The notes under the pieces: model-generated | Told to the model about the DNA's origin: nothing | Database searches by the model: none | What the model saw: only the letters and a program-made list of their open reading frames with translations | Assembly (NCBI RefSeq): GCF_032854445.1 | Contig: NC_088295.1 | Span: 67,921,058 to 67,985,057, forward strand | From: Liolophura sinensis | Lineage: Eukaryota > Mollusca > Polyplacophora > Chitonida > Chitonidae | Reading direction: 5' to 3' | Length of the DNA: 64,000 nt | Program-made: the position numbers and the translations under genes | Shown: positions 1 to 64,000 of the stretch, piece after piece | Position numbering within the stretch: the first letter of the stretch is position 1 | How the letters are laid out: each line of letters starts with the position of its first letter

Positions 1-2932
1 TAAGGCTTTACGGTGACTATGTGTCCCCGATGGCTTGGCCCCTGGCACTCCGTACGATTCCTGGCACTCCATAAGTATGGTTTGGCCCGTGGCACTCTGT
101 TTTTTTCCACTGTCGTATTACTGATATATAATTGACAGGAGCTCCAAAAACCCCGCTAAACAAATATATGAACGTCTTCAATTTTCTAAAGATATTATAC
201 AATTCAGGTGAAAATTTTTTGGAAAACGCATGAAAGTATGAGATCTATAAATTGCCGGTGCACTTGCACTGATATATACGAATGCAACAAACAAAGTCTC
301 ATGCAAGGAAAATATTAGCATAAATGTGGCACTAAAACATTATATTAATTTCCAGTTCGATATGATGAGTTTCTTGTAGAAATTGTTTAATATTCTTCAA
401 TCCGCATAACAGCTTTATCGTTGAAAAGTGACTGAGTGGTTTCCCCTATATGTCACCAGGGGGCAGTGTTAATGGGCGAACATGGAGGAATTTCAAGTAG
501 CTGCTTGTGTTTGTTGATATCGATAAAAGTAACAGAAAACAGATCAGGGTGTTTCAAGGTATGTTAAACTGACTGTTGAGAATCAGTATAGACACATGTT
601 ATTTAGAAAGTAGTTAATTTACAACGGTATAATGACGGGAACGGGACATTCACAGTCTTCTGCGATTGCGAGTAAACTGTTGATTTTGACACTCGCAGTC
701 GTCGAGATCCGCACTGACTCAGTGACTGTGACTGGCATAAGACTGCGACTGCAGGGTTAATTAAGATAAACGATTATCCCATGGCAACTGTGTCAGGAAG
801 TATTTCACATCAGTTAACTGGTAAATAGATCAGATTCTGTGGTTCTTGTGCGATTATTATGGAGTACATAATTTTTAGAACTTTGATCGATGACATCCGG
901 AGTTCAACTATGTGTGTCGTCACGGACAAAAAAAACAAGCTATGATAAATTTTATTTCCTGATGTTGCATTCAGGGAGAAGGAACAAAAATGCAAAATTT
1001 AGACATTTGCTAAAGGACATGAGGACTAACTTAAGAATGAACATATCGTCACCCAGACTTTTGAGCTTATACAAGAAAGTGTTTCCACAAACAAGTTAAC
1101 CATAAAATTCTGGAAGGAAGCTTTTTAAAAAACTGTCTGCTTGTGTCAGTTAGGTCTGGATAATTAGAATTAAATATTATTAATGAAATATTATTGCATT
1201 AATTTTAAGTCAAACTTAAAGTACATGTACATGAAGAAGTTCTCAATTAAATCTCAAACAGTGTTATTTTTTTTTGATTTGTGCATCAGGTAAGTACAAG
1301 AATTTTGTCTACATTACACTGATGTGGTGATGTGTGCAGACAAGATCATATGATGTCTTTCACTCGCAGTACAACATAACAGTGTTCAACTTCAGGGTCA
1401 GTTAGAGTGAGATAAAGCTGATTATTGTAGGAATTTGTGTGAAAATTAACTTTTGTCCCAAAGTCAATAAATAATTCATGTCCTAAACTAGTCGGTTTCT
1501 TTAGTGACTATGTATATTTCCAATTGATTGACCCCTATACATATATATACCTACATAATTTGCATCCTACTTTTGCAGCTACACGTTTGTGCTGTACATG
1601 CTGCTGGATTTGTTTGAGAATGTACTCATGAATATTGTACATGTTCATGCTTAAAAACATGGAGACCTTTGAATCTGCATGTGCTAAGGGAAGTCCCCTT
1701 GTTATATTTAAAATAGCGTGGTTGCCACGCCGTTAGCTGTCTTAAAAGCCTTCGTATATTGTTGTATATATGTATAGGAGTATTTGATATTTGGCAGATG
1801 TACCCAGGATTACCCTTGTATTACTTCTACCTTTTAATAACTATTATGGGCAAAAACTGACAAACTTTTGTGCTTGTTCACTAAATAGTACAACGCTTTT
1901 GTTTATTGTAGGACTGAATAGTGCTAGTATGCTTGTCTTCAGCAACATTTAAGGAGGGAAATACATTGTAAATTTATGCAAAGACATAAGTTATACAGTG
2001 TATTTTTTTTCTTTGTGACTGGTACATGTATGTGTATAATGCAAGATAAACTAGTATTCATTGGACATTTGGGAAATCTAGAGTTTGACGTGATGCTGGT
2101 TAAAAATGTATCTGTGTACTGTGTTTACGTGACAGTGTTATGGAGAGACTGTCAGTTGTATAATGTGTGTGCAATCTACTGTAAACACATTTGATATTGA
2201 TAAAGGGTAATTGAAGGTTATGCAGCTGAGCCTAGATTCTGGCTGCTCATAGCCTTATCACATATCTGATGAATGTTAATTGAGTAATACTTAATTGAAT
2301 GCACATGCAGGAATGTTGACCTTTGCATTACCTAAGAAGTACCACTGTCAGTATAGATCTGAATGTAACTGGATAAACATGGTGTTTGATGCATGGGCCT
2401 TGTCATAGAGACTGAAATCTATGCCAGCATCATAGTTACTAGCATTTATATGTGTATCTGCAGTCTGTGTCATTTATCACCACAGAGTCTGGTGTACATG
2501 TACTGCCTGTTGATGTTGATTCATGTGTAAAGATGCATGTAGTGGTGGAATAGGATTCAGTTACTAGGGTTTTATTAAGGGTCCACGCAGGTCGTGCTGC
2601 GGAAGACCTATTGTTTTCGTTTGGGTTATTATTATTTTGCCGATTTTACGAGCAACATACAGCCTAGATGGCTTGACCAGTTGCAGTAAATTTTTTTCAT
2701 AAATACATGTTTATCCAGTTGCTTTAACATTGAGTTAGACGGCATCTGGACAGATATATAATCTGTTGATTTGCTCGTTTCTGCTGCACTGTCAATGATT
2801 TCCCAAAGGTGTTGTGCGTTTAGATATAGTTGTCTCCCATTCGACCGTGCGTAGTGATAACTCCAAGAATGAATGACATTGACCTTAGTCGAAACTGCAG
2901 ATTTCTGTTGTGCCATGTTTCCTTTAAATGTT

Positions 2933-3250
2933 ACCCCGATAGAGCATCCACTTCGGATCCAGGGTCAATCCTGGGTCGGGTCACACCTAAAACCTTAAAG
3001 CTTCCTCGCCTAGCACTCAGTATTAAGGGGATAGTGCAATGGCTGGTTGATGGGTATCAGTGTAATGGCTCAGGTGAGGTGGTTTACTTGCATTCGGTAA
3101 GTCTTCTCAGTGAAGCAGCACTAGATAAAAGAGCAGTGGAAATGCATCCTGCAACAAGAAGGCCCATTACATGTGCATGCACTCTATAAGGAGCCCTTCG
3201 TCGTTACCAGACTGATAAAGTACGACATTAAACCCCAAGCACTCACTCAC
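2933..3250 (+). mobile_element. SINE with tRNA-like head and (CACT)n tail, 13-bp target-site duplication
   Basis: The 5' part has a B-box-like GGGTCAATCCTGGG and the 3' part reads AAGTACGACATTAAACCCC followed by CACTCACTCAC. The 13 bases TCCTTTAAATGTT lie directly before (2920-2932) and directly after (3251-3263), a perfect target-site duplication that fixes both ends. A second copy of the family is at 58371-58615. It is transcribed by RNA polymerase III in principle and is a parasite of a LINE; it has no protein of its own. Confidence 0.85.
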
Positions 3251-4199
3251 TCCTTTAAATGTTCCTCTTAATTTGTTTTATAGTGTGAATAAATTAATGA
3301 GAATCAAGCAAAATGTGTCTGTTTATAAAATGCTAAACTGGAAATACAATAAGTTTGTGTGCAGGATGTTACTGGGGTCATTCAGGATGACTAGGCAACA
3401 AAGCTGTCATGAAGTTTATGTTCAGCATTGAAGCTTAACTTTCTTAGCAAGACATACATGTATCATTCATAAACACCTTTTCTACCTACATATATAAATT
3501 ACACAAAACAGTGTAAGGTGAGAATTTGAATGGAATTTTAAACTCAAATAATAAAGTCACTATTTAGTGTTTACATATTGCACCTGAACAAGGAATTTTA
3601 TCTACAGTATCTCATAGGTTACATGTTCAGGTTTTTGTATGCATTATGATACATGCATGTGTACAACACGAGTATATACATGTGCTCAAAACAACAAATC
3701 ATTGTCTATACCAGAAGTTCTTATACATGTAGTAGATAATTCAAAGTACAAAGTACAGCGATTAGGAAGTTTGTCATGGTGTTTGTGCTCAATATTTGCA
3801 CTATGTGGCGTAAGTAGTGATTACACCACTTGCTCTTGAGATGATGAGGAACTTGATAAGAGAATAGTTGTATGTACATGTGTATTTTGAAACTGTAATA
3901 ACTTCATATAAATTTTCTTAAGTTGAAACAGCTGGCCTGTCATACAGGAAGTACAATGTGCAAGAAACAGGGATGTGTGTACAGTGTATGTATAGGCCTA
4001 CATGCATGAAAAACCTTGCATTTGACTCAGACTCAAATTATATTTGTTGGATAGTGTCCATGGTATCCACTCAGTACTGTTACTAAAGTTTCCAGTTATT
4101 TATGACCAGCAACATGTATTTTATATATATCAGAGTGAACACATGTACATGTACAGTATAGTTTTTGATCTCAGAGCTGGTGTCCCACAGCTGCCAGCT

Positions 4200-4350
4200 G
4201 GTATGTTTTTGATTTTGTTTATTTATTTGATTTGATTTATGTTCATGCCATTCCCAAGAATCTTTCACTTATACAAGGACGACCAAAATTATTGTAAAAT
4301 GAAATTGGGCAGAGCATGAGGGATACCCACAACCATCCGCAGGTTGTTGG
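4200..4350 (-). mobile_element. Degenerate SINE remnant
   Basis: On the minus strand this resembles the 3' half of the SINE seen whole at 39530-39770. Shared pieces on the plus strand are a TTTATTTATTTGATT start, TTTCACTTATAC, GGGCAGAGC and ACAACCATCCGCAGGTTG. It is much more diverged than the other copies, so it is older. Confidence 0.6.
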
Positions 4351-4924
4351 TGGGTGTAAAAATGAATGTCTGATATGATTGATATATTTTTTGTGTTATG
4401 ATTCATTGTATGACAACAGATGGAATGACTGCTTTTGGTAGAATGCCATTGTTTTACTGCATGATCATTCTGTAAAGTTTAAGCTATGGGATAATATCCT
4501 AATCACATCAACTGCGGTTTCAAAAGGTCAGTAGTACAATGTATACATGTACATGCAACATGGACATGTATGTATAAAATGTAGTATAAATGTACTCTTC
4601 AATTGTTGACACAAATGTAGTGACATAAGACATGGTCTTAGGGTCTGTACTCGTCTCTGTGCCAATTGTGAAAGGCTTCCACATATCCTTCCATCTCTGA
4701 CTTGCTTTACATACATGTATACATATACCTGTAAGTGAAGTTGGCATATTCCCCACACCTTTCTGTAGTAGCTTTTACCTGCGATCTTTTACCAGCTGTT
4801 CTGCTTGACTGGTTTTGCAGACTTGAATATTGTTAAATACAGTTTTGTGTTACATATATGTAGAAAAATGTATGAACTATGAAGTACATGTACATGTAAG
4901 CATAGATCTCAAGCGTGTGAAGTA

Positions 4925-5067
4925 TATGTATGTATGTATGCTGGAGCACTGTAGTTCATGTATGTATGCTGGGGCACTGTTGTACATGTGTGTATGCTTG
5001 GGCACTGTAGTACACGTATGTATGCTGGAACACTGTAGTACATGTGTGTATGCTGGGGCACTGTAAA
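4925..5067. repeat. 28-bp minisatellite, five copies
   Basis: The phrase CTGGGGCACTGTAGTACATG and close variants recur at 4941, 4969, 4997, 5025 and 5053, each exactly 28 bases apart. A plus-strand reading frame is open through it, but only because 28-bp repeats of this composition lack stops there; nothing suggests a gene. Confidence 0.9.
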
Positions 5068-6344
5068 TACAAATGTTTGATGGCTGTCATCGTTCTGCAG
5101 GCAACAGCGGATTTATTTTTTTCAACGGGGCAAGCCGACAGTTATAAATCCAAAACTGAAAATTCGTCTTTGTTTTTGTTTTTCTGTGAACATGTAAATA
5201 AAGTTTTCTACAGAAAAATTTGCTGGGATAGTCCACACTTTCTACAAATTAGATTTATCTTCAAGTTTCATCCGACATTGAAAAATGATTTATTTTGCTA
5301 GTAATACAGTTTACACAATTTATCTGACCCAATTTTTCAGGAACCCACATAAGCATCTTTTGTAATAAAAATTACAACTGAATAAGGTGTTCACCAATTC
5401 ATGTTAATGAAGGGCTGTAACCTATGTAGGGCACATTGACATTTATAATATGTAGGTACATGCCCAGTCTAGCAGTGTAGACAGTGCATTTATTGTACAA
5501 TTGTTTTGTGTCTGACATGCAAGTCTTTCTTAATCTGTACACACAGCTTACTTGTTCTTAGCAGTAAGTTGTGAATTAAGATTGTCCTCAAGTAAAGGAC
5601 TTGTTTAAATATAGCTTTATACAGGGATGTGTTCAGGTATGTGTGCATGCTAAAGCAATGACATCATCAGTCTGAGCATCATCCTGTATTAAAGATGCTT
5701 TGACACTGATGAACTCCCTACTGAATGTCTTGTCCCACTTGCACTGTGTACTTTTTGTTAGTTAGGTAGCTTATTACAGGTTGACCTGCTTACCTGTTTA
5801 CAGGTACATGTATCAGTCAGTGTATTAGGCTGTTAACCCGAAGAAAATACATGTAGTTTGCTCTTCTTAAGAGATTGCATACAGAATACACCAGTACCAG
5901 TACATGATGTCAACTTGGTCTGTTTTAGATTAGTAAATGCATACATTTTCGTGCCATTTATCATGACTTTTTCGGGGCAAGACTGTGTTACTATAATATA
6001 CACAATATCCACTACCCTGAACTCACTGCGTATGGGATGTTGGTAAGACTGCTACATGGGCATTGTCAGATAACATCAAATTTGGCCTTTTGAACATGTA
6101 TTTGATGTGACTTTTAATATGGTACAATTTTTGGTCAAGATGCTTGCCTTTAAATCATTAGGACAAGTTCATTCTCGACATTAGACATGGAATTTGTAAA
6201 TTCCCCTGAACTCACTGTCTGTGGGGTGTTGGTGACACTTAGCGGGTCAGTGACACTGGTGTGGTCATTTGCACAGTCTATAAAAATGTCTTCCAGCATT
6301 ATGGAGTGCATACATATCAGTACATATCATGTGTCAATGCCGAG

Positions 6345-6436
6345 TTTCCCCACACCACAATGCTGGCTAAGGTCACAGAAGTGAAATATTCTTAAGTATG
6401 GTGTAAAACACCAATCAAAAAAAAAAAAAAAAAATC
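6345..6436 (+). mobile_element. SINE 3' tail fragment
   Basis: The end of the CACCAAT-tailed SINE is recognisable: ACAATGCTGGC, GTGAAATATTCTTAAGTATG and GTGTAAAACACCAATC, then a run of A. The 5' part is missing. Confidence 0.75.
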
Positions 6437-8431
6437 AGGTGTGAAAGTTTGTCGCTTACATGCCAATAGTCTGTGATTTACCTCCGGCACTCTGGCTTAA
6501 ACTGACTGCCATCAAATAAATGTAAACATTTAAAGTATGGCGTTAAACAACAGTTACATAAATTTGATTTTTTGACATATATACATATCTGCAGACACAT
6601 ATATTGTGTTTCAGTGTTGTGTAAGTGAACTAACAGGACCCATCGTTTTTATTCCTCTAATTCTGTTATTTTTTAATGTGTTTATTTCTTTTTTTTTCTT
6701 TTTTCATGTTAATTTAAAAAAAATTTTTTTTTTTTTTTTTGGCTGTGGTAAATGGAGTGTGAACGAATAATGCTTTTTTTTTTTTTTTTGAAATCAGCAG
6801 GAGAAAGAATATAAATTATATCTCTTAAAAATCATATGGCTTCATTTAAAAATTAATGTTCATTTTTATACATGTGTGAATAATGATTTGTTTATGAGAA
6901 GCTGGTATGTCGGCATCTTGTTTACGACCAAGATTTTTACGTGGGGAACCCTCATAGCCATTCATCCATGCTCAAGTTCACAGCAGCAGGTTTGACTAAG
7001 ACGCCGACGCATTAACCCCACCTACTGAGGTCACATATACATGTAGTTAACAATCTAATATATAGTACATATGAGTTTTAGAATAAATGTACATTTATAA
7101 GTTGTTGGGTTTTTTTGTTTGTTTTCTGGTTTTTACACACAGTGTGTAGGGTGTAGGGGTTTCACAGTTCATTTAATAAACTGTATTACCATGAGTCATA
7201 TGCTCATATACATACAGTGTATATGTATATATCTTTTCTAACCGGTATGTTGTGAAGACAAAACATTGGCATGAAAACATCAAAATTGTTTCCCCGCATA
7301 ATTCAGTTTTGTTGGAATTGTTTTGACTGATGCAAAGTTACATGCGCATGAATTACAGAAAGCTGTCATGTACATACATGACATTGGCACAGAAATGACT
7401 AAACTACAGGCCTCGGGATCACAAACTTAATTCAAAATTTCAGTCTTTAAACTTGGTCTGTTCCTTTCTGTTACTTTAGCTGACATTTATTTTACAATAG
7501 CTTACCCAGAATATACGTTGTCAAGCAGTATTTTAACTTTGTTGTGTAAGAAGTAACAATTTTAAAGTGATATGATATTTTCACTTGAGTCCAAGATCGC
7601 TTCATGATTCTGGGGCCAGTAGATTATTAGTTTCAGAGTTCAGCATAGCAGCTTACTTGTACAGTACATGTATATGTAGAGAGTAGGCGTACATGTAGAA
7701 ATGTTCGATAGATGTAAGCAGTATAGGAATACATGCAAAGGTACAAAAGTACAATTATTTGTAGCAACACTAAGCATGAAGTACAAAAGCTGGTGGTACA
7801 AGTGGCAGTGTTGGTAAGGAGTGGAGGATACATATAGCATTTTTCACACAAGTATTATTCATGTACAGTAGAATTTTAAGAGCTTGTCAACTTGTTTACA
7901 GCCTGATTAGCGGCTGGCACATAAGTGTTCAGAAGAAAAAGAAAGATTCAGAAAAAATTTTAAAAACTTAAAGGTTGTGAAAATGACATCATAGCCGTAA
8001 AAATATGTATGGGATTCTATTCTTATTGATCACTTCAAAAGAATGAGGATACCCTAATTTCTTCAATTTTTTCAACTGCGTCTGGAACCAATCTTTTTAA
8101 ACATTATGAGTGAACTATGGGGTGTAGTGAAATAATTTATGCAGCTTTATGAAGCTTGCCTTCTTAGTGAAACACATGTTAACAATAATTGTATGCATAT
8201 ATTCAACTGTTCTTTAGAGGTTGAAAAGTTTGAAGATTTATGGTAAATATAAACAAGTGGACAAATCCTAGTACAGAAAGATTTACAGCAAATGTAAATG
8301 TATGTTTAAAACATTTTTATTTGTTTTATTGTAAGGCAGAAGGTTACAAATGTGGAGTGTCTGCTTATATGAAGGATACACAATTAAAACAATTATTATT
8401 GATTATGGCTTATTATTTTAGTTAGTTTACC

Positions 8432-8467
8432 CACTCTACCCTGCAAGAGGTCTTGCAGGGTAGAGTG
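8432..8467. repeat. Perfect 17-bp inverted repeat with a 2-base centre
   Basis: CACTCTACCCTGCAAGA is followed by GG and then its exact reverse complement. Immediately after it, AGAAGCATAATTG occurs twice in tandem (8468-8493). No mismatch in the arms suggests a recent event such as template switching. Confidence 0.9.
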
Positions 8468-8901
8468 AGAAGCATAATTGAGAAGCATAATTGTTAAATT
8501 TATGATCTTTAAATAGTATGCAGGTACAGTAGTATATTATTAAAGAGACAGTTCTGTTACAGTTTCACCTGTAACAGAGATTTGTTGATTGATTGTCACA
8601 AAAATAGGCGTGACCTCAGCTGAGCTCTTTCTTTAAGGTGCCATTCAAGAGTACCTAACAAATGACCTGTACTTGATAGGTCGATAAAATTAGTGGTTAC
8701 ATGTACATTTTGATGAAGTGCCAGGCATTCAATCATGAGTGACATCCTGGTAAAATTAATATAGCAGATAAAGGTGATTGGTTTACAAGTGTAGTATTAC
8801 AGTGACAGTTAAGTGCAGCTGCTGAGGACATGTGTATTAATCCAGATACACTAGTGTGGAAAGTCACCTGCTTACATGGCACAGACTACCCATAAAGACT
8901 A

Positions 8902-8966
8902 CCGCCGTCGTATAAGTGAAATATTCTTGAGTACGGCGTAAAACACCAATCAAATAAAATAAATAA
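8902..8966 (+). mobile_element. Strongly 5'-truncated SINE, 14-bp target-site duplication
   Basis: Only the last 65 bases of the CACCAAT-tailed SINE are present (CCGCCGTCGTATAAGTGAAA to the A-rich tail). ACCCATAAAGACTA flanks it exactly on both sides (8888-8901 and 8967-8980), so the truncation happened at insertion, as is usual for LINE-driven target-primed reverse transcription. Confidence 0.88.
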
Positions 8967-11900
8967 ACCCATAAAGACTAACATAAATACAACTATAGTC
9001 TGTATTCTGTCTTGTGTGTACATAGTTGACGTTGTACTTGTGTATTATTTGACTGACCCATGGGCTCTGTTGCCATAGCCTATATTTAAAAATCAAGTAC
9101 TGTGTCTTGTACTGTAGAGTTTTTAGTTCCGCAAAGCTTTAGCTTTATGAAGGGAAATGTATGGCATATTGTAGGGAGTAATTGTGTGTTTTTCAGCTGA
9201 ATATTGTGCACATATTTTGAGATGAAACATGTGGTACAGAAACACCAGTGTCACCTGCTTTAGGCACCCAGTCATCTGATATGTGATTACCAGAATAGAC
9301 AAGTGATGTTGATGGATGTATTTTATTTAGATGGCAGTGTGGAAGGCAGCATATAAAACTGTTGGTCGTCAGCACCGTCTCTTTGGTATATGTATAATCC
9401 TAGACATGATTTTCTTTTCAGTTGAAATTTTGTCAACAGATTTATGTGCATGTATATAAGCAAGAGGTTTATAAGAAGACGGTTACAAGTGAGCAGCATT
9501 CTGTTACTGCAGTAAAATTATGTGTACATGTAGGTAGCTCAAAGCTCCTATTTAACTCCATTTAATTCTTTTCCATGAAACCGGTTACTTTTCCAAGGTA
9601 AGAGTTCCACTCAGAATTATTATGAAAGCCATGACAATGGCCACAGAGGTGTACACAGACCAATAGGTTTGATATTGCTTTTCTGTGGAATGCATGTACA
9701 TGATATACATTGTTTCATGTACATTGTTTCCTGTTGAGCTGAGACAGCGAATCCTTTGAAGAAACAAAGTTCATAAGTAATAGATAGGAGCAGGGCTGGT
9801 TAATGTCCGTGTTTTAGCTGTTTGGTACTGACACAAGGCACATTCATAAGGAAATGAAGTTCATTTGTAACCCAGCAGGACTAAATAGCTGGACAAGAAT
9901 GGTGTTCGGAGCTTGATGGCCAGGAAGGATTTCTACACCTCATATTGGCTATCCATCACTGTAGGAGAGGGCCTCCAAGCCGTTGTGCTAAGCCTTGATG
10001 TTAATGTCTTTGGTAGTGTTGGACACAGAGACACTCTCTGACTCACCCTCACTGAGTTATAAGGCTCATCAAGTGGTCATTTAGGTAGGGATTGCTCTGC
10101 TAACCTTACAGGAGACTGTGTGCATGGTACACTTGGGTTTTGGCTGCTGTGAGGTTTGGTTGTGTAGCTGTCCTCTGTTTGTCATGTATTTACTCTAGAC
10201 AAATGTGTAGACTTTCTGGATTGACCTGTCACGTGTCACTCATATAATAATGAATGATACTAACCATTAAGGGAATTGAACATAAGAGTTAGTAGCATTC
10301 ATTATTATTTTTGTCAAGATCGTAGATTTATGATTTAGCCTTTGCATTTGAATCAGTGAGGACGTACACATGTGCATGTACTTGTATGTTTTCAACATTG
10401 TAGTATGAAGTTCAGCAGTAAAGAACACAGAAAATTGAAATCCAACAGAAAAGCACCTGTTTGATTTTTGTCATCCACTGCAAACAGTCCTTGTGGTTTC
10501 AAGAGTTCTGAACATGCATATAAAAATCGCAGGTGATTATTTCAGACTTTTCTGAAACTGAAAAGTAGCGATATACTGCAGAAGATATTTCACTATAGAA
10601 AGGAAAAATAAGTGAATTATTTTCAAGGAAAAAACTATTTATGGACATACTAGATGTACATGTACCATATCAAAGTGACCGATTAATATCAAGTTTCTAT
10701 ATTGTAGTATAAATTGGAAAATATATTGCAGATTGCAAAGCATTGCTTGCAAATAATGGCCAAGATAATGATACGTATGTTGACACAAAAATGATCGATA
10801 ATAACACATTCCAGCGGGATAACAGCTGAGGGAGTTTGTAGATTAGACACTCAGACTTATTCTGACAGAATGCACAGATCTAATAAAGTAGGCTCTTGTG
10901 TCGCTCTATTGTTCATCTGTGACAATATTATAGGATCTGGAGGATTGAAGCTGGTGGATGTACCCACGAGTGTTTTAGGTTTTTGAGTTTCCTGGCATCA
11001 TGGAATCAGCAGAAGTGTAAGGCTGCTATTGATTTTCCCTCATATTCAAGTTGACCTGTGGCCCCTACGAGCTCCTGTTTGCTGTGGGAAGCCTGTTTAT
11101 TGGAGCACCCAGTGGAATAATGACAGTTTTGGATTATCAGGGTAACTGCATCTGGCCCGGTCAGGTGGTGTCACGTGTTCATGAATAACCATGCTTAACC
11201 TTGCCATGTAGGTGTCTTGGGACCTGTATTAATTACAAACTACCAAATGGTTCAATATCATCACTTCTGGTCACATTTCTGGTCAGATTCTGGCATAGAA
11301 TCTCTGTTAGAACACTGTTGTACTATGATGGGAATTAAGTAGGGTGTTGTAGTATTAAGTCAGTATTCCTTACCATAGCCTTTACCAATACTTTCATTGG
11401 GTCCAGTATTTTGTTACAGATGCACAAATACATGTACATCTGTATCAACATTGGAACAGTATGAGTAGTAGTGTATGAGGACTCTGATATCACCATGGTG
11501 GTAGTTGGGATACTTTTGATAGCATACCATAAGGGACGGATCCAATCAGGATGACTCAGCCCAACTTGTAGAGAGGCGACATTGGGATGACAGTCTCCTG
11601 GGGTCAAAGCCAACTACCATGCATACTGGCTCCTGAAAGCCTGTCACTTCGGCTGAAGTGGACATTGTAATGGGATTTTGGCCCGATGTACTACCCATAG
11701 ATAACTATATGTATGAGATCAGTTTCTAAAATGGATTCAGTTTGTAGGGTAAGGCAACAGATAGTTATGTGACAGAGTGCATTTATACTGTACATGTATA
11801 TAAAGACTGTATGTGTTTACAACGAAGGCACATTGTAGACAGTTGTGTACTGGATTGCTTCTGGTTGCATGTAAGTGTACTGACATACACTGTACCTGTA

Positions 11901-12489
11901 TCTGTTCAGGGGCATTTACATATACAAGTTCATGTAGAGTCATTGTATGACAGACTGCCTTGTACGTCAGGAGTGTGATGGAGTTCATGTTTGGCAGAAC
12001 ATGAAATAGTTCAGTGCAAATGGCTTAGTAAAGCTGGTGCTGTAGTAGTATGTGATGATTTATCTTTCGAGGGTAATTTGCTTCAGAAAAAAACTTTATT
12101 TATTTATTTATTTGATAAGTGTTTTTCACCGATTTTTGTATCTGCATGTATACATATGTTGTGGTGGTTTTGTTTCTTCGTTTTTCTCTCTCAAAATCAT
12201 TTAAACATTAATTCTGTTACTTTGTTTTTATGAATTTACAAATTATATACATGTACCAAAATATCTGATTATGCATGTAGTACACAAGTGAATTGATCTT
12301 TGTACATTACAGGTAATGTCAGCATCATCCATTTGATATCATTTTGCTGATATTAGAGTGGCTTATCTATGTTTAAGGAAATACATCTGTATACTTTGTA
12401 GACTTTGTCAGTTTTTTTTTGTTTTTTGGTGTCTGTCTGTCATTTCACACAATGGTTTTATTTTTCACAGGGCATCATCAAGTGTGAGA

Positions 12490-12827
12490 ATGTCAGCAGG
12501 AGCTGTAAAGGAGAGTTTGTCCCCAATGGGTCAACCGCAGTGTAACTCAGAAGGGACTGGTCACTCCAGCAAGGACATCAGTAACTGTCCACGCAGCGAG
12601 CCCGACGGTCAATCTACAGAGACCTTTCAGGCAGGATCTGGACTCGCAGCTAAACAGACCCTGTTGCAGACAGCCAGCAACGGATCTGTCAAAGTGGGAG
12701 AAAATAACAACATCAACTGTTTGCCAAACGGCGCACACAACAATAACAAGGCTGTTGTGGATGCTAATTATGTGTGTGATACATCAGCTGTTCTGCAGGC
12801 CAATGGGACAGAACCAACTTCTGATGC
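12490..12827 (+). CDS. RAB3IP: RAB3IP coding exon 1 (residues 1-112 and part of 113)
   Basis: The acceptor TTTTTCACAG ends at 12470 and the donor is GC|GTAAGT at 12828. The ATG at 12490 has an A at -3. The segment is rich in Ser, Asn and Gly (for example [15 protein letters not shown]) with no domain I recognise. The exon ends in phase 2, which agrees with the next exon. Confidence 0.82.
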
Positions 12828-15800
12828 GTAAGTCTTTAATACAACAGGTATTAGCTACATTCCTGAACTATTAGCTCAGTTGCTAAATCCTCAACTGTGA
12901 CAAATTTCAGAGCAGAATGAAAATTTAAGATGATGAACATTTGTGAGTGTCTTACAAAAATATATATATAATTTAAGCCCTGAGCATTGGTATCAGCCTC
13001 CAGTAACAGCTAAAGCAATGTTAAGATACATATAAATGTGACTGGTGGTATTTTAAAATGTACTGCATGTATTGAGCTCAAGTTTTCCGCACATTTAAAG
13101 TGCAATTAATTTGAGGGGGATGTTCCATCTTTGATGCCCATGGGCATATTAAGGATATATTAATGATACATATGAATGTATTTTAATACACGCATTATGG
13201 CGCTGCCCCATTCCTCAACCTTTTTGAATATGAAAGAGCAACTTTCAGTGCAGTTTATGCACATTTTGGTTTTTGATTTTAGAGACAGAATTACATCTGT
13301 GCATTGGCCATTTTCAGGGCTTCACAAAAATTTTAATTTTATCAGTCTACACAGAATAATGACTTCAGAATATGCTTGAATAAACACCCTGTAAACATGG
13401 TGTAAAAAAAGGTTGAAAAATTACAATAACATTTTCCTGTCTGTGTATTTCTGGTTCTTTTATCCAGGGACAGAGCTACATGTAGGAATCAATCCTGTAC
13501 CCTAACATACATAATAAATTATTCATTAGTTTTACTTCACAGTGATATGACCATCCCGAGCCATATTAACTATATGTACATGTACTGGTTCTCATACTGT
13601 AAGCTGCTAATTGTGGTATACTGCTGTAATGTAAATATGAGACATTTACTAATTGTCTTGGCAACAGAAAGATTTTTTTTGTGGTGGTAATAACATGCAG
13701 CTTTGTCTACTTATTCATTCAAGAATTAAGGTGTGACAAACTGAAGTTAACACAATTATTAGTACTAATAGGGTTAGCCCATTCTTTGTCAGACATAGTT
13801 TGTTGGCATTTATCATGTATTGTGTACTGTATAGACTCTACATGTGATTGATACATATCCAGTCAGTTATCTGTTCATAGCCAAACTGTTGTCATAGCCA
13901 AACTTGCCAGTTTTTCATGATGTATGCAGCTAGATCACTAACGCGTGTAGGTGGTGTTTGTCAGATTTGAGGAATGATTTTACCTGATAAGGAAGCTCTC
14001 CTGAATGCCTGACATTGTGTGGAGATTTGGGAGTTACATGAGAGAACAATCTGTGTCAGTAGGACTTAGGGGCCATGATCAGCTCATTTGACCTGGGACA
14101 GATCACTGGGATGAGACAGGGAAAGGCTCTAGGCTAGCCACAGGCTCACCTCCAAGCATTCCAACAGAAATAGAACTTTAAACTATGTAAATGAGCTTGG
14201 CATATCTTCCTGAGCTGAGCACTCAAATAGAACCAGAAACAGAGGCTCTATGTGGATAATGATCTAAAGGCAGGGATACATCTCCAGCGGCTTGTTTGTG
14301 TGGTTTGGTAGTCGTCAGAGTCAGAGCCTTATATTGCCTGATTTACCATGCAGGCAACAGTATTTTATATGTAAGTATTAAAAGTAATCTTATCCTCGTG
14401 TCACACAATTCCCATGTGTGTAATATGGTCTCTATGTCTCTGGAAACTTTTCTGAACAAACATACATGTACCATGTAGAAGTAATGTGCATGTATCTGTG
14501 TAATAGTGTTAAAGCTCACCAGGGATTGTGTACATTTTGAGGATCTTAGCAATGAAATTATGAAGTCAAACACCTCTGCTGTGTTTAAGCAAGTGTGTTG
14601 ATGAGGTATTACATATGTCCGTCCTGCTCACATCAAACCTGCGTTACCTTGTACATGTATGTGTTAATTTGCTGTGAGCCTGTGTCGTTCATTTGTCGTC
14701 AGCCCATTCATCAAAACCTTAGTGCTGATTTACATGTAAAGCTAACTAGTACATGGGTAACACTTACATGTACATGTATCTTGAGATTTTCTCTCTGTTC
14801 TGCTCAAGTCATATTCTTGTGTAGTTAAAATGAAAGAAGTGAAAAGTGAAATTTTCATTGTATCAGCAAGTACACCAACTAATCACTTGAGTAAGGTTTA
14901 AGTCAAGAGCTTTGTCAGGTACTTTGCAAATGCTGGTTGTTAAATTCAGGCACTCCAGTGTCCTTCACCCATATGTACCATCTTAAAAGTGGAAACTTCT
15001 TGAGCATAGCATTGGCTAAGTTGTTAAGCACTTTTTCAGATGTTGTATCTTATTATCAACTCACACAGGTTATTCATGTGTGTACTTACATGATGGATTT
15101 TACTGTTGGAGGAAATCATTTGTGTGTAAAATGCCTGAGTTAGCTGATGTAACAGCTTCGTGAAAGCTGTAATTTCATTGGCCTTTTTGCAGTATGAAAA
15201 TACACTGCATAAAGACGTGTAGTGTAAGATTTACAGTAGCACTTGGCATGAACATAAATAGTTTTCTCATTTCAGAATGATTATTTAATTTCTCAATCAC
15301 CTCTGGACACTGAGAACTGGTTAATTGGATTATTCTTATTAGACTTGTGATCAAGTGTAAATTATGGCTGGGAATTTTACCTTTACCCCAGCCTCGGCTT
15401 ACTACATGTATGCAGGGCTCATTGGGCACATTTGATGACGAAATTCTCCCTGTGGCTTAACAACAGTTTTTAGGTCACAAGAGTTTATGAGTAAAAACAA
15501 AAAAAAACAAAAAAAAAAAACAGCAATATTAGTAAAAAAAAAATTTTTCTTATGTCAAACTGATATTTAATTACATTTGTGTAACCTTTCATGCTTGGAT
15601 GTGTCTTGTTACAGAAATACAAATAATGCTCAAAGAGGTCATCTGTTATCTTTTTTTTTCTAATGAATTATACGTTATTGACATTTTTCCTACAAACATA
15701 AGAGATGGGTTTGATGAATCTGTCTATCTCCTGCATTCTGCATTTATCTGTGAAAACCAAATGTCTGATATGTATAATTGGTTGTCCCAGGGTGTGTACT

Positions 15801-18800
15801 GTACCTCTGATAATATTTATATCATCTTCTGTCCATCTACTCATGTTTAATATATACATGATGCCTTATATAGTTGAATCTGTCTGTACTTGCGTATGTC
15901 CCTCAGCCTTCCTCTACACATGTGAGACATGTTGATATCCTTTGTAAACTAATGTATATGGCTTACTGAGCTAGGAATGGCCCTTTGGGTGACATCAATG
16001 CCTCTTAGATTTACATTAAGATATGTAGATGAGAAATGATGGTTTCCCTATGATGTGGGTTATCCTCATCTATCGGGTATTCCTACATGTTTGTCTGCTG
16101 AAGATTATCCACTGTCTAGGTGGGGCTGGAAATCATGTCTGTGTGATCAGGGCTGTGACCTGTATACCTCTCCTCTAGGGAATACTGAGCCTGTGCTCTG
16201 AATGTATCACCCAGGCTGGTACACCAGGGTTGTGAATGAATGCATCAAGGTACCAGTTATACATGTGTAGCAACTGAGGGATGTGCTAATTCCCAGAGCT
16301 CCCATGGTACTAAACGCTGGATGCAATTGCCTTGATTGCTTGGAAACAGCTACATGTTGATCAGCTTTTGCCCATACAGATATTTGCGCGCACTTGGCTT
16401 GAAGTTTACGCAGCACATTTCATCCTGTACCGTGTTATTGTACATGTTGTTCTTAACATGTAATTGAATTGTGAATGTCACTGTCTTGAACACATACCAG
16501 ATCTGAAGTTTAGGAGGCATATTACATCTCCATCAACGTTTTGCCTGGTGTAAGAAACCTTGCATTCCTGTTACATTTGGTATTCAGTATTCACACATAG
16601 ACTAACAGTTGTGATCTTTCCCACCATTGGCCACATCTGTGTATGAGGACTGAAGCTGTCAGGTCTTTAGTGACACGATCAGACAAACCACATGGGCAGA
16701 GATGGGAGCTGTGCAAAGTTTACTGCTGAGACCTGTATGTTTGCTGGTTCAACCCATGACCCTGTCAAAGACGCAGACCTGGCCAGCCACTGTTGTACAC
16801 GGAATGGGACAGTAAGCTGTAAATAATGAGAGGGTGGGCCAGTGCCTGGTACATGTGCTTTGTGGGTACAGAGACCCTGTTACATAAGAACTTCATGAGG
16901 AAACTGAATGCTACACCTGACCACACCTGTCCTATGCCCCTGTTACAGGTGCTAAATTAGCCAGAGGTGACACCTGTAGGATCAGATCTGCTGACTGTTT
17001 GTTTTGAACGCTTCAGACTGTGGAGGGTCGTCAGACAAGGTAAAGGCTGTACCTGGCTAAAAAGGAATCTCAGCATACACACACACACACACACATTGGG
17101 TTTAGCCAGCCTTGTATTACTTTAGCTACTCTTTAAAGCCAGACTTCTTGTCAGGAAGACAATGCACACTTGAACAGTGCATTACCTGTCAGCTTCTTAG
17201 CTTGTCATGTCACCTGTTACCAAATGGCTGTCTGTTGTTCTGATACCTATATAAATATTGGATCAAAGGGGCTGAGGAGTCGCCACCTAGCTTGCCTTGA
17301 AAATACCTGCTCGCTGAATGACCCCTGTACTCTGCAGTAACAGTATGTGTTTACATGTATGGCGATGTGAATAGTAATGCGTGGTCATACTGTACAGGAT
17401 GAAAGGTTCAGTATTCCACAGTTTTTCGCCAACATGTACATATGTTTAGATAATGCGCGTGTATATTGTCATGTACATGTGTTTAGATAGGGTGCATGTG
17501 TATGGTCATGTACATGTTCTTGTAGATGCCCTGGATTGCTGTCCATATCTATTTATCTGTAATGCAAAGTAGTGTTCGCTATATAAATTCTCAGTTTAGT
17601 GGGTTTTTTGGGGTTTTTTTTTTTTTACACTACAACAACCATATTCAACCACATGCAGATTATGCTACTGATTATCATGTGTACATTGACATATGTATTT
17701 GAAACTCCCTTATGATTCAGATGCATGAAAGGCGTTACTTATCACTGCAACAGCACATACCTGTACTGAACGTTTAAACAAACAACATTTATAAAAAAAA
17801 ATAAAAGGTATGGTGAGAGTACCGTGCTACATCACAAGCATGGTTTTCTTGGACTAATCTATCGCAACTGAAGTGAGACTTATGAGAGCCATGATGTGAA
17901 CCATTTCAGTTTATGTGCAGTTTTTTCTTGATTGGTTTACCTATTCTTGTACATGTACCTATGGTTGTACCCTAATTTCTCACCCTTTTCACGTATTAAA
18001 GAGCAACTTTCACTACAATTTATACACATTATTTATTTGATAGTGGAGACAAAACTGCATGTATCTTGGTTGGAGGTCTTCAGGGTTTCAGGGCTTCACA
18101 AATGTATAATTTTATATGAATTATGGCTTCAGAATATACTTGAACAAACACCTTGCATGTGAAAAAGTTGAACAATTACAGTATTTGGACTTTCATGGCT
18201 GGCCGTAAGTACTTCCTCCAAATGTGTCTGATTTTAGGCCACAGTGTTCAGTAAACAAATACAGAACAGCCTTGTGAGGGAACACTGCTGACCTGGCCAC
18301 TTTGACCCTGTTATGCTAATGTTACTGAACGCCCAAGATACACAAGACAAACTGACTATTTAGCTCTTAATTAGATATTAATAATTACTCGTTAATTTGG
18401 TCAGGTAAACAGGTCAGCTGTGGTGAGCAATGTTCAGAGGTAAACAGTGAGTGTGATGATAGACAGACAATATTTCCACATCACTTGTCTGACTGGATTC
18501 AGGAAAAGTGCCCCATCAGCAGGACTGACACCTGGGCGTGTATTTGCAACATAACATGGAACAATACAGGTCGAATTTTTTTTTCACCTGGCATAGATGA
18601 ATGAATTTTTCCTTTCTTATGTATTCTTTGTTATTCTTCATAACTGGTATAATATGTTGAATTTGGATTTGTGCATGGCTCCCAGGTAGTTTTATTTTAA
18701 GTAAATAAATAAATGAAAATACATGTGCATGTGTATAAAATTACATGTAGTGAAAAGAAAATTAAAAAAAAAAAAACAACCCAAACACTGATGGTCATTT

Positions 18801-21800
18801 CAGAGAAGAACAGACTGACATCGTTAGAATTGTAATTATCATATGATATGAGGCCTTTATATTTCTGATCATGTATAGATCTAAAAATGTACTAGGAACC
18901 AATGTAGCACATGCACATGTGCTACATTAACTACTGTTGTCATTAACAACTTCGATTCCCACAGTGTCTCTTAGAGAAGATGCTAACTGCAAGAGCATCG
19001 TCATTTTTTGGGTAAGCTGATATCATTGAAGCAAATGGAAGGTGTTTTATTTCACCTTGTACATTATCTGTGATTAGAGGAGAGCATGTATGCTTAAACT
19101 GCTGTACCTGTGTGTACATTCTTCATTACTCTAAATCTTCAACCTTTCAACCTCGTAAGCACTTTTTTCAGTGGAATTTATGCTTACAGTTATTATGAAA
19201 ATGATTCGTTTGTGTCACTAAAGATTCAAACTTCATAAACTGTGCAGATTATTTCTCTACTGCCCATAGCTTTCTCAGAATGTTCCCAAATATTGGTCAC
19301 AGTTGTTGTTGAAAAGGTTGAAGAATTACGGTACATCAGTCAAACACCTTGCCTGTTTTCTTTCATGTACATCTAGGAGACAAGTGTTTTAGTGATTACT
19401 AATTATGAATTGTATGTTTAATATCAGTTTTGTCATTCCTATTATGTTGCTTGTGTTCCTGGAATAATAGAGACTAGGTATTATAGAATTTGTGGAATGC
19501 TGTGGCAGTGACTAGTAGAATTTTTTTCCCCAAATTGTCACCTGCTCATCTGTATTATCTGTTATGTTGGCTTTATCCCGCATCCCATTTACCTCAGTCC
19601 TGTACAGAATTACATCTTTGCCTTTGGCCTTTGTTCATTTATCATTGCAACATTCCAGTGCATGCCTCTGGCTCAATGGATCAGCCGGTGTGCACCGATC
19701 AAGAGATCCCTGAGAAAGCAAGGACAATGTATTGATGCAACCAATGGAAAAGTTTCATTATCCCTAGGCCTACAAATTTATCATAGTTTCGTTTTTTTTT
19801 TTTTTTTTTAAGGGGAATTTTTTGAGCTTCCCATGGTTTATCAGCAGCAGGGCTCATTCTGGGCCCGGCTAGAAAAATTCATCCATGCGTGGGCGCATGT
19901 CAGTCAGAGTGAGGTAGATATTTATTGTAAGTTCTTTTAGTTTGTTCATTACAGGCGCTACACATGCTGTAGCTGCATGTGTCAATGAGCATGCTCTGTT
20001 CTTGGTACATCTTACCACAGTACTTTTGCATGCAGCTTGTTGACAGGTTACAGTTATTGGCTTTGGCAGTGTACTTTTTAACATTAAAATGGTAATTACT
20101 TAAGTGATGGTTTTGCAAAGACTTCAACCTTACAACCATTGCTGTGATTCATTAAAAAGGAGGATTAATGTGGCATTTGTAGCGATGTGTTTGATGTTGT
20201 TACATGTGTTTGGAGTCCTTCTGATGTAATACTACCATCGACATGGATCAGCATGCACATGATGAAGGTAGGAATGTTGAATTGTTCTCTATATGTTTAT
20301 AAGACACATGACATGGTACATATAAAAAAAGTAAAGTAGGTGTACAGTATGTGGGACTGTCCTTAAGCTATTACTAGTCTTTCTCAAGAATATGTCAGAG
20401 TTTACCTGGTTGCAGCTTACGTACTATGTACATTAACATACAGATATTTTGTAGAAATGTTATAATTAGATCACTGGTACAGATATGAAGTTTTCCATTT
20501 TGCCAAAATCATGCTCCAATGTGTGTACACATTTGCTTGTACACCTATAAGGCTAATGAAAATTTATTGCTCGTTTCCTGGCAGAATATTTTAGAAAATG
20601 AGTGTGTACAGTTGAACAATTTTCCATTTTCATTATCATTATTTTATAATACAGACAGTTTCTGGCAAAACATGAAATAATGTTTGAATATGTGGGAAAT
20701 GATGTATAGGCAAGTGACAGGAAGCAGTGAATGAAGATTGATTGGCCTGATGAGGCTATATGTAAATGCAGGGTGTAAGAGTAAGAGATTGTGAGGCAGA
20801 TTTCGTATAAATGCATCAAGATGACTTTACGTCTGGTTTACATATCCACGAAGACATGGAAATCTCATCAGGTACAGATTGGGATTATGTAACATTTGAG
20901 TTGCAGAGTCTGTGTGCAGAACTAATCCTGGGTGCAGACCACTGCTGCTGTGTGGGGTATGTGACAGGGAGAATCCCTGCCCACTTGTATGTTTGATGGG
21001 CTGTTCACAACTGACCAGACCCCTGATCCCCTCTCCCCTCCCTGACATGCTCCTCTGTTGTAATGTTGACTTGGTTCTCATAGGAGACAGCTCTGCTTGG
21101 GTTTCAGGGCCAAATGTCAGGGCTGAGACCTTTTATAGCCTCAGTCCTAGCCAGGATAGAAGTCTGATGTAAAAGGCTGGGAACAGTGCGAGTAACTCAA
21201 CTCATACAATCTGTCCACTCCACTTGATTAATTTCAATTCACTTTAGTAAATGTATGCTGGTACATGTAAGTACATATTAATACACGAGGGCCTTTTCTC
21301 TGATCTCCTTTAAAGGTTAAAAGACTGGCATTGTGCATTGTCAAATGTAAATTTTTGGTTTCTCAAAGTGTAACTGTTGCTGAACTAAATGTTTGTGTTT
21401 GTATGTGCATACGCCTGTATACGCTATATATACATTTATATCATAAAATAGCATAAGGCATATAAGACCTTCCCCTCCACGTTCAGTTCCACGTACAGCT
21501 AGTAAATTTCTATGAATATATGTACATGTTAGAATTACATGGGGGAGTAGAATTTGAAAACTCTCTACACTGTCACTCAGATTGTAATGATAAAGGGATA
21601 AGAAACTGATACCATTACATATACCTGTTGTACATGTTAGAGAGGGAAGGAGGGGAAAGGTCTTGCATTACATGGAAGCTAACATAAACTGTACCAGTAA
21701 AACAGATTGTAGGACTTAATAATGAGGAAATATACAGGAAATGTTTCCCGGTATATTATTTGGAGATATACTCACTAAGATTGGATAAAGTACTTGAGAT

Positions 21801-24800
21801 TAATTGTGTGCTGCATTCACAGGAAAACTGTTTCACACAAGTAGGCTGCTTGTGTTAGTCAATCCAATAGCCGTGACAGTACTTTGATCTAGATTCTACA
21901 TACATACATAAGCCATCCTGTTTCATTTAAACCATCCTGATTGTGAGGGTGGCTGTTCGGAAGGGATGTATTATGTAAACCAGTACAGTAAATATTATGA
22001 AATCTAAGCTAACACATATCCTTGTAGCCTGAACCAAAATCTGTTCAGGACCAGGCCAATACTGCATAAAGGGACAGGCCTAATTCACCAGTAATTGAGA
22101 CCCCATTTTCATCTCTTGACACATCAGTTCTGATCAGTTCCATCCACGTTGCTTGAGTCACTGATTGGAGGACTAAGATACAACCAGGGTATTATTTATT
22201 CAGGCTGATTACTATGGTCCACTGGAGACGGAGCACTCTGTGAAAACACTCTGTACTCAGGCTTATGGGCTGGAACCTCAAGTGGGTGTGAAATGGCAGT
22301 AAACACAGCTCCACTTTAGCCTCTAGGCAGAATTTCTTAATTGGCCTCTCGCTTTTTTTATTCACGCTTCGTCTGGATTTCATCACATAGGTACAGGAAA
22401 TCTCAGAGATATATAATATCTAGGTTAGCATACAGGATGTGGTACATGTAGCACATGAATATTTGACTGACTTCATTTTCTTACAGAAAAATTTAGATTT
22501 GTATTGTTAGTCAGTGCATGTGTATGCATTTTTGTTGTCAGCTGCTGTGAGAGTCAATGTACTTATATGTAAAAGAGAAAGGCTGATTGTTTAGTTCCTT
22601 TGTTGACAAGAAACTTTAGTTCATGTATGATGCATTGAACTCCACCCTTCATGATTTCCTTTGTACAAATGTATGTATATTTAAAACTACAGTCGTGTGT
22701 AGTTTGTGACTGGGCATTGAAATCATTAGTAAGTTTTCATTTCATATTTTAGAGTTGTTTATGTATACATACAGGTGCAAAACATTTATTTATATGTATA
22801 TGGAAATATTATTATTTATATATTTAATCAGTGTTTAATGCTATACTCAAGAAGTTTTCACTTATGAGATGGCTGTCAGATTTTTGGGTTGAAGGGTCTT
22901 GAAGATGATCTTAGTTTACATGTACATGTATCTTTCAGAAATACAGAGATGTACTCTTACAAGAATTTGGTGTTCTCAGGTTTGCTGTCCTTAGTTAGCC
23001 AGAACTGTAGGTCACATAAGCATGTTGTGAAAAAAGAAGAAGATCTATATTTCTTCAAGAGAAGCAGAGTCCACTCTAGCAATGGAGTCACATGATTTGA
23101 AAAGAGCTGCTTGCAAAATTCTACTTCTGTTGAAGTGGCGGTTTACATTTGGGTTAATTGCAATGTTGTGCTCTATTACTCCCACATAATGAGGTGATTT
23201 GAATTCAAAATAGTTTAAGATCCATGGAAACCAGCACTTGTTGCATACAACTTTAACACTATGAGGACACTGCAAGCAATAGAACAGAGTTTCAGGTTAG
23301 TGAATGTAACTGTTCAGAGCTGTAAATGTGGAAGCTATGTCTTTGCTGGGAACATGTTCAACCAATCTCAGAGCTATACAAAGTGATATATTCAACAGTG
23401 GAGGGGTGTTTCTTCTTATATTATCATTAGGCATGCATACTCTGAAGGACATACAACTTACCATTAAAACAAGGTATACATATATACACCTAGTTATTAG
23501 GAAGACAGTAGATGTGCAATTGTTTCTCACTCCGTCATTTGTGAGAGGAGAGGGCTTGCAGATTACTGCTCCACGCTGTGAGCCACAGAGGGCCAAAGGG
23601 TGGTAGCATGAAGAAAAGAAGGTAGGCTTAATTTGGTTGATCAGATACCTGATCTGCCTCAAGCCGTTAAGGGTTGCCATCACCAACAAATAAAATGTCA
23701 AAGGCGGCTGTTCACATAACAATGGACATGGTAATAGGATGTGTTGGGGCTGCCATGCTCTGCTCAACTCCCCTACATGTAGCTGTCATGCCTGTAAGGT
23801 CACAGGACTCAGTGTTCAAACCATACACACCTGGCTGTTTCCTTGATCTGTCTGACCAGGAAGTGTAGTGAGCATACATGCTAATCATTAAGGACAAATT
23901 TACCAGTGGAATGTTGTACAGTTACCTACATATACACTGACCAGGAAGACTCTATTTGGAATAAAGCCTTCCCTGTCTTTTTCCAGGCTGAAGGCCTAAA
24001 TTTAGATGAATAGTTTGTTTCAGTTGACTTAATAGAAGGAGGTAAGGAACTGTCTGTCTCATAAATATAGATAGTCTTCTGCCCTGATGACCAGTCTGAT
24101 ACAGTTTGTTGTCTGATCTAGTTACACTCAGGTCATGTCCAGCTGATCCTTGTACTGATACAGCACTGCTAACACATCTACAGCTGCACTGACCACTGCT
24201 GTATGTACATGTACGTGTACTAGTATATGTGAGAGGAACGTGCACATTTTACACCTAGAACTTTGATAGAGAATACATGTATTCCTGAGGAGAGGTGCTC
24301 AGCATGATGGAAGTTATTCAGTGGATGTCCGAGAAGCACAGGTGATGTCCATGTGCTATTGGAGTTGAATGTCGTTATCAGTCAGATTTTGCTAATGACA
24401 GCACTCAGATTTATGTTGATGAAGTTTAGCAAACAAAACTACAGAGGTACTGGCAATGCCCTGCACCTGGTACATTCTAGTGTACCTGACAAACCCTGGC
24501 TGAATCAGTGGAAGCTTATTGGCCCTTGTATTGCCTGAGAGGATACCACTATTGTAGAGTTTGATGGGTTGTGCTGCCCAAGTTATATTCTTCATTTCTG
24601 GCATATTTGTGCCACTTTAATCTACTAGTATACATGTACTTGACCTTACTTACATTATGAGGTATCAGTGTAAAATCTCATATTCAAGTGCAAGGCTCTT
24701 AGGTCATTGGTTCAAACCAGGGTTAGTCTCTGTCAGTTTTCAGCACTGGAATCTGTGTTGTACCTAGAAAGTGTAATTTAAATTTTTTGGAATATGTGTT

Positions 24801-27800
24801 TTGATCAGGCTTCTCATAACAACATGCTGGCTGTATTAGATCTAAAAATTTATCCATCATTTTGGCTTATTCTGAGAGTTACATTGATCTTGAAGAGATG
24901 TTTTGAGGTTTGTTTGGAAGGTATATGTACTTGTACTTTTAGGATATCCTTGTGGGAAAACATGAATTTCAGCAATTTTATGAGGTTTATTTGCCTCTCA
25001 GAATGCACTTTTTGTAATGGCTACAATATGCCATGTTGCCAACAGAACAGATTGGCTTTGTCCTTTATCCTTTTACTAACATAAACACATGTCAATCAAA
25101 TGTTTGCACTTTGGCACCAGCCTAAGAATAATCACATTACAGTAGGATTGTGGGCTTCAAAACGTGGACACAAAAAGGGAAACAAAAGTTTATTTCAGTA
25201 GTCATTGCACTTATTGCTAAGTACAAGATAAACACATAGATGATATCAGGTGTCTGGTACCATTGCATTAAAAGCCTTGGATACACAATCTCTCTGCACT
25301 TTGACTACTTTGACTAGGTATATTGGTTTTTACTCTTGAAGAGGAGATTTTAGCAGATAGTACATTTAAAATGCTAAAAGAAAAAGATGACAACCACAAA
25401 TGTGAATACACCCATGCCTGTAGTTGGAGAGATATTAATTTTCCTTTGTTGTTTTCAGTGGAGAGGCCATGGACACTGTGAACACAGAAGTCCCTTTACG
25501 AAGCCACGGCAAACCGCGGGATTTCCGGAGCACACGCTCTGAGATCCTGACATCAGAGCTGTACCGTCGTCGCAGTGCCTCAATGATGGAAGTGAAGGAG
25601 CAGGCCCATGGCAGACTGCAGGAGGAACTCATCAAAGCTCAAAGGGTGAGAGGCTAATCAAAGCACAGCTCAAAGTGCCAGTTTCTGGTCGGAAATTCTT
25701 TGTAGTGGTCTGGATGAAACCCAGTCTCATTGGAATCTTTGTGAGGCAAATTTAATTTCAAAGAAAAACGAAATGCTAGCTGGTATTGTATTGGTCATTG
25801 AATTTCTCCACTGCTGTCAAACACGTCTCCTCTCTGATGATGTGAATTATGCTGAAAACCCCTCTGTGCTGTGTGATAATCCTGTATTTGGCTTAGAGTG
25901 TAGCACTTAGGGTCAGATTAATCAGGACAAAGGCATCTTGTCCATCCACGTCTAGTTTTTTTATGCTGGGATCACTTAATACCTTTATTGAAGATTTAAA
26001 ATAGATAGGAGATGAAAACTTGCAAAAACATTTATTTATGGTAGTAAAGTAGAAGAATTCATATATCTGGCATCATATATTTTGATTTTTTTGTTTTTCT
26101 TTGCTTTTAATTAATGCTCCAACTTACTATTTGCTACAATAAATGTTGTATAGAACAACTGTACCATTAATAGTGATCATCTAGTCTGTAGAGTCTTCTA
26201 ATTCGAGAGACCGTGTGCATTTCATAGTAATTTTGTGAATATACAGCATGCTTGAATGTGATAAGGGGTCTAAGATCCCTTAAATTTTAGGAAACACTTA
26301 CTTTTCAGAAAGTCTTCCTTCTTGATATTGTCCTTATTTTTTTGCTTCTTTTCACGTGAGTACACTTTTATAAAGGCATGGATTTCTGTCAGTCATCCAG
26401 TGTGTCCTGAGTGGCCTGCTGTGGATACAGTACAGATCAGATTAGACCAGTAGTAACTGTGCCTGACACCAAGTCAGGCCAACCAGTTAATGCAATAGCA
26501 CATCCCACACTCAGCCATGTTCATTCAATTTCCAGACCATTAATGACTAAATGGTTTTTGTACCTGTGGAGATTGGGAAGTCATGTACAGGGAATTCAGG
26601 CTAAAAGCCAGTGTTAATATTGGTCACTGTAATTGGAATGTATGTACCTGTAAATTCCCGTTAGACTACTACCATTTCCACAGAATGGATGGCAATTTAT
26701 GTATCACACATTTTGTACATGGTCATTTAACACTGTTCTACTTCATGAAACTTGCTTGTATTGATCACTTTATTGTAACATATTCGTGAAAGGGTATTTG
26801 TCCAAGCAGATGATTTCCCTTTAAAATATGATGTTGAGTATGTGTATGTACACTACACAAAATAGAAAAAGGAGAAAAGCTAAGAGGGACAGCAGATATT
26901 TATTCTCGATCATTGATAGTCTTGATCCATTGTTACAGTTAATCTGTTCAGAAGTTTAAAGTTCAAGTAACACAAAATGCTTATACAATACGACCATGAA
27001 ATTTTATATTTGGCCCCTTCATAAAGGCAGGCCTCCGGAGTGCCCAAGTTCATGCATCCCAGAACATTTCTTGATAGAAACCCTCGACGGAAATATTGTC
27101 TTGTAGCTGACGCAATAATGAACAGAATTTTCTCACTCGTTAAGTACATTGTACATGTATCTGTGTGTGTACTTTCAGGAGCTGAAGCTGAAAGATGAGG
27201 AGTGTGAGAAGCTGGCTAAGGTTAGAGACCAGATGTGCCAAGAACTAGAGGAGCTGACTGCTTGTCTCTTTGAGGTTAGATCCCTCTATCGGTTTGCTGA
27301 CTAAGTGTCCTCTTTGTTTGGTATATACCTGTATGTAGGCCCGTACATATTACCCAGTTAACATTAAGTTTTATTCTTATTTCTTAACTCTTTAGCTCAT
27401 TATATGTCTAAAACATTGCCTTCGTGTTCATGAGACTATTGATTGATTCTGTCAACATTCTCATTTAGTTGAATATAGAGAAAGAGAAGGAAAAAAATTC
27501 AACCTGTTTCAACAGAATAAAATATTTAATTTTCTTTTTAACGTTTTTGAAAGGAGTTAAAAAGTCATTCAGAATCCAGTATGCATTGAAGTGATCTGTA
27601 TATTTCTTTCTTAAGGAGGCTAACAACATGGTACAAGAAGCAAATATGAAGAGAATGCATTCTGAAAAATTGCAGTCTGAGGCAGCAAATAAGGTGAGGG
27701 AAGTTGATACATACATGTATGTCTCTGTAACGGCATGAAAGCAAGTTACCTAGTATTATTATTATTTTTGACTGAAAAAAGATTTGTAAAGAAAACTCTG

Positions 27801-30800
27801 AGATCAAGGTCAACCTGTTGTGTTTGCTGGGATTGGGTGTTATAACCAGGAAGTAGTTATCAGAGAACATGCTATAAAGTCTGGTTCATAAACATCCACA
27901 TTAAAAATCGGTGTCATTATTAAGGCTTTCCTTGTGATTTACAGTTGAACTACTCACTATGAAGATTTATGAAGCAGCTGGAATCCTTTCTGGTGTCTTT
28001 TTTTCTCTGTCAGTATTGGCCATTTCATTTGTTACAGTGAAAGTTTTCATTTGGTCTGATTTCCTGTTCCAGATTGAAGTCTTGCAAGCAGAGGTTCTAG
28101 CTCTCAAACAAATTGTCCTAACCTCCACCCCGAGCACACCAAACAAACACCTCCACCCCCAGATAGAGACCAGCCCAGCCACAAGAAGAAGGAGAGCCGC
28201 CCCTTCTGGAAAGGTCACAGGAGGTCTACTAGTCATCACGAGTTTACGAAGGAGTCACGTCAAGAGGCAGAAGAAAGGCAGCAGGAGTCAATACGGATTG
28301 TTGAGGTGCCATTTTATTTTTATGTCTAACATGCGGCTCTTTGGGAATTATTGTGGAAGATGTTCTTCTTGTTTTTAGTCATGGGGGTACATTTAGCGTA
28401 TCTGTCACAGATTGTGACTGCTCACCAATCTTTGTTTCTTGTTTTTCCAGAAAAAGAAAAGCTGTAGTAATCTTTCAGTATCATACATGTGTTTTGAACC
28501 AATAACCTTAGACCAAGTAGGTTTGTCAAATACCGGCAACATACTTAGCCTTCCTCCTGGTCCTGTTGGCTTTTCTCCACCCAAAATTAAATTACCATTT
28601 ATGTAATTGAGTTAGTCTTCAGCATAATGGAGAAGCATACTGTCGACAAACAAACTTTAAGAAGGAGTTCAAAGAAGCTGCCAATTCAGCCTAAGTAAAT
28701 GTTCACTTGATGCAAAATAAGTTGTTTTTTCACCATCAACATAAATATAGATACATGTGTACATGCTATTGTGATAATATACACTGTTATTAAAGTGAGA
28801 ATTTGGGGCCTCCGTGGTCCGGTGGTTAGCATGCTAGTGCAGTACAGTGGCTCAGGAATCTTTCAGCAATGTGGCTGCTGTGAGTTCAAGTTCAGGTCAT
28901 GCTGGCTTCCTCCGGTTGTACATGGGAAGGTCTCTTTTGCAATCTGCAGATTTCGTGGGTTTTCCCTGGGCACTAACAGATTTCCTCCTGCCATAACGCT
29001 GGCTGCTGTCGTATAAGTGAAATATTCTGGAGCATCAGTCAGATAAACACACGTAAATAAAGCCAGAATCAATTCTGTGGGTATGGGTATTGTCATTACT
29101 TTTGTGTATTTTTCTGCAGGTTGATCCAGTCTGCATACTGGAGTTTAGGTCATGGCGACAAAGTCCACAGCTCTCCAGAAACTGCCAGTTTTTATCACGG
29201 GTTGTGTTTGAAGACATTGCTCCCTGCTTAAACTTTGCAAGTAAAGAGGTGAGAGGCAGTAGATATATGCAATAAATATTTACGAACTGTCACTCAAGAA
29301 CATGAATTTGACTAATCATAGTCAGCATGATCACAAATCAATTGTGCATATGTGCAATTTTTCTACCCCATGATGGCACTGTAATAGCTTTCATCAAAAA
29401 CCAAGTCACAGTTGCTGTAAATGATCTAAAATTTCGCCTCCAAAAGTGCTTTTTTTATAGACAAATAAATGTTCAAACTTACATTTTTCCTGTAGGGTAT
29501 TACCCTACCTTGAAAGGAGTTCTTAAAATACCTTTTCAGATCAATGGGACTCTAAGAATCAGGCATAATGGTCACCTTAGCCATGGGTGAAATATTAACA
29601 TGTTTGAGTGGCATTTAGAAGTTGGGATGGAAGTACCTTGGACAAGGCATTCTTATGGATATACAACATAAGAATGTCATTATGAAATATTAGATCATTT
29701 ACCATAACCTTTTCAGAAGGGAGTTGTGGGACATGAGGCTTATGGAATCTATCCATTTCTATCCTGCTTTAAGGGATGATTATATAGGCTACTAATTTCC
29801 ATTACCCGAAATCTTCAACAAAATCTACCAATATAAGATGCAGTTTGAAAACATAACACATAAGATTTTGAACACTGAAATGTATTGTTTAGATGGGGGC
29901 ACATGTGAACTTCACAGAAATTATAAAATAACTGTCCAGATCAGACAATGTTCCTCTAATATGTCAACACCTGTGCAGTGCCTGTGCTTGAATTGGTGGA
30001 GGATTTAGGGTGTTACTGATTATAGAACTTGTTCATATAATGGACCACTTGAACATACTGCTCTGTTTTCACAACTATGTCCACACTTCAGTTTCCAGTC
30101 AGACAAGACTCTAAATCTATGTAATCTGGACCAAGCACACCAGATTGTGTTCTGCTTGTTTATGTGTTCATTGATCATTATATTGATTAACCAATTTTTT
30201 TTTCAGTTTTTATATAATGATATACATGTATGTATGTTTTCCCTTTCACCTGTTTACAGTTAGCAGCCAGGGTACAACAATGTGTAGAGAACAACACCCT
30301 GACGATAGAACCCATCTCTGGGGACAGTTCGTTCCCAAGGTTAGAGACCAACACCTTACATCTTTTCTTACAAACGTCCTAAGCTTTAACCTTTATGATT
30401 ACATGTATAAGTAGGTTACTGTGCATTATATACTGTAAATGCCTTTTTATTCGCGTTGCACTAACAATCACTGATTTCCCGTCAAACACATTTCCACGAA
30501 AATAAGTGTCATCGAATTTAAAACCCATGTAAGTAATTCATTAATGTAGCATGCGTTGCAGTTATAAATTTGTTAACAACCACTACCATTCTAATACTTT
30601 TTGAAACATGTTAATTAGAATACCTAATTAGAATGTATTCCGGCTTTCACAAATCCGGCTAAATTGATCGTCAGTTAATCTTGTTTTCATTTAAGGATGC
30701 TTAGCTCCGTCTAAGTATTGCCACATTGGGGCCTTGTTGTTGTTGTTGATTTATGTGCTGCACTTAGAGACATACAAATCAATAATTTGTACTGGGCGTG

Positions 30801-32932
30801 TGTATGTGATACTGTATACATACGATGAGAGCGGCTGTTTTTTTATCAACTGTATTTGCCTCCCGGTAAGATCACCTTTCCGACACACCAGATACATCGC
30901 TTGGGGGTTTCCGGACTTCAAACTTCCTTTCATAATGATGATTTCTGAGAAATTTACTCAAATCTGTCACAGTTCACTCAAAGTTTCACTCACACTGCTG
31001 ATGCATGAGAATTAAACAGTGGGATTTATTTATATCACATTTAATCCCTAGTCGTCTCCCAAAGTGAGTGACACGAATATTTGCTCACACAGCAGGTAAG
31101 GGCTTCGTCTTATAAAGATTAACAGTCTTCAAAAGATAAAAAGATTAGGAGGATTAACTTTCTTTGTCTGATCAAGTTACTGTTTTGTACAGAATTTTTG
31201 TCACATCTTACAGCTACAAACAAGTTTAAATGATAACATTTTTACTTGAATGCTTGAGTTGGTTTACAACTGGACGTTTCTGTATTGAAGTTTAATTTTT
31301 GTTTAGCAGTTGTCCAAAAATTCTGTTATGACCCGCAAAAGTTGATTCCCACGAATGTGTCTTCTTACCAATCCGCGAAAGTTCATGCCCGCGAATAAAA
31401 AGGCATTTACAGTAGTTGACTTTACATCACCTGGTTTTATTGAACGACAGTTATATCAGGCAATTTGTCAGGTATTCGTGGTAGAAGACATTTTTTGTTT
31501 TTCCTCCCATAGACTGGGCTCTTATTGTATAACTGAAATTGTTCAGAAAAACATGAAACTTCCATCTGACAGGTAAATGCTCCAGGTACTTATGTAGTAG
31601 TAGTACTAGTAGTAGTAAGGAGCATCATTGAAGTGCTTTGTTCTGTATTCTGTCTTGGACAAGGTTGCGTCTTTTCTGTCCCCTTTCACCTACCATCCCC
31701 CAACACCACTCAATCCCTCCTATTTTATTATACTTTTATTTTGTCTTGTCCCTGATGCGTTTATACTAGAGGAGCTGGTTTTCATGTCCTCAGGCTCTTT
31801 GTCATTAAATTGGCCTGACGTCATGCAAAATAAAACTACTTTGTGTATTTGTCCACAGAAAGTGCTCCTTGTCTGATTCTCCTAAGTTATGCAATTATAA
31901 GATAAAGCTGGGAGAAGACACCCGGTGGTACCCCATATCACAACACTGTAGAAACAGAGTAAGTACTCAAGCACTCAACACATCTCACACAGCAGTCTGT
32001 ACAGCTCAAATACCATAAATAAAATAAACTTTCACCCTAAAAAGGCCAGTTTTAGAGGTATATAGATGTAATAAGACACTCCTTTTTGTGCTGAAACTTT
32101 TTTGCTGTTCCCAGTAAAAAGTCATGCTGCTTTGTGCTTAAGAAAGTACGAGGGTGTACTTTCTCTTTATAGCAAACATGTGTTGATGCTGTAATTCTTC
32201 ATTCCGTTTGCATGTTTGCATGATTTTATTAAAGCATACTCTGAGGGCATTATTCTGTGTAGACTGATTAAAGTATACTAGTAGCGAAGCCCACAACTGG
32301 TTAACCCATCATTGTAGGTTTGTCTCAAAAATAAAATTATGAAGGAGCATAAATCACACGCTGAAAGTAGCTCTTGGATGTTCAAAAATGGTCGAGGAAT
32401 TTTGGCATTGTCAAATAAATGATTAAACAATGATTGGTACAAAACAAAAGGTGTCACATAATCGTAGCATATTTCTAATAAGGAAATGAAGGATTTTCAT
32501 AATTAAGGTTTCTTTTTCTTTCTTACAGATAGCATCTGTGTGTGACTTCTATACCTATATCAGGTATATATATCAGGGCCTCGTGAAAAGTGAAGGTGAG
32601 AAAACTTTTAAAACAGTATATTTCTGTTAATTTTTATCCTATTATACACATGGAGTATGAATAGATGTGGAATAAGTACAGCTGTTGTCTGTTAAGAGAT
32701 ACACACATTTGACCATTTATATTTATGCATGCTCTCACTGTCTTCCATTTTCACTAAACCAATGAACAAATAACGAGACATTTCTGTATTTGTTTTTAAA
32801 TTATCTTTGATTATCATCAGTTCAAGGTGAAATTTTTGTAATTGTTTCTTCCATTTTGCAGATAAAGATGTTTATAATGAGATTGTTCGACTGAGGCGGC
32901 AGATGGCATTGTCAAGACTGGGGCTGTTGTAG
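12490..32932 (+). CDS. RAB3IP: RAB3IP / Rabin8-like Rab8 guanine nucleotide exchange factor, ten coding exons
   Basis: Coding exons: 12490-12827, 25459-25645, 27179-27274, 27616-27693, 28073-28305, 29120-29248, 30260-30339, 31859-31958, 32529-32595, 32862-32932. All introns are GT-AG and all phases agree. The product would be about 459 residues, close to human Rabin8 (about 460). Residues 155-247 are a Sec2 coiled coil with the phrases [31 protein letters not shown] and [13 protein letters not shown], which match the family closely. Residues 312-459 are the conserved C-terminal part ([29 protein letters not shown]-like [13 protein letters not shown]). In animals this protein activates Rab8 in vesicle traffic to the primary cilium. 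The first 110 residues are Asn/Ser-rich and poorly conserved. Exon 5 is 233 bases where 234 are needed (see its entry). The frame is open upstream of the ATG within the exon, so a further 5' coding exon is possible. RAB3IL1 is the only other real candidate; invertebrates usually have one gene for both. Confidence 0.93.
13205..13430. mobile_element. Short MITE-like element, copy 1
   Basis: Begins CATTCCTCAACCTTTTTG and ends AAAAAGGTTGAAAAATTAC, so the ends are imperfect inverted repeats. The interior (AAAGAGCAACTTTCAGTGCA, GGGCTTCACAAA, ACTTCAGAATATGCTTGAA) is shared with the copy at 17963-18186. Confidence 0.6.
17077..17094. repeat. (AC)n microsatellite
   Basis: Nine AC dinucleotides in a row, followed by ATTGGG. 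Confidence 0.9.
17963..18186. mobile_element. Short MITE-like element, copy 2
   Basis: Shares AAAGAGCAACTTTCACTACA, TCAGGGCTTCACAAA, GGCTTCAGAATATACTTGAA and AAACACCTTG with the copy at 13205-13430. The ends TACCCTAATTTCTC and GTTGAACAATTACAGTA are imperfectly inverted. A possible further left-end fragment (TACCCTAATTTCTTCAA) lies at 8050. Confidence 0.55.
19124..19337. mobile_element. Short MITE-like element, copy 3 (more diverged)
   Basis: The left end AAATCTTCAACCTTTCAAC and right end GAAAAGGTTGAAGAATTAC are inverted relative to each other, and the size matches the other two copies. The interior is more diverged (ACTTTTTTCAGTGGAATTTA and TCATAAACTGTG are alignable at best). Confidence 0.45.
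25459..25645 (+). CDS. RAB3IP: RAB3IP coding exon 2 (residues 113-175)
   Basis: Acceptor GTTTTCAG, donor AGG|GTGAGA. Encodes [20 protein letters not shown] and then the start of the Sec2 coiled coil ([18 protein letters not shown]). Ends in phase 0. Confidence 0.93.
27179..27274 (+). CDS. RAB3IP: RAB3IP coding exon 3 (residues 176-207, Sec2 coiled coil)
   Basis: Acceptor ACTTTCAG, donor GAG|GTTAGA. Encodes [20 protein letters not shown] and [12 protein letters not shown], the most conserved part of the Sec2 exchange-factor coil. Phase 0 on both sides. Confidence 0.96.
27616..27693 (+). CDS. RAB3IP: RAB3IP coding exon 4 (residues 208-233, Sec2 coiled coil)
   Basis: Acceptor TTTCTTAAG, donor AAG|GTGAGG. 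Encodes [20 protein letters not shown] and SEAANK. Phase 0 on both sides. Confidence 0.95.
28073..28305 (+). CDS. RAB3IP: RAB3IP coding exon 5 with an apparent one-base loss
   Basis: Acceptor TGTTCCAG, donor GAG|GTGCCA. The first half reads [20 protein letters not shown] in one frame. The second half reads [20 protein letters not shown] in the frame two bases on, matching the KKGH-type segment after the Sec2 coil in Rabin8. Both neighbours are in phase 0, so the exon should be a multiple of three, but it is 233 bases. The change of frame must lie between about 28135 and 28170; the run CCACCCCCAG at 28156-28165 is a likely place for a lost C. It may be an assembly error or a real allele. Confidence 0.88.
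28805..29060 (+). mobile_element. Full-length tRNA-headed SINE in RAB3IP intron 5
   Basis: Starts GGGGCCTCCGTGGTCCGGTG, with an A-box-like TGGTTAGCATGC and a B-box-like GAGTTCAAGTT. The middle has GGGAAGGTCTC and GGGTTTTCCCTGGGC, and the tail GTCGTATAAGTGAAATATTC is that of the other copies. It lies about 60 bases upstream of exon 6. Confidence 0.85.
29120..29248 (+). CDS. RAB3IP: RAB3IP coding exon 6 (residues 312-354)
   Basis: Acceptor TTTCTGCAG, donor GAG|GTGAGA. Encodes [20 protein letters not shown], then [20 protein letters not shown], matching the FRLW, CPFL and DIFPCLTF phrases of vertebrate Rabin8. Phase 0 on both sides. Confidence 0.93.
30260..30339 (+). CDS. RAB3IP: RAB3IP coding exon 7 (residues 355-380 and part of 381)
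   Basis: Acceptor TGTTTACAG, donor CCAAG|GTTAGA. Encodes [20 protein letters not shown], equivalent to the VENNTLSIEP segment of Rabin8. Ends in phase 2. Confidence 0.93.
30433..31412. mobile_element. Non-autonomous DNA transposon (MITE-like), about 980 bp, in RAB3IP intron 7
   Basis: The left end CTGTAAATGCCTTTTTATTC (continuing GCG) and the right end are perfect inverted repeats of 23 bases, flanked on both sides by TA. A TA target fits the Tc1/mariner superfamily, but only the ends were recognised. The interior has no long reading frame, so it cannot encode a transposase. The perfect ends suggest a recent insertion. Confidence 0.75.
31859..31958 (+). CDS. RAB3IP: RAB3IP coding exon 8 (residues 381-414)
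   Basis: Acceptor TGTCCACAG, donor AGA|GTAAGT. Encodes [20 protein letters not shown] and [13 protein letters not shown], matching KCALTGQSKSCKHRIKLGDS in vertebrates. Ends in phase 0. Confidence 0.94.
32529..32595 (+). CDS. RAB3IP: RAB3IP coding exon 9 (residues 415-436 and part of 437)
   Basis: Acceptor TTCTTACAG, donor GAAG|GTGAGA. Encodes [20 protein letters not shown], the [20 protein letters not shown] segment of Rabin8. Ends in phase 1. Confidence 0.95.
32862..32932 (+). CDS. RAB3IP: RAB3IP last coding exon (residues 437-459 and stop)
   Basis: Acceptor CATTTTGCAG. Encodes [20 protein letters not shown] and GLL, then TAG at 32930-32932. Vertebrate Rabin8 ends a few residues later, so the C terminus is of normal length. 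Confidence 0.93.
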
Positions 32933-33591
32933 CTTGACTTCACATTTCATGTCCATTCTCGTTCATAAACATTGCTGAGAAAGCTATGAAATCCAGCCTT
33001 GGAGAGGATCGAGTGACTTTGTTGAACTGGACTGAGATAACCAAGGCAGTGTAATGTGTAGTAATGCATGGAGTAGGTGTCAACTGTCAAAAGTGAGCTT
33101 GGTATGGGAATTCCTGTCAGAGATTCTTCACTAAGTGCCAAGTTTGTCACTCCTGGAGTGGTCTTGTCCATTGTCATCATTTCATGTATGTTATCCATCC
33201 AGAGGAGTTGTGAATTCATCAAATTCATCATTGTGAAGTCATTGCGGACCTTGGACTTGAGAGCAGCTACATATAACAGTTATCTCCTTGTGTGACTTCA
33301 TTATCTCTCCTTGGAGTATGGCTGGATTAAACCGAAAGCCTGGCGTGCAAGCAGTGAAACCTGCCATACCCACCTGTGTAATCTGTCAACTCCCATCCAC
33401 CGGTAATTAAAAACAAACTAAGTTAAATAAAAAATGATCACTGAAAAGCCAACTCATAATGATGTGTGTTAACACTCCCAAGAACGAGTTCTTTGCCATA
33501 TTAGTCTGAAGACACTCATGGAATGTATGTAACAGTCTTTGTGTACTAGACTGAAACACTGTGGACTTGAAATGGATACTTGCAGAATTAA

Positions 33592-33597
33592 AATAAA
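33592..33597 (+). terminator. Candidate poly(A) signal for RAB3IP
   Basis: AATAAA about 660 bases after the RAB3IP stop codon. It is the first canonical signal I found downstream, but longer 3' ends cannot be excluded. Confidence 0.5.
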
Positions 33598-35699
33598 GAA
33601 TTAACCAGAATTAAAAGTCATCTGATACATAAACATGTGTTTTAACATGTATGATTTCAGGAACAAGGGTATTAGAAGTACATACCATCACAGACGTAGC
33701 TGGTACAGGAACTTATCTGGTCGTTGTACAGATAGCTCTAGAACATTGTAGTATTGATTTATCATGTGTACAATCAAGGTGCCCCTGGGTGTAACTCATT
33801 TACCATCTGTACAAAATATTTAATTTGTATAATTTTTTTTCTATTTAACTTCAAACCATAAGGTACAAACTTTCGTGTTTTATGCATATATAAATATATA
33901 TTAGAGATGAATTACAAGCTCATTCAAGTTTATATGGTTCTTTGCATGTTGTCCTTCAATGTATGTCCTTCATATGTTTGTGATGCTTGATAGCTTTGAA
34001 CCTTGTGTTTAAAATGTTGACCCAAAATGACCAGATAAACTTGGAAACATCTTTATGAACAATGGAAACTTTCCCAAATTTGTGAAAATTTTAGAATATT
34101 TTTCCTAAAGCCAAAGGGTAAATCAAATTTTTTAAGTATATAGTGTTTCATTTTTTAATCTATTTCTTTACATAATCTTACTTTGACTTTAAGGTAAGGT
34201 TGGAAAACAACATGTGGAATTTTTATGCTTTAGGCATGTCAAGATGAGAGATTATATTATTGTTGTTGGTGTTTTCTGCCTTATTGGTATACAATGAAGT
34301 GAAATCAAATAATTGGTTGGTGGAACTGGAATTGTGTAGACACTACATTAATGAAACGACATGTTAAAGTCTCCCGGGAAGTATTAGCTGGCCAGTCATA
34401 GTGTGTCACCATTATAAGCTGTAGTGGTTAGATATTAGTACAGCAACACAAGACCATTTTAGTCGTGACCATGTGTCATGGCATCCATGGTATATTGTGT
34501 TTATACAAACATAGTGTGGCCAAGTATCTGTCATACATATTTTTGGATACGGCCTTTTGTTTTTTCAGGCATCTTATCTTTTCAGGATGGATTCCATCAC
34601 ATCTGCATACTTGTACCAGTATTGTTGCTTATTGGAGATCAGGCACTACTTTCTCCTATGATTTGGTTGTGTTACTTATGTAGTATGTATGATTAAAATT
34701 TCTACTTAATTTTTGTACATCTTTGTATATAATGTGTGTTTATAAAATATCAGAATGTGGCGTGTCAAAGGAATGCATGACATCAAAAGTCACAATCCCT
34801 TGCTTTAGTCCTGGTAAGGAGTTTGGATTGGACTTAAGTTGTAGACAGACCCTAGCCCTAGCTGGAAGAGTGGACTAGATTGCATTGGTTCGGATAACTG
34901 TGTGCTTCACCAATATGTTTTTATCAGTCTCCTGCTGGCTCTTCTATGGTCAGTAGATTTTACTAGTTCCTGGCACAGTGCTCTGGTTTCCCCTTGCTCA
35001 CAGACCTGACCATTATCAGAATCAGAGACATTATCATCAAGATATGTAGTAGTGTTAGCGGTCAAATATGGAAGTAAACATATGTTTAATTACATTTCAA
35101 ATGGCATTGTCATTTGCAGGTCACATTGCTTATCACAATTAACCTGTATATAGCAGGGTCATTCACTGAATTTTACATTATCTAAGGTTAGAAGAATGTT
35201 TTTACAGCTGTTTACACAACTGAAATGCTGATGATGACCAGCATTTTTATTTAGGTGTTAGTTACACAAAAAATACTGGTCACTAGTGTTTCTATTCTGG
35301 CATTTAACACTGATATACTTATCTCTGAGGTGGACTCATTTTGTATTCTTGTACTTCTCATTGAACATCATTGAACTGTGGGTTATTGTTAAATGTGTCA
35401 ATTGAACATAGTTGAAGGCTGATATAAGATTAGTTACATACACGTACATTTAAGGACATGGACAGTACTGATTGTTTGTTTATAGTAATGCCAATTATAG
35501 TATTAAGTTATGAACAATCCTGACAGACCTGTTTAATTGTATAAACAACTAATATTGGGACAATCAGTCAGACTGAACATACACTAACAACCATATCACA
35601 GTGGGAGGGAGAATCATCCCTGAATACGCTCTGTTTCTGGTACGGGACCTTGTGTATGGTTCTATTACCTAATTTATGAGAAGAAAACAAACTATAGGT

Positions 35700-36155
35700 G
35701 GCCTTTTCAAGCAGGTTAGGTTTTCCAGACGTGAATAACTTTACCATTTAACTTTACACACAAGTTAAGAGTAGTTGAAAATATTTGGCCGTTATTAGCG
35801 GTTTTCAAGTTTTTCTTACGTGAATAACAATGTAGCCTACTTCACCACTTAACTGAACACACAAGTTAAAAGGAATCTAAAATATTTTGGAATTTTCTTG
35901 ACCGTTTCGAGCATTTTAAGTTTTCCAGACATGAAAAACTATGTTCTTTCCTACTGAACTTTACATACCAGTTAAGAGTAGTCTAAAATATGTTGGAAGG
36001 TACTTGGCCTTTACAAGCAGTTTTCCTTTTTGCACATGAATAATTATTTACTTTACAACTTAACTTTAATAACACACAAGTTAAAAATGAGTCTAAAATA
36101 TTTTGGAATGTTCTTTACTGCATCAAGAAGGTTGAAGCTTTTCCACACATGTATA
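35700..36155. repeat. Degenerate tandem repeat, about 105 bp, four copies
   Basis: The anchor ACACAAGTTAA or a variant recurs near 35761, 35862, 35969 and 36077 (spacings 101, 107, 108). In each unit it is followed by a GTCTAAAATATTTTGGAA-like phrase and a TTTTCCAGACATGAATAACT-like phrase. The copies have diverged a good deal, so the array is old. Confidence 0.75.
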
Positions 36156-37571
36156 ACTACTTTATCACAAAAACACTGAAAACAAGTTAAATTTGTTGAT
36201 CATGAACAATTTAGTCTATATGTAAAAGTATACATGGTTGTCCATTGCTGGATGTTGTGACAGTCACGGTGTGGAAATGCACAGGGATAATATGTTGGGG
36301 CAAGTTAAACAACCATGAGGTGAATGTGACAAGACTACTTTAGTTGTGGGTAGCTTGAAGCTGTGTCACAGTTAAGTGGGTTGATTGGGTCCATGTACAG
36401 GTGAAGGCCAAAATGTCATGTTTGTTGCCATATATTTGCATGTCTGATGACAGGTATAGTGTTGTGTTGAGGGTTTCGTGCTGTGGGCTCAATCAATAAT
36501 GGCAAGTTTTCAGGCAGAATTAGTGACTTAAGAGCCTGATAATAACTTGAGTCTGGACTAAAGGGAGACTTGACATCGAAGTCAAGAGTATAAGAATGTA
36601 AGCCAGACTTGTCCTTCATACACTTTCATTATCTGTAAGAGTTGAACTTTGTGTTTTTTTTTACCTGTATATACAATTATGTTGTCTATTATAACATTTT
36701 CATAAAACCAGCTAAGTACATGAATTTTGTTCACATTTTTTCTGCTTGTAGAACTGTTCACAACACGTAAAAGTTGTACTTATTTTTCACTTGACATCAG
36801 AGAAACACATTGAAAATTTCAGCATGTATAGATTTACGTAAGTTTGTGGGACTGAGCTGGTAATGTCAAGGATAATATTGTTCAGTAATCATAACTTGGC
36901 ACTCTGGAAAAAGCTCAAAAAATGGTGACATATACAGCAACTGGTAGTCATGGTGATAGTGGTCACTCTCTGGTTGATCGCTGGTTGATCACTCTCTACA
37001 TGTGTCTAAACTGCCTGACTGCAGTAGTATGACCCACTAATTTTGAACAGGATCATTCTTATGCAGAAGACAATGGAAGTTTTCATTGTTTTGAGACTTC
37101 TGTGATCATTATCAAAGGAGCTGAAACTGCCCAACGTAGCCCCAACATCTTGGTGATCATGTCTCGATGTCTGCGTAAGCTGGGATAAGTTTGCCTTCAG
37201 TTGAGTATCATCCCTTTACTTTAACGGCAGAGCACAGTAGCTAACACAATCTATTTATTCACAGCTCCCTGCAGTGAATTGAACTACTTGTACCAGCAGT
37301 TTAGGAGAGCCATTGTTCCAACAGAGTTTATAAACCTGAATATTGTTGATGTAATATTTTAAATGAATTGACAAAGCTCATGTGTTTTAACAATCAAAGT
37401 CTTCCTGAGGAATGACCCATGAGGGGCCAACCCAACATTGTTTACAATTGTTCTATTGTATGATGTTCAATAAATTGTTTCATATTGTATTGTAACAGTT
37501 TGAGTTCTGTGATAAATTCTTCTTGTAAAGATATTTGGTAAAGCCAGTGGTTCGTTTCTTTTCAAAAAGCA

Positions 37572-38094
37572 AATTGGCTTAGTGGTTAGCATAGAACAGT
37601 GATGCGGGAGTATTCACATCAGTGTGATCAATCCGAAGCCAGCTCATGTTATTTATTTGAATGTTGTTTTACGCCGTGCTCTAAAACATTTCACTTGTAC
37701 GACGGCGGCCAGCATTATGATGGGAGGAAACCAAGAAGAGCCTCGGGGGAAACCCATGACCATTCGCAGGTTGCTTGCAGACCTTCCCACTTGCGGCTGA
37801 AGTCGAAGCCAGAATGAGCTGGACTTTAACTCCCACTGATAACATTGGTGAGAGGCTTCTGGTCATTGTGCCGCACTGGCGTGCTTACCCACTCAGTCAC
37901 GGGTGCCCCCCAGCTCGTGTTGGCTTCTTCTCCAGTCAAGAGGAAAGATATGGCAGCAATCTGTGGATGATCATGGGTTTCCTCGAGGTTCTGTCCCGTT
38001 TCCACCCCCATAATGCTGGCCTCTTTCGTATCAGTTAAATATTCGCAAGTACAGTGTAAAACTCCAATGAAATTTATACATCAAATAAATAGGT
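37572..38094 (+). mobile_element. SINE (+) split by a second SINE
   Basis: The head (GGCTTAGTGGTTAGC, to 37650) and the rest (from 37911: TGGCTTCTTCTCCAG, GGGTTTCCTCGAGGTTCTG, ATAATGCTGGCCTC, GTGTAAAACTCCAAT) form one plus-strand copy of the CACCAAT-tailed SINE interrupted by the minus-strand copy at 37651-37910. Confidence 0.8.
37651..37910 (-). mobile_element. SINE (-) inserted inside another SINE
   Basis: Plus-strand landmarks are ATTTATTTGAATGTTGTTTT, CTTGTACGACGGCGGCCAGC, GGGAAACCCATGACCATTCG and CGGGTGCCCCC. The flanks CAGCTCATGTT (37640-37650) and CAGCTCGTGTT (37911-37921) are an 11-bp target-site duplication with one mismatch. Confidence 0.82.
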
Positions 38095-38714
38095 AAATCT
38101 TTTATCAATATCGAGAATTTTTACCTCTTAACACTATCAGTGGGATGTTGGCAGAAGTCTGAAGTGTGACACTGCGGCTTCAACAGGGCAGTCAGGGTGA
38201 GTAGACCATATAAGCCATTGTATCCAGTGTCACGCAATAAAAGACTTACATTGTGGAAATTTTACTTCACTGCAGCACTACATGGCTCAGCTGAATATTT
38301 CACTAGATAGTTTCTATGGTATGCGTGGGAGACTAATGGCTTCCCGTTCTCACCAAACAGAAGATGGTTTTGTACATGTATACATGTATGTGATGAAGTC
38401 TAGTGTTTTCCCCTTCTAACAAACCATATGGATTATGGTTTGGTACAGTAGTGAGCTACTGTAGTGACTTCCCCCTGTAACATTTCTTTTCTTGAAGCAT
38501 AGCTTACAATTCTTAATAACCCCTCTGTTTTACGCATATTTTGTGTCAATGATTGGAATGTTCGGAAATGACGTGATTTTGGCTTAGCGCCCCCAATTTG
38601 GATAGGTGGACAAACAGACAGGCAAACAGGCAGCAACTGCTACAATACCAATAAGCCAATATTGGTCCTGGAGTATCAACGAGATAAGATAAACATAATA
38701 TTGTCCTTGTACAC

Positions 38715-38720
38715 TTTATT
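38715..38720 (-). terminator. Candidate poly(A) signal for HDAC8
   Basis: AATAAA on the minus strand (TTTATT on the plus strand), about 400 bases past the HDAC8 stop codon. Confidence 0.5.
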
Positions 38721-39117
38721 TTATATTTTATAAAATTCCACTGTACATGCAGTTCACTGATTATATCGTATATTTCACCAAAAATTGAAAAAAGTCATGC
38801 TTTATTTACCATCCTGCCATTAAATCATCTTTAATTTAAATGCTTAAATTTCCTGACAAACGTAAACTTGTACAATTTAACATTATATCCTAAATACAGA
38901 TGTACAACAGTCCTTTTAAATTAAATTAGAACTCATCAATACACAAAACTGACAAAAACAGCATGCTCCAAACCAGCTTATTTAAACATAGTTTTCACAC
39001 TTGTACAGATAAATTCACTGTCTTGGGAATTCTTGAATTAAACATTTTTCTTCCAATTCTCCAACATTCACTTACAGTAATACTGGAAAAGGTGTGATTA
39101 CACATTAAACAACCTCA

Positions 39118-39154
39118 TTATAGGCCAAGATCTTGGAGGTTTTCTGCAAAATAC
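39118..39154 (-). CDS. HDAC8: HDAC8 exon 12 (residues 683-694 and stop)
   Basis: Acceptor TATTTCAG. In one phase it encodes [11 protein letters not shown] and TAA, which resembles the YIKGNLKHVV end of human HDAC8; that phase requires donor TAG|GTTTAT at the end of exon 11. If the stronger donor TTTAG|GTAGGT is used instead, the end reads [16 protein letters not shown]. Confidence 0.65.
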
Positions 39155-42100
39155 CTGAAATACAAAAATGTACATCACTTCAGATCCCACTGTCAAAAAA
39201 CAGGAAAGTTAATTAACATCAAAAAATGAAATAATTGTTAAAAATACACATTTCTGCACCCCCCCCCCCCCCCCTCCAACCACCTATATACAATAAATGT
39301 ACAATGTAACCAGTTGAATTCATTGTAAATGTTCAAATTACGTACACGTTGATAATTCTTAAAACCTTAAAACATTTATTTTCATATGACTAAAGACTAC
39401 CCAGGCCCTATTATCGGCCCTTGGGGGGGGATATGTGGGGGCAGAAAAAGGCCCTGCTTTATTGTAGCAGTCATCATGCAGGGAGGGGTAGGGGGTTAAC
39501 AGATTATGTGTGATATGTGATACAATGATTTATTTATTTATTTATTTGATTGGTGTTTTACGCCGTGCTCAAGAGTATTTCACTTATACGACGGCGGCCA
39601 GCATTACGGTGGGAGGAAACCGGGCAGAGCCCAGGGGAAACCCATGACCATCCGCAGGTTGCTGACAAACCTTCCCACGTACGGTCGGAGAGGAAGCCAC
39701 CGCATTGCTGAGAGACTCCTGGGTCATTATGCTGCGCTAGCGCGCTAACCGACTGAGCCACAGAGGCCCCGTGATACAATGATAGGTCCAGCCTACAATT
39801 TTTATACACCTCAAAATATTTACAAGAATGTGTTTACAAGTGCATGGTTACAAGTGCCATCAACATGAACCATGGTATAATGCAACCACATGCAGTTTTC
39901 TGATTTAATAACCTAAAAATGTGATATCTAGGATGAATGAACTAAAATATCACCAAAAAAAATGCATTTCTGGAGGCCAGCGAACATCATTAAATATTAT
40001 TTTGATGTTGCAACTTACATTTTTAAAGTAGGATGTCAACAACTTTTAACAATCATTAAAATTCTGTGTATCAGTCAAAATCAGCAACTTGGTCAAGAGT
40101 GAAATTTTAGCTATGTCATGTATTTTCATTTTCATTTTCACACAAAGTTCATGTTTTTCTATTTTGTAAATCCTATCAAGGATAAAATCTGAACTGTGGA
40201 CTGACAGGCAGACTGTCAGACAGCACAACCAACAATCAAAATGATCCTGCTTTAGATAAACCTACCTAAAGCCTTACGACAGACATCTTTCAGATACTCT
40301 GGTGTGTTGAGGTTCTTCCTGTACCCAGCAGTCACAGCCAGCTCATAGCTTGGACCATATTCTGTAAAGTACTTTTGAAAAACAAAGCGAAAATTGTTAA
40401 CCATACCCTAGACAAGGGATCGATGGTCAATTGATGTCATATTATTTGGAATATGCGAAGTGTTTTACTCTGGGATCACAGGCAAAAGATCCAAACATAT
40501 CCTTCACTCAATTAATTTTTCCTAAATTGCACAGTAAAATAACACTGACAGACTGTTTGCTTTGAACTTTAGTGTTTGCTGACGAGAGTTTAGTACACAT
40601 ACCTGATGATCTGGAATATCTTCAGGTAACTTCTTGAACGCAGCAATACTGGTGATAAATGTCCAACACCGAGCCGTATTAGCATGCTCATAGCCACCTG
40701 CAAGCATTTTTATCATATCAGACTACATTTTAATGTACAGTGCTTTTTTTTTTTTTCATAATATGCCACTCCATAATACTGATAAGACCATTTTTATACC
40801 GAGAAGAAAATTAGCTTGTCCGATTTTATCATTTTACTGCAGTTCATCCAATCACATGGTAGTTACATTGATTCAGTGCATCTGTATGTGCATGTATATG
40901 GTTTTCATCATATAAAACCAACTGAATTCAGAAAACTATACAAATCTGTTTTAGCTAAGACTGTTGTAAACATGCATATGCAGCATTTCTCAAGAGGGTG
41001 CAAAAGTTCAATCATATATTTCCCATCAACAAAACAAACTGGAGTTGTTTCATAACATAAACCAGAAGTACAAGAATTACATGGCCAAAGACCCACCTCC
41101 CCCAAGAAGTAGCAATGGAACATTCCATTTTAGGAGAGAGTACACACAGCGTCCCAAACTGAGGTGGGTCAGGTTGAAGGAATTCATGGGATCTCCAGCC
41201 AGGCCGTCAGCTCCACACTGACACACAACAGCTTCTGGTGAGAAAACTTCCCTCACCTTCTCCACCACCCTAGAGTAAAGTCACAGACATTAGAATGTTT
41301 TAGTAACAATCTGTGACAAACAGAAACACAAAAGCGCTCCTAAAGTGTCCTGGCAGGGCCAACTTCAAAAACACTTTCATATCTGGCCGGATAACTATTT
41401 TAGTTTTTGTTCAATGTATCTCACACTTGAAGCGAGCAGGTTAATCAGGGTTAAGACAACAGATGATCAACCAGCCACTAATAAACTACAGGGTTTGATT
41501 ATCACATCTTGTAAGCACTTGCATGTAAATCTTTTGTAGTAAAAAAACTGTATTTAGTGATTAATATTGCATACAAAAGATTATATACGCATAAGTTTGC
41601 AGCATGCAAATTTGCTGATACTAATTTCCCATCTGTCACAAATCCAAAACAAATGATATGAGTATACCTCAAAAACAGAGAGAAAAATTGCTGATCTTGG
41701 ATTCCATCTAGAAGTGGTATGTTCAGGGAGAAAAACCGACCTTTTCCAAATCCAACATCCTTCACAGAGCCTGTCCCTAGTATTAAAGTTAAAAGGTGAA
41801 AATTTGTATTAAACGATTGATATCATTAATAACACTCTAACCTATTTCCATACAATACACTCGAAACCCCAAAATCTTCATTTTCAACAAAAGAAAACAG
41901 TTAATGCTGTTTGTCTTGGTACAAAAGGTAGAGATAATATAAGTTTCATATTTTGAGCTCTTCAGAGATCTTGACAAAAACTGCAGTCATCCAATGTCTT
42001 TCATAGGTGCAAAATGTATTGGATACCATTTAGAAATGTAACACAACATGGATGTAGGTAAATTATCACTAATAATCATTTATGTGTCTAAAATTATGAA

Positions 42101-45100
42101 GATCTGCATGATTCAAGGTCAATTTAAAGTCATCATTTTCATTTTAGGCTCTTCAAAGCGAATTACAATATTCTGACTGAAAATTATGCGGTGATAGGAT
42201 CATATGTTCATTTCTGTGTATCAATATTCTGACTGAAAATTATAGAGTGATAGGATCATATGTTCATTTCTGTGTATCAATATTCTGAATGAAAATTATG
42301 CGGTGATAGGATCATATATTCATTTCTGTGTATCAATATTCTGACTGAAAATTAGGCAGTGATAGGATCATATATTCATTTCTGTGTATCAATATTCTGA
42401 CTGAAAATTATGCGGTGATAGGATCATATATTCATTTCTGTGTATCAATATTCTGAATGAAAATTATGCGGTGATAGGATCATATATTCATTTCTGTGTA
42501 TCAATATTCTGACTGAAAATTATGCGGTGATAGGATCATATATTCATTTCTGTGTATCAATATTCTGAATGAAAATTAGGCAGTGATAGGATCATATATT
42601 CATTTCTGTGTATCAATATTCTGACTGAAAATTTTGCAGTGATAGGATCATATATTCATTTCTGTGTATCAATATTCTGACTGAAAATTAGGCAGTGATA
42701 GGATCATATATTCATTTCTGTGTATCAATATTCTGACTGAAAATTATAGAGTGATAGGATCATATGTTCATTTTTTGTGTATCAATATTCTGACTGAAAA
42801 TTAGGCAGTGATAGGATCATATATTCATTTCTGTGTATCAATATTCTGACTGAAAATTAGGCAGTGATAGGATCATATATTCATTTCTGTGTATCAATAT
42901 TCTGACTGAAAATTAGGCAGTGATAGAATCATACATTCATTTCTGTGTATCAATATTCTGACTGAAAATTATGCAGTGATAAGATCATATATTCATTTCT
43001 GTGTATCAACATTCTGAATGAAAATTATGCGGTGATAGGATCATATATTCATCTCTGGGTATCAATATTCTGACTGAAAATTAGGCAGTGATAGGATCAT
43101 ATATTCATTTCTGTGTATCAATATTCTGAATGAAAATTATGCGGTGATAGGATCATATATTCATCTCTGGGTATCAATATTCTGAATGAAAATTAGGTAG
43201 TGATAGAATCATACATTCATTTCTGTGTATCAATATTCTGAATGAAAATTATGCGGTGATAGGATCATATATTCATCTCTGGGTATCAATATTCTGACTG
43301 AAAATTAGGCAGTGATAGGATCATATATTCATTTCTGTGTATCAATATTCTGAGTGAAAATTATAGAGTGATAGGATCATATGTTCATTTCTGTGTATCA
43401 ATATTCTGACTGAAAATTAGGCAGTGATAGGATCATATATTCATTTCTGTGTATCAATATTCTGACTGAAAATTAGGCAGTGATAGAATCATACATTCAT
43501 TTCTGTGTATCAATATTCTGACTGAAAATTATGCAGTGATAAGATCATATATTCATTTCTGTGTATCAATATTCTGAATGAAAATTATGCGGTGATAGGA
43601 TCATATATTCATCTCTGGGTATCAATATTCTGACTGAAAATTAGGCAGTGATAGGATCATATATTCATTTCTGTGTATCAATATTCTGAATGAAAATTAT
43701 GCGGTGATAGGATCATATATTCATCTCTGGGTATCAATATTCTGAATGAAAATTAGGTAGTGATAGAATCATACATTCATTTCTGTGTATCAATATTCTG
43801 ACTGAAAATTATGCGGTGATAGGATCATATACTCATCTCTGGGTATCAATATTCTGAATGAAAATTAGGCAGTGATAGGATCATATATTCATCTCTGGGT
43901 ATCAATATTCTGACTGAAAATTATGCAGTGATAGGATCATATATTCATTTCTGTGAATCAATATTCTGAATGAAAATTTTGCAGTGATAGGATCATATGT
44001 TCATTTCTGTGTATAAATATTCTGAATGAAAATTTTGCAGTGATAGGATCATATATTCATTTCTGTGTATCAATATTCTGACTGAAAATTTTGCAGTGAT
44101 AGGATCATATATTCATTTCTGTGTATCAATATTCTGACTGAAAATTAGGCAGTGATAGGATCATATATTCATCTCTGGGTAACAATATTCTGAATGAAAA
44201 TTATGCGGTGATAGGATCATATATTCATCTCTGGGTAACAATATTCTGACTGAAAATTATGCAGTGATAGGATCATATATTCATCTCTGGGTAACAATAT
44301 TCTGACTGAAAATTATGCGGTGATAGGATCATATATTCATCTCTGGGTAACAATATTCTGACTGAAAATTATGCGGTGATAGGATCATATATTCATTTCT
44401 GTGTATCAATATTCTGACTGAGAATTATGCGGTGATAGGATCATATATTCATTTCTGTGTATCAATATTCTGACTGAAAATTTTGCAGTGATAGGATCAT
44501 ATATTCATTTCTGTGTATCAATATTCTGACTGAAAATTAGGCAGTGATAGGATCATATATTCATCTCTGGGTATCAATATTCTGAATGAAAATTATGCGG
44601 TGATAGGATCATATATTCATCTCTGGGTAACAATATTCTGACTGAAAATTATGCAGTGATAGGATCATATATTCATCTCTGGGTAACAATATTCTGACTG
44701 AAAATTATGCAGTGATAGGATCATATATTCATCTCTGGGTAACAATATTCTGACTGAAAATTATGCAGTGATAGGATCATATATTCATTTCTGTGTATCA
44801 ATATTCTGAATGAAAATTATGCGGTGATAGGATCATATATTCATCTCTGGGTATCAATATTCTGAATGAAAATTAGGTAGTGATAGAATCATATATTCAT
44901 TTCTGTGTATCAATATTCTGACTGAAAATTATGCGGTGATAGGATCATATATTCATTTCTGTGCATCAATATTCTGACTGAAAATTATGCAGTGATAGGA
45001 TCATATATTCATTTCTGTGTGTCACACTGCTTTTATGTTTACTTGCTTTCAACATTAAGTCTGTCACAAACAATGGTGTCACCTAATAATAGCAGTGCAC

Positions 45101-48100
45101 AGTCTCATGAATACTGCTTCACTGAAAAGTCATGCTCCACTCAATCACACATGACTGACGCCTGTCTGGCCAGTGCTTGGTCTTTCATCTTATGCATCAT
45201 AATTATCCCTTAGAAATGATGACTGTCATGATAATTGTGTGTTAATCAAAACAACCTTACTTTTTTTCTATGTTTCAAATCTTCAAGCACTGTTGTAATA
45301 TATAACAATTAGAAAAGTTTTAAAAAATGCTACATTCACTGGAAAGCAAACCATGCTAAATGTTTTTTCTAAAATGACCTACCAGGGAAAAATCCAGCAG
45401 AGTACTTGTGGAAAGACAGTGTGAAGACTTTGGAGGTTGCTGAAAAGGCATCTTCAACTCCTGAGTAAATACAATAGACAGCGTGTGTATAATTTTATCC
45501 AATGACAATGCCAGCCTATTATAGATGAGGGTCCAGGCTCCTCCAGGAAGCAAGAACCTGATATGTAAGACATCCACAGATGAGTTCTAAGCATTTTGGA
45601 ACACACAAAAGTACATATAAACAGATGTAAATGGAACTTAATACATAAAAAGTATTAAAAATCTGTGAGCTAAGGTGGAACTCATAAGTTACAAAAAACT
45701 GTATCAACATAAAATATACAAACTGAACGCTCTTTCAATTTGAAGCAATAATAAAACTTGTGTACATTTTTAGATGTCGTGACATATATTTATGTATGTT
45801 TTAAACCTGGAACTCATTACATTTACCCAACTTAGAAAAACACAAAAGCAATGCCCTGCCGCAGCCTATACAGAAAACTGATTTGTGAGGATAAAAAGTA
45901 AGTGTTCATACCATCGCCATGATGAAGGTCAAGGTCAATGTACAGGACTCTCTGGTATTTTTCCCTCAATTTGAGAATCCCCAGTACAATATCATTCACA
46001 TAGCAAAATCCAGAAGCTTGATCCCTTAAATACCACATAAAACAAACACTTCTAATATGGTTAAAATATTAAACATCTTTCATTTATTCATTTATTTACT
46101 TGTTTTGAGTTCTTATATTACCCACATCATATTTTCCAGGAAATTTCATTGAAAATGTTGTCAAAATTTTTTGTCCATACAGAACAACAAACTGAACAAC
46201 AAACACACAGGAGGAAATAAATAATATTAATCTTACTTTTTTGCATGATGCCATCCTCCAAACCAGTTAATGGCCACTGTACATTTGCCCTCCATCAAGC
46301 ACTGAGCAGCTGTGACAGTGGCTCCAGCTACAGAGGTAGCATATTCATACACCCCTGGTTCTGCAGGGCAGTCATAGCCTGAAACATTTGAGTGTTTTAG
46401 GTGATTTACTTCAGTAGCTTTGTAACTCTCCCTGTGATACACAGCTCTGTGCCTGCTCATCATGCCCCTCCTCCCCATCCTTGGCTAGTCTCTCTAACAC
46501 ACCCACATACTCCTCACCTAGTCCACACCTCTGAGCCTGCTCATCATATCCCTCCTCCCCATCCTTGGCTAGTCTCTCTAACACACCCACATACTCCTCA
46601 CCTAGTCCACACCTCTGAGCCTGCTCATCATATCCCTCCTCCCCATCCTTGGCTAGTCTCTCTAACACACCCACATACTCCTCACCTAGTCCACACCTCT
46701 GAGCCTGCTCATCATATCCCTCCTCCCCATCCTTGGCTAGTCTCTCTAACACACCCACATACTCCTCACCTAGTCCACACCTCTGGGCCTGCTCATCATA
46801 CCCCTCCTCCCCATCCTTGTTCAGTCTCTATAACACACCCACATACTCCTCACCTAGTCCACACCTCTGAGCCTGCTCATCATAACCCTCCTCCCCATCC
46901 TTGGCTAGTCTCTCTAACACACCCACATACTCCTCACCTAGTCCACACCTCTGAGCCTGCTCATCATATCCCTCCTCCCCATCCTTGGCTAGTCTCTCTA
47001 ACACACCCACATACTCCTCACCTAGTCCACACCTCTGGGCCTGCTCATCATACCCCTCCTCCCCATCCTTGGCTAGTCTCTCTAACACACCCACATACTC
47101 CTCACCTAGTCCACATCTCTGAGCCTGCTCATCATATCCCTCCTCCCCATCCTTGGCTAGTCTCTCTAACACACCCACACACTCCTCACCTAGTCCACAC
47201 CCCTGGGCCTGCTCATCATACCCCTCCTCCCCATCCTTGTTCAGTCTCTCTAACACACCCACATACTCCTCACCTAGTCCACATCTCTGAGCCTGCTCAT
47301 CATATCCCTCCTCACCATTCTTTTCCAGTCTTTCCAACACATCCACATACTCCTCACCTAGTCCACACCTCTAGGCCTGCTCATCATACCCCTCCTCCCC
47401 ATCCCTGTCCAGCCTCTCTAACACATCCACATACTCCTCACCTAGTCCACATCTCTGTTCCTGCTCATCATACCCCTATTCCCCATCCTTGTCCAGTCTT
47501 TCTCACACATCCACATACTCCTCACCTAGTCCACACCTCTGTGCCTGCTCATCGTACCTATCATCCCCATCCTTGTCCAGCCTCTCTAACACACCCACAT
47601 ACTCCTCACCTAGTCCACACCTCTGTGCCTGCTCATCATACCTCTCCTCCCCATCCTTGTTCAGTCTCTCTAACACATCCACATACTCCTCACCTAGTCC
47701 ACATCTCTGTGCCTGCTCATCATACCCCTCCTCCCCATCCTTGTCCAGCCTCTCTAACACACCCACATACTCCTCACCTAGTCCACATCTCTGAGCTTGC
47801 TCATCGTAACCCTCCTCTCCATCCCTGTCCAGCCTCTCTAACACATCCACATACCCCTCACCTAGTCCACACCTCTGTGCCTGCTCATCTCACACTTCCT
47901 CTCCATCCTTGTTCAGTCTCTCTAACACATCCACATATTCCTCACCTAGTCCACATCTCTGTGCCTGCTCATCATACCCCTCCTCCCCATCCTTGTCCAG
48001 CCTCTCTAACACACCCACATACTCCTCACCTAGTCCACATCTCTGAGCTTGCTCATCGTAACCCTCCTCTCCATCCCTGTCCAGCCTCTCTAACACATCC

Positions 48101-50938
48101 ACATACTCCTCACTGTGGAACTTCAGGATTTCTTCTCTGGTCAACTTGGATGGAGGAACAATGCTAAAACAAAAAAGAAAAATTCGGTTTTTCTCCATTT
48201 TCAATATTAATATTAACTGCCTACTTCCATTTTCAAAACTGTGAATCTAAGACTTTCTATATTTTTTCGTCAGTTTTGACACTAAATTTCATTCACATTA
48301 AAGATAAATTTTCCATAGTTACCAGAGGTATTTCAGTAATCCGTAAGCCTCGATCAGCCTGTGTACCATGCATGCCTACAACACAAGGCATCATTATATC
48401 ACATTCCATCAACCAAGAAAAATGCTGATACAATAAACAAACTTATGGGTACATGTGCCACTATTATCTGCTTATAAAATTTCGTAATCTCATGTAAGAC
48501 TTTGCATAAAATTTTCTACATAGAAGTACAAATACTTTCCACGTACTGATGTAGATTCCTCGAGTGAGGTTTGCCAGCAAGTTCATCCCCTTTTCCTTGG
48601 TGAGTTTTTGTGTGTAATTTCCTTTTTTGTGACATATCAGGCGGGCCACAAATATATGATAACCCTTTTAAATATGCAATTATCAAAAATGTTTTAAACA
48701 TAAAATTTGATCTTTCACACACACATTACTTTCATACCATAATGGAAATTTCAGCACAATTTCTGCGCAATACCTACAATCCCAGGCACCCTAATCATGG
48801 CATCACACAGTATACAGAGCCTCTGTACAATACCTACCCTTCCCAGGCACCCTAATCATGGCATCACACAGTACACAGCCTCTATACCATACCCACCCTT
48901 CCCAGGCACCCTAATCATGGCATCAAGCAGTATACAGAGCCTCTATACCATACCTACCCTTCCCAGGCACCCTAATCATGGCCTCATTTAGTACAGAGCC
49001 TCTATACCATACCTACCCTTCCCAGGCACCCTAATCATGGTCTCACACAGTACACAGCCTCTATACCATACCTACCCTTCCCAGGCACCCTAATCATGGC
49101 CTCATTTAGTACGGAGCCTCTATACCATACCTACCCTTCCCAGGCACCCTAATCATGGCGTCACACAGTACATGAAGCTTCTGTACAATACCTACGCTCC
49201 CAGGCACCCTAACCATGGCGTCACACAGTATATAAAGCTTCTCTACAATACCTACACTAACAGGCACCCTAATCATGGCGTAACACAGTACAGAGTCTCT
49301 GTAGAAAACCTCCTCTGCCAGGCACCCTAATCATGGCGTCACACAGTACAGAGCCTCTGTAGAAAACCTACCCTGCCAGGCACCCTAATCATGGCGTCAC
49401 ACAGTATACAGAGCCTCTGTACAATACCTACCCTTCCAGGCACCCTAATCATGGCGTCACACAGTTGCATGTATTCATCACTGTGTACATACACAACAGT
49501 ACGTCCACCTCTCACTGGGCCATATTTTTTTGTAGTGCCCGTCTGATTAACTTCTGGAATGGATTGTTTCTCTTGATATGTCACAATATTACAACCGTTC
49601 ACTCCGCATGGAGCTTGTTCAGGCTTTCCTTCAGAAGAACACACTGGCATACAGCTTTTAACACACGTTAAGGATGTTTGCTTGTCAGTTTCAAGCATTT
49701 TGATACTTTCACAAGCCACATACTCTGAAATATGGTCATCTTTATCCAATTTGCATTCCTCTCGATCATTTGTTAATGCTTTGTTAACACTGCTCAGCAC
49801 ATTCTCCACACAATGTGTCAATACTGTGGCTTCTTGGCACACTTTGACAGTATTTTCATCAAAGACAATATTTGACATTGGTGAAATTGTATCGCACACA
49901 TCTCCCCTTTCATTGGTACAACAGGAATGACTCCCAAATATGTCACTTTCACCATTTGCTTGATGTAGTAAATCATTTTGCATCGCTAAATGTTCACAGG
50001 ACTTCGCACCAAGATGATCATTGGAAGAATATGTAACATCCAAATGTTTTGTTTCATGACAAATTACAGCATTTATTGTGACATCACTAAATTTTGTTTC
50101 CAATTTGCCGAAGTTGTTAATATTGAGGTCACTGTAGAAAAAGTCTGGTGTGACCTTTAAACCCACAGTTTTGGTGGTAAGTTTCTTTTCTTTCATACCA
50201 TGCATCGTCTGTTCAACTGTATCTAATGGAGTTATCTGTCCCTGAAGACTCTGTGCTTCAGGTTCATCCACATTATCTACCAAGTCTGTGGCTGTCTTTG
50301 TATCCTTATCATGCTTGTAAACATTATATCCTTCTACAAAGTCAATGGCCTTGGTAGATTTTCTCCAGTCAACAGAACAGTCCAACTTGAATTTTTTCTG
50401 AACTGGACTTGTGGCAGAAACTGGACACTCCTGAACATGTGTGTCACCTGGCAAGATTTCCTGTCAAATGAATAGTATTCATTTTTACATGAATCTTCCA
50501 AAATATTAATAAATATTTACTTAATAAATTTTAAGAATGTACCCTTTATCCTAATTTTAACTATACTCAGTTAATGCAATGCTCAATCAAACTAATGGAG
50601 CAGCACTAATATCCAAAGATTACATCTCACTCTGCTCAGTTTTATCAGAAAACACTGAAAATAGACATTTAATTTTTCATCTCACTGAGAACTGAAATGT
50701 AATTCTGATTTTAAAAAAAGCAATAATAATACATATACAGTAGCAGAAACTATATCAAAGTGTTCAACCACTACTTTCTTCAGATAAATGTAGAATACTA
50801 ATAGTTTTCTCATGTAAGTTATTATATTTTACCATGTCTCAAATCACTTTCACTCGGTGTTCTATTTCTTTCTGGGGAATACATTCAAATCCGCTGCTGC
50901 TAACGAACAGGCCCATTTATCCATACCAATGAGATCAT
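39118..50938 (-). CDS. HDAC8: HDAC8, class I histone deacetylase, twelve coding exons, long N-terminal extension
   Basis: Exons in order of transcription: 50927-50938, 49432-50460, 48323-48375, 48030-48163, 46237-46378, 45912-46024, 45383-45460, 41668-41776, 41097-41269, 40603-40697, 40262-40371, 39118-39154. All introns are GT-AG with agreeing phases. With the ATG at 50938 the product has 694 residues; human HDAC8 has 377. Residues 327-694 are the deacetylase domain. Zinc ligands D489, H491 and D578, active-site H453 and H454 (in [11 protein letters not shown]), rim residue D412 and catalytic Y617 are all present, so an active lysine deacetylase is expected; known HDAC8 substrates include the cohesin subunit SMC3. 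The position of human Ser39, a PKA site, is Cys349. Residues 5-326 match nothing I recognise. The start is unsettled: exon 1 is open in phase for another 79 codons upstream but without an in-frame ATG. Exons 2 and 4 end in tandem arrays that repeat their donor sites. Confidence 0.93.
39259..39274. repeat. Poly-C run, 16 bases
   Basis: An uninterrupted run of 16 C in HDAC8 intron 11; its length is probably unreliable in the assembly. Confidence 0.9.
39530..39770 (-). mobile_element. Full-length SINE with perfect 13-bp target-site duplication
   Basis: On the minus strand it runs from GGGGCCTCTGTGGCTCAGTC through GTTAGCGCGCTAGCGCAGC to a TACGCCGT-type tail and (AAAT)n. GTGATACAATGAT flanks it exactly (39517-39529 and 39771-39783). 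It lies in HDAC8 intron 11 in the same orientation as the gene and is the best-preserved copy in the window. Confidence 0.93.
40262..40371 (-). CDS. HDAC8: HDAC8 exon 11 (residues 647-682 and part of 683)
   Basis: Encodes [20 protein letters not shown], equivalent to [20 protein letters not shown] in human HDAC8, then [11 protein letters not shown]. The acceptor CAAAAG is weak in pyrimidines. Two donors are possible four bases apart (exon end 40266 or 40262). Confidence 0.85.
40603..40697 (-). CDS. HDAC8: HDAC8 exon 10 (residues 615-646)
   Basis: Acceptor GCTTGCAG, donor CAG|GTATGT. Encodes [20 protein letters not shown] and [11 protein letters not shown]. The Tyr of GGGGY (residue 617) is the catalytic tyrosine, human Y306. 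Confidence 0.95.
41097..41269 (-). CDS. HDAC8: HDAC8 exon 9 (residues 557-614)
   Basis: Acceptor TACTCTAG, donor GGAG|GTGGGT. Encodes [20 protein letters not shown], then [20 protein letters not shown] and LLLLGGGG. D578 in [10 protein letters not shown] is the third zinc ligand (human D267). Confidence 0.95.
41668..41776 (-). CDS. HDAC8: HDAC8 exon 8 (residues 521-556)
   Basis: Acceptor AATACTAG, donor GAG|GTATAC. Encodes [20 protein letters not shown] and [17 protein letters not shown], matching [20 protein letters not shown] in human HDAC8. Confidence 0.95.
42166..45017. repeat. 56-bp satellite-like tandem array, about 51 copies, with 560-bp higher-order repeat
   Basis: CAATATTCTGACTGAAAATT recurs every 56 bases across the whole span; only a unit near 42770 differs in length by a base or two. 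Unit variants (ATTTCTGTGTATC versus ATCTCTGGGTATC; TATGCGG, TAGGCAG, TTTGCAG, TAGGTAG) are not random: AGGCAGTGATAGAATC recurs at 42915 and 43475, and AGGTAGTGATAGAATC at 43195, 43755 and 44875, all multiples of 560. It occupies most of HDAC8 intron 7 (41777-45382). Confidence 0.95.
45383..45460 (-). CDS. HDAC8: HDAC8 exon 7 (residues 495-520)
   Basis: Acceptor TTACTCAG, donor CCTG|GTAGGT. Encodes [20 protein letters not shown] and AGFFP, matching [20 protein letters not shown] in human HDAC8. Confidence 0.95.
45912..46024 (-). CDS. HDAC8: HDAC8 exon 6 (residues 458-494)
   Basis: Acceptor TATTTAAG, donor GATG|GTATGA. Encodes [20 protein letters not shown] and [12 protein letters not shown]489 and H491 are the zinc ligands equivalent to human D178 and H180. 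Confidence 0.96.
46237..46378 (-). CDS. HDAC8: HDAC8 exon 5 (residues 410-456)
   Basis: Acceptor ATGTTTCAG, donor AAA|GTAAGA. Encodes [40 protein letters not shown] and GWHHAKK. H453 and H454 are human H142 and H143. Phe449 stands where human HDAC8 has Ser (NWSGG). Confidence 0.95.
46441..48112 (-). repeat. 84-bp array made of HDAC8 exon 4 end plus its 5' splice site; 20 copies, 19 donors
   Basis: Read on the minus strand, each unit encodes the HDAC8 segment [28 protein letters not shown] and ends with CTAG|GTGAG, the splice donor of exon 4. The donor recurs at exactly 84-base steps from 48029 to 46517, 19 times without loss; the 20th copy, nearest exon 5, lacks it. Copy 1 is the genuine exon end. 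Copies 3, 8, 9 and 16 carry stop codons (copy 8 has two) in the HDAC8 frame. The array fills intron 4 to within about 65 bases of the exon 5 acceptor at 46378. A likely seed is the short match between GTGAGGAG inside the exon and GTGAGG at the donor. Confidence 0.95.
48030..48163 (-). CDS. HDAC8: HDAC8 exon 4 (residues 365-409), first unit of the 84-bp array
   Basis: Acceptor TTGTTTTAG. Encodes [40 protein letters not shown] and RCGL, ending CTAG|GTGAGG in phase 1. Ending here gives the family's usual length (human FHTDAYLQHL... to EYGLG). Using the next donor, at 47946, would add 28 residues in frame. Later donors would include a stop codon. Confidence 0.92.
48323..48375 (-). CDS. HDAC8: HDAC8 exon 3 (residues 348-364 and part of 365)
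   Basis: A 53-base exon. Acceptor GTTGTAG, donor CTG|GTAACT. Encodes [17 protein letters not shown], matching ASMVHSLIEAYALHKQM in human HDAC8. The second residue is Cys where human has Ser39. Confidence 0.9.
48775..49475 (-). repeat. 58-61-bp array made of HDAC8 exon 2 end plus its 5' splice site; 12 copies, 11 donors
   Basis: The plus-strand phrase CAGGCACCCTAATCATGG, or a close variant, begins at 48783, 48844, 48903, 48964, 49023, 49082, 49141, 49201, 49261, 49319, 49377 and 49437. On the minus strand each unit holds the exon end encoding [11 protein letters not shown], then GTAGGT (the exon 2 donor) and about 20 bases of intron. Only the unit at 49319 has lost GTAGGT. The first two units are in frame (60-bp spacing); the third introduces a TGA. 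Unit lengths after that are not multiples of three. Confidence 0.93.
49432..50460 (-). CDS. HDAC8: HDAC8 exon 2 (residues 5-347): N-terminal extension and start of the deacetylase domain
   Basis: Acceptor ATTTGACAG, donor AGG|GTAGGT, 1029 bases in phase 0. Residues 5-326 are acidic and rich in Asp, Glu, Lys, Thr and Cys, with no domain I recognise and no membrane segment or signal peptide. Only the last 21 residues ([20 protein letters not shown] and GR) belong to HDAC8 as known in vertebrates ([20 protein letters not shown]). That a 1-kb exon stays open in both copies of the duplicated segment argues that the extension is really translated. Confidence 0.85.
50927..50938 (-). CDS. HDAC8: HDAC8 exon 1, minimal coding part (MISL)
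   Basis: The ATG at 50938-50936 has A at -3 and is in phase with exon 2 through donor TTG|GTATGG. The same frame is open upstream to about 51199 with protein-like content ([37 protein letters not shown]) but no ATG. An ATG at 51171 opens a different frame (MAGKSTASQLGEKK) that would join this one if the run of eight A near 51133 had nine. The true start is therefore open. Confidence 0.5.
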
Positions 50939-51424
50939 TGTGTTAGTAACTGGTGTCCAGTCTGTTTCGGTGTTGGGCTGAATACTGAAGTCGTACGGTG
51001 TTGTGAGGACGGCGTTAGGAATATCGCCGACATTTAACTTTTCACTAAGATCAATGTTTCTGTAATCTAAAGAGGCGTTTATGGGTTCGACATGTAACTT
51101 ATTTAAGCGATAGTCCCGCCTGCAACATTTTTTTTCTCGCCAAGCTGAGACGCTGTGCTTTTTCCCGCCATACACGTTTCTACCTCCCTTTCTTAAGATT
51201 GCTTTAAGGGGAGGTAATCTTCATGTTTGAGCAGTATTAAAAACTCGCTCATTGGTCTTGTAAAGTGGACATTTTGCTCAAAACTGAATAAATTTGTAGA
51301 AAAGTTTTAACCCGACTGTTCAGCATATAAAATCAACAACAGGAAGTCAAGCGCCAAACTATATCATAAGTTATCTCCCTTACAGTTCCATTGTGAGTGT
51401 GAGAAAAACGTGATCGACTGACTG
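50939..51424. promoter_or_regulatory. Probable shared promoter of HDAC8 (-) and CTP synthase (+), copy A
   Basis: HDAC8 starts to the left. On the plus strand GACTGACTG|GTAAGTGAAC at 51424 looks like the donor of a 5' untranslated exon pointing right, towards CTP synthase. No TATA box is evident, which is common for head-to-head gene pairs. Inference from layout only. Confidence 0.4.
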
Positions 51425-52062
51425 GTAAGTGAACATGTGCCTACAGAAATCCGTATGTTATTAATCAAAGTTTACAGAGGCAGTGATGGAAAATTTGTTT
51501 TAAGTCGAGGCAGATGAATTATTTCTATGCAATTTTTCTGTTGGTGGTGACAAAAATGAACCCGTTCATGAAAAATCTATTGTAGTTCAAATACGAATAC
51601 TGGCGCCAGATATCAAATGATCATTTCCCCGCTCCCCAGTAACGTGCAGTGGTTCCGGTTGTGTGCTGCAAAACTGATTGTATGTGCGGGGTCTTCAATT
51701 TCTGCTTGATTTCCTGGCACTCTGTCAGCAGTCTGAAGAGTTTGAACGTTGAGTTTCACTGAAGGCTTTGTATTCAAACATTAAATTTTGACTAAAATTG
51801 ATGTGCATACTGGCCTACAGACTACATGACAATCTACATATGAGTTATCATATAGGCCCTAATAATGATCTGAGTCAGTGGTACTGGTTGTCCATCACAG
51901 AGTGTTATTTTAAAAATTCCTAAATTCATCAGTGTCGCAATAAGTGTCAAAATTGTAAACTAGTGTACTGTCTATCAAGATGGCCTGTAGATAGTAGGGA
52001 CAGTAATGGTACCATACAATGCATAATGTGTGTTTTTTGTCAATGGGACTCAATTTTTTTGT

Positions 52063-52355
52063 AAAGGACTGCTTCAGTGGACTTGTGGTTAGAGTGTGCA
52101 TCTCAGAATCGGAAGATCTGGAATCAAACCTTGGCTGGGACAAACCAAAGACTTAAAATATGGTACCTCGTTTGGTGCTCAGTCATGTCATTGCTGGAGG
52201 TTTGAACAAGGGAGCAGAGCCATGTCAGGATAATGTGACAGGGTGGGATGTGATGTCTGGTGATGGCAGCACTTCAGCGACATAGATTCACCCTGCCAGA
52301 AGAAGACACAGTATACATGCACACACCGAATGACGACTTCTTGTCATATAACTGA
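52063..52355 (+). mobile_element. tRNA-headed SINE of a third family, copy A
   Basis: Has an A-box-like TTGTGGTTAGAGTGTGC and a B-box-like ATCTGGAATCAAACC, followed by about 200 bases ending CTTCTTGTCATATAACTG. The tRNA-like part is too altered to be a working tRNA gene. The same element is at 56675-56967 in copy B. Confidence 0.65.
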
Positions 52356-52922
52356 AGAAAGCCCCCAAACCCCAAATGTACATAGGCCTACAATTTTTTC
52401 TACATACCATTGTCAGATTAAGTTTCCAAAAAACATCATCACAAAAGGATACTATAATATGGTTTACAGTAAGATTTGGGAAAACCTTTTTATCAGTTTG
52501 CATGGAGTTGATGAGACAAATTGTGAAAGAAAAGTCCAGTCACAGTAACTGTATAATTCAAAGACCAGAGTTTTCACTTTCATTTAGTAAGTTCAAGGAT
52601 TGATAATAGGTAGTACTATTTCCTCTCTTGCAGAAATGGTCATGGAATATTAATTGGAGCTTAACACCGCACTCAAGACTTCAATTTCTGTGACAGTGGT
52701 CAGGTGCATAGAGTTGACTGGTTGTAGGAAACCGAACAGTATCGAGCCAAAACAAAAACACAGCCCCTCGCCACATACATGACAAATTTCTTGAGTTTAA
52801 GCCACAGCTTAATCAAACGTACGGGACCTGGCCTATGGATTAAGAAGCTGTCTTAGACTTGAGTCCGTCTTGATGTTAAAACTACGTCTGATTTAGGTTT
52901 AAGAAAGGTTTGTGATCCTGTG

Positions 52923-53051
52923 CCCAGTTTCATGAAGCTCCCTTAACATTACGAGCTTGCAACTACCATGACGATGTAATGCCTACAGCACTGGTTGCTG
53001 TGGTTGTTAAGTGAACGTATAACGTTAAGAGTGCTTCGTGTAACCGCTGGG
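52923..53051. mobile_element. Small MITE-like element, copy A
   Basis: The ends CCCAGTTTCATGAAGC...CTTAACATTACG and CGTATAACGTTAAGAGTGCT...CGCTGGGG are imperfect inverted repeats. The counterpart in copy B is 57529-57657. Confidence 0.5.
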
Positions 53052-53544
53052 GCCATGTTTCAAGGACACCACATCATTGGTTAAGGTCTCAGTGACTACA
53101 GCAAAAAAAAACACTTAGTCAAACATGAGGAAGAAATCAAAAAAGATAGGATACATTGGTACATTCTAATGAAAGTGACAGGATGGCAATTGTAAATGAC
53201 TATCTTGTAACTTGTAACAAAAGACGTAGTAGCTAGTGGTATGTTATCGGAATCGGCCATCGAGCGCCCAGCAACAGTGGGACATTAATTAATGACATTA
53301 CACATTAATGAGCATATAAGGAGAGATAAAGAGATTTGTTTGTTTTCTGGACTTGTTTTCTGAATTCACCACTATATTTAATGAAATAAAAAAAATGTGT
53401 ACATATTTTATTGCTCGTATGCTAATTGCGTATTTCCTTGGGAGTGTGGCCTAAGCTTTTTCTTGCTCGCATGTTTATTACTGCTTTGGTTCCTGAGGAG
53501 TGTAGCCCAAACTTGAGACAAGGAAGTTAGGTTTACTTCCTCTC

Positions 53545-53744
53545 NNNNNNNNNNNNNNNNNNNNNNNNNNNNNNNNNNNNNNNNNNNNNNNNNNNNNNNN
53601 NNNNNNNNNNNNNNNNNNNNNNNNNNNNNNNNNNNNNNNNNNNNNNNNNNNNNNNNNNNNNNNNNNNNNNNNNNNNNNNNNNNNNNNNNNNNNNNNNNNN
53701 NNNNNNNNNNNNNNNNNNNNNNNNNNNNNNNNNNNNNNNNNNNN
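53545..53744. other. Assembly gap, exactly 200 N
   Basis: A run of 200 N, a typical fixed-size scaffold gap. It joins a contig ending at the right edge of copy A to one starting inside the tandem array of copy B. Confidence 0.99.
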
Positions 53745-54066
53745 CATGGCATCACACAGTACATGAAGCTTCTGTACAATACCTACGCTCCCAGGCACCC
53801 TAACCATGGCGTCACACAGTATATAAAGCTTCTGTACAATACCTACACTAACAGGCACCCTAATCATGGCGTAACACAGTACAGAGTCTCTGTAGAAAAC
53901 CTCCTCTGCCAGGCACCCTAATCATGGCGTCACACAGTACAGAGCCTCTGTAGAAAACCTACCCTGCCAGGCACCCTAATCATGGCGTCACACAGTATAC
54001 AGAGCCTCTGTACAATACCTACCCTTCCAGGCACCCTAATCATGGCGTCACACAGTTGCATGTATT
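53745..54066 (-). repeat. Part of the exon 2 end / donor array, copy B
   Basis: Five to six units equivalent to those at 49154-49475, with the same order of unit variants. The rest of the array is lost in the gap. Confidence 0.9.
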
Positions 54067-55051
54067 CATCACTGTGTACATACACAACAGTACGTCCACC
54101 TCTCACTGGGACATATTTTTTTGTAGTGCCCGTTTGATTAACTTCTGGAATGGATTGTTTCTCTTGATATGTCACAATATTACAACCGTTCACTCCGCAT
54201 GGAGCTTGTTCAGGCTTTCCTTCAGAAGAACACACTGGCATACAGCTTTTAACACACGTTAAGGATGTTTGCTTGTCAGTTTCAAGCATTTTGATACTTT
54301 CACAAGCCACATACTCTGAAATATGGTCATCTTTATCCAATTTGCATTCCTCTCGATCATTTGTTAATGCTTTGTTAACACTGCTCAGCACATTCTCCAC
54401 ACAATGTGTCAATACTGTGGCTTCTTGGCACACTTTGACAGTATTTTCATCAAAGACAATATTTGACATTGGTGAAATTGTATCGCACACATCTCCCCTT
54501 TCATTGGTACAACAGGAATGACTCCCAAATATGTCACTTTCACCATTTGCTTGACGTAGTAAATCATTTTGCATCGCTAAATGTTCACCGGACTTCGCAC
54601 CAAGATGATCACTGGAAGAATTTGTAACATCCAAATGTTTTGTTTCATGACAAATTACAGCATTTATTGTGACATCACTAAATTTTGTTTCCAATTTGCC
54701 AAAGTTGTTAATATTGAGGTTACTGTAGAAAAAGTCTGGTGTGACCTTTAAACCCACAGTTTTGGTGGTAAGTTTCTTTTCTTTCATACCATGCATCGTC
54801 TGTTCAACTGTATCTAATGGAGTTATCTGTCCCTGACGACTCTGTGCTTCAGGTTCATCCACATTATCTACCAAGTCTGTGGCTGTCTTTGTATCCTTAT
54901 CATGCTTGTAAACATTATATCCTTCTACAAAGTCAATGGCCTTGGTAGATTTTCTCCAGTCAACAGAACAGTCCAACTTGAATTTTTTCTGAACTGGACT
55001 TGTGGCAGAAACTGGACACTCCTGAACATGTGTGTCACCTGGCAAGATTTC
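54023..55051 (-). CDS. HDAC8: HDAC8 exon 2, second copy
   Basis: Same length and splice sites as 49432-50460, fully open. Nine base differences, seven of which change the residue (for example L/R, D/N, Y/N, N/S, C/G, H/R, G/V). There are no downstream HDAC8 exons on this side of the gap, so this is an allelic copy or, less likely, a truncated duplicate gene. Confidence 0.75.
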
Positions 55052-55523
55052 CTGTCAAATGAATAGTATTCATTTTTACATGAATCTTCCAAAATATTAA
55101 TAAATATTTACTTAATAAATTTTAAGAATGTAGGCCTACCCTTTATCCTAATTTTAACTATACTCAGTTAATGCAATGCTCAATCAAACTAATGGAGCAG
55201 CACTAATATCCAAAGATTACATCTCACTCTGCTCAGTTTTATCAGAAAACACTGAAAATAGACATTTAATTTTTCATCTCACTGAGAACTGAAATGTAAT
55301 TCTGATTTTAAAAAAAGTAATAATAATACATATACAGTAGCAGAAACTATATCAAAGTGTTCAACCACTACTATCTTCAGATAAATGTAGAATACTAATA
55401 GTTTTCTCATGTAAGTTATTATATTTTACCATGTCTCAAATCACTTTCACTCGGTGTTCTATTTCTTTCTGGGGAATACATTCAAATCCGCTGCTGCTAA
55501 CGAACAGGCCCATTTATCCATAC

Positions 55524-55535
55524 CAATGAGATCAT
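55524..55535 (-). CDS. HDAC8: HDAC8 exon 1, second copy (minimal coding part)
   Basis: Counterpart of 50927-50938, with identical ATG and donor TTG|GTATGG. The longer upstream open frame is also present, with one replacement (Cys/Phe) and one silent difference. The A-run that decides the start is eight long here as well. Confidence 0.5.
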
Positions 55536-56029
55536 TGTGTTAGTAACTGGTGTCCAGTCTGTTTCGGTGTTGGGCTGAATACTGAAGTCGTACGGTGTTG
55601 TGAGGACAGCGTTAGGAATATCGCCGACATTTAACTTTTCACTAAGATCAATGTTTCTGTAATCTAAAGAGGCGTTTATGGGTTCGACATGTAACTTATT
55701 TAAGCGATAGTCCCGCCTGAAACATTTTTTTTCTCGCCAAGCTGAGACGCTGTGCTTTTTCCCGCCATACACGTTTCTACCTCCCTTTCTTAAGATTGCT
55801 TTAAGGGGAGGTAATCTTCATGTTTGAGCAGTATTAAAAACTCGCTCATTGGTCTTGTAAAATGGACATTTTGCTCAAAACTGAATAAATTTGTAGAAAA
55901 GTCTTAACCCGACTGTTCAGCATATAAAATCAACAACAGGAAGTCAAGCGCCAAACTATATCGTAAGTTATCTCCCTTACACGCCTACAGTTCCATTGTG
56001 AGTGTGAGAAAAACGTGATCGACTGACTG
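55536..56029 (+). promoter_or_regulatory. Probable CTP synthase promoter and 5' untranslated exon, copy B
   Basis: The donor CTGACTG|GTAAGTG at 56029 could splice to the acceptor at 59691 just before the CTP synthase ATG. The rest of the exon has no ATG-started frame of any length. Inference; no transcript data. Confidence 0.35.
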
Positions 56030-56674
56030 GTAAGTGAACATGTGCCTACAGAAATCCGTATGTTATTAATCAAAGTTTACAGAGGCAGTGATGGAAAATT
56101 TGTTTTAAGTCGAGGCAGATGAATTATTTCTATGCAATTTTTTTGTTGGTGGTGACAAAAATGAACCCGTTCATGAAAAATCTATTGTAGTTCAAATACG
56201 AATACTGGCGCCAGATATCAAATGATCATTTCCCCGCTCCCCAGTAACGTGCAGTGGTTCCGGTTGTGTGCTGCAAAACTGATTGTATGTGCGGGGTCTT
56301 CAATTTCTGCTTGATTTCCTGGCACTCTGTCAGCAGTCTGAAGAGTTTGAACGTTGAGTTTCACTGAAGGCTTTGTATTCAAACATTAAATTTTGACTAA
56401 AATTGATGTGCATACTGGCCTACAGACTACCGGTACATGATAATCTACATATGAGTTATCATATAGGCCCTAATAATGATCTGAGTCAGTGGTACTGGTT
56501 GTCCATCACAGAGTGTTATTTTAAAAATTCCTAAATTCATCAGTGTCGCAATAAGTGTCAAAATTGTAAACTAGTGTACTGTCTATCGAGATGGCCTGTA
56601 GATAGTAGGGACAGTAATGGTATCATACAATGCATAATATTTGTTTTTTGTCAATGGGACTCATCTTGTTTTGT

Positions 56675-56967
56675 AAAGGACTGCTTTAGTGGCCTAGTGG
56701 TTAGAGTGTGCATCTCAGTGTCGGAAGATCTGGAATCAAACCTTGGCTGGGACAAACCAAAGACTGAAAATATGGTACCGCGTTTGGTGCTCAGTCATGT
56801 CAGTGCTGGAGGTTTGAACAAGGGAGCAGAGCCATGTCAGGATAATGTGACAGTGTGGGATGTGATATCTGGTGATGGCAGCACTTCAGCAACATAGATT
56901 CACCCTGCCAGAAGAAGACACAGTATACATGCACACACCGAATGACGACTTCTTGTCATATAACTGA
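56675..56967 (+). mobile_element. tRNA-headed SINE of a third family, copy B
   Basis: Counterpart of 52063-52355 in the duplicated segment; not an independent insertion. Confidence 0.65.
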
Positions 56968-57528
56968 AGAAAACCCCCAAACCCCAAATGTACATACAAT
57001 TTTTTCTACATACCATTGTCAGATTAAGTTTCCAAAAAACATCATCACAAAAGGATACTATAATATGGTTTACAGTAAGATTTGGGAAAACCTTTTTATT
57101 AGTTTGCATGGAGTTGATGAGACAAATTGTGAAAGAAAAGTCCAGTCACAGTAACTGTATAATTCAAAGACCAGAGTTTTTACTTTCATTTAGTAAGGTC
57201 AAGGATTGATAATAGGTAGTACTATTTCCTCTCTTGCAGAAATGGTCATGGAATATTAATTGGAGCTTAACACCGCACTCAAGACTTCAATTTCTGTGAC
57301 AGTGGTCAGGTGAATAGAGTTGACTGGTTGTAGGAAACCTAACAGTATCGAGCCAAAACAAAAACACCACTCCTCGCCACATATATGACAAATTTCTTGA
57401 GTTTAAGCCACAGCTGAATCAAACATACGGGACCAGGCCCATGGATTATGAAGCTGTCTTAGACCCAAGTCCATCTTGATGTTAAAACTATGTCTGATTT
57501 AGGTTTAAGAAAGGTTTGTGATCCTGTG

Positions 57529-57657
57529 CCCAGTTTCATGAAGCTCCCTTAACATTACGAGTTTGCAACTACCATGACAACGTAATGCCCACAGCACTGG
57601 TTGCTGTGGTCGTTAAGCGAACGTATAACGTTAAGAGTGCTTTGTGTAACCGCTGGG
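57529..57657. mobile_element. Small MITE-like element, copy B
   Basis: Counterpart of 52923-53051 in the duplicated segment. Confidence 0.5.
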
Positions 57658-58370
57658 GCCAGGTTTCAAGGACACCACATCATTGGTCAAGGTCTCAGTG
57701 ACTACAGCAAAAACAAACACGTAGTCAAACATAAGGAAGAAATCAAAAAAGATAGGATACATTGGTACATTCTAATAAAAGTGACAGGATGGCAATTGTA
57801 GCTAGTATGTAGTGGTATGTTATCGGAATCAGCCATCGAGCGCCCAGCAACAGTGGGATGGGGGTTTGGAGGGTGTAATCTAGGCTAGTGCAATATGACA
57901 TTACACATTAATGAGCATATAAAGAGAGATAAAAGAGATTTGTTTGTTTTCTGAATTCACCACCATATTTAATGAAATAAGAAAATGTGTACATATTTTG
58001 TTGCTCGTATGCTAATTGCATATTTCCTTGGGAGTGTGGCCTAAGCTTTTTCTTGCTCGCATGTTTATTACTGCTTTGGTTCCTGAGGAGTGTAGCCCAT
58101 ACTTGAGACAAGGAAGTTAGGTTTACTTCCTCTCAAAACTAATAACTTCTAAGTAAAGAATTTTGTGATTATTTATTAGGGTTGGTGATCATACACTTTA
58201 CTTTAAGTTTTTATCCTTTTTTTTTTTTTTTTTTTTTTGTGTAAAATATTTCAAGGAGCCTTCAGAAGTTTGAACAGGTTTGAAAATGGCAAATGTATAA
58301 AATGGATAGGATATGGTTATGTAGGGCTAACTGAAGTTGACGCGTGTCCTCAGCATAATTATGTTGGCGT

Positions 58371-58615
58371 TCAGCATGAAGGGGATAGTGCAACGGCTGG
58401 TTGACCAGTATCAGTATAATGGCTTTGGCAAGGCAGCTTTCTTCCCTTTGGTAAGGCATCTCAGTGAAGCAGCACTAGATAAAAGCGCGGTGGAAATCTG
58501 TCCTGCACCAAGGAGGCACATTACATGCACTCTAAGGATCCCTTCATTGTCATATGACGATATGGAAAATTGTTAAGTACGACGTTAAACCTCAATCACT
58601 CATTCACTCACTCAG
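58371..58615 (+). mobile_element. 5'-truncated SINE of the (CACT)n-tailed family
   Basis: Shares GGGGATAGTGCAACGGCTGG, CAGTGAAGCAGCACTAGATA and AAGTACGACGTTAAACCTCA with the copy at 2933-3250, ending in CACTCATTCACTCACTC. The tRNA-like head is missing. Confidence 0.8.
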
Positions 58616-59703
58616 AATAATTAGGACATGAAGTGAGAGAAGAGTGACACCTGCCATATTTCTTCACCACGTGTAGAGTGCTTTCCTGTGCTAGGAACGG
58701 CTTTGTTAAGTCTGCTTTTCTTTTTGTATCATTATCTAGGTGTTCAAACATACATCTATACATGTGTTTACTTAGTTGTAGACATGCCTATTTCATATTC
58801 TTTTGTCAGTCCTAGTCTTGGGTGCATTGTAAAGGTTACCTGAGGGCTGGGAACATGGCCTGGCACGTAAACATGTTTTGTTAGATATTTAAAGAACCGT
58901 TTTGACACTTGTGCTGTTATATACATACACAATACAATACATTAATTCAAGCAACAGAGTAAATGTATATATAATGTCATACAGCATAGAAGGTTTGCTC
59001 TGTACAAAAAGGACTTGTCTTTCGTAGACGGAGATCCAGAGCTATATCAATCTTCATCTAGTTTAAGATTCAGATTCTGTGTAGAATATTACGTCAAGTA
59101 CAGTAAGTTTTCTACAGTTTTGGAAGGCATCATGTACATGTGGTTTTGTAAATGGAACGGTAATTGTTTGTACCCTGGCTTACGCTTCCACAGTGTGAGG
59201 GAAAGCATGATGACCTGTTGGTTTAGAAAGGAGACCTTGTCCAGTGTCTCGTGATATGATACTGTTTTATTTATGATATGGTAGCATTGTGATTGTCTTT
59301 TGTTTTTGTTGTCTTCCCCATGTTTCTGTTGTCATATGTCAGTGGAATATGCTGTTACATCTACATGTACATACATGTAGCTGTAGGACAGATAATGTTC
59401 TATACATGGCTAGGTCTTGTGTGGAATCAAAGGAAATTTTACCATTTTGCATTTGGTTTTCGATTGTTTTAAATCTTGAAGTTTCATGCATTAAATTTTT
59501 TTTTTACGTACTAAAGTTATATTTGGAGATTTACTGAACTTTTAATATGTCTGCATTTAGTGGTTTCAAGTGTTAGAGTGCTTCACTGATTTTGTTGACT
59601 GTAGCTATAATTATTAAAGTTAGAATTGTTGATTCTGAAAGACAATACTAACTAATAGTTTTTTTTTTTTTTTATCTTTGTCTTTTTGCAGGTAGACGAC
59701 AAA

Positions 59704-62632
<2,929 letters not shown>

Positions 62633-64000
62633 GTATGTCAAACGTCATAATTTACAATGGACAAACACCTAAGATTAGTATAAGGAATCCTGAAATCTCA
62701 GATTGAAGCAGAAGTTGATTTATTCATACATTTAATGAGTATGTGTAAAGTATTTTTTGAAAGCAGAATTTGATGTGTCAACCATAGAATTACATGACCA
62801 AATGTGTTTCTTTCATGCTATACGCCCCTTCAACGACCTGTAATATGCGGGCACCTGTCCAACACGTCCAGCGGCCAATGTATTTTGCCACCAAATTCTA
62901 TATCAGCCTGTCCTGAGCGGTCGAGACTTTCAACAGTAATAATGATTGCCGCATGGGACATTCAAAAATTTCAAAATGGCGACCACCCGACCTCAATAGT
63001 TTTTGTGGTGATTAAAAGTTACAACCTGCCACTTTGTGATGACAAGTGAAGTGTTTACATTATTGGTCAATAGCAGTGAAGTCTATTGTCTTTAATCAGG
63101 CCTAGCTGGTTATTGTCCGGACACCCCGGCACTGTGGCAGTGGATTAGCTCCATGCTGAGGTCCTCGCTATGAATGCCATAAACAGCGGGCAAACTCGGA
63201 TATAATCTGACCTCCTGTGGTTCCTCCCATAAATGGTTTCTTTGACAAATTATCTGGCTTGCTCGGCCATTATCTTTGCAGGCAAATGGTGTTGTGTTTT
63301 TATTTTGCGTGGCCAAAATATTGCCTGTACCAGACACATGGAGAAAGTGGTCTTCCTTCGCTCGTACATGTTGTTGTTTTTTCACTGGTAATGGCAAATA
63401 TGATTGAGCATCTCAGCAGTCTGTCATTTACAGTCCAAAACTTTGTTAGAATAGTCATTTATACCTACGTAGGCCAAACTAGCACATGGCTTTGTAGGGC
63501 TTGACAATGATGGGAAGAAAGTTCTCCTGTCATGCGTGCCCTCATCTGAAACTCTTTCTGTAATCACCTGTTAAATGCATGAAGTCCATTGATCTACCCC
63601 ACAAAACTTGAAATTATTGAGGTATTATTTTACCACAATTGTTATATTTCTATGAAATTTATGTAGTAGAACAGATTAGTGCTGTAACAGTTATGAGTGA
63701 GTGAGTGAGTGAGTGAGTGAAAGTTTTAACGTGTAACAATTATGTATAAGATTATTATGTAGGCCTACACGTGTAGATTTTCTGAAAGTTAATTCAGTTG
63801 TGATTTGGCTTGGTCTTCACAACCCTGTCTTACGTGGCCAACTGTCATATGCGGCCACTTTTTACATGTCCCTTCACTGGCCGCATACAACAGGTTTGAC
63901 TGTATATATATGTACATGTTTGATTATTTTTCAAGATCGAATATAAAGCAACTTGTATCTGCATATTTCTCCACATAAAATATAATTCAAACAAGAAAAA
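62633..64000 (+). other. CTP synthase intron 4, incomplete
   Basis: No exon matching the next part of CTP synthase is visible before the window ends. The minus-strand frame at 63110-63397 has no recognisable match or splice context. Confidence 0.6.
63694..63741 (-). mobile_element. SINE tail fragment with (GAGT)n
   Basis: The tandem GTGA units followed by AAGTTTTAACGTGTAACA are, on the minus strand, the tail of the (CACT)n SINE family (…TACGACGTTAAAC then CACTCACTC). Only the tail is left. Confidence 0.5.

Follow-up and report, generated by a model that had tools for sequence, protein, structure and literature searches.

Analysis of a 64,000-nucleotide stretch of Liolophura sinensis DNA, the whole of which is called the window here, revealed a minisatellite of 84-bp units that carries 19 identical 5' splice sites (donors) at the end of a coding exon of an HDAC8-like gene. 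The preferred reading, to which we give a probability of about 0.7, is that the array is spliced out through the first of these donors (donor 1), the later donors being minor. Under this reading the minisatellite would have arisen from the 3' end of the HDAC8 exon, its unit spanning an exon-internal GTGAGG to the last base of the exon. Since the exon end CTAG joins GTGAGG, every new copy would rebuild a good donor. The array would now be removed as an intron through donor 1, the first and exon-defining donor. The copies past unit 2 have lost the open frame, so that transcripts spliced from donors 3-19 would run into a premature stop and would most likely undergo degradation.

The HDAC8-like gene occupies the minus strand of the window, and its catalytic exons were located with a human HDAC8 query. 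The translated window exons are 100% identical, across the entire query, to a deposited protein of Liolophura sinensis named 'histone deacetylase 8-like' (P0001), the one deposited protein of the species listed and the sole member of its 90% cluster. The exon that holds the start of the array (48163-48030) is the third coding exon, counted from the start codon of P0001, and was numbered exon 4 in the earlier note. It ends in ...RCGL G|, and the next exon opens at 46378 with GYDCPAEPG. The intron before exon 46378-46236 measures 1651 nt when counted from donor 1 and 139 nt when counted from donor 19. Positions of the features are collected in Table 1. Upstream of the deposited MQNDLL start the open frame extends to about 50463 (49984-50463), where a CAG is present; this CAG is a candidate acceptor, and the deposited protein may fall short of the full HDAC8 N-terminal extension. 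Searches of the window with Rfam and ARAGORN gave 0 matches and 0 genes, respectively.

Table 1. Exons, arrays, donors and in-frame stops of the HDAC8-like gene (window coordinates).
Feature	Position	Strand	Remarks
Preceding HDAC8 exon, coding part per deposited protein	49432..49983	-	MQNDLL... to ...RVPGR
Second array, over the preceding exon's donor	48768..49465	-	12 units spaced 58-61 bp apart (11 spacings); exon ends at 49432
HDAC8 coding exon between the 84-bp array and the second array	48323..48375	-	
HDAC8 coding exon; last 84 bases are array unit 1	48030..48163	-	Ends at donor 1 (TAG|GTGAGG); joined with 46378-46236, translates to a stretch of P0001 without mismatch; acceptor TTTTAG before 48163
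84-bp array, 20 units	46434..48113	-	Unit 1 exonic; units 2-20 in the intron implied by P0001
Nineteen identical donors	46518..48030	-	Last exon-side base 48030, then every 84 bases to 46518
In-frame TGA, unit 3	47890..47892	-	Met by isoforms from donors 3-19
In-frame TGA, unit 8	47503..47505	-	
In-frame TAG, unit 8	47476..47478	-	
In-frame TAG, unit 9	47371..47373	-	
In-frame TAG, unit 16	46828..46830	-	
Next HDAC8 exon	46236..46378	-	GYDCPAEPG...HHAKK; acceptor TTTCAG before 46378

The array starts at 48113, inside the exon ending at 48030, and runs into the intron to 46434. Tandem Repeats Finder reported it at 46440-48113 with a period of 84, 19.9 copies, 92% matches and 0% indels. Cut in register on the minus strand, 48113-46434 yielded 20 units of exactly 84 bp each, the number of copies claimed in the earlier note, whose further statement that 19 units carry the same donor at exact 84-base steps and derive from the end of an HDAC8 exon was likewise borne out. 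The nine donor bases read TAGGTGAGG in 19 of the 20 units (units 1-19), which end in CTAG followed by GTGAGG (donor TAG|GTGAGG); unit 20 in register reads CACAGGGAG and has no donor. In the whole window TAGGTGAGG occurs 19 times on the minus strand and never on the plus strand. Identity among the 19 donors extends across 16 bases. A chance repeat was ruled out by the exact period and the 19 identical donors.

On its 5' side the array begins with an exon-internal GTGAGG (CACA|GTGAGG), which opens unit 1, and therefore the intron side of each donor is copied exon sequence. A splice at this exon-internal GTGAGG would stay in frame and leave an exon of 50 nt, with a poorer exon side (ACA). Scored with a donor matrix, TAGGTGAGG reached 5.68, and nine further donors of this gene ranged from -0.47 to 5.65; donor 1 is a strong donor, and so are the 18 donors that follow it. 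Further candidate donors in the array scored lower than TAGGTGAGG on the same matrix: ATGGTGAGG, present once, reached 5.14, and GAGGTGTGG, present eleven times, 3.29.

Translation of the array in the HDAC8 frame ran into five stops, of which unit 8 has two and units 3, 9 and 16 one each, every stop being unique to its unit; the array as coding sequence in its present state was ruled out by these stops. The exon is open to donor 1 (134 nt) and to donor 2 (218 nt), the latter keeping the frame and adding 28 residues. The remaining 17 of the 19 donors all lead to a stop within unit 3, at codon 92 of the test reading. The earlier note had expected any donor to join the next exon in frame; although 84 is indeed divisible by three, the five stops interrupt the frame, and 17 of the 19 donors run into that of unit 3. 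Its suggestion of an exon length that varies by whole units is not supported, as only donors 1 and 2 keep the frame open. Unit 3 (47862-47945) contains a patch of clustered changes, at about columns 50-56, that makes the first stop.

The donor-1 junction is exact in P0001, which is a deposited protein model and not a junction count. The spacing given by donor 1 fits that of solved HDAC8 chains to within one extra residue, and that of six other HDAC8-like proteins (four from named lophotrochozoans) to within one residue fewer, without a unit-sized insert. The donor-2 peptide was matched by 15 proteins, namely 14 from vertebrates and the open frame P0121 described below, and no protein with an extra unit was recognised among them (three of the 15 examined); a shorter query gave no match from three candidates. 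Protein searches are blind to unstable RNAs. On the preferred reading, donor 1 would dominate in RNA, and the other donors would be minor, their transcripts being removed by nonsense-mediated decay. Test constructs count against donor 1: among duplicated equal donors, the copy closest to the acceptor, which would be donor 19 in this array, tends to be preferred. Direct literature on duplicated equal donors was not found among open-licence papers.

Comparison of the units revealed that the nine donor columns took 0 of 50 inferred steps (binomial p = 0.003; permutation p = 0.014) and that the longest invariant run, 16 of 84 columns, spans the donor (shuffle p = 0.013). As a control, six 19-unit samples were drawn from a donor-free 56-bp array nearby, and their longest invariant runs covered 3-10 of 56 columns. 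These values hint that the invariance of the donors exceeds what plain decay predicts, which would count against the main explanation. The invariance is taken as a hint only, because the steps ignore exchange between units and because the columns were chosen after they had been seen. Donor conservation is not claimed as proof of selection, the control runs reaching 10 of 56 columns.

A reading in which several donors are in use is possible, though we consider it unlikely. Here donor 2 would add 28 residues to the protein, and donors 3-19 would produce poison exons that lower HDAC8 output, with copy number tuning the dose. The identity of the 19 donors over 16 bases is in its favour, as are the donor columns that stay unchanged while third codon positions elsewhere change often. 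The composition of the array, with 72% purine, is enhancer-like, purine-rich composition being linked to splicing enhancers. The UBC gene offers a precedent in that a ladder of its units is visible in RNA (PMC10809524). Set against these points, P0001 uses donor 1 and clusters alone, and the peptide searches recognised no extra-unit protein, unstable RNAs being invisible to them. In ABCA7, moreover, retention of one unit is only about 2% with decay not blocked (PMC5954066).

The VNTR in intron 18 of human ABCA7 is the closest described case (PMC5954066). According to that report, it starts at the donor of exon 18, its first GT being that donor, and has about 12-427 units, which overturns the remark in the earlier note that no described case keeps so many donors. 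Retention of one unit made up 2 +/- 1% of the isoforms measured there, shifting the frame to a premature stop; a block of translation raised the share of frameshifting isoforms, and longer arrays led to more skipping of the next exon (PMC5954066). The chiton array resembles it in being a minisatellite placed at an exon's donor, with many units and a potentially usable next donor that would lead to a premature stop. It starts before the donor of its exon and enters the intron, with a potential donor in 19 of 20 units. The ABCA7 unit differs in being 25 bp, intronic, not a multiple of three, polymorphic and disease-linked (PMC5954066), whereas the chiton unit is 84 bp, was copied from 28 codons, has an identical donor context in 19 units and is known from one assembly. 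By analogy, the chiton array should probably not be assumed silent, because frameshifting isoforms and exon skipping respond in ABCA7 (PMC5954066).

The closest case with an RNA ladder is UBC, described as a tandem array of dual-specific splice sites in which the units, ubiquitin monomers, are kept or removed in frame (PMC10809524). Shared with the chiton array are an AGGT at every unit boundary and a unit that is a multiple of three. If splicing were of this kind, the AGGT at the end of a unit would double as an acceptor, and multiples of 84 nt would be removed or kept. The AG|GT at 19 unit boundaries and the divisibility of the unit by three fit such a scheme, which we nevertheless regard as highly improbable, since at each of the 19 boundaries the 15 bases preceding the AG contain just 5-6 pyrimidines, no AG in the array is preceded by more than seven compared with nine at the true acceptor, and the frame is broken by five stops. 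The units of UBC stay coding; those of the chiton array, with five in-frame stops and no acceptor-like tract found, do not.

Two further systems are related. In human segmental duplications, internal tandem repeats at exon-intron boundaries alter splicing, and 27 intron modifications were counted; the variable repeats average four units of 30 bp, and the boundary cases are read as novel introns (PMC2812944). In the chiton, unlike these, an existing intron seems to have been lengthened. The Rogers model derives intron gain from tandem duplication of AGGT segments, and a fission yeast intron lies across four 24-bp copies (PMC4974935). As in that model, the splice sites of the chiton array come from a tandemly copied piece of exon that contains AGGT; unlike in it, no new intron is needed if acceptor and intron already existed, as is likely. 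An identical case was not found in print in a literature search limited to open-licence papers. What sets the chiton case apart is an 84-bp unit of coding origin with 19 donors that are all identical, donor-spanning arrays being already known.

Analysis of units 1-19 against their consensus revealed 36 variant states. Sixteen of these occur in at least two units (11 synonymous, five residue-changing, no stops) and 20 in a single unit (five synonymous, 10 residue-changing, five stops), a contrast in synonymous share with a Fisher p of 0.017. Random change would give a synonymous share of about 0.21-0.29, compared with 11 of 16 among the shared variants (binomial p = 0.001 against 0.29). In the two other frames only 1/16 and 3/16 of the shared variants are synonymous, so that the excess is found in the HDAC8 frame only. 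The contrast between shared and singleton variants was kept without unit 3, which holds the patch (p = 0.011), and was not significant without units 1 and 4 (p = 0.15) or without units 1, 3 and 4 (p = 0.12). With the near-identical units 1 and 4 left out, 7 of 11 shared variants are synonymous (p = 0.018 against 0.29). The parsimony steps at first, second and third codon positions numbered 8, 11 and 31, values inflated by exchange between units.

These counts suggest that the older variation was filtered as protein. The older units may once have been translated, or may have been copied from unit 1, which was always translated; both histories fit, and the recent changes look free under either. 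An array that was neutral and intronic from the start is not favoured, the shared variants being synonymous in the HDAC8 frame only, although this argument weakens when units 1 and 4 are left out (p = 0.15 for the contrast of shared with singleton variants). A more speculative and rather improbable proposal is that the donors are kept by use. Here the 19 identical donors would compete to set HDAC8 output, with donor 1 and at times donor 2 giving protein, donors 3-19 giving poison transcripts and array length tuning the dose; the mostly synonymous older variation would record past multi-unit HDAC8 proteins, made before stops gave the array over to the intron.

Units 1 and 4 are one base apart and units 2 and 5 are identical, which points to block duplication. 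The pattern is not clean, because unit 3 differs from unit 6 by seven bases, mostly in the patch. The identity of units 14, 17, 18 and 19 points to recent spread.

Evidence on the age of the intron comes from P0121, a 69-aa open frame on a 1779-base contig that matches the next HDAC8 exon at 94% across 40% of the query. It begins in the intron, reads through sequence that by eye resembles the end of the array-bearing intron into the same exon start, and carries no unit. P0121 probably comes from a related chiton and suggests an older intron. Human HDAC8 presumably also has an exon boundary at the place of the array-bearing intron. Other chitons by name were absent from the 120 listed of 7953 matches and from the 15 donor-2-peptide matches. 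Chitons with genomes named in the literature include Acanthopleura granulata (PMC11068029) as well as Acanthochitona, Callochiton and Deshayesiella (PMC12005716).

With 19 donors, 16 identical surrounding bases and equal steps of 84 nt, the array is a natural duplicated-donor experiment. It represents a natural test of the cell's choice among identical splice sites and not a clear new mechanism. Published RNA from five tissues of the species exists (PRJNA973839, about 150 bases per read; PMC11068029) and allows at once a partial test of whether position alone favours the first donor; the remainder calls for long reads, as short ones cannot tell apart units 2 and 5 or units 14, 17, 18 and 19, which are identical, and can hardly separate the near-identical units 1 and 4. 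The array also shows a route from exon end to intron, along which stops accumulate and donors stay.

The donor of the preceding HDAC8 exon sits in a second array, and thus two donors of one HDAC8 gene lie in minisatellites that differ in period and sequence. The unit of the second array consists of exon end, donor region and roughly 26-28 nt of intron, and since its spacings are mixed this array is out of frame. GT is in register in 11 of 12 units; the units were picked by the exon core motif with two mismatches allowed, and their conserved core is thus partly due to selection of the units. The first five units recur in a copy beyond a gap: 49154-53544 and 53745-58134 are direct 4.4-kb copies, 95.9% similar, lying on either side of 200 bases of N. 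Owing to this copy the first coding exon of HDAC8 is present twice; the copy, which does not reach the 84-bp array, is probably the other haplotype joined in tandem by scaffolding.

A possible local joining of haplotypes, together with a depth of 14x (PMC11068029), lends some weight to an assembly error in which the copy number is inflated or the array artefactual. We consider such an error very unlikely, as the gap is 5.4 kb away from the array, which contains no indels, shows variants specific to single units and is far below the average length of the HiFi reads (SRX20411988). These average 8,347 bp, and therefore single reads can span the 1.7-kb array (PMC11068029). The assembly paper names the species L. 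japonica (PMC11068029), and a later correction states that the identification was in doubt (PMC12441733). L. sinensis is placed in Chitonidae by NCBI. A later HDAC8 intron contains a 56-bp array of about 51 copies at 42166-45024; of the 29 spacings shown, one measures 57 bases.
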